Below are positions 1 through 64,000 of a stretch of 64,000 nt of DNA, piece by piece (positions within the stretch are counted from its first letter, which is position 1; every line of letters starts with the position of its first letter). The stretch is from Tardiphaga sp. 709 (GTDB lineage: Bacteria; Pseudomonadota; Alphaproteobacteria; Rhizobiales; Xanthobacteraceae): positions 1,550,001 through 1,614,000 of the forward strand of contig NZ_CP135529.1 of assembly GCF_032401055.1 (NCBI RefSeq), written 5' to 3'. The notes under the pieces are model-generated. The model did no database searches, was not told where the DNA came from, and was given only the letters and a program-made list of their open reading frames with translations. The position numbers and the translations under genes were made by a program.

Positions 1-2
1 CA

Positions 3-266
3 CATGTCTGGCGTGACGGCGTCAGGCTCGGCCAATATATGCTGCCACTCGGCGACAGCATCTCCGAGCCGGTCTTCGTCGCGCGCGGCAAGGATGCAGC
101 CGAAGGCGATGGCTGGCTGCTCGCGGTGGTGTGGCGAGCCCGGCAGAACCGCAGCGATCTGGCAGTGTTCAATGCCACCGATGTCGCCGCGGGGCCGATT
201 GCTCTCGTTCAGCTCTGTCACCGGGTACCGGCGGGCTTTCATGGCAACTGGGTTGATTCCTTCTAA
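3..266 (+). CDS. Carotenoid oxygenase family protein, C-terminal end (partial)
   Basis: The reading frame is open from the window edge and ends with TAA at 264-266, giving the last 87 residues of a larger protein. The stretch EPVFVARG, then DGWLLAVVW, a segment resembling 'RSDLAVFNA' and a terminal VPAGFHGNW match the C-terminal blade of carotenoid cleavage oxygenases (RPE65, lignostilbene dioxygenase family). These enzymes use an iron held by four histidines to split a carotenoid or stilbene double bond with O2. The His in GFHGNW is the usual last iron ligand. The N-terminal part and the other ligands lie outside the window, so the substrate cannot be judged. Confidence 0.8.
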   Translation, partial: HVWRDGVRLGQYMLPLGDSISEPVFVARGKDAAEGDGWLLAVVWRARQNRSDLAVFNATDVAAGPIALVQLCHRVPAGFHGNWVDSF

Positions 267-309
267 ACCATTGATCCAATGACAATTAAAGATCACGATT
301 CACATAATT

Positions 310-377
310 TTGACAGTGTAAAGATTTCTGTTGACGAGCCCGCTGGCAGGACTTAAAAGAAATCTTGACATCGTAAA
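310..377. promoter_or_regulatory. Paired TetR-type operator-like sites overlapping TTGACA elements
   Basis: TTGACAGTGTAAA at 310-322 and TTGACATCGTAAA at 365-377 are two copies of an imperfect 13-base palindrome, 55 bases centre to centre. The shape TTnACAnTGTnAA is typical of operators of TetR/AcrR regulators, and each left half is also a good -35 hexamer. They lie upstream of the membrane-protein cluster starting at 494. No regulator gene is visible in the window; it may lie to the left. Identification rests on pattern only. Confidence 0.45.
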
Positions 378-493
378 GATGGAACGGCGGGGAAGCAGCC
401 TAGCATCCTTTCTCATGATCGGCGCAGCTGCCACCGCCTCCTGAAGCACAACGATAAAAGTCTCACTCGACAACAAGTGCGCGGAACCACGCC

Positions 494-817
494 ATGATCA
501 ACGTCCTCGCCAAGCTGGCCATCGGCTTCCTGTCCACCATCACCTTCTTCACGACCTTCGCGATCGCGGGAGACGTGCTGATCGCAACTGCCGTCGCCAT
601 CGCAGGCGCTGCGACACAGTTCGTTCTCGCACGAACCGCATATCGCAGGCCGGACATGATGACCCGGGCAGCAAGCTGGGGCAGCCTGGCCCTCGTGCTA
701 GTTGTGACCGGGACCACGCTCGTCGGCATCGAACCATCCGGCGCGGCCGCCTCGGCCTCTCATGACGTTTTCATGCCGGTCGGCAATGTCTGCCCGCTCT
801 CACAGCAAGACATATGA
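494..817 (+). CDS. Short IspZ/YciB-like membrane protein, probably a truncated paralogue
   Basis: This 107-residue protein has two hydrophobic segments (about residues 7-45 and 62-80). Its first 80 residues align with the start of the full-length relative at 1520: the shared pattern is FxSTI, then GDVLxATxVAIAGAxxQFVxAR, then a DIMT/DMMT motif and SLALVLVV. After the motif ending in LVGIEP the similarity stops and an unrelated tail of about 28 residues follows, so the second half of the family fold is missing. IspZ/YciB proteins are inner-membrane proteins linked to septation and envelope maintenance. It leads a three-gene same-strand cluster behind two TetR-like operators. It may be a decaying duplicate or a short functional version. 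Confidence 0.6.
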   Translation: MINVLAKLAIGFLSTITFFTTFAIAGDVLIATAVAIAGAATQFVLARTAYRRPDMMTRAASWGSLALVLVVTGTTLVGIEPSGAAASASHDVFMPVGNVCPLSQQDI

Positions 818-892
818 TCGCAGGATGATGAGCAGCGACGCGACGACCTAACGAACGAAGCCCAAACGACATAAACCCGAGCTGGAAACGCC

Positions 893-1468
893 ATGGCGTC
901 CTTTCTCATCATTGCCCCGTTCGGTGCTTTCGCCATGCTGATGATGGTGACGTCGATTGCGATCAGCCTGTTCGCCGCAGCGGCACTGTCGCTCGGCATC
1001 GTCGCCTGGGACGTGATCCGCGGCGGCTCGCTGAAGATGCTGGCGGCAGGCTCGGTGCTGATCTTCAGCGCGCTGGGCTGCTACATCACACTGGTCGATG
1101 GCAACTGGAGCCCGATCGCTGTACGCCTCGCCGTCGATGGCGGCGTGCTTGCCATCGCGCTGCTGTCGCTGACGTTCCGTTTTCCCTTCACGCTGCAATA
1201 TGCCCGTGAGCATGTGGATGTCGAGACCTCGAAGCTGCCGGGCTTCATGAAGGCAAATTACATCATCACCTGGGCCTGGACCGGCGCCTTCGTGCTGATG
1301 CTGATCGCGGACATGCTGATGATCTACATGCCCTCGCTGCCGCTGTGGATCGGCTTCGCGATCGCCTTTGCCGCGCGCAATTCCGCCGTTGCCTTCACCA
1401 AATGGTATCCGCAATATCGCCGCGCAAAATACGGCGCTGCGAAGCCGGCAGAGCCGCTGAAGCCCTGA
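893..1468 (+). CDS. Multi-pass membrane protein of unknown function
   Basis: This is a 191-residue, strongly hydrophobic protein with about five or six membrane segments and a basic C-terminus (YPQYRRAKYG). A conserved-looking FPFTLQYAREHV motif sits near the middle, followed by N-Y-I-I-T-W-A-W in the next membrane segment. I do not recognise a named family with certainty. It lies between a short and a full-length IspZ-like gene on the same strand with gaps of about 75 and 51 bases, so the three probably form one transcription unit under the operators near 310-377. The ribosome site before the ATG is weak (GGAAA). Confidence 0.7.
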   Translation: MASFLIIAPFGAFAMLMMVTSIAISLFAAAALSLGIVAWDVIRGGSLKMLAAGSVLIFSALGCYITLVDGNWSPIAVRLAVDGGVLAIALLSLTFRFPFTLQYAREHVDVETSKLPGFMKANYIITWAWTGAFVLMLIADMLMIYMPSLPLWIGFAIAFAARNSAVAFTKWYPQYRRAKYGAAKPAEPLKP

Positions 1469-1519
1469 TCCACTTCGCCTGCAAATCTACGCCTGACCAT
1501 CTCGACCGGGAGCACTGCG

Positions 1520-2092
1520 ATGAAGGACGTATTCGCCAAACTTGGCCAGGATTTCTTCTCCACCATCGTCTTCCTGGTACTCTACCTCGTCACCGGCGAC
1601 GTCCTGCTGGCAACCTGCGTGGCGATTGCCGGTGCCATCGCACAGTTCGTCTACGCCCGCGTCAAGGGTCAGAAGCTTGACATCATGACCTACGCCAGTC
1701 TCGCGCTGGTGGTCGTGCTCGGCGGCGCGACGTTGCTGACCAAGGATCCACGCTTCGTGCTGGCCAAACCCAGCATTGGACATTTCGCCATCGGCGCGAT
1801 CATGCTGCGCAAGGGCTGGATGCTGCGCTACCTGCCACCCATCGTCAGCGAGACGATCCCTGAATATGTGACCGCTGCGGGTTATGCCTGGGCCGCGCTG
1901 ATGTTCGCGCTTGGCGCCGGCGTCATCGCTGTGGCCATGACCGGCGATATGAAACTGTGGGCGTTCTATGTGTCGGTCGTAGCCATTGGCGCCAAGGTGC
2001 TGGCCTTCGCGATCCAGTATGTCGTGTTGCGGGTGATCGTCAGCCGCAAGCTGCGCGCAGCTGCAGCGACGGCGCCGCAGATGGGCGCCTAG
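1520..2092 (+). CDS. IspZ/YciB-like inner membrane protein
   Basis: This 190-residue protein has about five membrane segments. It starts MKDVFAKLGQDFFSTI and continues with GDVLLATCVAIAGAIAQ, the DIMT motif, LTKDPRFVLAKPSIGH and a MLRKGW loop. The DPRFxxxKP-xxxxxxxG pattern and overall layout are those of the IspZ/YciB septation protein family, which acts in the inner membrane in cell-envelope and division functions. Length agrees with the family (about 180-200). A GGGAG ribosome site precedes the ATG. Its last four bases overlap the end of the opposing gene at 2089. A shorter copy sits at 494 in the same cluster. A divergent member is more likely than the main housekeeping IspZ. Confidence 0.75.
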   Translation: MKDVFAKLGQDFFSTIVFLVLYLVTGDVLLATCVAIAGAIAQFVYARVKGQKLDIMTYASLALVVVLGGATLLTKDPRFVLAKPSIGHFAIGAIMLRKGWMLRYLPPIVSETIPEYVTAAGYAWAALMFALGAGVIAVAMTGDMKLWAFYVSVVAIGAKVLAFAIQYVVLRVIVSRKLRAAAATAPQMGA

Positions 2093-2790
2093 TCGCCGGC
2101 TCGCAGCAGCGAACTTCGTAGATGCTGCACACCGACATCTACCGTCAGCCGCGCCGAGGCCGCGGGAGCGTGCACGGCGTCCCCTTCATACTCGGCCGTG
2201 ATCCAGCGCGCGCCATCCGCCAGCGCCGAGGTGGTGAATGACGCCATGCCGGCGCGGTCGAGGCCGACATGGGCTGCGAGAATCTGCTCACCATCACGAA
2301 ACGTCACGGCACCTTTCGGAACGCCGTCACGGCTGGCAATCGCGGCTGTCAACGTGACCACCGCTCCAGACGGACAAGGATTCTCGGACGACGACACCGC
2401 CACGGCCGGCGTGCCCCGTATGATCTCGACCACCACCGCCGACCGGCTCGGCTGCACTACGACAGGCAGATAATTCGACGTACCCATATAGTCCGCGCGG
2501 AAGCGATGCGGACCCGGCGGCAGTCGCTGGACCACCAGCGAGGGATGGGCCACATCGACCCAGCCAAGCACAGTGAGCGTCGTCTCATCGACAAAGCGGA
2601 CAATGCCGCCGGGGACACCGCCGCCGCCTTCGCTCGTCACGGAGGCCGTGAGTGTCGTGCGGCCGGTCGCATCGATGGATGATGCCAACGTGGTGCGGGT
2701 CTGTTCGGAGTGGATGATGGATTGGGCGCGGACTGCGGTCGGACTTGCAAGCACACATGCAGTAACAACGACCAGATGAAATTTGTTCAC
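2089..2790 (-). CDS. Secreted protein with two bacterial Ig-like repeats
   Basis: This 233-residue protein has a signal peptide ending near AVRAQS (residues 1-23). Two Ig-like domains of the Big_3 type follow, at roughly residues 30-125 and 128-220. Each has the family signature of a T-L-T-A start, G-x-P-x-G-x-V-x-F-x-D and a closing Y-x-G-D/Y-M-G-T with a short terminal strand. Such domains usually stack as structural or adhesive modules in exported proteins; no catalytic motif is seen. It is convergent with the IspZ-like gene (4-base overlap). Partner and role are unknown. Confidence 0.75.
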   Translation of the reverse strand: MNKFHLVVVTACVLASPTAVRAQSIIHSEQTRTTLASSIDATGRTTLTASVTSEGGGGVPGGIVRFVDETTLTVLGWVDVAHPSLVVQRLPPGPHRFRADYMGTSNYLPVVVQPSRSAVVVEIIRGTPAVAVSSSENPCPSGAVVTLTAAIASRDGVPKGAVTFRDGEQILAAHVGLDRAGMASFTTSALADGARWITAEYEGDAVHAPAASARLTVDVGVQHLRSSLLRAGD

Positions 2791-2896
2791 CTGTTACGCT
2801 CCGGTTAGCCGCCCCTGGGGTGAGGCGCCTGGCCGGCGAAAAGGTTCAACACAAAAGCAGGCCGCGGAGACGCCGCATGCCGATGTGAACAATTCG

Positions 2897-2989
2897 TCAC
2901 AGATACTGATAAAACATGATCCCGTTGACGGCACTGGCCGCGGCCAACAACGTCACCACCGTCACATTCAGCTTCAGAGCATCCAACAT
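2897..2989 (-). CDS. Candidate 30-residue single-pass membrane microprotein
   Basis: An ATG at 2989, preceded by GAGG seven bases upstream, opens a 30-codon frame ending at 2897. It encodes MLDALKLNVTVVTLLAAASA and then VNGIMFYQYL. It has a short polar start, one hydrophobic stretch of about 18 residues and a tyrosine-rich end. This layout is typical of small bacterial membrane peptides. It stands alone between the Ig-like gene and the SH3-domain gene. The call rests on the ribosome site and hydrophobic pattern; conservation was not tested. Confidence 0.45.
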   Translation of the reverse strand: MLDALKLNVTVVTLLAAASAVNGIMFYQYL

Positions 2990-3188
2990 GGCGCGGCCTC
3001 GAATTCGTCTGCAGTCTGATCGCTATTGGAACAGCGCCGCCTGAGTCGTCACCGCTTTTCTTTTTCGTCCACATCCTTGCGAGTCCCCGGAGAATCGAGT
3101 CCCGCTCACAGACCGAAATTCAGCGTGGTTGCTGCAAGCCTGAGTCGCGTTTTGTCGAACCAAATCGCCGGTGCCGCGACACAGAACC

Positions 3189-4163
3189 ATGACCCGAATC
3201 GCCATCCTGATCGCCGGCCTCTTCACCGCCGGCACCGCCTTTGCGCAACCCGTGACGCCGCCGCCGGAGACACCGGCATGGTTTACAAGCGCCCGTGCCT
3301 TCGTGCCGCCGGACCGCGTGGCCGGTCAGGCGTTTCATGTCGACATGTCCGATCCGCAGGCGCCGGTCGGATATATCGCGACCTATCCAGCCGGTGCCAA
3401 CGATCCGAAGACGGCGGCAAGCGCATTCGATGCCGGTGAGATGCTGGTCGCAAAACTCGCGCGCAGCGACGGCAAGCTGACCACCCTGTCAGCCGAGCTG
3501 CGCCCGCGTGACGTCACACTGAACAGCAACATCCCGCGTGTACTGAGCGCCGCGCATGACGATGCGGAATATCGCGAACTCCACGTTGAATTGCTGAAGG
3601 CGCGCGGCACGCTGCCGGATGGCGCAATTCCCTGCGATATCCGTGGCTGGTCGAAAGACCGGGATCCGAACGGATTGAACGTACGCGCCGGGCCATCGGC
3701 GAAGGCCAGGGTGCTTGGCACGCTGCCGCCGCCCTACAAATTCAAGAGCAAAGGCGAGAACGTGCCTGACGGAGGCTGGCTGACGGAATTTTCCATCATC
3801 GGCTTCAAGGATGGCTGGTTCCTGATCGAAGGCGCAAAGCCGCCCGGCAAGGAATACGAAGACGAGAGCAGCTATCCGCACAATCATCCAAAGCCCTATG
3901 GCGGCCGCGGCTGGGTCGCGGCCAGCAAGGTCGGCGCGCAATATGCCAATGGCGACACACGGATGGGCGGGCTGTTTCAGGCGCCGTATGTGGACGCGCA
4001 ATGGACACCGGCCAAAGGCGAAGGTGGCAGCGAGATCAGCGCCGACGGCGGCCCTAAGCGCGTTCTCGCCTGCAGCGGCTTCTGGGCACTGGTGGAGAGC
4101 CACGACGGCGTGCGCGGCTGGTGGCGACGGCTGTGTTCAAGCCAGGTTACGAATTGCAGTTGA
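3189..4163 (+). CDS. Secreted bacterial SH3 domain protein
   Basis: The 324-residue product begins MTRIAILIAGLFTAGTAFAQ, a clear Sec signal peptide, which is why this ATG was preferred over one six codons earlier. The middle holds a bacterial SH3-like domain with the hallmark NGLNVRAGPSAKARVLGTLP, about residues 160-235. The C-terminal third is rich in Gly, Trp and Asp and ends with two cysteines. SH3b domains in exported proteins usually bind peptidoglycan or other envelope material. No hydrolase motif is evident. The stop codon lies one base before the end of the opposing DUF429 gene. Confidence 0.75.
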   Translation: MTRIAILIAGLFTAGTAFAQPVTPPPETPAWFTSARAFVPPDRVAGQAFHVDMSDPQAPVGYIATYPAGANDPKTAASAFDAGEMLVAKLARSDGKLTTLSAELRPRDVTLNSNIPRVLSAAHDDAEYRELHVELLKARGTLPDGAIPCDIRGWSKDRDPNGLNVRAGPSAKARVLGTLPPPYKFKSKGENVPDGGWLTEFSIIGFKDGWFLIEGAKPPGKEYEDESSYPHNHPKPYGGRGWVAASKVGAQYANGDTRMGGLFQAPYVDAQWTPAKGEGGSEISADGGPKRVLACSGFWALVESHDGVRGWWRRLCSSQVTNCS

Positions 4164-4164
4164 G

Positions 4165-4839
4165 TTAGAACCAGATTTGCTGTGGCACGCCCAGCGCATC
4201 GCGCGGTGCATTACCTTCCGGCAGACAGCCCGCGCAATCGCGTGCGGCCAGCGCCACCGCGCAGGCATCGAGCACATCATCCCGCTTTGCGCCGGTGCGC
4301 GCTCGCCTGACGGTCAACCAGTCGTCGAGATCGCTGAAACCATTCGCCATCAGCAGATGACGACGCAGCACGAGCCCCTCCTCAGTGTGTTTGGACGGCA
4401 GCGGTTGATTGTCGTTCAGGCGGAGAAAGACGAGTTCGGGATGCGCTTCGCGAATGTCGCGGTCACGGTGCTCCCGCACGAAGCCATCGACCTCCATGAT
4501 CTTCGACCCGAGATGCCAAAGCTGGCGCGAGACCTTCTTCTGCCCACGTTTGTCGGCTTCAGCATTGGCAAGATCGGGATCGCTGAAGTCCTGCCACAGC
4601 CAGCGCCGCCCACCGGAAAAGACACGTGAGCCATGCGGGCTGAGTTTCTTGCGGGCGAGCTGATCGCAGGCACGCACGCCATCGTCGCCGAGACCGATGG
4701 GAATATCGATCGCAGCGCGGGTAAAGTGCTGCGTCGTGAGCCAGGAAATGTCGCTGATAAAATCGATGGAGCGGTGGTCGCCGTCGAGTGTGACGGCTAC
4801 CCAGCCTTTGCTGAAGCCATCGAGCCCGATAGCGATCAT
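4165..4839 (-). CDS. DUF429 family protein (predicted RNase H-like fold)
   Basis: This 224-residue protein opens with IAIGLDGFSKGWVAVTLDGD, the first-strand Asp pattern of an RNase H-like fold, followed by AAIDIPIGL and, near the end, DDVLDACAVALAA with the second acidic cluster. This is the layout of DUF429, a family predicted to be nuclease-like but without settled biochemistry. It starts 15 bases after the fumarase stop codon on the same strand, so it is probably co-transcribed with fumarase. A functional link to fumarase is not established. Confidence 0.75.
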   Translation of the reverse strand: MIAIGLDGFSKGWVAVTLDGDHRSIDFISDISWLTTQHFTRAAIDIPIGLGDDGVRACDQLARKKLSPHGSRVFSGGRRWLWQDFSDPDLANAEADKRGQKKVSRQLWHLGSKIMEVDGFVREHRDRDIREAHPELVFLRLNDNQPLPSKHTEEGLVLRRHLLMANGFSDLDDWLTVRRARTGAKRDDVLDACAVALAARDCAGCLPEGNAPRDALGVPQQIWF

Positions 4840-4854
4840 CGGGCGCGCTCAGTC

Positions 4855-6507
4855 TTAGCCGAGGTTCAATTCCTTGAAGAAGTCGTTGCCCTTGTCATCG
4901 ATAATGATGAAGGCCGGGAAATCCACGACGTCGATGCGCCAGATCGCTTCCATGCCGAGTTCGGGATATTCGACCACCTCGACTTTCTTGATGCAGTGTT
5001 CGGCGAGGTTCGCTGCCGAGCCGCCGATCGAGCCGAGATAGAAGCCGCCATGCTTCTTGCATGCTTCGCGCACGGCGACCGCACGGTTGCCCTTGGCAAC
5101 CATCACCATGGAGCCACCGGCGGCCTGGAACTGATCGACGAAGGAATCCATCCGGCCGGCCGTGGTCGGGCCGAACGCGCCGGAGGCATAGCCTTCCGGG
5201 GTCTTGGCGGGGCCCGCGTAATAGACCGGGTGGTTCTTGAAGTAATCCGGCAGCGGCTCGCCCTTCTCGAGGCGATCGCGCAGCTTGGCATGCGCCGAGT
5301 CGCGCGCGACGATCATGGTGCCGGTCAGCGACAGGCGCGTCTTGGTTGGGTAGTTCGACAGCGTCGCCAGAATGTCTTTCATCGGCTGATTCAGGTCGAT
5401 CTTCACGACCTCGCCGCCGAGCGCCTGCTCCACCTGCGGCAGATACTGCGCCGGGTTATGCTCGAGCTCTTCGAGATAGACGCCGTCCCTGGTGATCTTG
5501 CCGAGCACCTGACGATCCGCCGAACACGACACGCCGAGGCCGATCGGCAGCGACGCGCCGTGGCGCGGCAGGCGGATGACGCGAACATCGTGGCAGAAAT
5601 ACTTGCCGCCGAACTGCGCGCCGACGCCGGACGACTGCGTCATCTTGAGGATTTCCTGCTCCATCTCGAGATCGCGGAAGGCGTTGCCGTCCGGCGAGCC
5701 TTGCGTGGGGAGCGCGTCGAGATAACGCGCGGAAGCGAGCTTCACCGTCTTCATGCACAGCTCGGCCGAGGTACCGCCGATGACAATGGCGAGGTGATAC
5801 GGAGGACACGCGGCGGTGCCCAACGTCATGATCTTTTCCTTCAGGAACGCCAGCAGACGGTCCTTGGTCAGAACGGACGGCGTGGCCTGGAACAGGAAGC
5901 TCTTGTTGGCGGAGCCACCGCCCTTGGCCATGAACATGAACTTGTAGGCGTCATCGCCCTCGGCATAGATCTCGCACTGCGCCGGCATGTTGTTGGCCGT
6001 GTTCTTCTCTTCATACATGGTCAGCGGCGCGACCTGCGAATAGCGCAGGTTGCGGCGCAGATAGGCATCGCGGGCGCCTTCGCTCAAAGCAGCCTCATCG
6101 TCGCCATCGGTGATGACGTTGCAGCCCTTCTTGCCCATGATGATCGCCGTACCGGTGTCCTGGCACATCGGCAGCACGCCGCCGGCAGCGATATTGGCGT
6201 TCTTCAGGAAGTCGAAGGCCACGAACTTGTCATTCGGGCTGGCTTCGCTGTCGTCCAGGATATTGCGCAGCTGCTGCAGATGGCCGGGGCGCAGATAGTG
6301 GTTGATGTCGCCGAACGCCGCCTCCGAGAGCGCCTTCAGCGCATCCCGCGACACCACCAGCATGTCCCTGCCCAGCACCTTCTCGACCCGCACACCCTCG
6401 GTGGTGACCTTCTTGTAGGGCGTGGTGTCCGCGCCCAGCGGAAACAGCGGGGTGTGCTTGTAGCGCGGGACGGGCTTCGGATCAGGGAAAGCGGTGGGAG
6501 CGTTCAT
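4855..6507 (-). CDS. Class I fumarate hydratase (4Fe-4S)
   Basis: The 550-residue enzyme interconverts fumarate and L-malate in the cytosolic TCA cycle. All three cluster-binding cysteine motifs of the FumA/FumB type are visible: [29 protein letters not shown] and [10 protein letters not shown]. Length fits one-polypeptide class I fumarases, with the alpha-type region first and a beta-type region from about residue 370 ([20 protein letters not shown] onward). The frame extends upstream, but the start chosen is [12 protein letters not shown] at 6507 because the upstream 50 residues look non-conserved. DUF429 follows 15 bases downstream. Confidence 0.93.
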
Positions 6508-6603
6508 GGGTGGGGCCTCAAAAAGGGGGGAATTTGAGGCCCTTGTAGGCGGTTTCCAGACAGTTTTGAAGGGTTCAAAACAGGGGGGCAGGCCCGCAAT
6601 CGC

Positions 6604-6616
6604 GGGGATAATCCCC
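6604..6616. promoter_or_regulatory. Perfect 13-base palindrome between divergent genes
   Basis: GGGGATAATCCCC is a perfect palindrome with a single central base. It lies in the 200-base gap between the fumarase gene (minus) and the small exported protein gene at 6709 (plus). It could be an operator for either gene. No matching regulator is known to me, so this is a structural observation only. Confidence 0.3.
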
Positions 6617-6708
6617 TTGATCCAACAGTAACCGGCTGCGCCCGCCGCGCCTTGCATAAAGTGGCGTCCCGCGTTTCAGTGCGGCCGGGGATTGAGGAGA
6701 ATTCTGGA

Positions 6709-7182
6709 ATGTCCATCGACCGCCTGCGCGGCATTTTTTCGGCTGTGGCACTGCTCGCCACCGTGACCCTTGTCGCCTCACCTGCCCGCGCCGACCGCTG
6801 CGACGATCTCGCGCGTCAGCTCAAAAGCCAGATCGACGGGCTCAGCGTCGGACGCACCGCTGCCAATGTGATCTACCTGTCGCATCCGGCGGCGAAGCAA
6901 TTGCGGCTTGGCTGCGCCAGCCGCAATTTCAGCAACGAGCTCTATGCGGCGTCCGCGGCCCGCAAACCGGCGCCGGCCTTCACCGATCTCGTCGCGAGTG
7001 CAGCCGCCGTCATCTTCACGATCCCCAAGCCGGATACGGTGAAGGGCACCACGCGATGTCTCGGCCGCATGGGGATTTTCCGCGGCGATGACGTGAAGCT
7101 CCGCTATCGTCGGCTCGATCTGCGCTGCACCCGCAGCAAGACCTCCGCGAATATCACGATCTCGCGCGGCAAGGACGAGTGA
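6709..7182 (+). CDS. Small exported protein of unknown function
   Basis: This 157-residue protein starts MSIDRLRGIFSAVALLATV with a signal peptide cleaved near ARA-DRC; GAGGAG lies nine bases before the ATG. The mature part holds four cysteines (in DRCDDLAR, RLGCAS, TRCLG, DLRCTRS), which suggests two disulfides in the periplasm. It has no recognisable domain. It is divergent from fumarase across a 200-base gap with a palindrome. Confidence 0.7.
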   Translation: MSIDRLRGIFSAVALLATVTLVASPARADRCDDLARQLKSQIDGLSVGRTAANVIYLSHPAAKQLRLGCASRNFSNELYAASAARKPAPAFTDLVASAAAVIFTIPKPDTVKGTTRCLGRMGIFRGDDVKLRYRRLDLRCTRSKTSANITISRGKDE

Positions 7183-7338
7183 GGATTTCGCTTCAATTGT
7201 TGTGAAATCCTAGAGCGGCCGTTTACCACCGTTTCCGATCCACACCGATTGCCGCAAATTGCAGCGCCTGATTTACCAACTCCTTGTTGGCGCACACCCC
7301 ATTGTCCGACTGCAAGAGTTGGAAACAGGGAATTTGTA

Positions 7339-7509
7339 ATGAGCGTTTCAAGCGTCAGCAGCGCACCACCGGTCGCTGAGGTGAAGCCGATCGAGGCAAA
7401 ACCGCCGGAGCCGAAGAAGAACGACGACAACGACAGCCGCACCGCGCCGCCCCCACCGCGCGCAGCGCTGCCGCCCGGCCAGGGCACCCGGATCGATCAG
7501 CTCGCATAA
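7339..7509 (+). CDS. Small proline-rich protein
   Basis: This 56-residue protein runs from MSVSSVSSAPP to a terminal GQGTRIDQLA. Its middle is acidic and charged (EPKKNDDNDS) and is followed by a run of prolines and alanines. A purine-rich AGGGA lies about eight bases before the ATG. It is expected to be disordered; no signal or membrane segment is seen. The neat ends and ribosome site argue for a real gene. Function unknown. Confidence 0.55.
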   Translation: MSVSSVSSAPPVAEVKPIEAKPPEPKKNDDNDSRTAPPPPRAALPPGQGTRIDQLA

Positions 7510-7613
7510 CGCGGCACCGTCGGACAGAGACCAGCCGCCGGTCGCGTTGACGCGAGGCCTGCCCCATCACTGCCGCGAATCTGGTATCGGATGCGGGCCG
7601 AAGGAGGCCCGAG

Positions 7614-8288
7614 ATGATCGTTCGCCTCGTGATACGTACGCTGGTCTGGTTCGGCGTGATTGGCGCCGTGTTGTTCACCGCCGCCGGGACCTGGCAATGG
7701 CCGGCGGCGTGGTCATTTCTGCTCTTCATGATCCTGCTTGGCCTTGGCGGCGGCCTGTGGCTGATCCAGATCGATCCCGCACTATTTGAAGAACGCATGC
7801 GCCCCATCGTACAGCAGGGGCAGCCCACTGCGGACCGCGTCTTCATGGTGGCGTTCTTTACCGTGGCACTGGTCTGGCTGATCGTTGCAGGACTGGATCA
7901 ACGCTTCAGCCTATCGCAAATGACCGTTGGCGTCCAGGTCGCGGGCACGGCACTCGCGCTCACGGGAATGGCAATCTCATTCTGGGTACTGCGCGAAAAC
8001 AGTTTCGCCGCACCGGTCATCAAGCTTCAACGCGACCGCGGCCAGCGCGTCGTCGATACCGGCCCCTATCATCTCGTGCGTCACCCCATGTATAGCGGCG
8101 CCATCCTGTTTTTTCTCGGCACATCCCTCTGGCTTGGCTCGTGGTGGAGTGCCGCGCTGACGCTGATCCTGGCCGTGCTGCTCGCATGGCGTACGGCGGC
8201 CGAAGAGCGTACCTTGCGGGACGGTCTCCCCGGCTACACCAACTATACGACGCGCGTCCGCTATCGTCTGTGTCCGGGGCTTTGGTAA
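7614..8288 (+). CDS. Isoprenylcysteine carboxyl methyltransferase-like membrane protein
   Basis: This 224-residue protein has five or six membrane segments. The C-terminal half carries the ICMT/PEMT hallmark GPYHLVRHPMYSGA, then a hydrophobic segment and the AAEERTLRDGLPGY motif with the closing YTTRVRYRLCPGLW. These motifs form the S-adenosylmethionine pocket in this membrane methyltransferase fold. Bacterial members methylate lipids or small molecules, but the substrate cannot be predicted here. A GGAGG-type site (gaaggaggcccgag) precedes the ATG. It is convergent with the glutathione transferase gene. Confidence 0.8.
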   Translation: MIVRLVIRTLVWFGVIGAVLFTAAGTWQWPAAWSFLLFMILLGLGGGLWLIQIDPALFEERMRPIVQQGQPTADRVFMVAFFTVALVWLIVAGLDQRFSLSQMTVGVQVAGTALALTGMAISFWVLRENSFAAPVIKLQRDRGQRVVDTGPYHLVRHPMYSGAILFFLGTSLWLGSWWSAALTLILAVLLAWRTAAEERTLRDGLPGYTNYTTRVRYRLCPGLW

Positions 8289-8312
8289 CCCCGCCACACG
8301 AGCTGCGCAGCG

Positions 8313-9020
8313 CTACTTGTCCAGCGCCTTGTAGTGCCGGAAGATGCCGTCCTTGTTGAAGGCAATGCGGCGGTCGCTGTCGAGATAGGCCTTGATGTTC
8401 GGGCGAGCCGCCACGCGGTCATGCAAATCGATCAGGCGTGGAATCTCCCGCTCGAATTTTGTCATGCGTTTCGGAAATGCGTAGCGCAGTCCTTCAACGA
8501 TCTGGAACAGGGACAGATCGACATAGGTCGCCTTGCGGCCGGTGACATAGGCGCCGTCGCTGGCCTTCAATATCCGCTCGAAATAGCCGAGATATTTCGG
8601 CACACGCTCTTTCAGGAATTCAGCACTGCGCTTTTTGGCCGGGCCTTTCTGATCCTCGTAATAGAGCGACACGCCGATCGGGTGATGGGTATCGTGCACC
8701 TCGGCCACGAAATCGGTGATCGTGAGCTGCAGCTCGTGCAGTTGCAGGCGCGCCGCTTCCGACTTCGGCGCCAGACCGTGACGTGGGCCGAGATAGAACA
8801 GGATGTTTGCTGTCTGGCCGATCACCATAGTGCCCGCCTTGAGGAATGGCGGTGCAAATGGCGGAATGCCCTTCTTACTGTCGAGCATCCTGGTCATTGC
8901 GGCCATGCCGCCCTTGCCGCGCGCCATGTCACGGTAATCCGCGCCGGCATCTTCGAGCGCCAGGCGCACGAATTCGCCGCGGCCCTGAATCGTCGGCCAG
9001 TAGTACAGCTCATATCGCAT
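8313..9020 (-). CDS. Glutathione S-transferase family protein
   Basis: The 235-residue product starts MRYELYYWPTIQGRGEFVRL, the thioredoxin-like N-terminal domain of sigma/alpha-like glutathione transferases, with the catalytic-type Tyr near residue 7 and GxGEFVRLALEDA helix. A TANILFYLG glutathione-contact helix follows near residue 75, then the all-helical C-terminal domain (FLKERVPKYLGYFERIL). Such enzymes conjugate or reduce electrophiles in the cytosol. The start at 9020 was chosen over an ATG five codons upstream because it gives the standard family N-terminus. Confidence 0.85.
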   Translation of the reverse strand: MRYELYYWPTIQGRGEFVRLALEDAGADYRDMARGKGGMAAMTRMLDSKKGIPPFAPPFLKAGTMVIGQTANILFYLGPRHGLAPKSEAARLQLHELQLTITDFVAEVHDTHHPIGVSLYYEDQKGPAKKRSAEFLKERVPKYLGYFERILKASDGAYVTGRKATYVDLSLFQIVEGLRYAFPKRMTKFEREIPRLIDLHDRVAARPNIKAYLDSDRRIAFNKDGIFRHYKALDK

Positions 9021-9132
9021 GCAGAACCTCGCCAAATGTCGCGTCAGGAGTGCCAGGGTAACTGCTCACCGCGGAATTCGTTCGCCGCGCTGGTCCGGCG
9101 AGAACTCCGCACCGTCGTCCAACTATCGCCAC

Positions 9133-9169
9133 AAAACGCGCCATGGCCGGGACAGGCCCGGCCATGGCG
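9133..9169 (-). terminator. Intrinsic terminator of the lectin-like gene
   Basis: A 13-base perfect stem (9139-9151 with 9157-9169) around a 5-base loop is followed, on the minus strand, by CGTTTTG. It lies 34 bases past the stop codon of the gene ending at 9203. The T-run is short. Confidence 0.65.
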
Positions 9170-9202
9170 GAGTGTATTGCTGCTCGTCTACCGCAACAGA
9201 AC

Positions 9203-9892
9203 TCAATTCGACGCGAAGCAGTACAGCAGCCCGTCGCCGCCGGTGCTCTTCAGGTCGTTCTGCGAGCAACCGCCGTCGGGGCCGCGCGACGGATGCGAGG
9301 TGTTCCATGACTTGGACGGCGGCTCTTCGTTCAACCCCGTACGATCGATATGGCCGACCATGGCGGCCCCCTGGGTGCTGCTCGTCCAGTTCTTGCAGGT
9401 GCGATCCTCACCAGCGGCAAAGGCTGTGCCGTCGGCCTGCGAGCCGGTCAGCACGTCATGGCGATTCGGCGTATCGCCGCGGCCGTTGATGACCTCGCCC
9501 TTCTCGCTGAGCGAGGTCTGCTTGGAGAGGTTGTTGCTGGCGCCATGCAAGTCGGCAACATCCTTGGCAACGACGACGCCCTTGGCATTCTTCCATGGGC
9601 CGTTGCCGATCCGGTCCTTGGCATTGATCGCGGGCTTGCCGTCGGCCGCCTGCGTCGAGAGATAAGCGCGCCAGGTCTTGGCGCCCGCGCCTGCAGCCTG
9701 CGCCAGCGTCTGGCAATGATTGTCGGCGCCGGCGAGGCCACCGAGATTGCCGCCATTGCCGATGCCATTGCTGGTGACGAAGAAGCTGGTATCCGCGCCC
9801 TGCGCGAACGATGGCGACGCTGCTGCGAGCCAGACGGCAGCAGCACCGGCGCATAGGCCGAGACGGGTCATGGTCGAGAGAATAGTGGGCAT
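9203..9892 (-). CDS. Secreted lectin-like (endostatin/collagen XVIII fold-like) protein
   Basis: This 229-residue protein has a signal peptide ending near PSFAQG, after MPTILSTMTRLGLCAGAAAV. The mature part has the pattern FFVTSNGIGNGGNLGGLAGA, then DNHCQTLA and KTWRAYLST, ending in GGDGLLYCFA. This is the C-type-lectin-like module often annotated simply as 'lectin' in rhizobial genomes. Four cysteines could form two disulfides. The start at 9892 has GGAGG five bases upstream. Ligand and role are unknown; an extracytoplasmic binding protein is the likeliest reading. Confidence 0.7.
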   Translation of the reverse strand: MPTILSTMTRLGLCAGAAAVWLAAASPSFAQGADTSFFVTSNGIGNGGNLGGLAGADNHCQTLAQAAGAGAKTWRAYLSTQAADGKPAINAKDRIGNGPWKNAKGVVVAKDVADLHGASNNLSKQTSLSEKGEVINGRGDTPNRHDVLTGSQADGTAFAAGEDRTCKNWTSSTQGAAMVGHIDRTGLNEEPPSKSWNTSHPSRGPDGGCSQNDLKSTGGDGLLYCFASN

Positions 9893-10028
9893 CGATTCCT
9901 CCAATTTGTTTTTGTAACCACGCAACGCCAGTCGCGATGGGACGCAACTGACCAACACGTCATCCGGCGGATTATTCCCGCTCTCATATTGAGATCATCA
10001 CCTGGCAATGCACATGCATAGGGCCAAC

Positions 10029-10058
10029 AAAAAAGCGCCGCGGAATGATCCGCGGCGC
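10029..10058 (-). terminator. Intrinsic terminator of the Tim44-like gene
   Basis: On the minus strand, GCGCCGCGG, a six-base loop and CCGCGGCGC form a perfect nine-pair stem that is followed directly by TTTTTTG. It lies 26 bases past the stop codon at 10085. Confidence 0.9.
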
Positions 10059-10084
10059 TCGGTAGATTTCGATGACGCCAAGGC

Positions 10085-11122
10085 TTACGCCTGCTGGATC
10101 GCCGACAGTTCCCAATCGGCGCCGCGCGGACGCACGAATGTCCAGATCTCGGTCGCTTCGATCGGCGTTTCGCTGCCAGCTACCAGACGGTTGGTGCCAC
10201 GCTCCAGCGTCTTGTCGACCAGCGAGAAGCGCATCGCGACGCTCGCATAGTCGGTGTCACCTTCGCGCCAAGCTTCCGCGAGGTCACCCTGCAGCAGCTT
10301 CACATCCGACACCTTGTTGATGTCGTTGCGGGCCTTGTTCTCGGCGAGGTCCTTGGCGAAGTACGACACCATCTCAGGCGTCGACAGTTTGCCGAGCTTC
10401 TCGACATCCTCGTTCGACCAGGCGGCCTGCACGTCGCTGAGCAGCTTCTCGAAAGCTTCATAATCCTGCGGCGCGATCTCGATCGGCTTGTCATTGGAGC
10501 CGCCGCCGAAACCAAAGCCACCGAGACCACTGCGCTGGGTCGGCTGTGCGCCATAACCCTGCTGCGCCTGGTTCATGTGCGCCTGGTTCTGGTCGGGACC
10601 ATTGCCCGGACCCGTATAGGTCGAGCTGGCCGGACCGGCATAGGCGGACGCCGTCTGGTTACGACGCTGCCACCAGGACATCGCGAGGCGGACAACGATG
10701 ATGATCAGGCCGACCTGCAGCAGCAGGCCGATGATCGACGAGATACCGCCGAGGCCGCTGAACAGACCACCGCCGAACAGCATGCCGAGCAGGCCTGCGC
10801 CGAGGAAGCCGGCAGCAAGGCCGCCGAGCATGCCCATGCCCGGACGGTTGAAGAAACCGCCCTTGCTGGCTGCGCCCGTGGTCGCGCTGTTCATGCCCGG
10901 CGAACCTGGCTGTTGCATGGTGCGGTTGAACGGCTGAGCCGCGTTAGGCGCCGTCGATGTGCTCGGCGGGGCCGAGAACGTGCGGTTGCCGCGCGAGCCC
11001 GAGCTGCTGCCACCGCCAACGCGGGCGTCGGCAGAGGAGATTGCAATGGTGAGCGGCATCGCCAGCGAAAGGACGACGGCCATCGTCTTGACGACGCCGC
11101 GCATGCTGAACGTGAAAGTCAT
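10085..11122 (-). CDS. Tim44-like domain membrane protein
   Basis: This 345-residue protein has an N-terminal signal or anchor (residues 8-30) ending in SSADARVGGG. A Ser/Pro/Gln-rich linker follows, then a glycine-rich hydrophobic hairpin (LGGLAAGFLGAGLLG to LLLQVGLIIIVVRLAMSWW, about residues 100-160). After a second Gly/Gln-rich linker comes a C-terminal Tim44-like domain (about residues 225-345, from APQDYEAFEKLLSDVQAAW). Related bacterial proteins are membrane-tethered and poorly understood. The start at 11122 is preferred because GAGGG lies seven bases upstream; the ATG two codons earlier overlaps that site. Confidence 0.8.
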   Translation of the reverse strand: MTFTFSMRGVVKTMAVVLSLAMPLTIAISSADARVGGGSSSGSRGNRTFSAPPSTSTAPNAAQPFNRTMQQPGSPGMNSATTGAASKGGFFNRPGMGMLGGLAAGFLGAGLLGMLFGGGLFSGLGGISSIIGLLLQVGLIIIVVRLAMSWWQRRNQTASAYAGPASSTYTGPGNGPDQNQAHMNQAQQGYGAQPTQRSGLGGFGFGGGSNDKPIEIAPQDYEAFEKLLSDVQAAWSNEDVEKLGKLSTPEMVSYFAKDLAENKARNDINKVSDVKLLQGDLAEAWREGDTDYASVAMRFSLVDKTLERGTNRLVAGSETPIEATEIWTFVRPRGADWELSAIQQA

Positions 11123-11332
11123 GGTCATTCCCTCAATCCCCGGCAGGGGGAAAACACCCCTAACATGGCTACCCCAGCCTAAAAGGGAAGCACCGTTCGA
11201 GGGTAAACGCTGCGGCCCTCGGTCGCGGCTCGCCATTGAACCTTTGGCGTAGAAGTCACCTTGCATTCAAATACTTATGCTGCATTGCGAAGTTTGGTGC
11301 ATGGTCGAACCAAGGCGTTTTGGCGACTGGCC

Positions 11333-11428
11333 GTAGGATGGGTAGAGCGGAGCGAAACCCATCATTTTAACCGCCAGATCGATGGGTTTCGCTTCGGCGC
11401 TTGCGCGCCTTCGCTCTACCCATCCTAC
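11333..11428. repeat. Dispersed palindromic repeat (GTAGGATGGGTAGAGC type)
   Basis: The outer arms GTAGGATGGGTAGAGCG (11333-) and CGCTCTACCCATCCTAC (-11428) are exact inverted copies. Inner arms GCGAAACCCATC and GATGGGTTTCGC extend the fold, making an element of about 96 bases able to form a long hairpin. Elements of this consensus are scattered through Bradyrhizobium/Rhodopseudomonas intergenic regions. It sits between cckA and the Tim44-like gene, within an otherwise featureless 324-base gap, and may act as a transcription end or RNA stabiliser. Confidence 0.8.
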
Positions 11429-11446
11429 ACTTTCACCCAATGCGGT

Positions 11447-14020
11447 TCACGACGGTGCCATGGTTTCCTTGACCTTGGCGATCAGCGCGCTCAGGGCGAA
11501 CGGCTTGGCCAGGAAGGCGAATTGCTGGTTTTCAGGCAGGCTCTTTTCGAAGGCTTCTTCGGCGTAACCTGACACGAAGATAATGCGAATATCCGCATTG
11601 CGGGCGCGCATCTCCTTCAGCAGCGTCGGTCCATCCATCTCCGGCATCACCACGTCGGAGACCACGAGATCGATGGCGCCGTTCTGCTCGTCGAACAGCT
11701 CCATCGCTTCGACACCGTTGCCGGCTTCGACCACCGTATAACCGCGCGAGCGCAGACCGCGGGCGTTCAGCGCACGCAGGCCTTCTTCATCTTCGACCAG
11801 CAGGATGGTGCCCTGGCCGGTCAGGTCCGCGCGCGGCTTGGCGTCGGCAGCGGCTTCCTTGGCGGCGACGGCGGCCGCGATCGCCGGGTCGGGAGCAACT
11901 TCTTTTTCCTGATGATGGCGCGGCAGGAAGATGCGGAACGTGGTGCCTTTGCCCGGCTCGGAGTCGACATAAACGAAACCGCCGGTCTGCTTGACGATGC
12001 CGTAGACCGTGGAGAGGCCGAGGCCGGTGCCCTTGCCGACATCCTTGGTGGAGAAGAACGGCTCGAAGATCTTCTCGACGATATCGGCGGGAATGCCAGT
12101 GCCGGTATCGCTGACATCGATACGCACATAGTCCGATGGCGGCATGCCCTTATAGGACAGTCGCCCGGCTTCCTCGGCCGAGACGTTGACGGTGCGCACA
12201 GTCAACGCGCCGCCGTCCGGCATCGCGTCGCGCGCATTGACCGCGAGATTCACGATCACCTGCTCGAATTGCGAGATGTCGACCTTCACCGGCCACAGAT
12301 CGCGGCCGTGCACGACTTCGAGTTTGACCTTCTCGCCGATCAGGCGCTTCAGCAGCAGATCGATATCGGACAGCGCATCGCCAAGATTGAGCACCGTCGG
12401 GCGCAGCGTCTGGCGGCGCGAGAATGCGAGCAACTGGCGCACCAGTGTCGCCGCGCGCGTCGCGTTCTGCTTGATCTGCATGATGTCCTGGAACGACGGA
12501 TCGGTCGGCTTGTGCGCGTTCAGCAGGAAGTCGTTGGCCATCATGATGGCGGAGAGCACGTTGTTGAAGTCATGCGCGATGCCGCCGGCCAACTGGCCGA
12601 TGGTGTCCATCTTCTGGGCCTGGTTGACCTGGTTCTCGAGCGTGCGGCGCTCGGTGGTCTCCAGCATGTAGACGATGGCCGCTTCGGTCTCGCGCTCGTT
12701 CTCCTCCACAGCGGTGACAAAGAACTGTCCCCAGCGCTCCTTGGCACCTTCCAGCAGCGCTTCCACCGGCGGGATATCGCCCTGCCCCTGGGCGGCGTGG
12801 CCGATGGCCGCGACGAGCTGGTTGCGGTCGCGGTCGCTGACGGCGGCGAGGATCGACTTGTTGACCGCGCCGGATGTGTTGAGGCTCTGCGCCAGCTTGG
12901 CGAAACGGGCATTGCCGCGCACCACGGTGCCGTCGCGATCCACCGTCGCAATGGCCATCGGCGTATGGTCGAAGAAGCGCATGAAGCGCACTTCGGCGGC
13001 GCGTTGCGGATCCGAGCGCTCGTCGCGGGCGCGGCTGATGACAAGGGTGCGCGACGCACCCGGCACGCCGTCGGCGCCGAAAGCGAGCTTGTGATAGAGC
13101 CGCACCGGCATGGTCTTGCCGTTACGCATGCGCAGGTCAATGTCGAAGACTTCGGTTTTGACCTCGCCGGGCATCGGCACAATGGATGTCAGCAACGAGG
13201 CGCCGTCACCAGAGACGATGTCGGTCAACTTCAGACCGCCGGAGCCGATCTCGGCAAGATCGTGATCGAGCCAGTTCGCCAACGTGGCGTTGACGTAAAC
13301 CAGCTCGCCCTTTGGATTGACCGAGAAGAAGCCGCAAGGCGCGTGATCGAGATATTCGATGGCGTGCTGCAATTCCTGGAATACGTCTTCCTGGCGTTGC
13401 CGATCGCGGGAAATATCGGCCACCGACCACACCGTGGATTTGGCCTCGCGCTTGCCCTCACCCAGTGGACGCACGCGCATGCGCAGCCAGCGGCCGTGGC
13501 TGCCGTCGGGCGCTGCGACACGGACTTCCTCCTGCTGGCGCTTGCCCTCACGGGCAGCCTTGAGCAGGCGGAAGACGGCTTCGGAGACATCCGGATTACC
13601 GATGAAGACGCGCTCGACCGGTCGCGCATCCTGTGCGGAGGCCGCGCCGGTCAATGTGAGATAGGCAGCATTGGCATAGACCACATGGCCCCGCGCATCG
13701 GTGACCGCGATACCGTCAAAGGCGTGATCGGCCACGGTGCGCATGATCGGATCGTCGGAGGTGCGATCGGCAAAGCGGACAATACCGGCGGCAAAGGCGA
13801 ACAACACGAACAGGCCGACCATCGCCAGCAGCGCCAGCAGGCCCAGAATATAAGGCTGCGCCTGAGCCCGGCCGAGAGTCATGAATGCCACCGCGCAGGC
13901 GATGATCGCGGCGGCAATCAGCAGCACCAGCACGATGCTGCCGCTGCGCCGGGCCGGCTCGTGCAGAACCGGATTCTGCGCCGTCATCGATTGGCGATCG
14001 TGGTCGGTCTCGGCGGTCAT
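11447..14020 (-). CDS. cckA: Cell-cycle hybrid histidine kinase CckA
   Basis: This 857-residue hybrid sensor kinase has two membrane segments at about residues 28-80. Two or three PAS domains follow (about 95-455; [20 protein letters not shown] begins the first). The HisKA domain has the phospho-acceptor His483 in [14 protein letters not shown]. The ATPase domain (about 580-700) contains [18 protein letters not shown] and [15 protein letters not shown] receiver domain closes the protein, with phospho-acceptor Asp789 in [12 protein letters not shown]. This is the CckA layout. CckA autophosphorylates, passes phosphate through ChpT to CtrA and CpdR, and is controlled by DivL/DivK in alphaproteobacteria. 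It follows flhB by 173 bases on the same strand, and CtrA-type boxes occur elsewhere in the window. Confidence 0.92.
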
Positions 14021-14193
14021 CGGACGGTTCGTCGCCTGTTGGCAGTTGCGGCAGCGCGGGTTTGCGCGCCTCCTGAGTGCATCAATCGGCTGGCCTTACG
14101 CAAGCGCCGCGTCGGCCTATTCGCTTCCAATCCGCCGATTCTGCAACACGTTCCCGGCCCCTCGCCCGGCCCTTTGCCAGGCGCTTTCCCGAA

Positions 14194-15267
14194 TCATGGC
14201 GTGCGCCCGGACAGGCCGCGCTTCAGGCCCATGACGTAGCCAATGACTTCGGCCACCGCATGGTAGTGTTCGCCCGGAATTTCCTCGTCGATCTCGACGG
14301 TGGCGTAAAGCGCGCGCGCCAGCGGCACGTTCTCGACGATCGGAATGTCGTGCTTGCCGGCAACTTCCCTGATCTTCAGCGCGATGTTGTCGACGCCTTT
14401 GGCCACGCAGATCGGCGCGGTCATGCCGCGCTCATAGGACAGCGCCACGGCGTAGTGCGTCGGGTTGGTGATGATCACCGACGCCTTCGGCACCGCTGCC
14501 ATCATGCGCTTCTTCATGTTTTGCTGACGCAGCTGCTTGATCTTGCCCTTGATGTGGGGGTCACCCTCGGACTGCTTGTATTCTTCCTTCACTTCCTGCA
14601 GCGACATCTTCAGCTTCTCGTACCAGGTGCGGTACTGGAAGAAGAAGTCGGCAATGGCGACGAAGGCGAGCATCGCCACCACCGAACCCATGAGCTGCAG
14701 TGTCAGCGATGTGGTGATGCCGAGGATCGCCGACGGATCGATATGGATCAGCGCATCCAGACGAAAACGCTCGGGCCACAGCACCGCGCACATCACGGCG
14801 CCGAGCAGCACAAGCTTGAACAGCCCCTTAAGGAAATTAGCCAGCGCCTGCTTGCCGAAGACACGCTTGGCGCCTTCCATCGGCGACAGCTTGCTGAACT
14901 TGGGCACCAGACCTTCGGTGGAGAACACCAGCCGGTGCTGGATCAGATTGCCGGCAAGCGCGGCGATCACGAGAAACAGGATCGGCATGCCCATGGTGGA
15001 CAAGATGGACATGCAGAGACTCTTGGCCAGCAGCAATAGTCCGGGCCCGTCGGTCCGTATCATCCAGGAATTTTGCAGAAGGTTTTTAAGCGGCGTTTGC
15101 AGCCCGCCGCCGACCGAGCCGTTGAAGGTCGACAAGACCAGCGTCGCGCCCGCCAGCAGGAACCAGGTATTGACCTCCTGGCTTTTGGCTACGTCACCGC
15201 GTTCGTGAGCATCGTCGAGCTTTTTTTGCGTGGGGTCATGTGTCTTCTCGGAATCGTCGTCGGCCAT
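14194..15267 (-). CDS. flhB: Flagellar export switch protein FlhB
   Basis: This 357-residue inner-membrane component of the flagellar type III export gate starts MADDDSEKTHDPTQKKLDDA. It has four membrane segments (about residues 33-215) and a cytosolic domain holding the self-cleavage site Asn268-Pro-Thr-His in IITNPTHYAVALSYERG. Cleavage there switches export from rod/hook to filament substrates. Length is normal. It is the last flagellar gene of the flgB-flgC-fliE-fliQ-fliR-flhB unit, starting 10 bases after fliR, with cckA next. Confidence 0.95.
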   Translation of the reverse strand: MADDDSEKTHDPTQKKLDDAHERGDVAKSQEVNTWFLLAGATLVLSTFNGSVGGGLQTPLKNLLQNSWMIRTDGPGLLLLAKSLCMSILSTMGMPILFLVIAALAGNLIQHRLVFSTEGLVPKFSKLSPMEGAKRVFGKQALANFLKGLFKLVLLGAVMCAVLWPERFRLDALIHIDPSAILGITTSLTLQLMGSVVAMLAFVAIADFFFQYRTWYEKLKMSLQEVKEEYKQSEGDPHIKGKIKQLRQQNMKKRMMAAVPKASVIITNPTHYAVALSYERGMTAPICVAKGVDNIALKIREVAGKHDIPIVENVPLARALYATVEIDEEIPGEHYHAVAEVIGYVMGLKRGLSGRTP

Positions 15268-15277
15268 CCGCGCGCCC

Positions 15278-16048
15278 CTATATCCGCGGCATCATTTGTT
15301 GCATGACGCCGGTGACGTATTCGAGGTAGGTCCCCATCATGGTCGCGAGCACGACGGCAAAGATCAGGAATCCGATCATGATCGAAAGCGGTACACCGAC
15401 GAAATAGACCTGCATCTGCGGCATCAGCCGTGCCAGCACGCCAAGCCCCATGTTGAAGACGAGGCCGAACACCAGGAAAGGCGCAGCAAGCTGCGTGCCG
15501 ATCTTGAACGCCGCCGCGAAGGCATTGGTCGCGAGCTTCGCCACATCGCCCGTCGACATGATCTCGCCGGGCGCGAAAATCTTGTAGCTGTCATTAATGG
15601 CGGCGATCACAAGGTGATGCGTATCGGTGGCGAACAGCATCGTGATGCCGAGCATCGTGAGAAAATTGCCGATCAGCACGCCCTGCTGACCCTGTGTCGG
15701 ATCCACCGAGGTGACGAAGCCGAGACCGAGTTGCTGTGCGATGATCGATCCGGCGACCTGCAGCGCCGACAGCGTGACGCGCGCTGTGGCGCCGAGCACG
15801 ACGCCGATGATGATCTCATGCACCAGCAGAACCAGCATCGGCACGATTGATCCCATATCGACGTTATAGGCGCCGCGATGCGCCGGCAGCATGAGAAGGG
15901 TCAGTCCCAATGCGATCGATAGCTTGGCCCGTGCGGGAATGTTGGTTTCGCCAAAGCCCGGCATCAACATCACCATCGTACCGATGCGGGCGAAGGCCAG
16001 CATGAAGGCAGCGGCGAGAGCGGGCAGAAGCGAGACATCGATGCGCAT
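15278..16048 (-). CDS. fliR: Flagellar export gate protein FliR
   Basis: This 256-residue hydrophobic protein has about six membrane segments. The start LLPALAAAFMLAFARIGTMV and the sequence GFGETNIPARAKLSIALGLT are the FliR family signature of the first cytoplasmic loop. FliR joins FliP and FliQ in the helical export-gate core of the basal body. It is 13 bases from fliQ and 10 bases from flhB, so the three are surely co-transcribed. Confidence 0.95.
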   Translation of the reverse strand: MRIDVSLLPALAAAFMLAFARIGTMVMLMPGFGETNIPARAKLSIALGLTLLMLPAHRGAYNVDMGSIVPMLVLLVHEIIIGVVLGATARVTLSALQVAGSIIAQQLGLGFVTSVDPTQGQQGVLIGNFLTMLGITMLFATDTHHLVIAAINDSYKIFAPGEIMSTGDVAKLATNAFAAAFKIGTQLAAPFLVFGLVFNMGLGVLARLMPQMQVYFVGVPLSIMIGFLIFAVVLATMMGTYLEYVTGVMQQMMPRI

Positions 16049-16061
16049 ACGGGATTGTGCA

Positions 16062-16325
16062 TCACCCCCCGATGATTCGCGACGATATCCGCAACATGTA
16101 GCTCGACAATGCGTCCCCCATGAACGGGAGCGTCAGCATCATGGTGGCAAAGACCGCGAGAATCTTCGGTACGAAGACCAGCGACTGTTCCTGGATCTGG
16201 GTCAGCGCCTGCACCAGCGACACCACGACGCCGACCAAGAGGCCCACGACCATCAGCGGACCGGACACGATCACAATCGTCCAGATCGCATCACGGGCAA
16301 CGTCGAGAGTTTCGGGGCCGGTCAT
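16062..16325 (-). CDS. fliQ: Flagellar export gate protein FliQ
   Basis: This 87-residue protein has two membrane segments separated by the conserved VVSLVQALTQIQEQSLVFVPK loop motif that defines FliQ. Four copies wrap the FliP-FliR core of the export gate. Length is standard. It lies between fliE (42-base gap) and fliR (13-base gap) on the same strand. Confidence 0.95.
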   Translation of the reverse strand: MTGPETLDVARDAIWTIVIVSGPLMVVGLLVGVVVSLVQALTQIQEQSLVFVPKILAVFATMMLTLPFMGDALSSYMLRISSRIIGG

Positions 16326-16367
16326 TGCAGTAATCCTTGTGTTACGCGGTGTTTGTGGTGAGGAGGA

Positions 16368-16694
16368 TCAGATCGGCATCTTCATGATGTCTTCGTAGGA
16401 CTGGATGACGCGATCGCGCACCGAGACCAGCGTCGAAACGGCGACGTCGGTTTCCGCAACTGCCGTGACCACGTCCATCACATTGGCCTTGCCGTTGGCC
16501 ATTGCGATGGTCTGCGCATCCGACTTACGGCCGGAATCGAGCACGCTGCCCAGCGCGTCCTTGAGGACCGCGCCGAACGACTGACCACCACCGGCGTCCG
16601 CCGCCTTGTTGAGACCGCCACCGACGCCACCACCGGCGTCCATGATGCGCGAGAGAGCCGAGTAAGCGTTGGCGGCGACAGAGGGAGTTGCCAT
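16368..16694 (-). CDS. fliE: Flagellar hook-basal body protein FliE
   Basis: This 108-residue protein has the C-terminal FliE signature: QTIAMANGKANVMDVVTAVA, then ETDVAVSTLVSVRDRVIQSY and EDIMKMPI. FliE links the MS ring and export gate to the proximal rod. The N-terminal 40 residues are Gly- and Ala-rich and expected to be flexible. It follows flgC by 16 bases. Confidence 0.93.
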   Translation of the reverse strand: MATPSVAANAYSALSRIMDAGGGVGGGLNKAADAGGGQSFGAVLKDALGSVLDSGRKSDAQTIAMANGKANVMDVVTAVAETDVAVSTLVSVRDRVIQSYEDIMKMPI

Positions 16695-16710
16695 GGTTCA
16701 GCTGTCCTGT

Positions 16711-17136
16711 TCAGGCCTTGAGGATGTCGAGCGTGCGTTGGATCATCCGGCGCGTGGCGCTGATGATGTTGAGATTGGCTTCGTAGGAGCGCTGCGCTTC
16801 CTTCATGTCCGTCATTTCCACCAGCGAATTCACGTTGGGGTATTTGACGTTGCCGGCGGCATCCGCCGCGGGATTGCCGGGCTCGTAGCGCGTGGGAAAC
16901 GCAGACTGGTCGGGCCTGATGCGGCCGAGGCCGACGATGCGGGCATCCAGCGAGCGGTCCAGCTCGGATTTGAAGGTCGGCACCTTGCGGCGATAGGGGT
17001 CTCCGCCGGCGTTCTGTGATGTAGACTGCGCATTGGCGATGTTTTCCGAAATCACCCGCATGCGACCCGCCTGGGCGCGCAGACCGGAGGTCGCGATGCC
17101 CATGGAGCGCGAGAAGTCGCTGATATCGTCTGCCAT
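16711..17136 (-). CDS. flgC: Flagellar proximal rod protein FlgC
   Basis: This 141-residue rod protein begins with the rod/hook N-terminal motif GIATSGLRAQAGRMRVISEN-IANAQS. It closes with VNSLVEMTDMKEAQRSYEAN and LNIISATRRMIQRTLDILKA, the matching C-terminal coiled region. FlgC is one of the rod segments outside the MS ring. Length is standard. It starts 29 bases after flgB. Confidence 0.95.
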   Translation of the reverse strand: MADDISDFSRSMGIATSGLRAQAGRMRVISENIANAQSTSQNAGGDPYRRKVPTFKSELDRSLDARIVGLGRIRPDQSAFPTRYEPGNPAADAAGNVKYPNVNSLVEMTDMKEAQRSYEANLNIISATRRMIQRTLDILKA

Positions 17137-17165
17137 GATGAGCTCCCTTTATGCGCGCGGCGGCG

Positions 17166-17579
17166 TCAGCGCTTGCCGATAGCGGTCTTCAACAGACCGA
17201 GGCTGCGGGTGTAGAGCGAGGTTGCCGCGGCATAGTCCATCTGGTTGGCCGAGACCTTGAGCATCTCGTCTTCCAGATTGACGGCATTGCCGGCGGGGCG
17301 GGTCTCGTAGCCGACCCGGCTGTTCTGGTTGAAAGAGGCCGAGCCTCCGGTCGGCAGGATATTGGTGCCGGCGGCGCGCATCATCGGCAGCGAGCCCATG
17401 CCGCCCGCCGCGACGGACGTGTTCCCGGCCTTGTCGAATTTCGGTTCCACGAGATCGCGGGGGCGGAAGTTCGGAGTGTCCGAATTGGAGATATTTTCGG
17501 CCAGCACACGCTGGCGCTCCTGATGCCACTGCATCTTGGTGCGCAGCGCCGACAACATCGGCATGTCGCTGATCGCCAT
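17166..17579 (-). CDS. flgB: Flagellar proximal rod protein FlgB
   Basis: This 137-residue rod protein carries the N-terminal motif RQRVLAENISNSDTPNFRPRDL and the C-terminal motif DEMLKVSANQMDYAAATSLY. FlgB is the most proximal rod subunit. As first gene of the flgB-flgC-fliE-fliQ-fliR-flhB unit, it has a CtrA-type box 63 bases before its start codon (17642-17657), fitting an early class of flagellar genes. Confidence 0.95.
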   Translation of the reverse strand: MAISDMPMLSALRTKMQWHQERQRVLAENISNSDTPNFRPRDLVEPKFDKAGNTSVAAGGMGSLPMMRAAGTNILPTGGSASFNQNSRVGYETRPAGNAVNLEDEMLKVSANQMDYAAATSLYTRSLGLLKTAIGKR

Positions 17580-17955
17580 CGGCCTTCTCCGCCCTGCCCG
17601 GACGGAGTGTCCTGAGCTAGGCAGAATTTGCCGCCTGCATGGTTAATACGAAGTTAATTTCCGGTGGTAGTTGTTACCGAACCGTAAATGAATGCTGCAA
17701 AATTGACGTTTTTCGCAACTGCCAACGCTTTTTCGCCTGAATTGGCCGATTAACCATCCCCATCGGCCATACGACGGGGCGGCAGAAGTCGTTTTGGCTG
17801 CAGCGATTCATAGTTTATTATTAACCAACGGCAGGTTCTGCCGTGGGGCGTTAACAGATGGGGCGTGATTCACGCTGCGTGCGGGGCGTGCGGGGGTATG
17901 ACACCTCCGGCTCTGGACGTGGACGTTGCAGCCACCCTGTCTGGCTGGGGACTTT
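17580..17955. other. Divergent promoter region between flgB and fliO
   Basis: This 376-base gap is distinctly richer in A and T than its flanks and must hold the start sites for flgB (minus) and fliO (plus). It contains a full CtrA-type box at 17642-17657. I found no sigma-54 element with correct GG-N10-GC spacing toward either gene. A second AT-rich patch near 17810-17825 (tagtttattattaacc) resembles only half a CtrA site. Confidence 0.6.
17642..17657 (-). promoter_or_regulatory. CtrA-type box upstream of flgB
   Basis: On the minus strand this reads TTAACTTCGTATTAAC, an exact TTAA-N7-TTAAC, the CtrA consensus in alphaproteobacteria. Its near edge is 63 bases before the flgB ATG, where CtrA usually activates by binding over the -35 region. 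CckA, the kinase feeding CtrA, is encoded downstream in the same direction. Confidence 0.75.
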
Positions 17956-19032
17956 ATGATGCAATCATCGGTGCAATTTATCTTGGCCTTCGTTGTCGTG
18001 CTGGCGCTGATCGGGCTTACCGCCTGGCTGGTGCGCCGATTCGCCGGCAACCGGCTGGGCAACAACACCAGCCGCGGGCGCTTGCCGCGGCTCGCGGTGA
18101 TCGACGCCGCCGCCGTGGATGGCCGCCGCCGCCTGGTGCTGGTCCGCCGCGACAATGTCGAACATTTGCTGATGATCGGCGGCCCGTCGGACATCGTCGT
18201 CGAGCCCAATATCGTCCGCGCCATGCCCGGCCGCGAGCAGGCCCCGCAGCGCGGCGGCCTCGCCGCCGATGTGGCAAGCCGCGGCCCGTCGCTGCCTGAA
18301 GCCCCGAGCTGGGCAGAGAGCAACGAGTCCGGCTTCGATTCCGAACCGCATGTGCCGGAGCCGGCGCCGCGTCCCGCGCGCCCCTCCTTTATCGAAGAGC
18401 CACGCCGCCCGGCCGCGCCTTTGCCGGAGCGTCGTCCCGATCCGGTCGCCAGCCTCGCGCCGGAGCCTGCGCCGCGCCCCGAACCGGCGCCACGCAACGA
18501 TCTTTTCCCGCAGCGGCCGATTCCGCGAAGTGAAATGCCACGTGCCGAGATGCCACGTAGCGAGCCGATGATGCCGCGCCCGATGCGTGCCGATCCGCCG
18601 ATCCGCACCACGCCGCAGCCCCGCACGCCGGACCGTCCCGTCGCAGCAGCACCGACACCGCCCGCTCCGGTTGTTGCTGCCCCGGCGCCCGCCCCGGTCG
18701 TCGCGCCACCCGCACCGGTCCCTGCTCCCGCTCCGGCAGTCGCCGTGTCGTCTGCCGATCAGAACCTTGCCGATATGGCGCAGCGCCTCGAAGCAGCCTT
18801 GCGTCGCCCTGCCGGCGAAACCCGCCAGGATGCGCCTGAGCCCCGGGTCGGCGCTCCGTCGGTGGCGCCTGAGGCACCATCGATCCGTCCCGCTTCGCGG
18901 TCGCCGGAAGTCTCGATCGCCAGCCCTGCCCGTGCGGAGGCGCCGCCAGTCGTCCCGCCGGTCAAATCGGGTTTTGAAAATCTCGAAGACGAGATGGCCT
19001 CCCTGCTGGGACGGCCGAAGTCCAGTTCGTGA
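17956..19032 (+). CDS. fliO: FliO-like flagellar protein with long proline-rich tail
   Basis: The 358-residue product has one membrane segment at residues 6-24 (FILAFVVVLALIGLTAWLVR). A short FliO domain follows: LPRLAVIDAAAVDGRRRLVL, VRRDNVEHLLMIGGPSDIVV and EPNIV. FliO helps assemble the FliP ring of the export gate. From about residue 90 on, the protein is a long low-complexity Pro/Ala/Arg tail, closing with a short helix (SGFENLEDEMASLLGRP). Most FliO proteins are 100-150 residues, so the tail is unusual. Its stop overlaps the fliP start (GTGA), showing tight coupling. The start at 17956 was chosen at MMQSS, just before the membrane segment. Confidence 0.85.
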   Translation: MMQSSVQFILAFVVVLALIGLTAWLVRRFAGNRLGNNTSRGRLPRLAVIDAAAVDGRRRLVLVRRDNVEHLLMIGGPSDIVVEPNIVRAMPGREQAPQRGGLAADVASRGPSLPEAPSWAESNESGFDSEPHVPEPAPRPARPSFIEEPRRPAAPLPERRPDPVASLAPEPAPRPEPAPRNDLFPQRPIPRSEMPRAEMPRSEPMMPRPMRADPPIRTTPQPRTPDRPVAAAPTPPAPVVAAPAPAPVVAPPAPVPAPAPAVAVSSADQNLADMAQRLEAALRRPAGETRQDAPEPRVGAPSVAPEAPSIRPASRSPEVSIASPARAEAPPVVPPVKSGFENLEDEMASLLGRPKSSS

Positions 19033-19781
19033 GTTCGGCGAACCTCCCGCGTAGAGTATTTTTCCTTTCAGTTCTGATCGCCGCCGGGACCCTCACAGGT
19101 CCCGCGATGGCGCAGGACATCAGCATCAATCTCGGCGGCGGTGGCGGCGGCGTCACCGAACGTGCCGTGCAGATGATTGCGTTGTTGACGGTGCTGTCGA
19201 TCGCACCGTCGATCCTGATCATGATGACGTCATTCACACGCATCGTGGTTGTGCTGTCGCTGTTGCGAACCGCATTGGGTACCGCGACGGCTCCGCCGAA
19301 CTCGGTGATCATCGCGCTGGCGATGTTCCTTACGGCTTTCGTGATGGGGCCGGTGCTGCAACGTTCCTATGACGACGGTATCAAGCCGCTGATCTCCAAC
19401 GACATCACCGTCGAACAAGCCCTGGTGCGTGCATCCATTCCGCTGCGCGGCTTCATGCAGAAGAACGTACGCGAGAAGGATCTCAAGCTGTTCATGGATC
19501 TGTCGGGTGAACCGGTGCCGGCAACACCCGAGGACATGTCGCTGCGGATACTCGTGCCGGCCTTCATGATCTCGGAGCTGAAGCGTGCCTTCGAAATCGG
19601 CTTCCTGCTGTTCCTGCCATTCCTGATCATCGACCTCGTTGTCGCCTCGGTCTTGATGGCGATGGGCATGATGATGCTGCCACCGGCGGTGGTGTCACTG
19701 CCGTTCAAGCTGATCTTCTTCGTGCTGGTGGATGGCTGGTCGCTGGTCGCGGGCAGTCTGGTGCAAAGTTACGGGCAGTAG
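19029..19781 (+). CDS. fliP: Flagellar export gate protein FliP
   Basis: This 250-residue protein has a cleavable signal peptide (to about PAMAQD), a normal FliP trait. The conserved core follows: SFTRIVVVLSLLRTALGTAT, PPNSVIIALAMFLTAFVMGP, and at the end LIIDLVVASVLMAMGMMMLP and PFKLIFFVLVDGWSLVAGSL. Five FliP subunits form the export pore with FliR and FliQ. Translation starts at GTG 19029, overlapping the fliO stop by four bases; this start gives the complete signal peptide. fliP is convergent with the AMIN-like/TPR gene, 12 bases apart. Confidence 0.95.
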   Translation: MSSANLPRRVFFLSVLIAAGTLTGPAMAQDISINLGGGGGGVTERAVQMIALLTVLSIAPSILIMMTSFTRIVVVLSLLRTALGTATAPPNSVIIALAMFLTAFVMGPVLQRSYDDGIKPLISNDITVEQALVRASIPLRGFMQKNVREKDLKLFMDLSGEPVPATPEDMSLRILVPAFMISELKRAFEIGFLLFLPFLIIDLVVASVLMAMGMMMLPPAVVSLPFKLIFFVLVDGWSLVAGSLVQSYGQ

Positions 19782-19793
19782 CGAGGCTCTCGC

Positions 19794-22700
19794 CTACCGC
19801 GTCATCTCGATCTTGCGGACATTGACCACCGGCTGCGGCTTCAGCGAGCCGGTCGGCATCGGATCGGCACTGGCACCCGGCAGGATCGCCTTGGCGCTGC
19901 TTTCGGGGAAGCGCGTCTTCATCTCGCGCAGGAAGCCGTCGAGCGTATCGACGGATGCGGCCATCTTGGCAATGGCGGCGAATTCCGAAGAGTTGGTCGA
20001 GGTCGGCTTGCTCGCGGTGTCGAAGGCGATCTTGTCGGCACCGACATTCATCAGCGGCGCATACTTTTCGCGGAAGCGCGCGAGACCAAGGGCGTCTTCC
20101 GCCAGCGCATAACCCACGACAGCACGGATGATGTCGCTCTTTTCGCTTGGCGTCAGCGGCGAGAAATCCCGCCAGCGGTCGCCATAATAGAGTTCGATCT
20201 GTTCGGAGGCTTCGCGCCAGCGCCGCGACGACCAGTAGATATCCGAGCGGAGCCGGATCGCTTCGCGTCCGCTGACATGAGAGATGATGTCGAGCGCCAG
20301 CTCACGGCGGCCGATGTCACTCTGCGCCCGCGCCTCGAGCAGCAACCGCTGTTGACGCAGCTCGCCATTGAGATCGGCGATCCGCGTGGTCCGCAGCGCG
20401 GCGATAGCGCGGTCGGGCTTGCGGCTCATCAGATAGACCATCGCCAGACGCGCAGCGACCTGCGAGCGTGCAGCGCCTTCGAGACGGTGATCGACCTGAT
20501 ACTGCAGAAGCTCGGCGGCCTGATCGAGCAGATCGACGGCCACGAGACGATCTGCGAGACGGCGGATCATCTCGTCACCGCGGCGGCCGATCGGGGTCAG
20601 CTCGCGAAACTCGTAGAACATCGCCAGCGCATCGACCGGCGGCAGGCTGTCGCCCTTTGGCGACAGATAGATTTGCGAGAACAGCGCCTGCGCCTCATCC
20701 TGGACCTGGCGCGCGGCTTCGCTGTTGGCCTGACGTTCGGTGGCCGTACGGGCGGCCAGCAGCGAGTCATTGTAGCGGCCGAGTTCGGCATACATGCGCG
20801 ACAGGATCTGCAGCACCTGCACTTCCGTGCCGTCGCCGCGCCATGTCACCGCCAGCACTTCTAGATCATGCAGCGCGTCCTCGTTGCTGATCTCGTTGCG
20901 CTTCTGGCGCAAATTGACTTCACGCAGCTTGGCTTCCGCTGCGGATTGACGATCCACCGAACCGGTGACGTCCTGATACTTCGACAGCGCGTCCCTCTCC
21001 CGGCCGAGCGCCTCATCGAGCCAGCCGCTGAGCAGCATGGCCGCGGGCTTGATCTCCGGCGAGATGCCGACCGTTTCGAGCTCACTGCCGCGCGACGACG
21101 CGCCGGCATAGTCCTTGACCTCGAGCGAGGCCCGCAGCGCCAGCATCAAGGCCGCGCGCTGCAGATCGGTCGGCAGCGCGGCGAGCGTGAACTCGGCATT
21201 TTTGAAACGCTCGCGCGCCTCGACCCATTTTTCCTGCTTGGCGTAGGCGAGCGCCTTCCACAATTCACCATCGTAACCCGGCCCGAGCACCGGATTGGCG
21301 ATATCCTTCAGGGTTTGTTCGGGACGCCCCATCATCGCGCTGGCCACCGCATGAACGATCAGCGCGACAGGGCTTTCCTCGCCGACCTTGGTGTCCGCGA
21401 TCGCGAGATCGGCGACGCCCTTGGCCTCGTGATACATGCCGCGCGCCATGTAGAATTTGGCCAGATCCATTCGTGCCTGCGGCAGCGAGCTGGCTTCGGC
21501 TGATGACATCGCGTCGATCAACTCGTCGAAGCGTGCGTTGAATGGGCCTTCCTGATCCTTGCGCCACTGGCCGACATCGAAGATCGGCCGGGCGACCGTC
21601 GAGGCGCGCTGCGGCGCTGCATCGGCTGCCGACAGCGTCAGGCCGCCGGGCTTGGTGAGCATCACCTTGTCGATACTGGCTTCAACGGACACGTCGTCGG
21701 AGTTCACCTGAACCACCACGCCGTGAATCGATTCCAGCAACGAGAATTCGACAAAGTCCTGGCGGCGGATAAAACCGCGCGACGGCGGCAACGCGGTGAT
21801 GATGTTGAGCGTATCGCCGGCATCCGGATCGACTAGGCGATGCTTGAGACCGGGCTTGGCCAATGGCACCTGCACGCTGGCGCGCGAGGGATCGGCAATA
21901 TTGCGCACGGCGGACAACGGCTGCGACGGCGTCTGCCGGGTGTCGGCGAGCATCAGCGACCAGGCCTGTCCTGCGCCGGCGGGATCGTCGGTCGTGAGAG
22001 AGGCCAATTGCGGGCGATTGAGGCGGATGCGGATCGCCTGCCCCTTCTCCAGCGGGATCGTGCTGACATCGGCAATGATCGATCCGCTATCGCGGCGGAT
22101 CGGCGCGGTGTCGATGGGCCGCGTCGAATCTGCCACCAGCCACAGGATATCGCCGCGGCGAAACAGGGCAACCGGCGTTGGCGATGGAAAGGCAAAGGCT
22201 ATGCGCACGCCGTCGCTGCTGCGCTTGACCTCAACCGGCATGCCCGCCGGTTCGGTCGGCGCAGCAGCAACGGGTGCAGCAACAGGGGCCGCCGCAACGA
22301 CAGGCGCAGGCGGCGGTGTTTCTTTCGCAGGAACGACGACAACAGGCTCAGCTACCGGCGCAGGCTTGGCTGATTCAGCGACCTTGGCCGCCTCGGGCTT
22401 TGGCTCTTCCGGCTTCGCTGCCGCGACGGGCGCTGCCGGTGCAGCCGTCGCAACCTCGACTTTCTTCTCCGGAACGATCTCTTTCGCGATCACTTCGGAG
22501 GTCGGCGGCACGATCTCGCCGGAGCGCTGTGCCGGGACACTGGCGGGCTTTTCGACCTCAGGAGGCTTCGCCGCAACCGGCGGTTTCTCGTCCACAGGAG
22601 CGGCCACCGGCAGCTTGGCCAGCGGCGACGGCTTTTCGTTCTGCTGGAAGCCGATGTCGACGACGTAGCTCTTGTCCTCGCGGAACGACTTCACATCGAC

Positions 22701-23474
22701 GTCGCCGATCAAGCCGATCTCGACGGCGGTCCGGTTGCCGTCCATCGCCTGACCGATCGATGCGACATTGGCGGGCGCGGACAGTTTGGCATCGGCGAGA
22801 TCGAACACCAGACCGGCATTGAAGGTCAGCGTCAGCGTCTTCTCGTTCAGCACCGACGACACACCGACGCCGCCGGTCTCGAACACGAAACGCACGAAGG
22901 TCGGCTGTACGGATGCCCGCACACGGATCGGCGGCTTCTTCTGGCTTTCCGCGGCAGCGCGTTGCTGGCGCAAGGCGCGCTCTGCCGCGCGCGCGCGCTC
23001 CGACAATTCCTTGACCACATCCTGCGGCAAACCAGGCGGCATGCCCTTCCAGGTGTCGGGCAACAGATCGATGAAGATGCGCTCGCCCGCCGTCATCGAA
23101 TTGACGGTCACCCTGCGTGACAAAGCGAGACGGATCGCCGTGCCATCGGGATCGCGGCGTGCCGAGCCGATATAGTCCGGGGCGGCGTCACCGAGAATCT
23201 CGACAGGAATATCGACCGGCCGCTTGAAGCGAATGACGAGAATGGTGCCGGCTTGCGTCACCTCGGACTCCACGTCCTCAGCAAGCTTCAGCACGATGCG
23301 ACCATAGCCGCCCGACGTGCCCATGCTGGCGGTGCCCCTCACCGCTTGCGCAGATGCGGCATCCGGGAACGACAGCGCAAGACAGACAATGCCCGCGACG
23401 ACGACACAACGTCGAACGGCCCGCGTCCATGCGCGAGCTTGCGTCCAACATGCAACGGCAGCCGTCCGTGCCAT
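19794..23474 (-). CDS. Giant exported AMIN-like/TPR protein of the flagellar locus
   Basis: This 1226-residue protein has a signal peptide ending near DAASAQA (residue 42). The first half looks like serial beta-rich domains. An AMIN-like unit (about 50-140) ends in AGERIFIDLLPDTW; a second (about 185-285) ends in YVVDIGF. A 130-residue Pro/Ala/Lys/Glu linker and two more beta-rich stretches (about 415-515 and 535-620) follow. The second half (about 640-1190) is helical with TPR-like repeats such as ALIVHAVASAMMGRPEQTLK and LMYLMSRKPDRAIAALRTTR-like units. It is the last gene of the fliL-fliM-DUF6468-motE unit, 99 bases after motE. By place and layout it could be a periplasmic stator or motor scaffold; no defined family name is recognised. 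Confidence 0.8.
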   Translation of the reverse strand: MARTAAVACWTQARAWTRAVRRCVVVAGIVCLALSFPDAASAQAVRGTASMGTSGGYGRIVLKLAEDVESEVTQAGTILVIRFKRPVDIPVEILGDAAPDYIGSARRDPDGTAIRLALSRRVTVNSMTAGERIFIDLLPDTWKGMPPGLPQDVVKELSERARAAERALRQQRAAAESQKKPPIRVRASVQPTFVRFVFETGGVGVSSVLNEKTLTLTFNAGLVFDLADAKLSAPANVASIGQAMDGNRTAVEIGLIGDVDVKSFREDKSYVVDIGFQQNEKPSPLAKLPVAAPVDEKPPVAAKPPEVEKPASVPAQRSGEIVPPTSEVIAKEIVPEKKVEVATAAPAAPVAAAKPEEPKPEAAKVAESAKPAPVAEPVVVVPAKETPPPAPVVAAAPVAAPVAAAPTEPAGMPVEVKRSSDGVRIAFAFPSPTPVALFRRGDILWLVADSTRPIDTAPIRRDSGSIIADVSTIPLEKGQAIRIRLNRPQLASLTTDDPAGAGQAWSLMLADTRQTPSQPLSAVRNIADPSRASVQVPLAKPGLKHRLVDPDAGDTLNIITALPPSRGFIRRQDFVEFSLLESIHGVVVQVNSDDVSVEASIDKVMLTKPGGLTLSAADAAPQRASTVARPIFDVGQWRKDQEGPFNARFDELIDAMSSAEASSLPQARMDLAKFYMARGMYHEAKGVADLAIADTKVGEESPVALIVHAVASAMMGRPEQTLKDIANPVLGPGYDGELWKALAYAKQEKWVEARERFKNAEFTLAALPTDLQRAALMLALRASLEVKDYAGASSRGSELETVGISPEIKPAAMLLSGWLDEALGRERDALSKYQDVTGSVDRQSAAEAKLREVNLRQKRNEISNEDALHDLEVLAVTWRGDGTEVQVLQILSRMYAELGRYNDSLLAARTATERQANSEAARQVQDEAQALFSQIYLSPKGDSLPPVDALAMFYEFRELTPIGRRGDEMIRRLADRLVAVDLLDQAAELLQYQVDHRLEGAARSQVAARLAMVYLMSRKPDRAIAALRTTRIADLNGELRQQRLLLEARAQSDIGRRELALDIISHVSGREAIRLRSDIYWSSRRWREASEQIELYYGDRWRDFSPLTPSEKSDIIRAVVGYALAEDALGLARFREKYAPLMNVGADKIAFDTASKPTSTNSSEFAAIAKMAASVDTLDGFLREMKTRFPESSAKAILPGASADPMPTGSLKPQPVVNVRKIEMTR

Positions 23475-23573
23475 TCAGAAATGTCTCTCAGCCCGATGCT
23501 CGAAGGACGACCAGTCGTTCGCCCTGTGTCGAATCTCAGATTCCGCGCTCTAAGGATTTGTTAATTAATTTCT

Positions 23574-24344
23574 TTAATTCCGGCCCTGCTGGATCGGCCT
23601 GCCTTCGATCTTGGGCAGTTCGACCGCCGCGGCAGATCGTTCGCCGCCCGAGGCGCGACGCGCCAGTTCAACGGTGAGGCGTTCAGCGGCCTCCGGCTGC
23701 ATCAGACCGAGAATGTCGGACATCTTCCGAGGCGCGATCTGCGAGGCGATCTCGAACAGCACCGGCATTTCCAGCCGGTCGAAGATCTTCGCGGCGTCCT
23801 TCGGCTTCATGCTTTCATACATGGTGACGATGCCCTTGAAGCGGGCGGCATCGACTTCGCTCTTCTGGTCGTTCGCCGTCTTGATACCGGCTTCGACGCC
23901 CTTCAATTCATCGACGCGGGTTTCGATGCGCTTCTCGGCGGCCTTCAGCAGGCTCTCGCGGATGTCGATCTCGCGGGCACGCGCTTCCAGCTCCTGACGG
24001 CGCGCTTGCAGCCGTTCGAGGATCGCGCGTTCAGCAGGCGAGATTTGAGGAGACAGTTCGACAGGCGGATTGCTGGTCGGTTCAATCGCTGCAGGCGCAG
24101 CCACCGCGGGCTTCGGCTCTTCCTTCTTGGCTGACACCGAACCGGTAATGTCGCCGTCCGTTGGCTTGCCGCCCGGGAAGTTGAACATCTCCTGCGCCCA
24201 CGATCCTTTCGTAGGCTGCGGCTGCGGATCGTAGTTGAACACGTAGCCGCCATCGATCACCAGGCCGGCGATCTTGAGAATCGCCAGCCCGAAAACCGCC
24301 ACCAAGACGACAGGAAGAATACGAACGTCCCGAAAAGCTTTCAT
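23574..24344 (-). CDS. motE: MotE-like flagellar motility chaperone
   Basis: This 256-residue protein has one N-terminal membrane or signal segment (residues 9-31). A variable Pro-rich stretch is followed by a long coiled coil (about residues 100-175, ERLQARRQELEARAREIDIR), then an MgtE-N-like helical domain, YESMKPKDAAKIFDRLEMPV and ASQIAPRKMSDILGLMQPEA. This is the MotE/COG3334 layout. In Sinorhizobium MotE is a periplasmic chaperone for MotC, which acts in flagellar rotation. Here it overlaps DUF6468 by four bases (ATGA), and the AMIN-like/TPR gene follows. Confidence 0.82.
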   Translation of the reverse strand: MKAFRDVRILPVVLVAVFGLAILKIAGLVIDGGYVFNYDPQPQPTKGSWAQEMFNFPGGKPTDGDITGSVSAKKEEPKPAVAAPAAIEPTSNPPVELSPQISPAERAILERLQARRQELEARAREIDIRESLLKAAEKRIETRVDELKGVEAGIKTANDQKSEVDAARFKGIVTMYESMKPKDAAKIFDRLEMPVLFEIASQIAPRKMSDILGLMQPEAAERLTVELARRASGGERSAAAVELPKIEGRPIQQGRN

Positions 24345-24778
24345 GCAGCGATGCCGTCAGGCCTCCTCCGCTCGGCAAACGCCTGCGCTGCCGCGGCATT
24401 GGCCCGCGCTGCGGACACCCGCGGCGCATCAGGGTCGGTTTCGGTGAGCGGCCGTGCCGCCACCGCGATCTTCGACAGCCGGCGCACGACAGCGTCGCTC
24501 TCGGCGAGCTGGGCTTTCAGTTGATCGGCCAGCGCTGTTGCCGCCGAAATCTGGCTGCCGAGATTCTCATTGACGTCGCGCACGGTAAGCTTGAGTCCGC
24601 CGATCGCACGCTCGGCGATCTCGGTCACGGTGATGAGCTCGCCGATCGTGGCCTTCAACGATTGCTCGTCCGCCTTGAGGCGCTTCAGGCGCTTATTGAG
24701 CAACATGCAATAGGCGATGGTCAGGATCAGAAGCACTGCAACCAGGCTCTCGATCACAATTCCTAATGAATGACTCAT
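24341..24778 (-). CDS. DUF6468 family protein, flagellar-locus membrane protein
   Basis: This 145-residue protein has an N-terminal membrane segment (VIESLVAVLLILTIAYCMLL). A coiled-coil-prone part follows: LNKRLKRLKADEQSLKATIG and LITVTEIAERAIGGLKLTV. The tail is Ala-rich. It is the family found next to fliM in many alphaproteobacteria and annotated DUF6468. Its start codon overlaps the fliM stop, and its stop overlaps the motE start (ATGA both times), so synthesis is probably coupled with both. The role is unknown; a membrane partner of the motor or switch is a reasonable guess. Confidence 0.8.
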   Translation of the reverse strand: MSHSLGIVIESLVAVLLILTIAYCMLLNKRLKRLKADEQSLKATIGELITVTEIAERAIGGLKLTVRDVNENLGSQISAATALADQLKAQLAESDAVVRRLSKIAVAARPLTETDPDAPRVSAARANAAAAQAFAERRRPDGIAA

Positions 24779-25974
24779 TGTGCCTCCATCAATTTAGTTT
24801 GCTCATCAGCCTTCTCAAACATGGCGAAGGTTGTGTTAGGCTTGCGCAATTGTTTCGTGACTCTAATGGCAACGCGGTCGCCGACACGGCCCATGCGACC
24901 TTCAGTCAAGGTCACAGCTCCGCAACGCACGGCGACAAGAGCATCCGCCCGCATTTCCAGCGGCAGCGTATCGCCCACTTTGAGAAGCATCAGCTGCTTC
25001 AACGGGATCTCTGCCTCATACAGCACCGCGTCCACGGCGATCTCGGCCTGAGCAATTTCAGTGGCGAGATGGCTTTCCCAGATCGGATCACGGCCGAATT
25101 TTTCGCCCATGAACATCTGCATGAGCACGGCGCGGATCGGTTCGATCGTCGCATAGGGCAGCAGCAATTCGATATTGCCGCCGCGGTCTTCCATGTCGAT
25201 GTGCAGGCGCACCAGGATGGCAGCATTGGCTGGACGGCTGATGGCGGCGAAGCGCGGATTGGTCTCAAGCCGGTCGATGGTGAAGGCCACGGGCGACAGT
25301 GGCCGGAACGCCTGCTCGGCATCCGCCAGCACGACTTCGATCAGACGCTTCACCAGATTGGTTTCGATGGTGGTATAGGGACGGCCCTCGATGCGCAGCG
25401 AGGCCTGACCACGACGGCCGCCGAGCAGCACGTCGATCATCGAATAGATCAGGCTGGAATCGACGGTGGCGAGGCCAAAATTCTCCCACTCCTCTGCCTT
25501 GAACACACACAGCACGGCAGGCAGCGGAATCGAGTTCATATAGTCGCCGAAACGCACCGAAGTGATGCGATCGAGCGAGACTTCGACGTTGTCGGAGGTG
25601 AAATTGCGCAGGCTCGTGGTCATCAACCGCACCAGACGGTCGAACACGATTTCGAGCATCGGCAGACGCTCATACGACACCATCGAGGAATCGATGATGG
25701 CGCGAATGCCGGAATTTTCGTCGAGATGGACCTCGTTGACGCTGAAGCCGAGGAGGTTGTCGATTTCCTCCTGCGAGAGAACGCGCTCGCCGCCGTTCTT
25801 GCCGCCGCCGATATCGCGACCGCCGTCCTCGACCATGGCGGCCCATTGCTCCGCCATGGTGCCGGTGAGTTCGTTTTCGGCAGCCGCTTTCGCCGCCTCA
25901 ACGGGATCCTCTGAATCCAGAGAAGCTTCCCATTCAGCGGCAATTGCGTCCTGATCGACCTGTTCGGTAGACAT
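24775..25974 (-). CDS. fliM: Flagellar motor switch protein FliM
   Basis: This 399-residue switch protein carries the FliM middle domain (SYERLPMLEIVFDRLVRLMT, then PLPAVLCVFKAEEWENFGLA) and a C-terminal SPOA domain (QLMLLKVGDTLPLEMRADAL). FliM binds FliG and CheY-P in the C ring and sets rotation direction. Oddly, the LSQEEIDNLL motif, which normally starts at about residue 6 and binds CheY-P, lies at residues 66-75 behind an acidic extension. It is 19 bases from fliL and overlaps DUF6468 by four. The ATG at 25974 was chosen because upstream in-frame options are non-ATG. Confidence 0.93.
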   Translation of the reverse strand: MSTEQVDQDAIAAEWEASLDSEDPVEAAKAAAENELTGTMAEQWAAMVEDGGRDIGGGKNGGERVLSQEEIDNLLGFSVNEVHLDENSGIRAIIDSSMVSYERLPMLEIVFDRLVRLMTTSLRNFTSDNVEVSLDRITSVRFGDYMNSIPLPAVLCVFKAEEWENFGLATVDSSLIYSMIDVLLGGRRGQASLRIEGRPYTTIETNLVKRLIEVVLADAEQAFRPLSPVAFTIDRLETNPRFAAISRPANAAILVRLHIDMEDRGGNIELLLPYATIEPIRAVLMQMFMGEKFGRDPIWESHLATEIAQAEIAVDAVLYEAEIPLKQLMLLKVGDTLPLEMRADALVAVRCGAVTLTEGRMGRVGDRVAIRVTKQLRKPNTTFAMFEKADEQTKLMEAQ

Positions 25975-25993
25975 CAGCCCAAAATCCAATTCC

Positions 25994-26485
25994 TCACTGA
26001 ATGAGGATTTCCTTGAACAGCACAGCGTTCACGTGATGAGGAGAGATCGCGGCATTGACGCGCCGCGTCAGCTCTTCCTTCAACCGGAACATGCCAACGG
26101 AGCCGTTCAGATCGGTGGTGCGCAGTTCGCGCAGGTAAACCTGGAACATGTCGGTGATACGCGGCATCGACGGCGTGATCTGCGCCACCAGCGGCGCTTC
26201 CTTCACCTCGAGCACGATCTTGGCCTTGAGATATTGCACACGCTCGCCGGGCTGACCGGCAAGGTTCACCAAAATCTCCGGCACATCGATGAAGGCGAGC
26301 GGCTTCGCAGCCGGCGCCGCCTCTTTCTTCTCTTCCTTGGGGTGCCCCTTCAGGAAGAACCAGCCGCCACCGCCCGCTGCAAGCACCAGCACGCCCGCGA
26401 CGATTGCGATCAGCTTGAATTTGCTCTTGGGAGCTGCCGCCTCGTCCCCGGTCGGGGTGCTTTCTGAAGTTTCCGTATCCGCCAT
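25994..26485 (-). CDS. fliL: Flagellar basal body-associated protein FliL
   Basis: This 163-residue protein has a cytosolic Thr/Glu-rich start, one membrane segment (KFKLIAIVAGVLVLAAGGGG, about residues 23-43) and a periplasmic FliL domain. Typical motifs are FIDVPEILVNLAG, YLKAKIVLEV and a final VNAVLFKEILIQ. FliL rings the stator units and supports torque. The start at 26485 follows a GGCAGG site and avoids a 38-residue upstream frame extension without family similarity. It leads the fliL-fliM-DUF6468-motE unit. Confidence 0.93.
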   Translation of the reverse strand: MADTETSESTPTGDEAAAPKSKFKLIAIVAGVLVLAAGGGGWFFLKGHPKEEKKEAAPAAKPLAFIDVPEILVNLAGQPGERVQYLKAKIVLEVKEAPLVAQITPSMPRITDMFQVYLRELRTTDLNGSVGMFRLKEELTRRVNAAISPHHVNAVLFKEILIQ

Positions 26486-26733
26486 CGCCTGCCCGTCCGG
26501 GGTTGGGATGAGCTCGATGCTGCAAAGCAGGCAATAAAGACGCGATACAAAATGCTGCCAGCGCCCAAGGCCCTGTGTGATCGTGACGCTAGGTCGCAAT
26601 GGTTAACGGAATCTTTCTTTTAACGCTCAACTAGGAAAATTCTGCCGGCAAATATGGTCAATAAGACCTTTCTGCCGCCCGTTTTCGCGCCTCCAAAACT
26701 ACCAACAAATTGAAAAATATCAGCTTTTTGACT

Positions 26734-26749
26734 TGGCACGGCTTTCGCT
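26734..26749 (+). promoter_or_regulatory. Sigma-54 promoter element upstream of flgF
   Basis: TGGCACG-GCTT-TCGCT matches the -24/-12 consensus (TGGCACG-N4-TTGCW) with GG and GC exactly 10 bases apart. One deviation is TCGC for TTGC. It lies about 100 bases before the flgF ATG in the 363-base fliL-flgF gap. The flgI promoter shows the same deviation, which supports both. Confidence 0.7.
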
Positions 26750-26768
26750 ACGTAGTCTGCGAACCGCG

Positions 26769-26818
26769 GCTTGGGAGAGCTGTGCGGTTTACGGGATCCG
26801 CGGCGAGCTTGGGAGAGC
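26769..26818 (+). repeat. 12-base direct repeat in the flgF leader
   Basis: GCTTGGGAGAGC occurs at 26769-26780 and 26807-26818, a 38-base period, each preceded by a CCGCGG. Both copies lie downstream of the sigma-54 element, so they are in the transcribed leader of flgF. They may be RNA-level elements or chance duplication. Confidence 0.5.
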
Positions 26819-26848
26819 AACCCGCGCGAACTTAGGGGAGAACCACCG

Positions 26849-27613
26849 ATGGAGAATATGCTTCTCGTCGGACTGTCGCGGCAGATGACGCTTCGGCGTC
26901 AGATGGACGTCGTGGCGAACAACATTGCGAATATCAACACGAGCGGCTTCAAGGCCGAGCGGACGATTTTCGAGGAATATCTGAGCCCGGCCGCCCGCGA
27001 AGACAACTTCGTCGGCCGCGACCGCCGCGTGTCCTTCGTGCAGGACCGCGCCACGATGCATGATTTCACCGGCGGCGCGACCGAGCAGACCAAGAATCCG
27101 CTGGATGTCGCCATCGACGGCAACGCCTTCCTCGCGGTGCAGACCCCGAACGGCGAGCGCTACACCCGCGACGGCGGCATGCAGATCAATTCGCAGGGCC
27201 AGCTCGTGACAGCGTCGGGCGCACCGGTGCTCGGCGCCAATGGCCCGATCGTGTTCCAGCAGACCGACCACGACATCAACATCTCGCAGGACGGCACGGT
27301 CACGGTGCTCGAAGGCATCAACCGCATCGACTCCGTGCGCGGCAAGATTCGCATGGTCAACTTCGCGCAGCCCCAGCGGCTGGTGAAGGAAGGCTCCAAC
27401 CTGTTCTCGGCCGGCCCCGGCGCCAATCCGCAGCCGTCCACCACGTCGAAGCTCAATCAGGGCTTCATCGAAAAGTCGAACGTCAGCTCGGTCGTCGAAA
27501 TGACCCGGATGATCGACGTCACCCGCGCCTATACCGAGCTGTCCAACATGCTGCAGTCGCAAGGCGACGCGCGGCGCTCCGCCATCGAAAAACTTGCCGA
27601 CGTTCCGGCTTAA
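26849..27613 (+). CDS. flgF: Flagellar proximal rod protein FlgF
   Basis: This 254-residue rod protein carries the N-terminal motif MLLVGLSRQMTLRRQMDVVA-NNIANINTSGFK. The core domain has DVAIDGNAFLAVQTPNGERY-TRDGG, and the C-terminal motif is VSSVVEMTRMIDVTRAYTEL. FlgF is a rod segment beneath FlgG. AGGGGAG lies nine bases before the ATG. It is the first gene of flgF-flgG-flgA-flgH behind a sigma-54 type promoter, which matches the later class of the Caulobacter hierarchy. Confidence 0.95.
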   Translation: MENMLLVGLSRQMTLRRQMDVVANNIANINTSGFKAERTIFEEYLSPAAREDNFVGRDRRVSFVQDRATMHDFTGGATEQTKNPLDVAIDGNAFLAVQTPNGERYTRDGGMQINSQGQLVTASGAPVLGANGPIVFQQTDHDINISQDGTVTVLEGINRIDSVRGKIRMVNFAQPQRLVKEGSNLFSAGPGANPQPSTTSKLNQGFIEKSNVSSVVEMTRMIDVTRAYTELSNMLQSQGDARRSAIEKLADVPA

Positions 27614-27625
27614 GGAATCTGACCC

Positions 27626-28414
27626 ATGCGCGCTCTTTACACTGCCGCGACCGGGATGGCGGCCCAGGAACTCAACGTCCAGGTCATCTCGAACAATATC
27701 GCCAACATGCGCACGACCGGCTTCAAGAAGCAGCGTGCCGCATTCCAGGACCTCATCTACGATCACGTTCGCCGCGTCGGTGCGCAAGCATCGGATCAGG
27801 GCACGGTCATTCCGGTCGGCGTCGATATCGGCGGCGGCGTGAAGACCGTCGGTACCCCGCGCATGATGACCCAGGGCACGCTGTCGGCGACCGGCGGCGA
27901 TCTGGATATCGCGGTCCGCGGTGAAGGCTTCTTCAAGATCCAGCTCACCGATGGCACCTTCGCCTATACCCGCGATGGTACGTTTTCCACTGACCAGCAG
28001 GGCCGCATCGTCAACCCGCAGGGCAACCTGCTGCAGCCAACGATCTCGATTCCCCAGGCGTCGTCGCAACTCTCGATCAATGCGCAGGGCCAGGTCTCGG
28101 TCATCGTACCGGGCTCGACGACCCCGACCGTGCTCGGCCAGATCAGCCTCACCCGCTTCATCAACAAGGCCGGTCTCAATTCGATCGGTGACAACCTGTT
28201 CACCGAAACACCTGCCTCCGGCCCACCGCAGGACGGTGTCGCCAATGCCGACGGCTTCGGCGACATGCAGCAGCGCAACCTCGAAATGGCCAATGTCGAA
28301 GTCGTCACCGAAATCTCGGACCTGATCGCCGCGCAGCGCGCCTATGAGATGAACGCCAAGGTCATCAGCGCCGCGGACCAGATGCTGCAATCCACCGCCG
28401 GCATGTTCCGCTGA
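27626..28414 (+). CDS. flgG: Flagellar distal rod protein FlgG
   Basis: The 262-residue distal rod protein begins MRALYTAATGMAAQELNVQV-ISNNIANMRTTGFKKQRAAF, the FlgG signature. It carries DLDIAVRGEGFFKIQLTDGT, and its C-terminus is VEVVTEISDLIAAQRAYEMN-AKVISAADQML. FlgG polymerises into the drive shaft running through the P and L rings. Length is standard. It starts 12 bases after flgF. Confidence 0.96.
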   Translation: MRALYTAATGMAAQELNVQVISNNIANMRTTGFKKQRAAFQDLIYDHVRRVGAQASDQGTVIPVGVDIGGGVKTVGTPRMMTQGTLSATGGDLDIAVRGEGFFKIQLTDGTFAYTRDGTFSTDQQGRIVNPQGNLLQPTISIPQASSQLSINAQGQVSVIVPGSTTPTVLGQISLTRFINKAGLNSIGDNLFTETPASGPPQDGVANADGFGDMQQRNLEMANVEVVTEISDLIAAQRAYEMNAKVISAADQMLQSTAGMFR

Positions 28415-28425
28415 GGAGAATGATC

Positions 28426-29574
28426 ATGACATCAGCCATGCGTTCGCTTCTCCTCGCCACCGCCCTGCTCGCTGCAGCGGCCACCGCTGCGCTCGGCCAG
28501 GCGCAGCGCGACGAGGTCATCGCATCGCCAACGCTGCGCGCCAACGTCACGGTGTCCAGCGACGTGGTGCGGATTGGCGATGTCATCGACAATGCCGGCC
28601 CCACCGCGCAGATCGCAATCTATCGGGCGCCCGATCTCGGGACCGTCGGCACGCTGTCGACCGCGCAGGTCATCGCGGTGTTGCGGCAGCACCAGGTGAT
28701 TGGCGTCGATACGCGCGAGCTCAAGTCCATTACCGTGACACGGCTGTCGCGCAGCATCGAGAGCAAGGATATCGAGAATCAGGTCGCGCAGGCGCTGGAG
28801 AACCGCCACGGCCTTGGTGCCGCCGCCAATCTGAGCCTGACATTCGATCGCGAAGTCCAGGGCCTGCAGCTTGACGCCAGCAATACCGGCGCGCTGCAGC
28901 CCGTCGCGGTCCGTTTCGACGCGCGCAGCGGCCGTTTCGACGTCACCTTTGCGATCGGCAACGACTCCAACGTGTCTGCCACCAAGCTGCGCTTCACCGG
29001 CAGTGCCGTTGAGACGGTGGAGGCGGCGGTGCTGGTCCGCGGCGTCGAACGCAACGAGGTGCTGAAGTCCTCTGACGTCGTCGTCGAGCGCCGCCCGAAA
29101 GCCGAAGTCGGCAACGATGGCGTAACGCGCGACCGCGCCGTGGGCATGCAGAGCCGCCGCCAGCTGCGCGCCGGTCAGGCGATCCGCAATGCCGACCTCG
29201 CCAAGCCAGATCTCGTCACCCGCGATCAGGCGGTGACGCTGATCTACGAAACCGCCGGGCTTTATCTCACGCTCCGCGGCAAGGCCATCGAAGGTGGCAC
29301 TGAAGGCGACGTGGTCAACGTCATCAATCTGCAGTCCAAGCGCACCGTCTCCGGCGTCGTGGTCGGTCGCGGCCAGGTCGCCGTCTCCGCTCCGTCTCCG
29401 CGTCTCCCCGCGCAAGTCGAAACTCCCGCGCCAACTCCTGCCCCAACCCGCGAGTCTCTCCCGTCCGAGAAAATCTCCCAGGCCAGACCTCCCCTGCCCA
29501 ACTCTCCCGCTGCCACCTCTCCCGTCGCGCTTGCTGCCAACGACCACGTGCCTGTTTCTCGAAAAGCTGAGTAA
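28426..29574 (+). CDS. flgA: P-ring assembly chaperone FlgA
   Basis: This 382-residue exported protein has a signal peptide (to about TAALGQ). Its C-terminal SAF-like domain includes VLVRGVERNEVLKSSDVVVE and RRQLRAGQAIRNADLAKPDL. It also holds the KPDLVTRDQAVTLIYETAG and AIEGGTEGDVVNVINLQSKR-TVSGVV motifs typical of FlgA. FlgA guides FlgI assembly into the periplasmic P ring. A Pro/Thr-rich tail of about 60 residues follows the domain, longer than usual. The start at 28426 is preferred because AGGAG lies seven bases upstream; the ATG two codons earlier sits too close to it. Confidence 0.9.
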   Translation: MTSAMRSLLLATALLAAAATAALGQAQRDEVIASPTLRANVTVSSDVVRIGDVIDNAGPTAQIAIYRAPDLGTVGTLSTAQVIAVLRQHQVIGVDTRELKSITVTRLSRSIESKDIENQVAQALENRHGLGAAANLSLTFDREVQGLQLDASNTGALQPVAVRFDARSGRFDVTFAIGNDSNVSATKLRFTGSAVETVEAAVLVRGVERNEVLKSSDVVVERRPKAEVGNDGVTRDRAVGMQSRRQLRAGQAIRNADLAKPDLVTRDQAVTLIYETAGLYLTLRGKAIEGGTEGDVVNVINLQSKRTVSGVVVGRGQVAVSAPSPRLPAQVETPAPTPAPTRESLPSEKISQARPPLPNSPAATSPVALAANDHVPVSRKAE

Positions 29575-29579
29575 AGTTG

Positions 29580-30332
29580 ATGTTCCAGTTCAATCGTCCC
29601 TTCGTTACCGGTGCTGCACTTCTGGCGGTCGGCGTTGCTGCCAGCGGCTGTTCGTCGATCGACCGCCTCGCCTCCATCGGCGAGAAACCGGCGCTCACGG
29701 CGATTGAGAATCCCACGACACAGCCAGGCTACAAGCCGGTGCAGATGCCGATGCCGAAGCCGGAGGTCGCGTCCTACAACGCCAACTCGCTATGGCGCAG
29801 CGGATCGCGTGCGTTCTTCAAGGATCAGCGCGCACGCCAGATCGGCGACATTCTGACGGTCACCGTGAACTTCACCGACAAGGCCAATATCGCCAACGAG
29901 ACCCAGCGCAGCCGCACCAATACGGAAAACTCGGGGATCACCGACTTTGCGGGCAGCAAACTGCTGACAGGCTCGGCCGCTCAGGTGCTGCCCGGCCGTC
30001 TGCTGACGGCTGACGGTTCGTCCTCCAGCGACGGCAAGGGATCGGTCGCACGGCAGGAAGCGTTGCAGACCAGCGTCGCCGCAGTGGTCACGCAATTGCT
30101 GCCGAACGGCAACCTCGTGGTTGAGGGCAAGCAGGAGATCCGCGTCAACTACGAAATCCGCGAGCTGATCGTCGCCGGCATCGTGCGCCCGGAAGACATT
30201 CAGAGCGACAACACCATCGACAGCGCCAAGATCGCGCAGGCCCGCATCGCCTATGGCGGCCGCGGCCAGATCTCGGACGTCCAGCAGCCGCGCTACGGCC
30301 AGCAGGTCATGGACGTGCTGCTGCCCTTCTAA
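29580..30332 (+). CDS. flgH: Flagellar L-ring lipoprotein FlgH
   Basis: This 250-residue outer-membrane lipoprotein has a lipobox ending ASGC with lipidated Cys24. L-ring signatures follow: NSLWRSGSRAFFKDQRARQI-GDILTV, TEN-type linker, NGNLVVEGKQEIRVNYEIRE and VRPEDI...NTIDSAKIAQARIAYGGRG. FlgH forms the L ring around the rod in the outer membrane. It starts five bases after flgA and ends the operon; a hairpin follows 52 bases downstream. Confidence 0.95.
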   Translation: MFQFNRPFVTGAALLAVGVAASGCSSIDRLASIGEKPALTAIENPTTQPGYKPVQMPMPKPEVASYNANSLWRSGSRAFFKDQRARQIGDILTVTVNFTDKANIANETQRSRTNTENSGITDFAGSKLLTGSAAQVLPGRLLTADGSSSSDGKGSVARQEALQTSVAAVVTQLLPNGNLVVEGKQEIRVNYEIRELIVAGIVRPEDIQSDNTIDSAKIAQARIAYGGRGQISDVQQPRYGQQVMDVLLPF

Positions 30333-30384
30333 CGTTACGAGCTCCCACATCTCATCGTGCTCCCACGCGATGAGGTGTTCACGC

Positions 30385-30419
30385 ACGGCCTTCCGTCAGC
30401 TCCCCTGGCGGAAGGCCGT
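30385..30419 (+). terminator. Hairpin terminator candidate after flgH
   Basis: ACGGCCTTCCG (30385-30395) and CGGAAGGCCGT (30409-30419) form an 11-pair perfect stem with a 13-base loop. Only CGTCGTTCTG follows, so there is no clear T-run. It probably ends the flgF operon or protects its 3' end. Confidence 0.55.
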
Positions 30420-30466
30420 CGTCGTTCTGGACAGACTCCAAACGCGGCCAGGCGAAGCGCTGAACG

Positions 30467-31255
30467 TCAGCTCTTGAAATCCACCTCGACGCTGCCCAGT
30501 CCGAGCAATTCCATTCGGACGTGATCTCCGGCATTGAGCCACGCCGTCTGCACGAGACTGCCCGTCAGTACGAAGTCTCCGGCGCGCAATATCTTGTCCC
30601 GGGCAGCAAGATGGTTGGCAAGCCAGGCCAGTGCATGATGTGGATGACCAAGAACATCGGCGCCATTTCCGCGCCCCACTTCCGTGCCGTTGACGACGGC
30701 ACGTCCAATCACCGAGAGAAGGTCAGGCGCCTTGCCACGAGCAACAGGCGCACCCAAAACACATCCCGCCGCAAAGAAATCATCTGCGATCAGTGTCGGC
30801 GCATCCATACTGCGCCAGTCCGCATAACGATCATCGACGATTTCGATGGCCGGATGGTAGGCATCGATCGCTGTTGCGACATCATCAGCCGTGAACGGCT
30901 CGCCCGACGGCATCAGATCGCTCGCGAGCTGGACCGCAATTTCACACTCCACGCCGACATGTACATAATCGTTGTAGCGCAGCGACGTTCCGGCGGCATG
31001 AATACCGCTCATATAGAGTCCGCCGGCGCAAGGATGCGAAATACCGAGATATTGCTGCATCACCGCGCTTGTGCAGCCGATCTTGTAACCGACCTGCAAG
31101 CCAAAATCGGGCGACAGCAAATTGTGAAGCGCGTCCTGCACGCGATAGCCATCAGCCTCGTCATGCGGGACCGCGTCTGGCGGCAACACGGTGAGCGGCG
31201 TGCGGTTATGGCGGACGTAAGCCAGGATTTCGGCGATCGCGAGATACTTTTCCAT
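30467..31255 (-). CDS. 2-keto-4-pentenoate hydratase-like enzyme
   Basis: This 262-residue protein of the MhpD/fumarylacetoacetate hydrolase-like fold carries GYKIGCTSAVMQ. The metal-site pattern VECEIAVQL is followed by AIEIVDDRYADW, and later comes GNGADVLGHPHHALAWLANH and LTGSLVQTAWLNAGD. Such enzymes hydrate 2-hydroxypenta-2,4-dienoate at the end of meta-cleavage of aromatic compounds, or decarboxylate oxalocrotonate. No other aromatic-degradation genes are near, so it is an isolated enzyme between flagellar operons. The exact substrate is uncertain. Confidence 0.8.
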   Translation of the reverse strand: MEKYLAIAEILAYVRHNRTPLTVLPPDAVPHDEADGYRVQDALHNLLSPDFGLQVGYKIGCTSAVMQQYLGISHPCAGGLYMSGIHAAGTSLRYNDYVHVGVECEIAVQLASDLMPSGEPFTADDVATAIDAYHPAIEIVDDRYADWRSMDAPTLIADDFFAAGCVLGAPVARGKAPDLLSVIGRAVVNGTEVGRGNGADVLGHPHHALAWLANHLAARDKILRAGDFVLTGSLVQTAWLNAGDHVRMELLGLGSVEVDFKS

Positions 31256-31394
31256 CGGCGGTCCCTTCGCTCGTCACACGGCTCATGCCGACATATGACT
31301 AACGGGTAGCGACCACCATCCTGCTTGGCAACGGTGCGCAGCGTTGCTGGCGCGAACCGACGCTCGCGCCACTGCAACTCCTCGATTCTGGAGT

Positions 31395-31658
31395 TCAGCC
31401 GAAGACCCTGGTCAGGTCTTCATGAAGCCGACGCATCCCCGCAGGCCCGGTGAAGATTTCCTTCACCTCGGCCAGAGCCTCCGTCGTCAGGACATCTTCA
31501 GAACGCCGGCCCTGCGCAGCAGTCGCAAGGATGCGCGAGGCGATCGCGGCCTGATTGCAGGAGGTGCGGTGCTGCTCGGGCACCCTTGCGACGACCTTTT
31601 GAAGAACATTCCGCATCAGCGCGATCGTATCGGGATCATAAGAGGCAGGCGCAGCCAT
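31395..31658 (-). CDS. Small conserved-looking cytosolic protein of unknown function
   Basis: This 87-residue protein (MAAPASYDPDTIALMRNVLQ to MRRLHEDLTRVFG) is mostly helical and charged, with no signal or membrane part and a single cysteine. GGGAGG lies eight bases before the ATG, so translation is likely. It sits between the hydratase gene and dksA on the same strand, separated from dksA by a strong terminator. No family is recognised. Confidence 0.6.
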   Translation of the reverse strand: MAAPASYDPDTIALMRNVLQKVVARVPEQHRTSCNQAAIASRILATAAQGRRSEDVLTTEALAEVKEIFTGPAGMRRLHEDLTRVFG

Positions 31659-31818
31659 TGTTCATCCTCCCGTTTTTTCTGGAGCAAGCCTACGTCCTAT
31701 CGGCGAATGATGACGTTCATATTCCCGTGTTTAAGAATGTCGCCGTGCTGCAGTGCAGCCGTCGCAAATCACTGCATCGCACAGCATGCGTGTGATTGCC
31801 TTCCGGAACTCCGAAATG

Positions 31819-31847
31819 AAAAACGGCCGCCCGATGGGCGGCCGTTT
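31819..31847 (-). terminator. Intrinsic terminator of dksA
   Basis: On the minus strand AAACGGCCGCCC, a three-base loop and GGGCGGCCGTTT form a 12-pair stem that runs into TTTTT. It starts 14 bases past the dksA stop codon. Confidence 0.88.
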
Positions 31848-31860
31848 GGTATCGGAAAGA

Positions 31861-32277
31861 CTATTCGTCGCGATAGACCTTTTCGCGCTTCTCGTGGCGC
31901 TCCTGGGCTTCCACGGAGAGTGTTGCGATCGGGCGGGCTTCAAGCCGCTTGAGCGAGATCGGCTCGCCGGTCTCCTCGCAATAGCCGTAGGTATTATCCT
32001 CGATGCGCAGCAGCGCGGCGTCGATCTTGGAGATCAGCTTGCGCTGCCGGTCGCGCGCCCGCAGTTCGATGGCGCGGTCAGTTTCCGACGACGCACGGTC
32101 GGCAAGGTCGGGGTGATTGACGTTCTCCTCCTGCAAAGCCTGCAGGGTGAGTTTCGATTCACGGAGGATTTCTTCCTTCCAGGCCAGCAATTTCGCGCGG
32201 AAATAGTCGCGCTGCCGGTCGTTCATGAAAGGCTCTTTTTCGGAGGGGCGATAGCTTTTCAACTTGTCCAAGGCCAA
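31861..32277 (-). CDS. dksA: RNA polymerase-binding transcription factor DksA
   Basis: This 138-residue DksA-family protein has the SYRPSEKEPFM start region, a coiled-coil arm (LQEENVNHPDLADRASSETD with the DxxA tip that enters the polymerase secondary channel) and a C-terminal zinc-finger region with NTYGYCEETGEPISLKRLEA. Only one of the four zinc-type cysteines is kept, as in many alphaproteobacterial DksA proteins. With ppGpp it adjusts transcription initiation. The start used is a TTG at 32277 because SYRPSEKEPF upstream of the first ATG (32226) is conserved in the family. A strong terminator follows. Confidence 0.88.
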   Translation of the reverse strand: MALDKLKSYRPSEKEPFMNDRQRDYFRAKLLAWKEEILRESKLTLQALQEENVNHPDLADRASSETDRAIELRARDRQRKLISKIDAALLRIEDNTYGYCEETGEPISLKRLEARPIATLSVEAQERHEKREKVYRDE

Positions 32278-32521
32278 TCCATCTATGCGTGCAAGGCGCC
32301 GGAAATGACCGGCCGCGCCGCAGCTTATATAGCTAGGTCATGTGACAGACAATAACGTCAGGATACCTCCAGAACCGCCATCCACCGCCGGGTTTCAGGG
32401 CCGGAACCGTGCTGCTGCAGCACGTGGCCCCCTCTCGGCCCGGTCTTTGGTCAAAGGGCTGTGTGAAGGGCTAGACGGTACTTGGTGCGGCTCGAGCCGG
32501 ACTTGGGCCGCTCCGAGAGGA

Positions 32522-32932
32522 TCAGACCTGGCCAGCCTTGGCCAGTTCGACTTCGACCCGGAGCTCGATCTCGGAGAGCACGGCGTCCAGACCGGGCTCG
32601 CCGGATGATTCCTTGAGGTTGGCCGCCGCGCTGCGCAGCCGCGCCACCATGGCCGGATTGATCGAGCCCGTGAGCAGGCCGATCTTGAGTTCATCGAGGA
32701 CATCGAGCGCGCCGCGGCCGCGCTTCACCGAGCGCTTGCGACGCTCCATGGGATCTTCGACGCTCTGCATGGCCAGAAGCGCATCGATGCTGTTGGCCGC
32801 CCGAGGCGCTACGGTCGGTTTGCTCTCAGAGGTCGGTGTCGCATCAGGCAACGAAAACCCGGTCGAACTGGTTCTCTTCGCTCCTGACGACGGGGCTCCG
32901 AATGTAGTGCCGTTCGGTCCGTAAATGCGCAT
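32522..32932 (-). CDS. fliX: Flagellar assembly regulator FliX
   Basis: This 136-residue protein starts MRIYGPNGTTFG and has a variable middle. The conserved C-terminal half contains SIDALLAMQSVEDPMERRKR, RGALDVLDELKIGLLTGSI and LDAVLSEIELRVEVELAK, matching Caulobacter FliX. FliX couples completion of early basal-body structure to the activator FlbD, and so to sigma-54 dependent flagellar genes. As in Caulobacter it is divergent from flgI. An imperfect CtrA box lies 111 bases upstream and the flgI promoter carries a sigma-54 element. The start at 32932 gives the family N-terminus. Confidence 0.9.
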   Translation of the reverse strand: MRIYGPNGTTFGAPSSGAKRTSSTGFSLPDATPTSESKPTVAPRAANSIDALLAMQSVEDPMERRKRSVKRGRGALDVLDELKIGLLTGSINPAMVARLRSAAANLKESSGEPGLDAVLSEIELRVEVELAKAGQV

Positions 32933-33042
32933 CAGCGTGTCCAGCGAGGGTGATGGCCAATCCCGGCCCACGGCGGCTTGCCGTTCGCTCAGTACCATCG
33001 CGAGCGTAAACGGACCTCCAACCGGAAAGGTCGTCTTTTATG

Positions 33043-33058
33043 GTTAATCAATCGTAAA
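33043..33058 (-). promoter_or_regulatory. Imperfect CtrA-type box upstream of fliX
   Basis: The minus strand reads TTTACGATTGATTAAC, matching TTAA-N7-TTAAC except for one T in the first half. It lies 111 bases before the fliX ATG in the divergent fliX-flgI gap. fliX is a CtrA-class gene in Caulobacter, which makes this reading plausible. Confidence 0.5.
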
Positions 33059-33133
33059 CGGCCCGGCAAAATCTGCCGCAGGCGGCACTTTCGCCGGGGC
33101 GCGGGCCGCTCACCTAGCTGACCGCTTTTTATC

Positions 33134-33165
33134 ATTCTCATTATATATCAAAAGCTTATGAGAAT
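33134..33165. promoter_or_regulatory. Inverted repeat ATTCTCAT-N16-ATGAGAAT upstream of the flgI promoter
   Basis: Perfect 8-base arms at 33134-33141 and 33158-33165 flank an AT-rich 16-base spacer. The element ends ten bases before the sigma-54 element at 33175. It is a candidate regulator site, though it is closer than usual for a sigma-54 enhancer. It does not match the known FlbD consensus as I recall it. Confidence 0.4.
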
Positions 33166-33174
33166 AGAATTGGC

Positions 33175-33190
33175 TGGCATGGCGCTCGCA
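33175..33190 (+). promoter_or_regulatory. Sigma-54 promoter element upstream of flgI
   Basis: TGGCATG-GCGC-TCGCA has the GG and GC dinucleotides exactly 10 bases apart. It differs from consensus at T for C in TGGCAC and C for T in TTGC. The latter change is shared with the flgF element. It lies 70 bases before the flgI ATG; flgI is a sigma-54/FlbD target in Caulobacter. Confidence 0.68.
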
Positions 33191-33259
33191 TAGTTAATGC
33201 CGGATCGTCGTCATGGGAGTGATGAGCGGTCCAGTGAAGACCTCAGCGGGGAGCAGAGG

Positions 33260-34383
33260 ATGCCGAGCCTACCTTCGATCCGATTCTGTCAGACGGCCTG
33301 TGCGGTGCTGCTCGTGCTGCTCGTGCAGGCGGTGTCGGCACATGCGACGTCGCGGATCAAGGATCTCGCCAATATCGAAGGCGTCCGGCAGAACCAGCTG
33401 ATCGGCTACGGCCTCGTGGTCGGCCTCAACGGTACCGGCGACACCCTCAACAACATCCCGTTCACCCGGCAGTCGCTGCAGGCGATGCTGGAACGCATGG
33501 GCGTCAATATCCGCGGCCAGACGCTGCGCACCGGCAACGTGGCCGCCGTCATGGTCACCGGCAACCTGCCCGCCTTCGGCACCCAGGGCACCCGCATGGA
33601 CGTCACCGTCTCGGCGCTCGGCGATGCCAAGAACCTGACCGGCGGTACCCTGCTGGTCACCCCCCTGCTCGGCGCTGACGGCAACGTCTACGCCGTCGCC
33701 CAGGCTCCCTCGCCATCAACGGTTTTGCCGCCGAAGGCGCTGCCGCCAGCATCACCCGCGGCGTGCCGACCGTTGGCCGCATCGCCAATGGCGCCATCAT
33801 CGAGCGCGAGATCGAATTCGCGCTGAACCGCCTGCCCAATGTACGCCTCGCTTTGCGCAACCCCGACTTCACCACGGCCAAGCGCATTGCCGCCGCCGTC
33901 AACGACTTCCTGGGATCCAAGACCGCCGAGCCGATCGATCCCTCCACCGTGCAGCTGTCGATCCCGCCGGAGTTCAAGGGCAACGTCGTCGCGCTGCTCA
34001 CCGAGATCGAGCAGCTGCAGGTCGAACCGGATCTGGCCGCCAAGATCATCATCGACGAACGCTCCGGCATTATCGTGATGGGCCGCGACGTGCGCGTCGC
34101 CACCGTCGCTGTGGCGCAAGGCAATCTCACCGTGACGATTTCAGAGAGCGCCAATGTCAGCCAGCCCAATGCATTCTCCAACGGCCGCACTGTCGTCACG
34201 CCAAGCACGCGAGTTGGCGTCACCGAGGACGGCAAGAAATTCGCTCTGGTGAAGGACGGCGTTTCGCTGCAGCAGCTCGTCGACGGCCTCAACGGCCTCG
34301 GCATCGGCCCGCGCGACCTGATCGGCATCCTCCAGGCCATCAAGGCCGCAGGCGCCATCCAGGCCGACATCGAGGTGATGTGA
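33260..34383 (+). pseudogene. flgI: flgI, flagellar P-ring protein, interrupted by a one-base frameshift
   Basis: The frame starting at 33260 encodes a signal peptide (to about SAHATS) and FlgI motifs RIKDLANIEGVRQNQLIGYG-LVVGLNGTGDTLNN up to VYAVAQ. It then shifts to an unrelated tail. From about 33705 the next frame continues the family exactly: SLAINGFAAEGAAASITRG, VPTVGRIANGAIIEREIEFA, to IQADIEVM. Adding one G to GG in CAGGCTCCC (33701-33709) restores a normal protein of about 374 residues. FlgI forms the periplasmic P ring. Either this is a sequencing error or the P ring is lost. The TGA overlaps the next start codon. Confidence 0.9.
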
Positions 34384-34730
34384 TGAACGTCAACACCGCC
34401 GTCGCCGCCTATCAGGCCAAGCACCCGACGATCAACGGCCGCCCCGATCAGAACCTGATCGATGCGCTGCAGAAAGTGTCGCCGCAAGCTCAGGCCAAGA
34501 CGCGCAAGCAGTCCGAAGATTTCGAGGCCATGTTCATCAACACGATGTTTTCGCAGATGACATCGGGCATCAAGGGCGAAGGCCCGTTCGGCGACACCAC
34601 CGGCACCGGTGCCTGGCGCTCGATGCTGACAGACGAATATTCGAAGTCCTTCGCCAAGGCCGGCGGCGTCGGCATCTCCAACGAAGTCTTTCGTTCACTC
34701 ATCATCCAGCAAGCCAATCGCGCCAGCTGA
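34383..34730 (+). CDS. flgJ: FlgJ-like rod-binding protein
   Basis: This 115-residue protein matches only the N-terminal rod-binding domain of FlgJ: KQSEDFEAMFINTMFSQMTS and FGDTTGTGAWRSMLTDEYSK-SFAKAGGVGI. It lacks the muramidase half seen in enterics, as is normal in many alphaproteobacteria. It caps or helps assemble the rod in the periplasm; the wall-cutting activity must come from another protein. Its ATG overlaps the flgI stop (TGATG). Confidence 0.85.
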   Translation: MNVNTAVAAYQAKHPTINGRPDQNLIDALQKVSPQAQAKTRKQSEDFEAMFINTMFSQMTSGIKGEGPFGDTTGTGAWRSMLTDEYSKSFAKAGGVGISNEVFRSLIIQQANRAS

Positions 34731-34747
34731 TCGCAGAGGACACCGCC

Positions 34748-35242
34748 ATGAACAATGCGCAACGCCAGCAAGCCGCCCCGATCGCCGCACCGCGTTCGGT
34801 CGCAACGCTGATGGAAGCCCGTCAGCTCGCCGACGAACTCATGAAGGTGATGAACGAGTTGCTCGCCATCATCGAACAGGAAACGGCGCTGGTCCGCAAT
34901 GGCAGCATCCGCGAGGCCATCAAGCTCGAAGCTCCGAAGGCGGATATTTCGCGTCGCTACATTGCGATGATCTCGCTGCTCAAGATCAGCCAGACATATC
35001 TCGCGCAGACGACGCCCGACCTGCTCTCTGCCTTGCGCAAGCACCATGACGTGTTCCGCGCGATGCTGCAGGTCAATCTGACCGTGCTCGCCACCGCGCA
35101 TGCGGTTTCGGAAGGCATTGTCCGCGGCGTCAATGCCGAGGTTCAGAAGCGTAATATCCCGCAGACCTATACGGCGGCCGGTCGGCAGGCTCAGCCGGGC
35201 CGGGTCAACATGACGCCCATCGTCGTCAGCCGGTCACTTTGA
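34748..35242 (+). CDS. FlgN-like flagellar protein
   Basis: This 164-residue helical protein has a long coiled segment (LMEARQLADELMKVMNELLA, then IIEQETALVRNGSIREAIKL) typical of FlgN-type export chaperones, which bind FlgK and FlgL before export. Its size fits (about 140-160). It starts 17 bases after the flgJ-like gene in the flgI operon. Sequence similarity to FlgN families is low, so the name is tentative. Confidence 0.65.
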   Translation: MNNAQRQQAAPIAAPRSVATLMEARQLADELMKVMNELLAIIEQETALVRNGSIREAIKLEAPKADISRRYIAMISLLKISQTYLAQTTPDLLSALRKHHDVFRAMLQVNLTVLATAHAVSEGIVRGVNAEVQKRNIPQTYTAAGRQAQPGRVNMTPIVVSRSL

Positions 35243-35407
35243 TCGTATAATTGGTCATGCAACCGCTGGGCCCGTTTGATGCGCCGCGGCATTACTATCT
35301 TTTGACTTAAATTACAGCGCGCAAGTAAGCACCGGATTCAGCCGTCCGGTGCATAATGTTGTTTGGGAACGGGTCGGGATTTATCGAATGGAGCCAGGAG
35401 GGCTGCC

Positions 35408-35793
35408 ATGGGTGCCGACTTCAATATCAAACCGGTGGGGGCACCGGTTGCCACGCTGGTGACACGACCCGCACCAGAAGCGGTGCGCGAAGCCGTGCCT
35501 ACGCAACTCCCCCCGACAAGACCGTGTCAGCAGCGCCCCGCGTGCTGCAGCCGAACATTTCTGCGGCGAACTATCAGCAGGTCGACAGCGATCGGATTTC
35601 GAAGGAAGTCATCATCGACAAGGGCGCAGGCGAGATCGTCTTCGTGTCTGTGGACAAGAAGTCCAACCAGGTGATCGACCAATATCCCGAGGAATCGCGA
35701 CTGCGCTCTCGCGCCTATCTGCGCGCCATGGATACGCTGAAGCAGGACGCAAAGTTGCTTGATCGACGTATGGAAACGGATCGCAGCGTCTAA
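35408..35793 (+). pseudogene. FlaG-like flagellar protein gene, interrupted by a one-base frameshift
   Basis: AGGAGGG precedes ATG 35408, and the frame reads MGADFNIKPVGAPVATLVTR, then PAPEAVREAVPTQLPP. At a run of six C (35509-35514) the frame then shifts. One extra C would join it to DKTVSAAPRVLQPNISAANY and continue through IIDKGAGEIVFVSVDKKSNQ to RRMETDRSV, about 128 residues. The core resembles the FlaG pattern D-x-x-T/A-G-E-x-x-x-x-x-P-x-E, linked to filament length in other bacteria. It closes the flgI operon. The identical type of break as in flgI suggests base-calling loss in homopolymers. Confidence 0.65.
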
Positions 35794-35802
35794 CTGCGCT
35801 GA

Positions 35803-36162
35803 TCACGTATCGCGCGTAGCGTAGGCCGTATCAAGATAGGTGCTGCCCGTCGCGGCGTCGGTCACGACGGTCTTGATGATTGCCTTGTTGTCGCCGTTGA
35901 GCTGGAACTTGGTATCACCCACCCGGAATGCATTGTCCTTGATCAGCACCTGCTGATACTTGACGGTTCCCTCGCTCTTGTACTTCACCTGGGCACGGAA
36001 GCCGTCGATCTGCGAGATGGCTATTTCAAACTTTTTGCCGTTGGCATATTTGCCTTCCCAGCTACCCTTATAGGTTTCGGGATCCACCGCCACATACTTC
36101 CCTGCCGTGACCGGCACGGTGGTCTTGTAAGCCGTCGAAAGAATGCTCAGAACGTCTGCCAT
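35803..36162 (-). CDS. Conserved-looking beta-rich protein of unknown function
   Basis: This 119-residue protein has no signal peptide. It begins MADVLSILSTAYKTTVPVTA and consists of alternating short strands (KYVAVDPETYKGSWEGKYAN, then KFEIAISQIDGFRAQVKYKS) that suggest a small beta barrel. No family is recognised. It lies 95 bases after flaF on the same strand, convergent with the flaG-like gene (9-base gap), so it may be flagellum-related. Codon use matches its neighbours. Confidence 0.6.
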   Translation of the reverse strand: MADVLSILSTAYKTTVPVTAGKYVAVDPETYKGSWEGKYANGKKFEIAISQIDGFRAQVKYKSEGTVKYQQVLIKDNAFRVGDTKFQLNGDNKAIIKTVVTDAATGSTYLDTAYATRDT

Positions 36163-36257
36163 CTCAGCCCCGTCGCGCGCGATTTCGAATCGCCCGCTGA
36201 TCCGGCGCTATTAGGCATCGCCGATCATTAAGCTATCGTTACGGATTTCAGGGAGGC

Positions 36258-36623
36258 TCACGGACGCCCGGACAGACCTGCGGCGATATTGCGATTGATA
36301 TCGATTAGCGACTGCAGATGTTCGACCTGGCGAACGTGCTGCAAGGCGGTGCACTGAGTCAGCACGAAGATGCCGATATTGGCGATATTCTGGCGGATCT
36401 CGATCGATTCCGGATTCTGGTCATTGATGGCGTCGCCAACGAAGATCGACCAGAGCTTGCGATTGAACAGAAGAGCTTCGTCGAGACCAGCATCGGTATG
36501 ATCCCAGTTTGCCACGACGTCCTGAAGCTTGCGTGCTGCTTTCAGAAGAGCTTGGGCTTCTATGTCTCTCGGTGTCGCCGTGGTCTGGGCAGTACGCGCG
36601 TAGGCTTGAGCACCGATCGACAT
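36258..36623 (-). CDS. flaF: Flagellin regulator FlaF
   Basis: This 121-residue protein starts MSIGAQAYARTAQTTATPRD and contains FNRKLWSIFVGDAIN, SIEIRQNIANIGIFVLTQ and LQSLIDINRNIAAGL, the FlaF signature. In Caulobacter FlaF is needed for flagellin secretion and production and acts together with FlbT. Its start codon lies three bases after the flbT stop, so the pair is co-translated. Confidence 0.93.
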   Translation of the reverse strand: MSIGAQAYARTAQTTATPRDIEAQALLKAARKLQDVVANWDHTDAGLDEALLFNRKLWSIFVGDAINDQNPESIEIRQNIANIGIFVLTQCTALQHVRQVEHLQSLIDINRNIAAGLSGRP

Positions 36624-36626
36624 TCG

Positions 36627-37004
36627 CTACCTCAAAAACTCTTCTTCCCGCTTGATCAGCGGACGCAATTCCTTGAGTGCTTTGTAAAGCGCGCCGCTTA
36701 AAATAAGCTTACTAACTTCCTCAATCGTCTCGCGAAAACTCGGAACCGCTTCAATCAATTCCTTGATGAAGCCGAGATATAGCTCCTGATAGGCCGGGAT
36801 ATCGTTTTCCAGATACATCATCTGCACGCAGAGATAGACGCGTTTGACCGGCGTCGTTGCAGTCTCCGCCGTGAGAATATCCTTCTCACGCATGATCGGT
36901 GCATCGCCATCAATCAGGAACGCCGTGCGCGTATCGGAATTGGTGATCACGCTCTGACCGATGATGATTCGCTCACCCGGCTTCAGTTCGACTCGCAAAG
37001 GCAT
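36627..37004 (-). CDS. flbT: Flagellin mRNA regulator FlbT
   Basis: This 125-residue protein begins MPLRVELKPGERIIIGQSVI and contains RTAFLIDGDAPIMREKDILT and RVYLCVQMMYLENDIPAYQE, all typical of FlbT. In Caulobacter FlbT binds the 5' leader of flagellin mRNA and destabilises it until the hook is built; in some rhizobia FlbT acts positively. Two flagellin genes with matching leader hairpins lie just upstream on the same strand. Confidence 0.94.
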   Translation of the reverse strand: MPLRVELKPGERIIIGQSVITNSDTRTAFLIDGDAPIMREKDILTAETATTPVKRVYLCVQMMYLENDIPAYQELYLGFIKELIEAVPSFRETIEEVSKLILSGALYKALKELRPLIKREEEFLR

Positions 37005-37209
37005 TCAGCTCTCCTTCCCCGCAGCGGCCGTGAGGCCACATGCAAAGCCAATGGTATCTGGTGCCACGTTTCGGGCGGGCATGCAGTATCCAGAAACCCC
37101 GAAAATACGCCTGCGATTCGAATAATACCAGCGTTCAGCCGCCGCATCTTCAGTCTGGGGAAAGCCAGGATACCCGGCGACGCGCCTCTGACCACCCCGC
37201 GATCAACGG

Positions 37210-37235
37210 AAAACGGCGGGATTTCTCCCGCCGTT
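37210..37235 (-). terminator. Intrinsic terminator of the first flagellin gene
   Basis: On the minus strand AACGGCGGG, a six-base loop and CCCGCCGTT form a nine-pair stem that runs into TTTT. It lies 27 bases past the flagellin stop at 37262. The rest of the 257-base gap to flbT shows nothing else. Confidence 0.85.
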
Positions 37236-37261
37236 CGGTAATCTTGGTGCGGCCGCCAGAC

Positions 37262-39544
37262 TTACTGGAGCAGCTTGAGCACGCTCTGCTGCGACTGGTT
37301 GGCCAGCGCCAGCGCGGAGACGGCGATCGACTGCCGCGTCGACAGCGCCTGGCTGTTGGCCGCTTCTTCGTTGGTGTCGGCCAAAGTCAGGTTCGACGAG
37401 CCGGTCTGCAACACGTTGATCAGGTTCTTCGCGAAGTCCTGACGGATCTGCACGATCGAGAGATTCGAGCCGAGCGCCGAAGCCAGCGAGCGCAGCTGCG
37501 TGCTGGCCATATTGAGCTGGCTCAGTGTCTGGTTCGTCGACGCGTTGTCGATGAAGTCGCTGCCTGAGATCAGCGTCGGCAAGCCCAGACCGGCGGGCGT
37601 CAACTCCGAGCCGGTGATGTTCAGCGTGGACTTGCCAGTTTCGTTGAATACCAGCTTCAGCGTATCGCCGGCCAGCAGGTTGACGCCGTTGAAGGATGCA
37701 TCCTGCGACGTCGTGGTGATCTGGGTGATGAGGTTATTGTACTGCGCAACCAGGTTCGCGCGGGTCGACTGTGATGGCAGATCGACAAGCGGCGGCGCAG
37801 CGCTGGTGAAGCTCAGCGCCGACGTCACGGTGCCGCCCATGGTGCCGCCGTCGAGCACCGAGCCCATGGTCGACGACGCGTAGTCGTTGCCCGCCGCGAT
37901 CACCAGCTTGCCGGTCGCATCGACCGTGGCTGCCAGATTGTTGGCGGCCAGTGCGACGTTCAGCTGCGCCAGCGTCTTGACGGTGCCGTTGGAGCCGTCG
38001 CCGAATGTAATATTAACCGGCGTGCCGCCCTTGAACGACGAAAAGGTCAGCGTCGTGCCGCTGATGCCACCCGGACCCGCGGCGCGTGCAGCAGTAAACA
38101 CGGTCGACGTGCCGGTGTTGCCGGCGAGGCCGAGTGCCGAGAGAGCATTGCCGCTGCCGCTGATCGACAGATCCTGGATCGTGCCGGTGCTGATCTTGAA
38201 CGTACCGTTGGCGGCAACGGTCGATGCGGTAGAACCCTGCGTGGTGGTCAGAGCGGCCACACCAGTCGCGGCGTTATTGACCGCAGTCTGCACGCCGGTG
38301 GCGAGATCTATGGCCGTGAGAACGTCGGAGATCTTGCCGCCCTGGAGATAGACCGTCGTGTTGCCACTACCGTCCGTCACGAGGTTGGAGCCGACCGGCG
38401 AGCCGGAGCCGGCCGGGATGTTGGCCGCTGCCGGAACGGACGCATCCTTGAACGTGATGGTCTTGCCATTGACGTAAAGTGTCGAGCCGCTCTGGATCAG
38501 ATTTCCGATGGTGCCCGGAGCCGTCGTGCGCGATTGCGAGACGGAAACCGTTCCGGCGCCGACCGATGTCGTCAGGCCGAGCTGCTTCAGCAAGTCCGCC
38601 TTTCCACTGATGTTGAGATCCGACCCCGTGGACGTCGACAGCGTGAGGACGCCGGCGGCAATCGATGCGACGGTGCCGGACGACGCTGAAGCCGTCGCGA
38701 CGCCGTTGGAAATGACGGCTTTCTGCACACCGCTGGCGAGATCAATGGCCTTGGTCAGGTCGGCCACGCTACCGGTCGGGGCGCCCGCCGTACCGAGATA
38801 GACCGTAGAGTTGCCGTTGCCGTCGGTAACCACGTTGGTATTGACGCTATCGACGCCAAGCCCCACGGGAGCGGTGGCCGCGGTGGGTGCCGGCCCGGTT
38901 CGGAAGGTGATCGTCTTGCCGTTCACCATCATGGTGTCGCCGTCGTTCGGCTGTGCCGTGGCGCCGATGGTCGCCGCGCCGGCAGGCGTACCGATCAGTT
39001 TCAAAGTGCCGGACAGCGACGCCGCAGTACCGGCGCCGTCAGGCGCGGCAGTACCGACCAGCGATGCCGCCACACCGCCCAGCGTGGTGGTTCCGGTGAC
39101 CGGCGTCGTACCGCCGGCCGTGCCGTTGTACACCGCGTTGCTGGTAGCCGTCGCGCTGGCGAAAGTCTGTGTGCCGCGCAGATCGTCCGGGGTTGCGCCG
39201 GCGATGGTGGTGGAGACGTTCGACTTGGTCGAATAGCCCACCGGGGTCTGCAGCGCCTGATTCGCGAGCGACTTCGCGGTATCCACGAGCTTCTGCAGCG
39301 AGGTGATGCCGGTATTGGCCGCCTGCAGGATCTGCACGCCGTTGCCGATGCCGTCGAGAAGATTATTGATGTCACTGGCGCGGCTATCGAGGCCTGCAGC
39401 CGTGAAGAAGTTGGTCGGGTTGTCGAGGGCCGTGTTGACCTTCTTGCCGCTCGCCAACCGGTTCTGGGTGGTCGACAACAGATCAGCGGTGGATTGCAGC
39501 GAAAGCAGATTCTGACGAACTGACGCCGAGAGAACGACTGACAT
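37262..39544 (-). CDS. Flagellin, large (about 760 residues), copy 1
   Basis: This 760-residue flagellin has conserved ends: LSASVRQNLLSLQSTADLLS, TTQNRLASGKKVNTALDNP at the start, and FAKNLINVLQTGSSNLTLAD, TNEEAANSQALSTRQSIAVS at the end. The exposed middle is Thr/Ser/Gly/Ala-rich and holds two tandem modules of about 150 residues, each starting with VNGKTITF (near 38935 and 38485). A region with the motif TPVNITFGDGSNGTVKTLAQ follows. Such long flagellins build the thick subpolar filament in Bradyrhizobium. It is followed by a terminator and then flbT-flaF. The leader has a hairpin at 39574-39587 and a CtrA-type box at 39761-39776. Confidence 0.93.
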   Translation of the reverse strand: MSVVLSASVRQNLLSLQSTADLLSTTQNRLASGKKVNTALDNPTNFFTAAGLDSRASDINNLLDGIGNGVQILQAANTGITSLQKLVDTAKSLANQALQTPVGYSTKSNVSTTIAGATPDDLRGTQTFASATATSNAVYNGTAGGTTPVTGTTTLGGVAASLVGTAAPDGAGTAASLSGTLKLIGTPAGAATIGATAQPNDGDTMMVNGKTITFRTGPAPTAATAPVGLGVDSVNTNVVTDGNGNSTVYLGTAGAPTGSVADLTKAIDLASGVQKAVISNGVATASASSGTVASIAAGVLTLSTSTGSDLNISGKADLLKQLGLTTSVGAGTVSVSQSRTTAPGTIGNLIQSGSTLYVNGKTITFKDASVPAAANIPAGSGSPVGSNLVTDGSGNTTVYLQGGKISDVLTAIDLATGVQTAVNNAATGVAALTTTQGSTASTVAANGTFKISTGTIQDLSISGSGNALSALGLAGNTGTSTVFTAARAAGPGGISGTTLTFSSFKGGTPVNITFGDGSNGTVKTLAQLNVALAANNLAATVDATGKLVIAAGNDYASSTMGSVLDGGTMGGTVTSALSFTSAAPPLVDLPSQSTRANLVAQYNNLITQITTTSQDASFNGVNLLAGDTLKLVFNETGKSTLNITGSELTPAGLGLPTLISGSDFIDNASTNQTLSQLNMASTQLRSLASALGSNLSIVQIRQDFAKNLINVLQTGSSNLTLADTNEEAANSQALSTRQSIAVSALALANQSQQSVLKLLQ

Positions 39545-39573
39545 GTTGTAACCTTCCTGTTCCCCGCGCATGC

Positions 39574-39587
39574 CGACCTTCGGGTCG
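39574..39587 (-). promoter_or_regulatory. Leader hairpin before flagellin copy 1
   Basis: In the transcript this reads CGACC-CGAA-GGTCG, a five-pair stem 30-43 bases before the ATG, just ahead of the ribosome site CAGGAAGGT. The second flagellin leader has the same stem at the same distance with a different loop. It is a candidate site for FlbT/FlaF control. Confidence 0.55.
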
Positions 39588-39760
39588 CATTGCGCATGGT
39601 ACGTCTGGGACGAGACTCGGTCTCGCCGCGACGCTGCCGGTGAAGTTTGACGCCCTTCTGGAAGAGGAATCTCGGCCCGCCTGACGGCGATCCCGGATTA
39701 AACGCGGTCGATTCTCGACCTACCTGCTTCCTACACGGGCCGAATATGACCGACGACCAT

Positions 39761-39776
39761 TTAAGATATGGTTAAC
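39761..39776 (+). promoter_or_regulatory. CtrA-type box upstream of flagellin copy 1
   Basis: TTAAGATATGGTTAAC is an exact TTAA-N7-TTAAC on the plus strand; the minus strand differs only in the last base (TTAAA). It lies 217 bases before the flagellin ATG and 38 bases before the flagellin-side terminator. It may control flagellin copy 1 directly. Confidence 0.65.
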
Positions 39777-39813
39777 AGCGGATTAAGGCTTTCGTAAAAC
39801 TGTCCCAAAATGG

Positions 39814-39849
39814 CAAAGGCCCGAAAAGCGTAAGCTTTTCGGGCCTTTG
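39814..39849. terminator. Perfect bidirectional-type terminator between the flagellin genes
   Basis: CAAAGGCCCGAAAAGC and GCTTTTCGGGCCTTTG form a 16-pair perfect stem with a four-base GTAA loop. It is the second of two terminators behind flagellin copy 2 and insulates copy 1. Confidence 0.88.
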
Positions 39850-39868
39850 AGCAGTGATTATGACAACG

Positions 39869-39896
39869 AAAAACGGCGGGGCTTTCTGCCCCGCCG
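39869..39896 (-). terminator. Intrinsic terminator of flagellin copy 2
   Basis: On the minus strand CGGCGGGGC, a five-base loop and GCCCCGCCG form a nine-pair stem followed by TTTTTCG. It starts 31 bases past the stop codon at 39927. Confidence 0.9.
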
Positions 39897-39926
39897 CCTG
39901 GTTTTCGTATGATCAGTGCGCCGTGA

Positions 39927-42212
39927 TTAACGGAGCAGCTGGAGAACGCCCTGCTGCGACTGGTTGGCCAGCGACAGCGCGGAGACGGCGATCGACTGGC
40001 GGGTCGACAGCGCTTGGCTGTTTGCCGCTTCCTCGTTCGTGTCGGCCAGGGTCAGGTTCGACGCACCGGTCTGCAGCACGTTGATCAGGTTCTTCGAGAA
40101 GTCCTGACGGGTCTGCACGATCGAGAGGTTCGAACCGAAGGCCGAAGCCTGGGCACGCAGCGAGGACGACGCGACGTTCAGGGTGGAGAGCACCTTGTTG
40201 GTCGCGGAGTTGTCCAGGAAGTCCGTTCCCGAGGTCAGGCTCGACAGGCCGAGGCCGGCCGAACCGAAGTCGACGCCGGTGATGTTCAGCGTGGACTTGC
40301 CGGTTTCGTTGAACGTCAGCTTCAGAGTATCGCCGCCGAGCAGGTTGACGCCGTTGAACGACGCGTCCTGCGCGGTGGTGTTGATCTGCGTCAAGATGCC
40401 GTTGAACTGGTTGACGAGGTTGGCGCGGGTGGCCTGAGCCGTCGCGTCTTCCACCGGATCCTTCGGCGTCGTGAAGGTCAGCGAGTCCTTGAGCGTGCCG
40501 CCAAGGGTGCCGCCGGACGTCGCCGAACCAAGCGTCGACGACGCGAAGTCGTTCGAGGCCGAGATCTTCAGCAAGCCGCTAGCGTCGACCGTAGCGGTCA
40601 TGTTGTTCGCCGACAGCTTGTCATTGAGCTGGTTCAGCGACTTCACAGTGCCGTTGGTGCCGTCACCGAAGGTGACGTCAACCGCCGTACCGCCGTTGAA
40701 GGAGGTGAAGCTCAAGGTCTTGCCCGAGACACCACCGGTGCCGGCAGCGCGCGAGGCGTTGAACGACATGTCGGTTCCGGTCGAGCCCTTCAAGCCGAGC
40801 GCCGCCAGGGCATTGCCCGTGCCGGTGATCGACAGGTCGGCCGCAGTGCCGGTCGAGATCTTCAGCGCACCGCTGGAGATCGACGAAGCCGTGCCCGTGG
40901 TGGTGACGGTCGCAACGTTGGTCGCAATCGTCGCCGAGCTGACGCCGGTGGCGAGGTCGATTGCTGCAGTGATATCTGCAACGGTACCGCCCTGCAGGAA
41001 CACCGTCGAGTTACCCTTACCGTCGGTGATCAGGTTCGAGCCAGATGGCTTACCATAACCGGTCGGAATGGCATTCACATCGGCAGCGTTCGCATTCTTG
41101 AACGTGATGGTCTTGCCGTTGACGTTCAGCGTCGAGCCATCCTGGATCAGCGAGCCGGTGGAACCGGTCGCCGTTGCGCGAGCTGCGCCCACGGTGGTCA
41201 GGGCGGTGCCCGTTGAGGCCGTAAGGTTCAGCGTCTTGAGCATATCGGCGGAGCCGGTGACCGACAGATCAGCACCCGTCGAGCTCTTCAGCGAAACGAC
41301 ACCAGCCGTAATGGTGCTGGCCGTACCCGAGAGCGTGCCGACGCCCGATGCCACGGCCGACACGTATTGGGTGCCGCTGGCGACGTCGACGGCAGCCATC
41401 AAGTCGCCGACAGTCGCAGCCGATTCTGCGGTGGTGCCCATGTAGATGGTCGAGTTGCCCGACGCGTCGGTAACAACGTTCGCACCGGCGCCAGACGCAG
41501 CAAGCGTCGAGGAACCAGCTGCAAGATTCGCCGCGGTCGGCACCGCAGCAGCCTTGAACGTAATGGTCTTGCCGTTGACGCTCAGTGTCGAGCCATCGGT
41601 GAACTTCGAGTTGGCTTGAGTGCTCAGACCGTTGCCGGTAGCGCCGCCCGCCGAGAACAGGAGGGTGGAAGTATCGATGTTCGGGGTGCCCGTACCGTTG
41701 CCGGTAACAGCAGCGGAGGCAACCAGCGTGCCGGCCGTGCCGCCGAGGGTCGAGGTCGAAACCGCTGCGGTGGCACCGCCTGCAGCGCCGGAGAACACGA
41801 CGCTGCCGGTTGCGCTGGCGGTGGCATAGGTCGTGGTGCCGAGCAGGTTGTCAGCGGTCGCGCCGGTGATCGTGGTGGAGACGTTCGACTTGGTGGAGTA
41901 GCCGCCCGTGGTCTGCAGCGCCTGGTTGGCGATCGACTTCGCGGAGTCGACGAGCTTCTGCAGTGAGGTGATGCCAGTGTTGGCAGCCTGGATGATCTGA
42001 ACGCCGTTGCCGATGCCATCAAGCAGGTTGTTGATGTCGCTGGCGCGGTTGTTCAGGCCCTGCGCGGTGAAGAAGTTGGTGGGATTGTCGAGCGCCGAGT
42101 TGACCTTGTTACCGGTCGAGAGGCGGTTCTGGGTGGTGGAGAGGAGGTCCGCGGTCGACTGCAGTGAGAGCAGGTTCTGACGGACGGAGGACGAGAGTGT
42201 AATGCCGGACAT
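39927..42212 (-). CDS. Flagellin, large (761 residues), copy 2
   Basis: This 761-residue protein is a paralogue of the neighbouring flagellin. It has near-identical ends (LSSSVRQNLLSLQSTADLLS; FSKNLINVLQTGASNLTLAD; STRQSIAVSALSLANQSQQG) and a more divergent middle. Two tandem modules again start with VNGKTITFK (near 41595 and 41140), spaced about 455 bases. The TAVDVTFGDGTNGTVKSLNQ segment corresponds to the matching part of copy 1. Two flagellins of one filament may differ in place along it or in timing. It has its own leader hairpin (42244-42258) and two terminators, so each copy is an independent unit. Confidence 0.93.
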   Translation of the reverse strand: MSGITLSSSVRQNLLSLQSTADLLSTTQNRLSTGNKVNSALDNPTNFFTAQGLNNRASDINNLLDGIGNGVQIIQAANTGITSLQKLVDSAKSIANQALQTTGGYSTKSNVSTTITGATADNLLGTTTYATASATGSVVFSGAAGGATAAVSTSTLGGTAGTLVASAAVTGNGTGTPNIDTSTLLFSAGGATGNGLSTQANSKFTDGSTLSVNGKTITFKAAAVPTAANLAAGSSTLAASGAGANVVTDASGNSTIYMGTTAESAATVGDLMAAVDVASGTQYVSAVASGVGTLSGTASTITAGVVSLKSSTGADLSVTGSADMLKTLNLTASTGTALTTVGAARATATGSTGSLIQDGSTLNVNGKTITFKNANAADVNAIPTGYGKPSGSNLITDGKGNSTVFLQGGTVADITAAIDLATGVSSATIATNVATVTTTGTASSISSGALKISTGTAADLSITGTGNALAALGLKGSTGTDMSFNASRAAGTGGVSGKTLSFTSFNGGTAVDVTFGDGTNGTVKSLNQLNDKLSANNMTATVDASGLLKISASNDFASSTLGSATSGGTLGGTLKDSLTFTTPKDPVEDATAQATRANLVNQFNGILTQINTTAQDASFNGVNLLGGDTLKLTFNETGKSTLNITGVDFGSAGLGLSSLTSGTDFLDNSATNKVLSTLNVASSSLRAQASAFGSNLSIVQTRQDFSKNLINVLQTGASNLTLADTNEEAANSQALSTRQSIAVSALSLANQSQQGVLQLLR

Positions 42213-42243
42213 GTTTGGTTACCTTCCTGGTAGACACAACGAG

Positions 42244-42258
42244 CGACCTTCTTGGTCG
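42244..42258 (-). promoter_or_regulatory. Leader hairpin before flagellin copy 2
   Basis: The transcript reads CGACC-AAGAA-GGTCG, a five-pair stem 32-46 bases before the ATG and before the site CAGGAAGGT. The stem is identical to that of copy 1 while the loop differs, which points to conservation of the fold. Remaining bases to 42361 show no clear promoter. Confidence 0.55.
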
Positions 42259-42361
42259 ACATGGGGGAAGATGACGCTGAGGTTCTAAAATTGCGTAAAG
42301 GGAATTGTGCGAATTTAGCGCTCCCTGTGCGTGCATTTAACAACCCGCACCCGTCCCCCAA

Positions 42362-42403
42362 AACGACAAAGCCCGACTCGTAAAAGTCGGGCTTTGTCGT
42401 TTG
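42362..42403. terminator. Strong terminator after flgL
   Basis: AAACGACAAAGCCCGACT and AGTCGGGCTTTGTCGTTT form an 18-pair perfect stem with a six-base loop; T-rich bases flank both sides. It lies 92 bases past the flgL stop and insulates flagellin copy 2 from the hook operon. Confidence 0.9.
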
Positions 42404-42495
42404 TTATCAGTGCTTTTGTGTAGTTGGGCGGTTGGTTTCACGGACTTTGGCGCGGTAGCCAAAACCCGGCGAAGTTGTAAACGCGAAGCAACTCG

Positions 42496-44118
42496 TTAAA
42501 GAAACTTAACCAGGCTCATCTGATAAAGATTTGACGTTGTCTGATACGAAGCCTGCAAAGCGGTCTGCAGCGCCAGGATCTTCGTCGCGACCTCGTCGTC
42601 GTTGATGCCCTCGATGGAGTCGAGCATCGTCTGGGCCATGGCCTTGGTCTGCACCTGCCGATCCGTAGTCGATTTGATCGATGCCTGCGCGCCGGCGAAG
42701 TCGGCCTGGATGTCCTGAATCGTCTGCTGGCCGGGGATATCCGCCAGGTTCTGCGCCACGCGCTGGTTCAGCGCCGCGATCTGCGCACTGGCGTTCTTGG
42801 CATAGGTCGCATTGCCGAGTTGTGCCGGATCGACCGCCACCGCCGCGAACACAGCGACTGTCTGCAATTGCGAGCGCAGGGCCTGCTCATCGGCGCGTGC
42901 GCCATATTGCACCGTGATCGATGTATCGACCTGGGAGACTGCCGATCCGCGGGCCGAGCCGTTGGCGGCCGTGTCCTGCTCGCCCTGATACCAGATCACG
43001 GTATTGTCGGCCGTGCCGGCAACGAGCGTGGTTGCAGAGCCGAGCGGCGTCGACCCGACGCGCAGCGGCGGCTGGTCGAAGAAATTGTCGCCAGCTTCGA
43101 TCGCAGAGGCCGCCACCATCGGCCCGTTGGCGAGATCCTTCATGGCTGTGCCGAGCGCGGTATTGAGGTTCGCTGCGGTTGCCGTCGATGACGGCGCCAC
43201 CGGCGGAACGGCGTTCGGCTGACCGGGATCGATCAAGAACGAATTGGCTGGCAGGGGTGTCTTATCCGATGCGGTCAGGACGATGTCTTCCTTCGTGCCA
43301 TCCGGCATCGTGAAGGTGAACTTGACCTGATCGCCGACATTCGGGTTGGTCGCTCCAAGGTCGATCGACATCGATTTCTGCACGGGCGTTGCCGGCGGTG
43401 TAGGCGGAACGGTTGCGGGCAGATCGACCGGCTGAGTGACCGTCGCACCGGCGATCGTGGTCGACACGCCGGCGACCTTCATACCGAAGGGCTGGGCTTC
43501 CAGCGGCGGTGCCGGTGTCGCGTCCTCTTCGGAGATCACCACCGATGTCACCGGGGTTCCGACCGCACTGCCGACACGCCCGTTTGCGTTGACGCCGAGG
43601 TCGGCCGTCTTGCGCTCGGCAATCACCTGCTTGAGGCCGGCGACGAGCGCGCCATTGCCATTCATGATCTGGTCGGCTGGTGCGACTGGCGCCGTATCGG
43701 TGGCACGGCCGGAGAACAGGTAGCGGTCGCCCGACCGCGCATTCAGCATATCGACGGAATCGAAGAAGCCGAGCGAAGCCGTCTTCTGCCCTGGCGTCTG
43801 ACCGGTATTATCGAAATTGCTGCCAGCGCTGACGGCGGCGCCTTTCACATCCGATCCGATCGCCACCAGCCGCTGCAGCGACAGATTTGCGACGCCGATG
43901 CGCGTGTTCAGATTGACGGCAGTATCGGCATAGGCCGCAACATTGCTGATCTGCGCGCGCAGCGCGATCGCGAGACTGCGACCGCTGCCCTGCCCTGCAT
44001 AGGTGTTGGAGATCTTGCCGCTCGACAGCTGCTGCGTCAGCGCGTCGAGCTGATCGCGCAGATTGGTAATTCCGGATCCGATATAGGATGTGCGTGAGCC
44101 GACACCGCTGATCGTCAT
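42496..44118 (-). CDS. flgL: Flagellar hook-filament junction protein FlgL
   Basis: This 540-residue protein is flagellin-like at both ends: ITNLRDQLDALTQQLSSGKI, NTYAG at the start, and MLDSIEGINDDEVATKILAL, QTALQASYQTTSNLYQMSLV-KFL at the end. The ARSGDRYLFSGRATDTAPVA motif is a hallmark of FlgL. It is larger than enteric FlgL (about 317) because of an inserted Pro/Thr-rich domain at about residues 190-330. It joins FlgK to the first flagellins. It starts seven bases after flgK. Confidence 0.92.
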   Translation of the reverse strand: MTISGVGSRTSYIGSGITNLRDQLDALTQQLSSGKISNTYAGQGSGRSLAIALRAQISNVAAYADTAVNLNTRIGVANLSLQRLVAIGSDVKGAAVSAGSNFDNTGQTPGQKTASLGFFDSVDMLNARSGDRYLFSGRATDTAPVAPADQIMNGNGALVAGLKQVIAERKTADLGVNANGRVGSAVGTPVTSVVISEEDATPAPPLEAQPFGMKVAGVSTTIAGATVTQPVDLPATVPPTPPATPVQKSMSIDLGATNPNVGDQVKFTFTMPDGTKEDIVLTASDKTPLPANSFLIDPGQPNAVPPVAPSSTATAANLNTALGTAMKDLANGPMVAASAIEAGDNFFDQPPLRVGSTPLGSATTLVAGTADNTVIWYQGEQDTAANGSARGSAVSQVDTSITVQYGARADEQALRSQLQTVAVFAAVAVDPAQLGNATYAKNASAQIAALNQRVAQNLADIPGQQTIQDIQADFAGAQASIKSTTDRQVQTKAMAQTMLDSIEGINDDEVATKILALQTALQASYQTTSNLYQMSLVKFL

Positions 44119-44125
44119 GATTACC

Positions 44126-46027
44126 TCAGAATGCCTGCATCAGGGTTTTGTACAATTCGTTGACCGTCGACATCACGCGCGCATTGGCCGAATAGGCGTT
44201 CTGCAACGACAGCAGATGCGCCATCTCGTCATCCATATTCACGCCGGACGCGTCTGCCATCTTCTTGTCGAGTGTGTTGAGAACGACGTTCTGGCCATCC
44301 GCGAGTTGCTTGGCGGAATCCGCCGCAGCGCCCTGTTGCCCGACGAACTGGCGCATATAGCTCGACAGCGTCCCCTTGAACGGTGCCGTATCGCTGCCCG
44401 TTCCCGTCGCGGGCGAATAAGTGAAACTGGCATTGTTCAACTGATTGAGCAGGAGGGCCGACCGCGTCGTGTCGCCCGCTGCCGTCGACGCGCTATAAAC
44501 CACCAGCTTGGAGGGGTCGGCGACGATCGCATTGTTGATCGTCAGCCGGCCGGCGAGACCGGTCATCTGCGAACCGTTCTTGCTGATGCCACCGCTATAG
44601 CTGGCGCCGTTGTCAGTGAACAGCGCCAGCTCCGGGCTGCCGTTGCTCAGATCGGTGGGACCTTGCGTGACTGTCACCGACGCCGCGTTGATGTTGGCGA
44701 ATGCGGGATTATTGACGACAGTGAGCGCGCCAGCCGTGCCGGAGAACGTGGCCTGGCCGCCAAGCGCCGCGTTCAACTGATTCAGAACCGAGCCGAAGCC
44801 TGAAGAAAAATCGAGGCCGATGACGGTATCATTCGGATTGGTCGTTGCCGTATTCGGCAGCGGCAGCACGCTGGGATCATCGACCCGCATGAACGAAATT
44901 TCGCGCTGCGTGTTGGTCGCCGTATCCGTATACGTGAAGTGAATGACATTGCCCGGCTTCATCTGCGACACATCGAGCGTGAAGCCGGTCGGCGTCCCTG
45001 CCGGCAGCGCCGTCGGCGGCACCGTCGGCACGGGAAAGACGCTTCCAGCTGTGGTCTTGTCCGAGAGCGCGCTCGAGATCGACGCTGCGAACTGATCGAG
45101 CTGGTTCTGCGCCTCGACAAGCGTCTTGTCGCGAAGTTCGGTATATGCGGCGATCGTGCCCGACTTGATAGCGCCGGCAGCAGTCAGGTCGATCGATCCG
45201 CCGTTCGGAAATTCGATCACCACCGAGCCGAGATTGCTCTTGCTGGGATCCGCGCTCCACGTCGTGCCGGCCGATACTGTGCCTTGGGCATTGAACGCCA
45301 GCGTCGCCGCTTCATTGCCCACCAGCTGCACACCGGAACCGGTGAAGATGGTGACCTGATTGGCGCCATTGGTGGTGACGCGGATATCCATCAGCTGCGA
45401 TAACTGCGTGACGTATTGATCGCGCTGATCGAGCAGCGCAGCAGTGTTGGAATCCGTCGATGTTCCGCCTTGCGGATTGGCCGTCAACTGATTGTTGATC
45501 TTGGCAATCTGCTTCATCAGAGTGTTGGCGGTCGTCACCGAATCCTTGATGCCGCTTTCCGCCGCGCTGCGCAGGCTCTGAATGCCCTGCGTCATCGAAT
45601 TCAATTGTTGCGCGAGTGTTTGTGCGGCGTTGAGCACGCCTATCCGTGCCGACTGACTGTCCGCGCTCGTGGACAGCGCCTGCACTGCTGTCGTCAGGGC
45701 ATTGAAGGAATATTCGAGCGAGCCGACTGAACCAGGATCGCCATAGAGACTCTGCATCTGCTGCAGGAAGCTCGAACGGAGCGAGGCATAGCCCGCGCCC
45801 GACGTTTCGGTGCGGAGCTGCGCCTGGATATACTGATCGAGTTCGCGATTGACGCCAACGGTGCGGACGCTACTGCCGTTACCGGAATTGACTGCGACCT
45901 GATCCGTCGACTTGCGAATGTAGCCAGGCGTTTCCGCATTGGCCACATTCGAGGAAACCAGCGACATCGCGGCCTGATTGGCGCGCAGGCCGGACATGGC
46001 GATGGAGAGTGCGTCGTTCAGACTCAT
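44126..46027 (-). CDS. flgK: Flagellar hook-associated protein FlgK
   Basis: This 633-residue protein begins MSLNDALSIAMSGLRANQAA-MSLVSSNVANAETPGYIRKS, the FlgK signature, and ends NMDDEMAHLLSLQNAYSANA-RVMSTVNELYKTLM. The middle contains LLDQRDQYVTQLSQLMDIRV, a typical FlgK helix. FlgK is the first hook-filament junction layer, exported with a FlgN-type chaperone. It starts 58 bases after flgE and just before flgL, probably in one operon read from the sigma-54 promoter upstream of flgE. Confidence 0.95.
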   Translation of the reverse strand: MSLNDALSIAMSGLRANQAAMSLVSSNVANAETPGYIRKSTDQVAVNSGNGSSVRTVGVNRELDQYIQAQLRTETSGAGYASLRSSFLQQMQSLYGDPGSVGSLEYSFNALTTAVQALSTSADSQSARIGVLNAAQTLAQQLNSMTQGIQSLRSAAESGIKDSVTTANTLMKQIAKINNQLTANPQGGTSTDSNTAALLDQRDQYVTQLSQLMDIRVTTNGANQVTIFTGSGVQLVGNEAATLAFNAQGTVSAGTTWSADPSKSNLGSVVIEFPNGGSIDLTAAGAIKSGTIAAYTELRDKTLVEAQNQLDQFAASISSALSDKTTAGSVFPVPTVPPTALPAGTPTGFTLDVSQMKPGNVIHFTYTDTATNTQREISFMRVDDPSVLPLPNTATTNPNDTVIGLDFSSGFGSVLNQLNAALGGQATFSGTAGALTVVNNPAFANINAASVTVTQGPTDLSNGSPELALFTDNGASYSGGISKNGSQMTGLAGRLTINNAIVADPSKLVVYSASTAAGDTTRSALLLNQLNNASFTYSPATGTGSDTAPFKGTLSSYMRQFVGQQGAAADSAKQLADGQNVVLNTLDKKMADASGVNMDDEMAHLLSLQNAYSANARVMSTVNELYKTLMQAF

Positions 46028-46085
46028 AACTAACTGTCGCTCTCAAGGTTCACGCGGGAAGAAGGCCGCGGATGCGGCCTTCCGA

Positions 46086-47942
46086 TTAACGCATCACGTT
46101 CAGCAGATCCTGAACCATGGTGTTGGCGGTCGTGATCACCTTGGTATTGGCCGAATAGGCCTGCTGGGTGACGATGAGCTTGGTGAATTCGTCGGCGATG
46201 TCGGTGTTCGACGACTCCAGCGACGAGCCGGAAATGCTGCCACCCTTGCCGTACAGCGCCTCACCGGATTCGTTGGTGGTCTCGAACGCGCCGCCATCGA
46301 TGCGCTTGAGGAAGTTGGCACCGTTGAAGGTGGCGATACTGACTTCAGCAAGGTCGATGTTACGGCCGTTGGAGTAGCTGCCGACCACACGTCCTTCATT
46401 GCTGACCGATACGCTCTGCAGCTGACCCGCAGCATAGCCGTCCTGCTCGAGCTGATTGACCTGAACGTTGCCGTTGGTGTCGGCGAACTGGGTCAGGCCA
46501 CCGGTGCCGAACGCCATGGTCACGTTGCCGAGTGCCTTGCCCGAGACGGTCAGGCCGGTCAGCGTGATCTGACCGACGACCGGCTGCATCTGGCCGTTCG
46601 GCCCGAACTTGAAGTCGGTGCCGACATTCTGCCAGGCAGCGGTCGCGCCCGTGGCCGCGGGGTCGGTCTGGTAGAACAGGTTCCAGGTATCCGTTCCGCC
46701 CTGCGTGGCGGACTCGACCTTCGCCCACCTGAATTGCAGGCTGACCGGTGCACCGTTGCCGTCATAGACGGTCTTGGCGCCGCCGCTGATCGATTCATCG
46801 AGGAAGGTCTGAGCGTCACTGCCGATCACGATGCCGGTGCCTGCCGTGCCACCGCCCGAACGAAGGCCGGTGACGGTGCCGGTGAAACCCAGGGCCTGGA
46901 AGGCGGCGACCGCCGTGGTCGTCGAACCTGCCGCCAGCGTAAAGTCGTTCGCCGTACCGGAGTTCAACGTGATCACGCCGGTGGCGGAGACGCTCGATAG
47001 CGGCGAGGTGTTGCCGGTCGCAGCGTCGATGGCGGTGAGCACGTCGCCGACATTGGCCGTATCGATAGGGATGAAGGTCGTGCCCGGTACGGCCGCGGGA
47101 GCAACGGCACCCGTGTAGAACGAAAGCGTCTTGGTTGTGGTGACGCCGGCGCTGGTGGTCTTCAGCACGAGCGTATCGCCGTTTGCGAAGCCGACCGGCA
47201 GCGTATCGCTGCCGGACACGGGCGCAAGTTTGGTATTCGCCGAGATCGGCGCCGGCGTCGTCGCGAAATTGTTTCGCGCGTTTCCGGGAACAGCAGTATT
47301 CCCGAAGGGCGTTGCCGCAGTGCCCAACACGCGCGGGTTTGATACGAAGTCGGCCGATCGCAGCAATTCGGAACCGGGCACCGACGTCTGATGCTTGGTG
47401 GTCAGCGGATAGCTGGCGAGGTTGGCGCGGTAGTCGATCTTGGTGGTAGCCTGCGACGGCAGGAAGTCATTCTGGAAGCGCAGCACTTCCGGCGAGCTGC
47501 CGGCCGGGTTGCCGGTCGTGGGATCAATCTTGACGCCCTGAAGATAGTAGCCGGCGCCGTTGACGAGATAGCCGTTCTTGTCGAGCGAGAAGTCGCCGCG
47601 ACGGGTGTATTTGTTGACGCCGTCAAACACCGGCGTGCTGTCGGAGACGTTGCCCGGCTTCTGCACCGCAAAGAAACCGTCGCCATTGATCGCCATGTAA
47701 GTCGCGACCGAAGACGACTGCACCGAACCCGCGATGGTGTTGGTGCTGCGCGATTGCGCCGTCACGCTGCCGGCCACCTGTGCGGATGTTCCGGCATCGG
47801 GAATGAGGTCGAGGAAGCTGGTATCGATCCGCTTGAAGGCGGTGGTTTGCGAGTTCGCGATGTTGCCGGAAATGTTTTCCAGCGCATAGGAGTTCGCCCG
47901 CAGGCCCGCAACGGACGTGGTGAGAGCGCCGAAGATACCCAT
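46086..47942 (-). CDS. flgE: Flagellar hook protein FlgE
   Basis: This 618-residue hook subunit begins MGIFGALTTSVAGLRANSYA-LENISGNIANSQTTAFKRID. It carries YMAINGDGFFAVQKPGNVSD and ENTFTRRGDF-like KYTRRGDFSLDKNGYLVNGA. Its end is GSLESSNTDIADEFTKLIVT-QQAYSANTKVITTANTMVQD. It is longer than enteric FlgE (about 402), as in Caulobacter-type hooks, through extra surface domains rich in Thr and Gly. It is the first gene of flgE-flgK-flgL behind a near-perfect sigma-54 promoter. Confidence 0.95.
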   Translation of the reverse strand: MGIFGALTTSVAGLRANSYALENISGNIANSQTTAFKRIDTSFLDLIPDAGTSAQVAGSVTAQSRSTNTIAGSVQSSSVATYMAINGDGFFAVQKPGNVSDSTPVFDGVNKYTRRGDFSLDKNGYLVNGAGYYLQGVKIDPTTGNPAGSSPEVLRFQNDFLPSQATTKIDYRANLASYPLTTKHQTSVPGSELLRSADFVSNPRVLGTAATPFGNTAVPGNARNNFATTPAPISANTKLAPVSGSDTLPVGFANGDTLVLKTTSAGVTTTKTLSFYTGAVAPAAVPGTTFIPIDTANVGDVLTAIDAATGNTSPLSSVSATGVITLNSGTANDFTLAAGSTTTAVAAFQALGFTGTVTGLRSGGGTAGTGIVIGSDAQTFLDESISGGAKTVYDGNGAPVSLQFRWAKVESATQGGTDTWNLFYQTDPAATGATAAWQNVGTDFKFGPNGQMQPVVGQITLTGLTVSGKALGNVTMAFGTGGLTQFADTNGNVQVNQLEQDGYAAGQLQSVSVSNEGRVVGSYSNGRNIDLAEVSIATFNGANFLKRIDGGAFETTNESGEALYGKGGSISGSSLESSNTDIADEFTKLIVTQQAYSANTKVITTANTMVQDLLNVMR

Positions 47943-48016
47943 TACATCGTCTCCAACTTCGATCCGGGCGGCCCGCCGGACGGTGCCAAATTCGCAGCCG
48001 CTGTCGGAGGAGATGT

Positions 48017-48033
48017 CGCAAGCCCCGTGCCAA
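48017..48033 (-). promoter_or_regulatory. Near-perfect sigma-54 promoter upstream of flgE
   Basis: The minus strand reads TTGGCACG-GGGC-TTGCG, matching the -24/-12 consensus with GG-N10-GC spacing. The -12 element lies about 75 bases before the flgE ATG. Hook genes are classic sigma-54/FlbD targets in Caulobacter. Confidence 0.88.
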
Positions 48034-48061
48034 GGGGATAATTCAACGAATTCAACGCACT

Positions 48062-48091
48062 AAACAAAGAACCCCGGTCCATGGACCGGGG
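48062..48091 (-). terminator. Intrinsic terminator of msrB
   Basis: CCCCGGTCCATGGACCGGGG (48072-48091) is a perfect 20-base palindrome; on the minus strand it is followed by TTCTTTGTTT. It lies 67 bases past the msrB stop codon. Confidence 0.7.
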
Positions 48092-48158
48092 CACAATTGC
48101 CTAGCGGGGAAATATTTGCCGGATCGGCGCCTGATTTCGCCGGGTTCTGCGTAACCGC

Positions 48159-48665
48159 TCAGGTCGCCGACGGCGCGGCCGGTTTGAATATCATCGCGAA
48201 ACCGTCCATGCAGTAGCGCAGGCCGGTCGGCTTCGGGCCGTCATCGAAGACGTGACCAAGATGGCCGCCGCAGCGACGGCAATGGATCTCAGTGCGGACC
48301 ATGCCGAGCGTCGAATCTTTGCGCTCACCCACGGCATTCTGCAGTGGCTGCCAGAAGCTCGGCCAGCCGGTGCCACTATCGAACTTGGTCTCCGACGAGA
48401 ACAGCGGATTGTCGCAACCGGCGCAGGCGAAGGTGCCCTTGCGCTTTTCCTTGTTCAGCGGGCTCGAAAACGGCCGCTCGGTGCCTTCCTTGCGCAGGAT
48501 CTCGTATTGCTGCGGCGTCAGCTGTTTGCGCCATTCCTCATCGGTCTTCATGACTTCGAACTTCTCGTCCGAGGCAGCCCGCGCCGGCGACGCCGTCAGC
48601 CATTTCAGCGACAGCAATCCTCCCAGGCCAGCAGCGGTCGTCAACAGAAAGCGGCGGTCGATCAT
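48159..48665 (-). CDS. msrB: Exported methionine-R-sulfoxide reductase MsrB
   Basis: The 168-residue enzyme has a twin-arginine-like leader ([20 protein letters not shown] to SPARAAS), so it probably works in the periplasm. The MsrB domain holds zinc cysteines C81/C84 (CAGC) and C129/C132 (CRRC) and catalytic C152 in GLRYCMDG, with the [11 protein letters not shown] motif. It reduces methionine-R-sulfoxide in oxidised proteins. The ATG at 48665 was chosen because it puts the RR motif right at the N-terminus. It ends with its own hairpin terminator. Confidence 0.93.
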
Positions 48666-48794
48666 GGTTGGTCTCCCTGACAATCGAGACAATCATCTCG
48701 TTCGCTTGAAATACGGGCGGACGAGCCGGAAGTTACACGCCGGTTCCGAAATATTACTCACGTTTTGTTGCGCGCCCAAACCGGGTGGATCGGC

Positions 48795-50168
48795 CTAGCC
48801 CGGCCGCGGGCCCCGCGTTCCCGCGCGCAGATTGGCCTCGGCCAGCCGGGCCTCGCGGATCCGCTCCCGCGCCCGGGCCCGTTCGCGATACCGCGCCAGC
48901 GTGCCGGCCAGCGCCGAGCCCTGCCGCTCCCATAGCCCGACCGCGTAGCCGACGGCCCGCCCGGTCGTGCCACCAGCCCAGACCAGTTCAAACGGCGCGA
49001 ACAGCTTGAAGCGATCGTCATAGGCATACATGCCACGGGCGATCAGTTGCCCGGCCATGGCCGTCGTGTTCAGGCCCCGATGACTGAAGCCGCTGGCGAC
49101 CCACAATCCCTGACGGAGTTGCCCGATCTGCGGCATGCCATGGACGGTCTGGCCGAGCGCGCCGCCGAAGGTCTCGGCCATGGCAACCTTGCCCAGCGCT
49201 GGAAATACGGTGCGGATGCGGCGCGCGATGGCGCCGGCATAGCGCTCCGGCTGCCCGGCCCATGTCGTTTCCGGGCTCGACCACATCAGCCGATCACCAT
49301 CGACAATACGGAAATGGTCGACGCCGTCGCTATCACTCACCGAGCCCTGAAACGTCACCGCCTCGGCGAGACGCTCACCGAGCGGTTCGGTGATGCCGGC
49401 ATAGCGCCACACCGGCAACAGCGTGTCCGACAGCTTTTGGGCAGGCGCACCGAGATGGATGTTGCCGGCTAGCACGATGTGCGTGGCACGCATCCGCGCC
49501 GACGGCGTTACGATGCGTTTGCGGATGCCGCCGGCATCGATGCTGACCACCGGCGTGTCCTCGAAGATCCGCACACCAGCCTGTTTTGCCAGCGCTGCGA
49601 GACCCAGCAGATATTTGCGGCCATCGATCTGGAACGCCTTCGGATAATGCACGCCGTGAAAGTAGCGTTTGGTTTTCAGCACGTCGCGGACGCGGTCGAT
49701 CTGCCAGCCGTCCACTTCAGTATCGAAATCTTCGCCGAGCATCTGCAGGCGTGCGATCAGGCGATCGCCGACATCGACATTGGAGACTTCCAGCGCACCC
49801 TCGGACAGGCCGAGACCGGGGATCAGGTCGTCTGATGCCTGGGTCCGGACATACTCTGCGCCCTGCTTCGACAGCGCCCACAACTCACGAGCGTCCTCCA
49901 GGCCAACACGCGCAATCAGATCGGTGAGCGGCAGGCCAAAGCCCGGCATCACGGTTCCCAACTGGTTGCCGGACGCGTTCCAGCCGACATGACGCCCTTC
50001 GAGCACAGCGACGCTTGCACCCAGACGTGCCGCTTCCAGCGCAATGCTGAGCCCGGCGAGCCCGGCCCCGACCACGCAGACATCGACATCGAGGCTGAAG
50101 GTCAGCCGCGCGCGGTCGGCGTCGGCGACCTCTGGTCCAAATGTCACGCTTGCGGAAGGGGCGGTCAT
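48795..50168 (-). CDS. FAD-dependent amino-acid/amine oxidase (DAO family)
   Basis: This 457-residue protein has the dinucleotide fold VDVCVVGAGLAGLSIALEAA, with ASVAVLEGRHVGWNASGNQL continuing as in the DadA/PuuB family. FAD-binding C-terminal motifs LWVASGFSHRGLNTTAMAGQ are present. Members oxidise amines such as gamma-glutamyl-putrescine or D-amino acids with FAD; the substrate is not predictable here. An Arg-rich C-terminal tail (ERARARERIREARLAEANLR) is unusual. It stands alone, divergent from sixA. Confidence 0.82.
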   Translation of the reverse strand: MTAPSASVTFGPEVADADRARLTFSLDVDVCVVGAGLAGLSIALEAARLGASVAVLEGRHVGWNASGNQLGTVMPGFGLPLTDLIARVGLEDARELWALSKQGAEYVRTQASDDLIPGLGLSEGALEVSNVDVGDRLIARLQMLGEDFDTEVDGWQIDRVRDVLKTKRYFHGVHYPKAFQIDGRKYLLGLAALAKQAGVRIFEDTPVVSIDAGGIRKRIVTPSARMRATHIVLAGNIHLGAPAQKLSDTLLPVWRYAGITEPLGERLAEAVTFQGSVSDSDGVDHFRIVDGDRLMWSSPETTWAGQPERYAGAIARRIRTVFPALGKVAMAETFGGALGQTVHGMPQIGQLRQGLWVASGFSHRGLNTTAMAGQLIARGMYAYDDRFKLFAPFELVWAGGTTGRAVGYAVGLWERQGSALAGTLARYRERARARERIREARLAEANLRAGTRGPRPG

Positions 50169-50303
50169 GACGTTTTCTTACGGACAGGTGGAGCGCTTGT
50201 CACCTTGTCCTCACGGTTCATGTCCATTAATCCGCAGACCTGACGTCTGGCGCGACCGCGCCGCCCGCCTTGCTACTACCTCTTGCCGAATCGAGATCGC
50301 GCC

Positions 50304-50840
50304 ATGCGCCGTTTACTGCTGCTGCGTCACGCCAAGACTGAAACGGACGCGCCGAGCGGCAAGGATTTCGATCGCAGGCTGGATGACCGCGGCCGGCTGG
50401 ATGCGGCTCTCATGGGCGCCTGGCTCAGCAGAAATCCGCCCCTGCCCGACCTGGTCTGCGTCTCCACGGCGGTACGCGCGCAGCAGACCTGGAGCCTCGT
50501 GGCCGCGGCGATGCCGGCGGCGAAACCAACAGTCGCCAGCCTTGATGAACTCTATGGCGCCGGCCTCTCCGAATTGCTGGCGGTGATCCGCGGCGCCGCC
50601 GTGCAAGACCCGGAGCAGCTGATGCTGGTCGGCCACAATCCCGGCCTGCATGAAATGGCGCTCAGCCTGATTGGCGGCGGCGATGCTGCAGGCAGGAAAG
50701 CCGTCGCCGACAACCTGCCGACCGGCAGCATCGTGGTGATCGACTTTCCCATCGAGGACTGGAACGACGTTGCCTTCCGCGATGGACAACTCGTGCAATT
50801 CGTCAGTCCTAAACTGCTGAAGGGCGCCGCGGGCCAATAA
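50304..50840 (+). CDS. SixA-like histidine phosphatase
   Basis: This 178-residue protein of the histidine phosphatase superfamily begins MRRLLLLRHAKTETDAPSGK with the catalytic Arg-His (R8, H9). It also has RAQQTWSLV and a second catalytic VGHNPGLHEMA motif. SixA proteins remove phosphate from Hpt domains of phosphorelays. An Hpt protein lies at 63063 and CckA at 11447, but no direct link is shown. The start was set at 50304 to give the RHA motif its usual place, seven codons after an upstream ATG. Confidence 0.87.
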   Translation: MRRLLLLRHAKTETDAPSGKDFDRRLDDRGRLDAALMGAWLSRNPPLPDLVCVSTAVRAQQTWSLVAAAMPAAKPTVASLDELYGAGLSELLAVIRGAAVQDPEQLMLVGHNPGLHEMALSLIGGGDAAGRKAVADNLPTGSIVVIDFPIEDWNDVAFRDGQLVQFVSPKLLKGAAGQ

Positions 50841-50898
50841 GCCGCGCCCTTCAGAACCGGTTTGTGCTATCCTCCTCCAGACGACGATGGAGGTGCGC

Positions 50899-51324
50899 AT
50901 GTACAAATCCATTCTGGTCCCGATCGATCTGGCCGAAACCGATGTGGCGAAACCCGCGATCGCCCAGGCCGCGACGCTGTCGCAAACCTTCGGTGCCACC
51001 GTCCGGCTGCTCAACATAATGCCGATGACGCCGGTGATGCTGGCCGAATATGTCCCGGCGGATTTCGATACTCAGCAACTGGAATCGTCGCAGGCCGCTC
51101 TTGCGGCGGTGGCCCGCGATTCCGGCATCGACAGTACCCGCGTCTCCAGCGTGGTGCGACAGGGCGGCATCTATCACGAAATTCTCGAAGAGGCCTCGGC
51201 GATCAAGGCCGATCTCATTGTGATGACCTCGCACCGCCCAGCGATGCGCACTTACTTTCTAGGTTCCAATGCCGGCCATGTGGTGCGCTATGCGAAATGC
51301 TCGGTGCTGGTTGTGCGGCCGTGA
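50899..51324 (+). CDS. Universal stress protein (UspA family)
   Basis: This 141-residue protein starts MYKSILVPIDLAETDVAKPA and ends with the nucleotide-loop pattern GSNAGHVVRYAKCSVLVVRP (G-S-x-x-x-x-V-x-x-x-x-x-S-V-L-V-V). The family fold is an alpha/beta dimer that binds ATP or AMP and is made under stress. GGAGG lies seven bases before the ATG at 50899. It is 58 bases past sixA on the same strand and abuts the convergent gene at 51325. Confidence 0.9.
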   Translation: MYKSILVPIDLAETDVAKPAIAQAATLSQTFGATVRLLNIMPMTPVMLAEYVPADFDTQQLESSQAALAAVARDSGIDSTRVSSVVRQGGIYHEILEEASAIKADLIVMTSHRPAMRTYFLGSNAGHVVRYAKCSVLVVRP

Positions 51325-51939
51325 CTACGGCAACAGCTTGGCCGGCACACTGCTGAATGTGTAGTTGCGCGGCTTGTTGCGGCGGATGAAGCCGCTGATG
51401 TGCCAGCCGAAGAATACTGCGAAGCCAATGATGAAGACCACGCCGGCAAATTCGCCGGTGAGCAGTGCACGCAGGAGCAGCGCGGTCATTGCGAGACCGA
51501 CGAAAGACAGCGCCACGACGATCATGGTGTAGATGCCCGGGCGCAGGCCAGCGCTCAACTTCGTGGTACTTCCAGCGGCGGCGAGACGCCGGTGTAGCTC
51601 CAGGATAAACGCGCTGTAGCCTGACTGCGGCTCCATCAGCGCGACGGTTTGTTTCGACGTCGAGAAGATCGTGATGTGACGACCGTCAGCATGATCGATA
51701 TCAGCGCGAAAGCGCCGGTGCTGCATGCCCATCGGCCGATAGGACAGCCGGATCGCCGCGATATCCGCATAGGCCCAGACGCCGGAACGACGACCGGTGC
51801 GCCATAATAGACCATCATCGGTCAATTCATAGCGATGCGCGGCGCCGATCAGGGAGGCCTTGTAGGCATAGGTGTGCCCCGGCCCTGCCGCTTCCGCGGC
51901 AGACGACGCGTCCCTGCGCCTGAAGAGGGTCTTGAGCAA
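51325..51939 (-). CDS. Two-segment membrane protein of unknown function
   Basis: This 204-residue protein has a soluble N-terminal half (about residues 1-130, containing RYELTDDGLLWRTGRRSGVW, and a PH-like beta pattern). Two C-terminal membrane segments follow (GIYTMIVVALSFVGLAMTALLL and GVVFIIGFAVFFGWHISGFI). It starts with TTG at 51939, eight bases after AGGGA; no ATG fits. The PH-like half is an inference from strand pattern. Its stop abuts the Usp stop codon. Function unknown. Confidence 0.6.
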   Translation of the reverse strand: MLKTLFRRRDASSAAEAAGPGHTYAYKASLIGAAHRYELTDDGLLWRTGRRSGVWAYADIAAIRLSYRPMGMQHRRFRADIDHADGRHITIFSTSKQTVALMEPQSGYSAFILELHRRLAAAGSTTKLSAGLRPGIYTMIVVALSFVGLAMTALLLRALLTGEFAGVVFIIGFAVFFGWHISGFIRRNKPRNYTFSSVPAKLLP

Positions 51940-52009
51940 ACAGAATGTCCCTGCGCTGTTCGACCTCGCTTGCTTGCGCGATCGCCTGCATGTCCCTTAC
52001 AAGCTTGCC

Positions 52010-52444
52010 ATGGCCGAGACGACCACTTTTCCGCGCCGCCTGATTCTGGCCGGCGCGATGATTTCAGGATTGCTGCTGGCGCTGGCCGTACACATGCTCG
52101 GCCAGCGTTTCGGCCTCGACCTCGGTGGTCTCTGGCGCAACGATCCCGACAATTTCATGCCAATCGGATCGGCCTTCGCCTGGTGGCTGATTGCGGCGAT
52201 GGCGTTTGTCGGCGGTTATGTGACCGCGAACCTGCTGCACAGCGCAGCATCCGGCCGCATCCCGCAGCGCATGCGGCAGTTTTTGATTACCATTGGCGTG
52301 CTGTTTCTGGCCGGCGCCGGTCAGGCGGCCTCGGCGCCCAACGCAATACCGACGGCATCAGGTGTTCTGGCCAGTCTTGCCGCCCTCGGCCTCGGCGGCG
52401 TCATGGCGTTCTGCGGCGCCCATTTCGCGCTGCGAAAGGCTTAG
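52010..52444 (+). CDS. Four-segment membrane protein of unknown function
   Basis: This 144-residue protein starts MAETTTFPRRLILAGAMISG and has four hydrophobic segments with short polar loops. A DPDNFMPIGSAFAWWL stretch marks the second. It has no recognised family and no catalytic motif. It is divergent from the membrane protein gene at 51325 with only 70 bases between start codons. The ATG at 52010 was chosen because the upstream frame is antisense to that neighbour's start. Confidence 0.6.
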   Translation: MAETTTFPRRLILAGAMISGLLLALAVHMLGQRFGLDLGGLWRNDPDNFMPIGSAFAWWLIAAMAFVGGYVTANLLHSAASGRIPQRMRQFLITIGVLFLAGAGQAASAPNAIPTASGVLASLAALGLGGVMAFCGAHFALRKA

Positions 52445-52519
52445 GCCAAGCTCCAAAGAAAATCGCGCAGGCTTTCGCCCGCGCGACATTTCTATGCCGT
52501 GTGATCGCTAGTACCGCGA

Positions 52520-53026
52520 TCAGCTTGCGGCGCGCATATTGACCTTGCCTTCGGCCAGCGAGGTCAGCTTCTTGTCGGTGGTCTTTTCCTCGTCGAGCGT
52601 CTTCTGCAGCACGGCCGCGCAATCGTTGCGGCCAAGCTGGCGCGCCCAGGCGATCAGGCTGCCGTAACGAACGATCTCGTAGTGCTCCGCTGCCTGAGCC
52701 GCATTGATCAGAGCGGCGTCGAGTACCTTCTTGTCCTCGACTTCCCCGGCGGTCTCGTCGGCTTCCATGATGATACCGTCGATCGCCGGGCAGGTAACCG
52801 CCTTCACCTCGGCGCCGTGCATGGCGAAGACTTGCTCAAGCCGCTGCACATGCACCTCAGTTTCTTGCAAATGCGTCATGAAGCCCTGTTTCAACAGCGG
52901 TTCGGTTGCCTTGTCAGCCATCTTCGGCAGCGCCTTGAGAAGCTGCTTCTCCGCGTAATAAATGTCCTGTAGCTGGTGCACAAACAGGTCATCCATCGTC
53001 TTTATGTCCTTGGTGAACAATCCCAT
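52520..53026 (-). CDS. DUF892/YciE-YciF ferritin-like stress protein
   Basis: This 168-residue protein starts MGLFTKDIKTMDDLFVHQLQ-DIYYAEKQLLKALPKMADKA, the DUF892 signature. Glu/His pairs (EVHVQRLE, AEHYEI) can form a ferritin-like diiron site. Family members (YciE/YciF) rise in stationary phase and general stress. A candidate EcfG-type promoter is found at 53100-53124. No other gene is coupled to it. The role may be in metal or redox protection. Confidence 0.88.
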   Translation of the reverse strand: MGLFTKDIKTMDDLFVHQLQDIYYAEKQLLKALPKMADKATEPLLKQGFMTHLQETEVHVQRLEQVFAMHGAEVKAVTCPAIDGIIMEADETAGEVEDKKVLDAALINAAQAAEHYEIVRYGSLIAWARQLGRNDCAAVLQKTLDEEKTTDKKLTSLAEGKVNMRAAS

Positions 53027-53099
53027 CGTTTCAATCCCGGTGTTCTGGAACGGGGTGGCCGCTGCGGCGCATTGTCCCGCTCGGTTGCGATAGGCCGGT

Positions 53100-53124
53100 A
53101 ACCATCGATATTGGGACGTGTTCC
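53100..53124 (-). promoter_or_regulatory. EcfG-type general-stress promoter upstream of the DUF892 gene
   Basis: The minus strand reads GGAAC-N16-GGTT, close to the GGAAC-N16/17-CGTT consensus of alphaproteobacterial EcfG sigma factors, 74 bases before the DUF892 ATG. DUF892 genes are commonly stress-induced. The rest of the 402-base gap to 53429 shows no gene. Confidence 0.5.
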
Positions 53125-53428
53125 GGGAACGTCTTGATTTGCCGCATGGAACATTCGACTTGCCCGCCTATATGAAATGCGGGACGAATGGCTCGGAATT
53201 GGCTGTATGATTGTCGTGCAGGGTCAGGGTTTTGCAGCCGGCGCGGGTATGTGGCGACCTTGCGGCGCGGCATTAACGCTGGCGCTGTCAAGGACTGCAC
53301 AACGGAACGTTTTTGCCGTAAGGGTTTGGGCTTGATGAGTGAACTTCGCGTATGAGTGAATTGGTCGCCGCTTGCCGCCTGTTACCCCGATCGGCTTTCC
53401 ACCTGTTCGCGCTCCGCCGGGAGGACGA

Positions 53429-54505
53429 ATGCAACGATTGCTGACCGCGCTCGGGCGCGGCTTCAAGCAACACGTCGGCTGGAAACGGCTGGGTGTTGTT
53501 GCAAGCCTGATCGTCATCGCCCTCGCCATCTCCCATCTGGTGCATACGCTGAAGGGCCTCGATACCGCCAAGATCTTGGCGGCGATGGCCGCAAAATCGA
53601 CGATGCAAATCGCCATGGCGACGCTGTGCGTGATCGGCGCCTTCTGCACCCTCACCTTCTACGATTACTTCGCGCTCAGAACGATCGGCAAGAAACATGT
53701 GCCGTATCGGATCGCGGCGCTGTCGGGCTTCACCAGCTACACCATCGGCCACAATATCGGGGCCACCGTGTTCACTGGCGGCGCCATCCGCTTCCGTATC
53801 TATTCGGACTACGGATTGAATGCCATTGACGTCGCGAAGATCTGCTTCATCTCCGGACTGACCTTCTGGCTCGGCAATCTGTTCGTGCTGGGCATCGGCA
53901 TGGTCTGGCATCCGCAGGCCGCCTCGGCCATCGATCTCCTTCCCAATGCCATCAATCGGCTGATCGGGTTCGGCTGTCTGGCCGGCATCCTCGGCTATCT
54001 GGTCTGGCTGTCGGTCGGCAAGCAACGCCGCGAGCTCGGTCAGAACGGCTGGAAGGTCGTCCTGCCCTCCGCCCAGTTGACGCTGCTGCAGATCGCCATC
54101 GGCGTTGTCGATCTCGGTTTCTGCGCGCTGGCCATGTATCTGCTGATGCCAGATCAGCCCACTATCGATTTCGTCTCGTTGGCCGTGGTGTTCATCCTCG
54201 CCACCCTGCTGGGCTTCGCCAGCCATGCCCCGGGCAGCCTTGGCGTGTTCGACGCCGCTTTGCTGGTGGCGCTACCGCAGTTCCGCCAGGAGGAGCTGGT
54301 CGCCACAGTGGTGATGTTCCGGATCCTGTATTTCATGATCCCGTTCGCCATCTCGATCTGTATCATGGGCAGCCGCGAAATCTGGCTCAGTGTCATCCAG
54401 CCGTGGCACAGGCGCCGTCTGGATGACCGCAATGAACGTCGCGAGACCGAGCCCGCTCCGGTCGTGGTGCATGAGCAGCCATTGAAGCGTCAGTCACAGG
54501 GTTGA
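53429..54505 (+). CDS. YbhN/MprF-type membrane protein (lysylphosphatidylglycerol synthase TM domain)
   Basis: This 358-residue protein has about eight membrane segments. The conserved sequence FTSYTIGHNIGATVFTGGAI-RFRIYSDYG and ATLLGFASHAPGSLGVFDAA identify the UPF0104 family (MprF N-terminal half). Members flip lipids or support cell-envelope lipids; this one lacks the aminoacyl-transfer half. GGGAGG lies three to nine bases before the ATG at 53429. Its stop codon is 80 bases before the SGNH hydrolase start, so they may share a transcript. Confidence 0.85.
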   Translation: MQRLLTALGRGFKQHVGWKRLGVVASLIVIALAISHLVHTLKGLDTAKILAAMAAKSTMQIAMATLCVIGAFCTLTFYDYFALRTIGKKHVPYRIAALSGFTSYTIGHNIGATVFTGGAIRFRIYSDYGLNAIDVAKICFISGLTFWLGNLFVLGIGMVWHPQAASAIDLLPNAINRLIGFGCLAGILGYLVWLSVGKQRRELGQNGWKVVLPSAQLTLLQIAIGVVDLGFCALAMYLLMPDQPTIDFVSLAVVFILATLLGFASHAPGSLGVFDAALLVALPQFRQEELVATVVMFRILYFMIPFAISICIMGSREIWLSVIQPWHRRRLDDRNERRETEPAPVVVHEQPLKRQSQG

Positions 54506-54585
54506 ATCAGTCACGGACGCGGCACATCGCGCATCCGGCCAATCGATTTCTTACTTCCGCCCCATACGTGACGTTCAACACCGCC

Positions 54586-56544
54586 ATGGCCCCCATTTAT
54601 TTCAGACGTTCGTTGATCAAGCTCGCCGTGCTGCTCGGCATGCTGGGCGCACTGCCGGTCGCACCTGCCGCAGCCCAAGGCGTGGCCAACAGCTCGATCC
54701 AGATTTCCTGGGAAGTGCGCAACCGCTTCCGGCTGTTCCGCGAAGAGCGTGACTTTCAGCTCCAGGTCGACGCCATGCGCAACCGAAGCGTGCTTGCCGC
54801 CGAACAGGCTTTGGGCGTGCAGAGCGATGGCCGCGGCTGGGCGCGCAACACCGTCAACCGGCTGTGCATCGATCTGGCCGGAAAGGTCAGCGAGCCCTGC
54901 ACCCGTGATACCGTCAAGGAAAGCTACCTGACACCGACCGAACATCCGGTCACCGTCCGCCTCACCGGTGAAGTGCCGGTCGGCGCGATCTGCGCCTGGA
55001 CCTTCGAGGACGGCGAAGGCCCGCGTCAATCCACCCTCGATTGCGCCGAGCCGATCAATTTCCGCGCCATCTATGGTCGCCGCACGGTGGCGACTGTGGA
55101 GGTCACCAGCGGCGCCGAAGCGCCTGTGCGGGTCAGCGCCGACATCGCCGTGCGCGACATCCTGATTGCGGGCCTCGGCGATTCCATTGCATCGGGCGAA
55201 GGCAATCCGGATCGTCCGGTCGCGCTGTCCGATGACGGCTTCTGCTTCCGCTCTTATCTCGGCGGCCCCAGCGGGCAGTTCTACCGGCCAAGCCGCGCCG
55301 GCTTCAAAGGCGGCCGCTCCTGCGACTCCTATGAATCGCTGCAGGCCTGGCAGCGTGCGGGCGCGCAGTGGTTCAATGCCGCGTGCCACCGCTCGCTCTA
55401 TAGCTACCAGACCCGCGCCGCGCTGGCGCTCGCCGTGCAGTATCCGCACATCGCCGTCACCTATCTGCCGCTGGCCTGTTCGGGCGCGACCATCGCCGAC
55501 GGATTGCTGGGTGGACAGCGCGCGCGTGAGTGCCTCACCACGAAGAATGCGAGCACCTGCGCGGGCAGCGTCAACGCGCAGATCGCCGAACTGCGCGAAG
55601 CTATCACCGCCGCCAAGCGCCGTCAGCCGGCACGCCGGCTCGACCTCGTGCTGCTGTCGATCGGCGCCAACGACATCAACTTCTCCGGGCTCGTTGCCGA
55701 CGTCATCGTCGAGAACGCCACCGAACGTGCGCTGTTCAAACGCGGCGGCATTCTCGGCTCGGTCGAGGACTCCCGCAGCGCGCTGGTGCGCGAACTGCCC
55801 TCCAGCTTTGGCAAGGTGCGGGAAGCCCTGAAGCCGCTGCTCGGCGGAGACCTTTCGCGCGTGGTGTTTGCCGCTTATGCCAACCCGACTTTCGCCAATG
55901 GCGCGCCCTGCCCCGGCGGCCCGGCCGGCTTCGACGTGCATCCGTCATTCTCAGCCGATCCGCAGCGGCTGGCCAATGTCGCGAATTTCGTCGAGTCCGA
56001 ATTCCTGCCGCAACTGAAGTCCATCGCGCTGTGCCAGGGCGGCGTACTGTGTCGCAATCCCGAAGCCGACCGCATGACCTTCGTCGATCAACATCAGGCG
56101 AGTTTCGCCAATCACGGCTTCTGCGCACGCTCCGCATCCGATCCCGAATTCGATCGCGCCTGCTTCTCGCCCAAGGGCGACAGCTTCGAGAGCAGTCTCG
56201 TCGAAGCCGCGGCGCAGCCGATGGTGTGCGGTCGCGGCGCCAGCGAATTCCGCCCCTATTTGCCGCGTGGCCGCTGGATCCGCGACGCCAATGACAGCTA
56301 CTTCGCGGCGATGACCTATCCGCAGGGCTATTCGGCGGCGATCCAGCCGGCCGATATCCATGACGCGACCTGGGGCATTCTCTCCGCCGTCTATGGCGGT
56401 GCGATCCATCCCACCGGCGAAGGTCATGCAGCGATGGCCGATGCCGTCGTGCCGGCAGCGGCGAGCGTATTGCGGCTGGGCGCGGAAGCTGATGTCACGC
56501 AGGAGCCGCTGGCACCGATGGTGCTGCAGCCAGCAGCGCGATAG
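54586..56544 (+). CDS. Large exported SGNH/GDSL hydrolase
   Basis: This 652-residue exported protein has a signal peptide ending near APAAAQG. Residues 30-190 form a beta-rich N-terminal region. The SGNH domain follows: block I GLGDSIASGEGNP with Ser200, block III SIGANDINFSG, and block V HPTGEGH with His608. The spacing is long because of an insertion rich in cysteines. Such enzymes hydrolyse esters on lipids or polysaccharides outside the cytosol. The in-frame start at 54502 adds a non-signal stretch, so 54586 was preferred. The long family version is unusual. Confidence 0.85.
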   Translation: MAPIYFRRSLIKLAVLLGMLGALPVAPAAAQGVANSSIQISWEVRNRFRLFREERDFQLQVDAMRNRSVLAAEQALGVQSDGRGWARNTVNRLCIDLAGKVSEPCTRDTVKESYLTPTEHPVTVRLTGEVPVGAICAWTFEDGEGPRQSTLDCAEPINFRAIYGRRTVATVEVTSGAEAPVRVSADIAVRDILIAGLGDSIASGEGNPDRPVALSDDGFCFRSYLGGPSGQFYRPSRAGFKGGRSCDSYESLQAWQRAGAQWFNAACHRSLYSYQTRAALALAVQYPHIAVTYLPLACSGATIADGLLGGQRARECLTTKNASTCAGSVNAQIAELREAITAAKRRQPARRLDLVLLSIGANDINFSGLVADVIVENATERALFKRGGILGSVEDSRSALVRELPSSFGKVREALKPLLGGDLSRVVFAAYANPTFANGAPCPGGPAGFDVHPSFSADPQRLANVANFVESEFLPQLKSIALCQGGVLCRNPEADRMTFVDQHQASFANHGFCARSASDPEFDRACFSPKGDSFESSLVEAAAQPMVCGRGASEFRPYLPRGRWIRDANDSYFAAMTYPQGYSAAIQPADIHDATWGILSAVYGGAIHPTGEGHAAMADAVVPAAASVLRLGAEADVTQEPLAPMVLQPAAR

Positions 56545-56566
56545 GACGATCAGCTCAGCTATCCAT

Positions 56567-56594
56567 CGAGGTCCCGGTAGAAGCGAGGACCTCG
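56567..56594. terminator. Hairpin between convergent genes
   Basis: CGAGGTCC (56567-56574) and GGACCTCG (56587-56594) pair around a 12-base loop between the SGNH and MFS genes, which converge here. There is no T-run, so a terminator role is only likely. Confidence 0.4.
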
Positions 56595-56604
56595 TCGGTC
56601 CGGA

Positions 56605-58149
56605 CTACGCCCGACCGTCGCCTTCGACACAGCTTTGGCCGTGGGGCGCGCGTCTCGGCAGTCCATGGCCGAAGACAACAAGGCTGATGCCCGCGAGAAT
56701 CCACACGCTCATTCCGCCATAGAGCAGGACCCAGCCGAACCCTTGGGTCAGCGCGTCTTGAATGACGGCTCCGCCGGAATTGTATTCAGACGCGAGCGCC
56801 GTGCCGGCCGCGACGCTTTCTGCCAGCGAGCGTAATAGCTCGACACTGGTACCGCTCGGCAGCGCGGCCTTCAAAGACGCACGAACTCCCTCGACGAGAA
56901 TGAGGCCCATGAGCGCGATGTTGATGGCAAGCGCAATCATACGAGCACTCATGTCTATACCTGACGCCATGCCAGCGCGTTCCTGCGGCACCGATCCGGT
57001 CGTCGTGTTGGTCACGGGCGTGTTGGTCAGACCCAATCCGATGCCGGCAAGAACGCATCCCGGCAGCATCGTCAGCCAGCTCGCATGCGCGACCGAGCTG
57101 CCGATCTTCATGGCGAAGAACCCCGCTCCGATCGTGAACAGGCCGAGCGGGATGACCAGACCCGGTTGGAAACGTAGCACGAGGCGTTCGGCCACCGGCG
57201 GCACGACCAGCGTCGGCAACGTATAGGCCAGAAGCGACAGTCCGGCGCCGACGCTGCCATAGCCCAGCCCTGCCTGGAAATAGATCGGCAGATAGATCAT
57301 GAACGGCCAGAAACTGAAGTTCATGGCCATCGAGCCGATCAGCGCGCCGGAAAAATTACGGATCCGGAAGACGGTGAAGTCGAACATCGGCCTCGGGCTG
57401 AGACGCTCAGCGAAGACAAAGCCGATAAAGCTTGCAACGAACACGCCGACGACCGCAAACGCCGTCCAGCTGTCGAATCCGATATCGGGGCCTTGCGTAA
57501 TGAAGAATGCGAGGCAGAAGACCGCGAGCGAGAGCGTGATGATCCCCGCAAGATCGAGGCTGCTAGCCTCCGGATCGCGCGACTCGCGAACGCCGCTCCC
57601 GGCGAGGATCAGGGCGATCACGGCAAGCGGGACATGAATGAGGAAGGCCCATTCCCAGCTCGACAAAGCCACGATCGCACCACCGATGATCGGGCCGAAG
57701 CCCAGACCGATGCCGAAGATGATCCCCCACCAGCCGAACGCAATGGCGCGCTGCCGCCCTTCCGGAAATTGATGGGACAGCACCGCGACCTGGCAGATCA
57801 ACATTGCGCCGCCACTGATGCCCTGGAGAAATCTGGCAACGATCAGCACCATTATATTTTCGGTCAGGCCGCAAAGCAGCGATGCAGCGGCAAACGCGAC
57901 GATCGAAATCAGATAGACGCGCTTGCGCCCATAGCGATCCGCGAGCGTGCCGGTTGCCATCAGCACCGTCGTCACCGCGATCGTATACGCATTCATGACC
58001 CATTGGAGCTGTTTGAAATCGGCATGAAGCACCTGCTCCAGTGTCGGCAGGACCGCGGGAATGCTGGAAATCTCCAGACCGAACATCAGGGAGGTGAGAC
58101 AGGCAGCCGCCAAAGCCAATGTGCTTTGTCGTGTCGATTCGGAGAGCAT
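56605..58149 (-). CDS. MFS drug:H+ antiporter-like transporter (DHA2/EmrB type)
   Basis: This 514-residue protein has about 14 membrane segments. Motif A is GTLADRYGRKRVYL after the second segment, and a motif C-like GFGPIIGGAI is present. Such pumps expel drugs or metabolites using proton force. The start at 58149 sits seven bases after AAAGG; the frame extends upstream without family similarity. It is divergent from the LysR regulator gene with a palindromic box between them, so that regulator probably controls it. Confidence 0.88.
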   Translation of the reverse strand: MLSESTRQSTLALAAACLTSLMFGLEISSIPAVLPTLEQVLHADFKQLQWVMNAYTIAVTTVLMATGTLADRYGRKRVYLISIVAFAAASLLCGLTENIMVLIVARFLQGISGGAMLICQVAVLSHQFPEGRQRAIAFGWWGIIFGIGLGFGPIIGGAIVALSSWEWAFLIHVPLAVIALILAGSGVRESRDPEASSLDLAGIITLSLAVFCLAFFITQGPDIGFDSWTAFAVVGVFVASFIGFVFAERLSPRPMFDFTVFRIRNFSGALIGSMAMNFSFWPFMIYLPIYFQAGLGYGSVGAGLSLLAYTLPTLVVPPVAERLVLRFQPGLVIPLGLFTIGAGFFAMKIGSSVAHASWLTMLPGCVLAGIGLGLTNTPVTNTTTGSVPQERAGMASGIDMSARMIALAINIALMGLILVEGVRASLKAALPSGTSVELLRSLAESVAAGTALASEYNSGGAVIQDALTQGFGWVLLYGGMSVWILAGISLVVFGHGLPRRAPHGQSCVEGDGRA

Positions 58150-58219
58150 GGGAGCCTTTCGGGATAATAACGCGCCACAGTGAAGCCCGACGACGGAGGA
58201 CGAGGTCCACCCGGTCTGC

Positions 58220-58236
58220 GTTGCGATGAACGCAAC
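58220..58236. promoter_or_regulatory. LysR-type T-N11-A box between the MFS and LysR genes
   Basis: GTTGCGATGAACGCAAC is a palindrome (arms GTTGCG and CGCAAC) with the T-N11-A form typical of LysR sites. It is centred about 80 bases before the MFS ATG and 43 bases before the lysR start. Confidence 0.7.
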
Positions 58237-58270
58237 ATAGGCAGAGGTTGACCATTTCAGAATTGGATGA

Positions 58271-59164
58271 TTGAATATTTCAGAGATAACAAATCTGGAT
58301 AATTGGCATGAGCCCCTGGACGTCGATGCGGTGCAGGCATTCGTGACCATCGCCAATCTTCAAAGCTTCACGCGTGCGGCGGAAGCGCTCGGCACGACCC
58401 AGGGCGCCATCAGCGTGAAACTGAAGCGGCTGGAAGACCGTCTCGGCCACAGGCTGATCGAGCGCACGCCACGACTGGTGCGCCTGTCGGCGCAAGGCGC
58501 ATTATTCGTCGATGCAGCGCGCGACTTCCTGGCCGCGCATGATCGCGCTATCGCAGCTTTGTCTGCGACCCGTCGCCGTTTCGCACTCGGCATTGCGGCC
58601 CATGTGGCCGGGCCGGAGGTTCCGACACTGCTTGCTCGCCTGAATGCGCATGACCCCACGCTCACGATCGAAGTTCGCCTCGATAATTCACGCAACCTGC
58701 TGGACGCCTTTGATCGCGGCGAAATCGATGCGGCCATCGTCCGCCGCGAGGATGACCGACGCGACGGCGAAGTGCTTGCGCCGGAGCATTTCGGCTGGTT
58801 CGCAGCACCAGGTTTCGTGCACCGGCCGGGCGAGGCATTGCGACTGGCCGCGCTGACGCCACTATGTGGCGTGCACGACGTTGCCATTCGTGCGCTGGAC
58901 GCGGCTGGCATCGCATGGACGGAGGTGTTTCTCGGTGGCGGCTCTTCAGTCGTGTCGGACGCAGTCTCAGCGGGCCTTGCCACCGCGGTCTTCTCCTGCC
59001 GGCTTGCGCCACCCGGCACCATCGAAGTCAGCCAGAAGTTTGGCCTGCCGCCGCTGGCGTCATCGGAAATCGTACTTCTCTCGACACTGTCGGATATGCA
59101 GTCTCGCCAAGCGCTGCGAACCCTCGCGGCTGCGTTCCGCGAACACCGCGCGCACGCAAGCTAG
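58271..59164 (+). CDS. LysR family transcription regulator
   Basis: This 297-residue protein has the winged helix at about residues 17-76 (VDAVQAFVTIANLQSFTRAA, then EALGTTQGAISVKLKRLEDR-LGHRLIERTPRLVRLS), and a substrate-binding fold thereafter (from FALGIAAHVAG on). It probably regulates the divergent MFS gene and itself through the T-N11-A box. No ATG fits; TTG 58271 was used, although GTG codons further in cannot be ruled out. The gene's stop overlaps the DUF4865 gene end. Confidence 0.88.
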   Translation: MNISEITNLDNWHEPLDVDAVQAFVTIANLQSFTRAAEALGTTQGAISVKLKRLEDRLGHRLIERTPRLVRLSAQGALFVDAARDFLAAHDRAIAALSATRRRFALGIAAHVAGPEVPTLLARLNAHDPTLTIEVRLDNSRNLLDAFDRGEIDAAIVRREDDRRDGEVLAPEHFGWFAAPGFVHRPGEALRLAALTPLCGVHDVAIRALDAAGIAWTEVFLGGGSSVVSDAVSAGLATAVFSCRLAPPGTIEVSQKFGLPPLASSEIVLLSTLSDMQSRQALRTLAAAFREHRAHAS

Positions 59165-59730
59165 CTAGCATATGGAAGGCGATCCAGCAGCGGCTGCGCC
59201 AGATGCAGGATCTGGTAGCAAGCGCCAGCATCGGTACGTTCATTCTCCGAGAGCAGGACGCGGGTGAATATCCACTTTTCAGCATCCAATCCGATCACGG
59301 CTGCAACAATTCCGGCGCGCGCCGAGAGATCCGCGTTGCGCTCGATCTCGCCTCTTAGCGTTGTTTCAAGATCGGCATCGGGCGGAATGGCGATGTCTTG
59401 CCGATAGGCGAAGCGAGCTTTCCGGCCACGCCCCTTCCGGGCATCGAGGGCAACGCGTGTTTCGATCCGCGCCCGACCGAACATATCGACGACGATCTTG
59501 TAACCGCCGCTCACGAGAAAATCGCGAAACGCCTCGTCGTGTCGCCACAGATAAAGCGAGGAATAGCTAGACGTCGTTGCATCGAAGCGCCCGCTCTCTC
59601 GCAAGAGAAATCCCTTGAAATAAAGCTCCGGCTTTGCATCCCAGAGCGGCCCACGCTCCTGTGCGCGTGAGCGGATCACGCCGAGATCATAGTCGGCGGG
59701 CAAGCGATGCTCGTAATGCGCAACGATCAT
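59161..59730 (-). CDS. DUF4865 family protein
   Basis: The 189-residue protein begins MIVAHYEHRLPADYDLGVIR-SRAQERGPLWDAKPELYFKG and contains YSSLYLWRHDEAFRDFLVSG, the pattern of DUF4865. These proteins are small, with repeated ferredoxin-like halves of the mono-oxygenase/antibiotic-biosynthesis type, but no function is settled. It shares its end with the lysR gene in a four-base convergent overlap. Co-location with LysR and MFS genes suggests a shared detoxification or export theme. Confidence 0.75.
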   Translation of the reverse strand: MIVAHYEHRLPADYDLGVIRSRAQERGPLWDAKPELYFKGFLLRESGRFDATTSSYSSLYLWRHDEAFRDFLVSGGYKIVVDMFGRARIETRVALDARKGRGRKARFAYRQDIAIPPDADLETTLRGEIERNADLSARAGIVAAVIGLDAEKWIFTRVLLSENERTDAGACYQILHLAQPLLDRLPYAS

Positions 59731-59962
59731 CGTGATGGGCTCCTTCAGCAGCCATTGTCATTAAATCGATGCACGATATCGATCGACGGGCCGCGAAGAA
59801 CAGACGTGGAATCATATTTCTATGATCCGGTATTCAAATGAATGACGTCCGGAGAGAGCCGATAAGCAACGTTGGAAGCTGGCGCGCCACGATTGAATTG
59901 GCAACGAAATGGCCGACGCGTCATGGCGTCGGCTTCCAGAATGTGGGTGTTGGACAGTCTTC

Positions 59963-59984
59963 GCTTGTGGGAGGAGCCACAAGC
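59963..59984 (-). terminator. Hairpin after the DUF2147 gene
   Basis: GCTTGTGG (59963-59970) and CCACAAGC (59977-59984) pair around a six-base loop, 13 bases past the DUF2147 stop codon. There is no T-run, so the terminator role is only probable. The rest of the gap to 59731 shows nothing. Confidence 0.4.
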
Positions 59985-59997
59985 AAGTTGGCGGCGA

Positions 59998-60633
59998 TCA
60001 GCGCGCGACGTTGCTGCCCGGGGTCACGTTGCTGGCCTTCTTCATCGGTGCGACGGGGGCCTTCGCGGCGGCATTACCGACAGTTGGCGGCTTGACGGCG
60101 GCTGCAGCCAGCGTCGGCACATATTTCGCGATCACCGTCGGATCAAGCGAGGCCATTTCGGTATCGGGCAGACGGTACCAGGTCTCGTCCTTGCCGAGCA
60201 GCGCAATGCCCCAATAGCCGCGCACGGTGAGCGCCCGACCATCGGCGCTGACGCTCATCTTGGCCTTGTAGACCTTGCCATCGCGCGGATCGAGAATGTT
60301 GCCGTTCTCGTATTTCAGTCCCTGCTGCTGCATGTTGCGGATGAAGGAGATGCCCAGCACTGGCTGGCCCTTCCGATCATCGACGCACTTGCCGCAGAAG
60401 TCGTCGCCCGGCTTGTCATCGGGGCTCGGAAACGTCTTGGCGATCGCACCTTCGAATACGCCGCCGCCATGGTCAACCACCAGAACCCAGACGACAGGCT
60501 TGTTATTCTCAACCTTCTGCCAGAGCCCGGCAGCAGTCGGCTCAGCTGCGTGGAGAGGGCCGGCGAACATCGCGCACGCGGCCAGACCTGAAGCGACTGT
60601 GAGCGCCAGACGTCGGGATCGGAATTGTGCCAT
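59998..60633 (-). CDS. Exported DUF2147 domain protein
   Basis: The 211-residue product has a signal peptide ending near GPLHAAEPT. The DUF2147 domain (about residues 25-145) contains [20 protein letters not shown] and the CxxC pair in [20 protein letters not shown]. It ends with a proline/alanine-rich tail. The domain is a small lipocalin-like barrel with unsettled role, found in exported proteins. GGGGAAG lies five bases before the ATG at 60633. Confidence 0.8.
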
Positions 60634-60703
60634 CGTCTTCCCCGTGCAGTTCGTCGTCCATGCACCCGCCGAGCATCCGCACTCGATCCGATTGCATAGA
60701 CTA

Positions 60704-60868
60704 TCAATCTTCCGCGACGAGAGAGTGACTGCGGTTGATGGCTTTTGCAAGATTGCCGATCGCGCGCCGGATGTCCGATTGTGTCAGCGGCCACAGCTTT
60801 GCCACAAGCTGCCCCACCGAACCCGACGCGGTTACCGGCGATCCGAACCGCCTTTGCATCTCCGTCAT
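60704..60868 (-). CDS. Small protein of unknown function
   Basis: This 54-residue protein begins [20 protein letters not shown] and contains [20 protein letters not shown], giving a short helical, basic product with no signal. The ribosome site is weak (GGA). It lies between the DUF2147 and ferredoxin reductase genes, all on the same strand. It could be a small regulatory protein or a chance frame. Confidence 0.35.
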
Positions 60869-60896
60869 ACAAGATGATTCCAACAACTAGCCGAAG

Positions 60897-62117
<1,221 letters not shown>

Positions 62118-62125
62118 TCAACTTC

Positions 62126-62578
62126 GTGAACGCCCCTGCCCGCGCCCCGGCGCCCGTCCTCGACGACTATCCCTATCGCCTGTCGGACAATGTGCGCTTT
62201 GCGGATCTCGATCCGAACAACCACGTCAACAACGCGGTGTATTCCAGCTATTTCGAGACCAGCCGCGTGTTGCTGATGCGGGACCCGGCATGCGGGCTGA
62301 TCGCGCCTGGGCAAAGCTGGGTGCTCGCGCGGCTCGATATTCACTTTCGCGCCGAATTGCACTGGCCCGGCAAGATCGAACTAGGGCTCGGCGTCACCAA
62401 GATCGGCCGGACCTCGGTGACCTATTCGCAGGTGGTGTTTTCGGAAGGCAAGTGCATGGCCTCGGCGATCGCAACGACCGTGATGGTTGGCCTCACCAGC
62501 CGCGCGCCGACACCGATCCCACCGGATGTGGTCGAGCGCTTCCAGCCCTGGATGCTGCGCGGCTTGAACGCGCAGTAA
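62126..62578 (+). CDS. Acyl-CoA thioesterase, 4-hydroxybenzoyl-CoA thioesterase-like hot-dog fold
   Basis: The 150-residue enzyme has the 4HBT motif VRFADLDPNNHVNNAVYSSY-FETSR, with the Asp and the Asn-His-Val-Asn region that form the active site, then RLDIHFRAELHWPGKIELG. Members cleave acyl- or aryl-CoA esters. Translation probably starts at GTG 62126 nine bases after GGAG; an upstream TTG in frame is less likely. It lies between the ferredoxin reductase (divergent) and ferredoxin (convergent) genes. Confidence 0.82.
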   Translation: MNAPARAPAPVLDDYPYRLSDNVRFADLDPNNHVNNAVYSSYFETSRVLLMRDPACGLIAPGQSWVLARLDIHFRAELHWPGKIELGLGVTKIGRTSVTYSQVVFSEGKCMASAIATTVMVGLTSRAPTPIPPDVVERFQPWMLRGLNAQ

Positions 62579-62597
62579 ATAAGAGATCTCGGAAAGC

Positions 62598-62918
62598 TCA
62601 GGCCTGGCGTTCCGGCGTGATCACAACAAGCCCATCGAGCGCATCGGTGATCTTGATCTGGCACGACAGCCGGGAGTTCGGCTTGATGTCGTAACCGAAG
62701 TCCAGCATGTCCTCTTCCATCGGCGTCGGCGCACCGACGCGCTCCTGCCAGGCTTCGTCGACATAGACGTGGCAGGTGGCACAGGCGCAGGCGCCGCCAC
62801 ATTCGGCTTCGATACCCGGGATGGCATTGCGGATGGCCGCCTCCATCACCGTGGAGCCGATCTCGGCGTCAATGCTGCGGGTCTCACCGGAGTGATCGAC
62901 AAAGTTTATCTTGGCCAT
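62598..62918 (-). CDS. 2Fe-2S ferredoxin of the adrenodoxin type
   Basis: The 106-residue protein starts [20 protein letters not shown] and carries the C-X5-C-X2-C cluster motif (C40, C46, C49 in [16 protein letters not shown]) and the fourth ligand C86 in NSRLSCQIK. It transfers electrons to cytochromes P450, oxygenases or Fe-S assembly. Length is standard. The ferredoxin reductase gene at 60897 is a likely partner. It is convergent with the thioesterase gene (19-base gap). Confidence 0.92.
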
Positions 62919-63027
62919 GATGCTCGCGCTGCCGAAAGGAAGATACGGGCTGTCCTATAACGGGTCGATCCGGATCGCGCCAGCACTCCGCAGCAAAACC
63001 GTCATCTGGAAAAGCAGGATCAAGCAT

Positions 63028-63064
63028 GACCCCTTGGGGGATCAAAAACGATCCCTTGGGGATC
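63028..63064. repeat. Two tandem CCCTTGGGG palindromes
   Basis: GACCCCTTGGGGGATC (63028-63043) and GATCCCTTGGGGATC (63050-63064) are two closely related palindromes six bases apart. The second reaches into the Hpt stop codon. They resemble dispersed palindromes found in rhizobial genomes, and on the minus strand could act as a transcription end. Confidence 0.55.
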
Positions 63065-63440
63065 AGGACCGCTTCAGAAGGACGTCGATCTCCGCCCGCG
63101 CCTCGAGAACGGCGTCAGTGAGCGTCATCAGGGCCTCAGCGGTATCGATGTTGTCGCGCAGCGCACTTTCCAGCCACTCGGCGGCTTCCGTGATGCGGAA
63201 CGCGCCGACTGCCTGCGCGGAGCCCTTCAGCTTGTGCGTGAGCGCAGCCGCATCCGCCGGCATTTTGACGATCTTCTCGATCAACTCGCTCGACTGGGCC
63301 GCGAACATCGCCAGAACTTCACGCTCCAGGCTGCTATCGCCCATAGTCATACGTTGAAGGTGGGGGAAATCGATCGGTCCGTCATCGGGAACCAGCGGCG
63401 GTGACGGCATCCATTGAACCCGTTCGAGGTGAAGCGGCAT
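63063..63440 (-). CDS. Hpt (histidine phosphotransfer) domain protein
   Basis: This 125-residue protein contains the Hpt bundle (PIDFPHLQRMTMGDSSLERE, VLAMFAAQSSELIEKIVKMP) and the phosphorylation site His69 in AALTHKLKGSAQAVGAFRIT. Hpt proteins relay phosphate between a hybrid kinase and a response regulator. Its placement beside no kinase means the partner is unknown; CckA in this window normally uses ChpT, not this protein. Start alternatives exist at 63410 and 63533; 63440 was chosen as the family-typical N-terminus. Confidence 0.85.
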   Translation of the reverse strand: MPLHLERVQWMPSPPLVPDDGPIDFPHLQRMTMGDSSLEREVLAMFAAQSSELIEKIVKMPADAAALTHKLKGSAQAVGAFRITEAAEWLESALRDNIDTAEALMTLTDAVLEARAEIDVLLKRS

Positions 63441-63836
63441 TGATGATGGCCCAAATTCCCGCCAACCGAACGATCCGGCTGCGATTTTTTGCAGCCAAAC
63501 ACGGAATTGGTTAACGGAACGTTCTAGGTACAATCCGCCGGGTTGACGCAGTTTTGACGCAAACTCGCCACGATTGAGGGGCCATTCCGTTTATTTGAGG
63601 CGCCACAAGAAGTTACCGGGGGAAGCCGTTAACTATCATTAAGAATGTCTTAACCAGAACCATTTCATTCGCGCGACCAAGCCAATAGGATGTTTGCGGA
63701 AGTAGCGGACAAGCCGAGCGACCGGCAGTCCGAAATTCGTCCCGCGGGGTGCACATGGCCAGTCGCCATGCTGCAGGCGGGAACGAATCGTGGGGACTTC
63801 TGTGTCAGTTGCGTAATCAGGGGGCGTGGAACGAGC
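63441..63836. other. Regulatory gap upstream of the last gene
   Basis: This 396-base gap includes a hairpin (GGCTGC at 63477-63482 with GCAGCC at 63491-63496), a direct repeat TTGACGCA near 63545, and an exact CtrA-type box at 63639-63654. No coding frame of quality was found. It should contain the divergent promoters for the Hpt gene and the gene at 63837. Confidence 0.5.
63639..63654 (+). promoter_or_regulatory. CtrA-type box upstream of the gene at 63837
   Basis: TTAAGAATGTCTTAAC is an exact TTAA-N7-TTAAC. It lies 183 bases before the start codon at 63837, with an overlapping second half-site (TTAAC at 63629-63633) in the same AT-rich patch. Confidence 0.65.
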
Positions 63837-64000
63837 ATGGCAAACAACACCAAAAAGGCCAAGGATCCGACCGAAGTCGCGCTCTCTGCCATCCAGGAAG
63901 CTCTCAACATCAGTGATCCCGCGCATGTCGATCGCGATCAACCCGCGATCCGTGCCGACAATACTCCCACCAATCCATCTTCCCCCGTCGACCTCGACGA
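63837..64000 (+). CDS. Unknown protein, N-terminal part only
   Basis: The ATG at 63837 opens a frame that runs off the window after 54 codons (MANNTKKAKDPTEVALSAIQ to PSSPVDLDE). The visible part is polar, charged and likely disordered, with an amphipathic helix at TEVALSAIQEAL. The CtrA-type box upstream suggests cell-cycle control. Family cannot be assigned from this fragment. Confidence 0.6.
   Translation, partial: MANNTKKAKDPTEVALSAIQEALNISDPAHVDRDQPAIRADNTPTNPSSPVDLD

Follow-up and report, generated by a model that had tools for sequence, protein, structure and literature searches.

What does a nameless reading frame of 1226 codons do at the end of a flagellar gene cluster? The question arises in a window of 64,000 nucleotides from Tardiphaga sp. 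709, the whole stretch of DNA that was analysed. An earlier note on it had described an exported protein with serial AMIN-like domains, a Pro/Ala linker and a TPR-like helical half, lying downstream of fliL, fliM, DUF6468 and motE, and had guessed at a stator or motor scaffold. The reading frame is real: it runs from an ATG through 19794-23474 on the minus strand, which the note had left unstated, and the plus-strand translation of the same interval contains several stops. The neighbourhood was also described correctly, with MotE, DUF6468, FliM and FliL (Pfam/NCBIfam) encoded upstream on the same strand; the protein, called P here, closes the cluster fliL-fliM-DUF6468(pflI)-motE. MotE was identified by matches to NCBIfam FlbB (7.1e-7) and to Pfam MgtE_N (0.0073), each of which lies under its curated cut-off, and the name pflI is taken from the Cereibacter gene order (PMC10954123). 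The genes are as follows.

19029..19781, plus strand: fliP, convergent with P, 12 bases apart (Pfam FliP, 4.6e-80)
19794..23474, minus strand: P, FssB-family periplasmic AMIN/TPR protein, 1226 aa (ORF, translation and family searches)
23574..24344, minus strand: motE, 256 aa, FlgY/FlbB-type E-ring protein (NCBIfam/Pfam; adjoins P in relatives too)
24341..24778, minus strand: DUF6468 protein in the pflI position (Pfam DUF6468, 2.5e-20)
24775..25914, minus strand: fliM of the first flagellar system, start codon unsettled, may begin further upstream (TIGR01397, 1.2e-91)
25994..26533, minus strand: fliL, start codon unsettled, may begin further upstream (Pfam FliL, 1.5e-18)

Judged by its sequence, P is a member of the known FssB family, and it most likely helps to keep the flagellar motor's torque-generating units in place, as its relatives do in Caulobacter, Cereibacter and Campylobacter. 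A search for a name in Pfam, NCBIfam and the PDB sequences gave nothing above cut-off. The earlier remark that no name could be recognised thus holds for this protein, previously nameless, but not for its kind, since the FssB family is known and the comparison with PflA has been published for CC_2058, MotK and MotC (PMC11870540, PMC13023049). The layout of P is given below.

23349..23474, minus strand: Sec-type signal peptide, residues 1-42, with the cleavage motif A-S-A then Q (sequence, hydropathy)
23049..23348, minus strand: AMIN domain 1, residues 43-142 (matches solved AMIN domains)
22944..23024, minus strand: long helix joining AMIN 1 and AMIN 2, residues 151-177 (structure models)
22677..22937, minus strand: AMIN domain 2, residues 180-266 (hhalign and an AMIN HMM built from the family)
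22251..22676, minus strand: Pro/Ala/charged linker, residues 267-408, predicted disordered (pLDDT mostly below 50, composition)
21987..22250, minus strand: AMIN domain 3, residues 409-496 (hhalign, family AMIN HMM, strands in the model)
21639..21977, minus strand: extra beta domain, residues 500-612, fold unassigned, low confidence (model)
19896..21575, minus strand: TPR-like superhelix, residues 634-1193, 33 predicted helices or about 16 helical pairs (model)
20415..20594, minus strand: best-conserved family block, residues 961-1020, ELTPIGRRGDEMIRRLADRLVAVDLLDQAAELL region (conservation over 27 rows)

P has a single hydrophobic stretch (in 19-residue windows whose first residue is 18 to 24), which is followed by A-S-A|Q at 40-43, and on hydropathy and this motif P is most likely exported via Sec. 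Domain 1 matches solved AMIN structures, and the three AMIN domains (44-129, 180-266 and 409-496 as delimited by the family AMIN HMM) are mutually related by profile comparison (hhalign 96-99%; AMIN 2 scores 99.2% against AMIN 1 and 97.6% against AMIN 3). The linker is as rich in proline and alanine as had been claimed, with 32 Ala and 29 Pro among the 146 residues 263-408. The beta domain at 500-612 showed no detectable relation to the three AMIN domains in profile comparison, and its pLDDT by blocks is mostly 23-58, with one block at 75. In the helical half the model is better defined (pLDDT in blocks of ten 79-94 to about residue 992 and 59-83 beyond). In the family, 14 of 27 members match Pfam TPR_2 with an E of 0.01 or less; the match in P taken alone falls below cut-off. 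Block 961-1020, with a mean conservation of 0.82 and 0.73 per 30 residues in the 27-row alignment of P with 26 relatives (27-82% identity), is proposed as a docking face.

The closest studied homologue is found in Caulobacter. The genome compared has a DivK that is identical over 125 residues (100%) to C. crescentus DivK (solved as 1m5t). There the family profile matches one ORF at 3.3e-231; it encodes 958 aa and aligns by blastp with residues 416-1189 of P (774 residues, 30% identity, E 2.9e-99), so that the similarity runs from the third AMIN domain across the extra beta domain into the TPR half. Its gene follows fliL-fliM-pflI-motE (264 aa), the same order as in the window, and in C. crescentus MotE is reported to have 264 aa and CC_2059 and CC_2058 to be neighbours (PMC13023049). 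From DivK and synteny, we infer that the ORF is FssB (CC_2058). FssB, for which a Sec signal and TPRs are stated, is required for stator activity: its loss paralyses assembled flagella, and the fssB deletion acts like a motB deletion (PMC7885107). P shares with it the sequence similarity, the position directly after motE, a Sec signal by hydropathy and, in the model, the AMIN and TPR layout with its superhelix. Compared with the Caulobacter homologue, P is longer (1226 vs 958 aa), has a longer linker and carries three AMIN domains rather than two, the last of which is apparently new.

In a Foldseek search with the model of P, 9hmf (Campylobacter periplasmic scaffold), chain K, ranked first among 350,542 solved chains, with an E of 1.2e-10 compared with 5.0e-7 for the runner-up. 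We infer that chain K is PflA. PflA consists of an N-terminal AMIN beta-sandwich, a flexible linker and a superhelix of 16-17 TPRs, and forms a spoke that contacts FlgY, the protein of the E-ring, and positions the stators (PMC12222027, PMC11870540, PMC13023049). The model of P has the same layout of AMIN beta-sandwich, linker and long TPR superhelix, as the earlier note had expected, but with three AMIN domains against the one of PflA. Because the global TM of 9hmf_K is low, the likeness to PflA may not extend to the arrangement of the domains. In a phmmer search of PDB chain sequences with P as a single-sequence query, no flagellar chain had an E of 1 or less. When the full model was submitted to VIA-align, TPR and other helical-repeat proteins were listed, and the missing 9hmf carries no evidential weight there; caspase-8, with an E of 0.16 at best, was regarded as a chance match. 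Taken together, the homology to Caulobacter FssB and the first-ranked PflA-type fold match support the earlier guess of a scaffold.

Of 61 nearer genomes, 44 have a homologue of P, as do 104 of 190 genomes sampled across the class (the own genome being counted in both). FliM is present in 108 of the 190 and both proteins in 99 (Fisher p 3e-36, uncorrected for relatedness), with the P homologue no more than 12 kb from FliM in 71 of these 99. A single sequence family in 99 of 108 FliM-bearing genomes is apparently new. Gene order was read at 35 loci with at least 4 kb of upstream sequence (16 from the own order, 16 from the class and 3 on plasmids). MotE lies upstream on the same strand in 16/16, 15/16 and 1/3 of these, respectively, and FliM lies upstream in the same proportions. 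Flagellar clusters carried on plasmids in Azospirillum, Alloyangia and Erythrobacter also contain the family, and four members without a detectable AMIN domain (L128, L130, L141, L150) are still inside flagellar clusters. Homologues of PflA and PflB across taxa are reported to be conserved neither in sequence nor in gene order (PMC11870540). Within Alphaproteobacteria the P family is largely conserved in both, so spoke genes should be findable there by profile and synteny. At class loci outside the own order, the gene directly upstream of the P homologue is MotB-like in 14 of 24, forming a tandem MotB-like pair; in 13 of these 14 pairs the aspartate presumed to serve the channel is absent from the first member. 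Such a pair next to P is apparently new as well. No description of P in Tardiphaga or Bradyrhizobium, or of the Asp-less MotB pair, was found in the literature; this absence is weak, as PMC11870540 searched alphaproteobacteria by BLAST with CC_2058 and MotK, and its supplementary tables may list some such genes.

MotK of Cereibacter sphaeroides (Fla2) is another periplasmic AMIN and TPR protein encoded in a motE/pflI cluster. It is needed for rotation and binds MotE as well as MotB2 (PMC10954123). Unlike P, MotK has 652 aa and one AMIN-like region, and its gene follows motA2 (PMC10954123). From MotK's order, Rhodobacterales, the comparison covered a homologue in Alloyangia, which matches the family profile at 5.5e-30. 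The earlier note had suggested that P could be a client of MotE. The tie to MotE stands, given the gene beside motE and the binding of MotK by Cereibacter MotE; 'partner' nevertheless fits P better than 'client', since a recent proposal makes MotE the subunit of the E-ring and so more than the MotC chaperone of its first description (PMC13023049).

We consider it quite probable, by analogy with these relatives, that the flagellar motor encoded in the window has P as its FssB-family protein and that P works as a stator-scaffold spoke, acting as FssB, MotK and PflA appear to do. The motor is taken to be polar or subpolar. P would leave the cytoplasm by Sec and remain in the periplasm, where its AMIN domains may bind the cell wall, presumably peptidoglycan, or scaffold partners at the rim. 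The linker would supply reach, and the TPR superhelix would form an inward spoke meeting the MotE E-ring around the MS-ring, although which end meets MotE is conjectural. Spoke and E-ring together would then recruit the MotAB stators, with FliL, and keep them at their working radius.

Would P instead chiefly assemble or stabilise MotE, or be chaperoned by it, with the stators requiring MotE alone and no load-bearing spoke? The first description of MotE as the MotC chaperone (reported in PMC13023049) and the instability of Cereibacter MotE in the absence of MotK (PMC10954123) speak for it. However, MotE-sfGFP reaches the flagellated pole without MotK, and MotK localises there too (PMC10954123); together with the likeness of the fssB deletion to that of motB, the great length of P and its predicted PflA-like layout, this makes such a role unlikely. 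A role for P as an anchor in the outer envelope or the peptidoglycan, opening or bracing the wall round the motor with an indirect effect on the stators, is quite unlikely. The three AMIN domains would suit an anchor, the AMIN of AmiC being described as peptidoglycan-binding (PMC10954123), but the AMIN-less members keep their places in flagellar clusters, the P homologue often follows a MotB-like gene directly, and fssB mutants still assemble filaments (PMC7885107). TPR profiles are promiscuous and the TPR half of P matches many unrelated TPR proteins, as would be expected of a general TPR envelope protein that lies in a flagellar cluster by chance; its co-occurrence with FliM, the gene order conserved in most loci read and its inclusion in plasmid flagellar clusters make this very unlikely.

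Read as a spoke, the nameless gene can be assigned to a family and given a mechanism and, by homology, a phenotype. A wider reading, which we regard as doubtful, is that a single spoke recognisable by its sequence (the FssB/MotK family) is common to most flagellated alphaproteobacteria and forms an ancestral stator scaffold with the MotE E-ring, its gene often sharing a unit with those of a heterodimeric MotB in which one subunit has lost the ion-channel aspartate. Anchoring to the wall might then be tuned by how many AMIN domains (0 to 3) are present, and filament load might be sensed via the spoke, which, if true, would account for the need for fssB in mechanical surface signalling.

A second flagellar cluster in the same genome carries a MotC-type protein and its own motE. 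This protein matches NF009441 ('chemotaxis protein') at 6.2e-159, above cut-off, and NF009442 ('MotC') at 1e-76, below cut-off. Sinorhizobium MotC resembles P as a TPR-rich partner of a MotE. P, in contrast, matched no NCBIfam MotC (PRK12798) model at E up to 1, and the A1 HMM gave no match to the MotC rows at E up to 10. Sequence homology between P and MotC was rejected: hhalign profile-profile comparison gave 56% (E 1.1e-4), and generic TPR controls, used as single sequences, reach 81% (1.3e-5), so that the TPR part of P is no nearer to MotC than some of these controls are. To obtain them, the longest ORFs were taken at 24 TPR_19 matches in the own genome; with identical ends removed, 18 entries remained, representing 15 distinct proteins in presumed TPR-coding frames. 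Of the genomes screened for the two proteins, the own genome and G037, G058 and G059 have MotC, and of these just the own genome also has P. A strict either-or rule for P and MotC was dropped because the 20 kb around fliM in the FliM-only genome G072 (L133) hold neither of them, nor MotE. In B. diazoefficiens the lateral cluster encodes motC and motE, and the subpolar motor turns both ways and the lateral one only one way (PMC8429497). A two-motor genome in which one MotE adjoins P and the other accompanies MotC is apparently new, and the two motors, each with a MotE but with different TPR partners, offer a natural test of the partner's contribution.

P is encoded by a single ORF that ends a run of same-strand genes in the order fliL, fliM, a DUF6468 gene (in the pflI position), a MotE-like gene and P:

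19794-23474, minus strand: P, single ORF, 1226 aa

Both fliM/DUF6468 and DUF6468/motE overlap by 4 bases, the gap between motE and P is 99 bases, and fliP, convergent with P, ends 12 bases from it. By the P protein, the closest named record is Tardiphaga robiniae LMG 26467 at 99%, followed by Bradyrhizobium sp. NFR13 at 98%. An 857-aa hybrid histidine kinase (PAS, HisKA, HATPase and receiver; 11447-14020, minus strand) adjoins flhB in the flagellar region.

Caulobacter DivK was used as a marker for a Caulobacter-type genome, the best matches in the class draws being 82% and 88%. G610, a genome from the family of the 88% one, has a DivK identical to that of Caulobacter, which does not prove its species because four other genomes share 99% DivK. 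Its P homologue (958 aa; family-profile E 3.3e-231) is 30% identical to P over residues 416-1189 (E 2.9e-99) and lies in the order fliL-fliM-pflI-motE-P homologue, with a MotE of 264 aa, the length stated for Caulobacter MotE in PMC13023049. CC_2059 and CC_2058 are described as adjacent (PMC13023049, PMC11870540). CC_2058 is FssB, the deletion of which, according to PMC7885107, leaves filaments present without rotation, as in a motB deletion, and suppresses mechanical activation of adhesion. Given this homologue, which is probably CC_2058, and the shared gene order, P is therefore filed as an FssB-family protein.

A P homologue was found in 44 of 61 relatives and in 104 of 190 class-wide genomes, the own genome counted in both and 4 of the 104 supported by E > 1e-8 only. 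FliM (PF02154) was matched in 108 of the same 190 genomes; 99 have both, 5 P alone, 9 FliM alone and 77 neither. The Fisher p for this co-occurrence is 3e-36, uncorrected for kinship, and is not a corrected probability because the sampled genomes are related. Where both occur, they lie within 12 kb in 71 genomes, on different contigs in 25 and farther apart on one contig in 3.

Neighbour profiles built from the window's own genes were run on 67 family loci including the window's own, a set that is not a random draw because many loci (20 among the 40 from the own order, 17 among the 24 from the class) were hand-picked from hit lists. In the own order, Rhizobiales, MotE lies within 300 bases upstream of P in 35/40 loci and within 7 kb in 37/40; two of the three loci without it span less than 0.5 kb upstream, and L026 spans 3.7 kb. 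The corresponding class counts are 3/24 and 16/24, with six of the eight loci without MotE spanning less than 1.5 kb upstream, L142 2.7 kb and L143 4.4 kb. Among loci with at least 4 kb of upstream sequence, MotE is found in 16/16 of the own order, 15/16 of the class and 1/3 on plasmids.

Two tandem MotB-like genes stand directly before the P homologue in 14 of the 24 class loci, all outside Rhizobiales, which ties the P family to the stator with no structure needed:

L041, L042, L043, L134-L139, L144-L147, L150: MotB-like pair just upstream of the P homologue

Three of the ten class loci without the pair span less than 0.7 kb upstream. In L134, one of the 14, the P ORF with the start used extends into the MotB gene, and the true start probably lies further downstream. 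The second MotB-like gene has a membrane-segment Asp in 14/14 loci, and the first is without it in 13/14 (L146 retains it). We take this Asp to be the channel Asp of MotB, and the pair is possibly a heterodimeric MotB.

Foldseek with the whole P model returned 9hmf_K first (E 1.2e-10; 901 columns, 773 residues), then a transcription-complex TPR protein (5.0e-7) and many more, with 9hmf_L at 1.3e-5. 9HMF is the C. jejuni scaffold (PMC12222027), and its chain K would be PflA, judging from chain length and from that paper, in which PflA is modelled from residue 16 with a beta-sandwich, a linker and 16 TPRs. The overall superposition of the P model on 9hmf_K is poor, as expected of flexible domains; 9hmf is absent from the VIA-align list for the P model, and a PDB chain sequence search found no similarity of P to any flagellar chain.

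Spokes of PflA are described as connecting the E-ring with the stator ring (PMC12222027, PMC13023049); MotK is reported to bind MotE and MotB2 and to require MotA2/MotB2 for localisation (PMC10954123), and stator activity to require FssB (PMC7885107). By analogy, P would be located where its relatives sit, with their partners, and would be oriented as PflA is, the AMIN end outward and the TPR end toward the MotE ring. Family conservation is strongest at P residues 961-1020, a candidate contact face.

The own genome also contains a second cluster:

C1:3375000-3414999 (loci L131, L132): second flagellar cluster, of rhizobial type, encoding a separate MotE (218 aa) and a MotC

Its gene orders are motB-motC-fliK and flgA-flgI-motE-flgH-fliL-fliP, and the B. 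diazoefficiens lateral-flagella cluster is likewise reported to have motC and motE (PMC8429497). The second MotE matches the window-MotE profile at 3.3e-33, with a training set that may include it, and scores above the MgtE_N cut-off. The second MotC is above the cut-off for NF009441 (PRK12798 set) and below that for a sibling model named MotC. Tests against TPR controls gave no relatedness of P to MotC beyond generic TPR similarity; MotC, MotK, CC_2058 and PflA are regarded as structural homologues in PMC11870540 and PMC13023049. The genome's only other MotB_plug match (C1:6048123-6048281, L208) is remote from the flagellar cluster in the window; it may be the stator of the window's motor.

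This kind of protein is already known, and the PflA link is already published for relatives of P. Within the literature searched, four points are apparently new: the sequence family traced and counted across the class, the three serial AMIN domains of P, the pairing of P and MotC with two MotE in a single genome, and, in other orders, the MotB pair with an Asp-less member that precedes P.

Plasmid tblastn gave five records, three of which (Azospirillum sp. B510, Alloyangia pacifica and Erythrobacter aureus) were examined; each carries an FssB-family gene within a flagellar cluster, annotated as hypothetical:

L128 8818-10665: Alloyangia plasmid
L129 5741-8077: Azospirillum plasmid
L130 6533-8179: Erythrobacter plasmid

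The family HMM matches them at 5.5e-30, 2.7e-49 and 2.4e-70, respectively, and the own-genome TPR controls gave one match only at E <=10 (4.9e-5). The A. brasilense lateral cluster is described as without motC and motE (PMC8429497); in Azospirillum sp. B510 the gene beside motA-motB, immediately preceding them, is the FssB-family P homologue.
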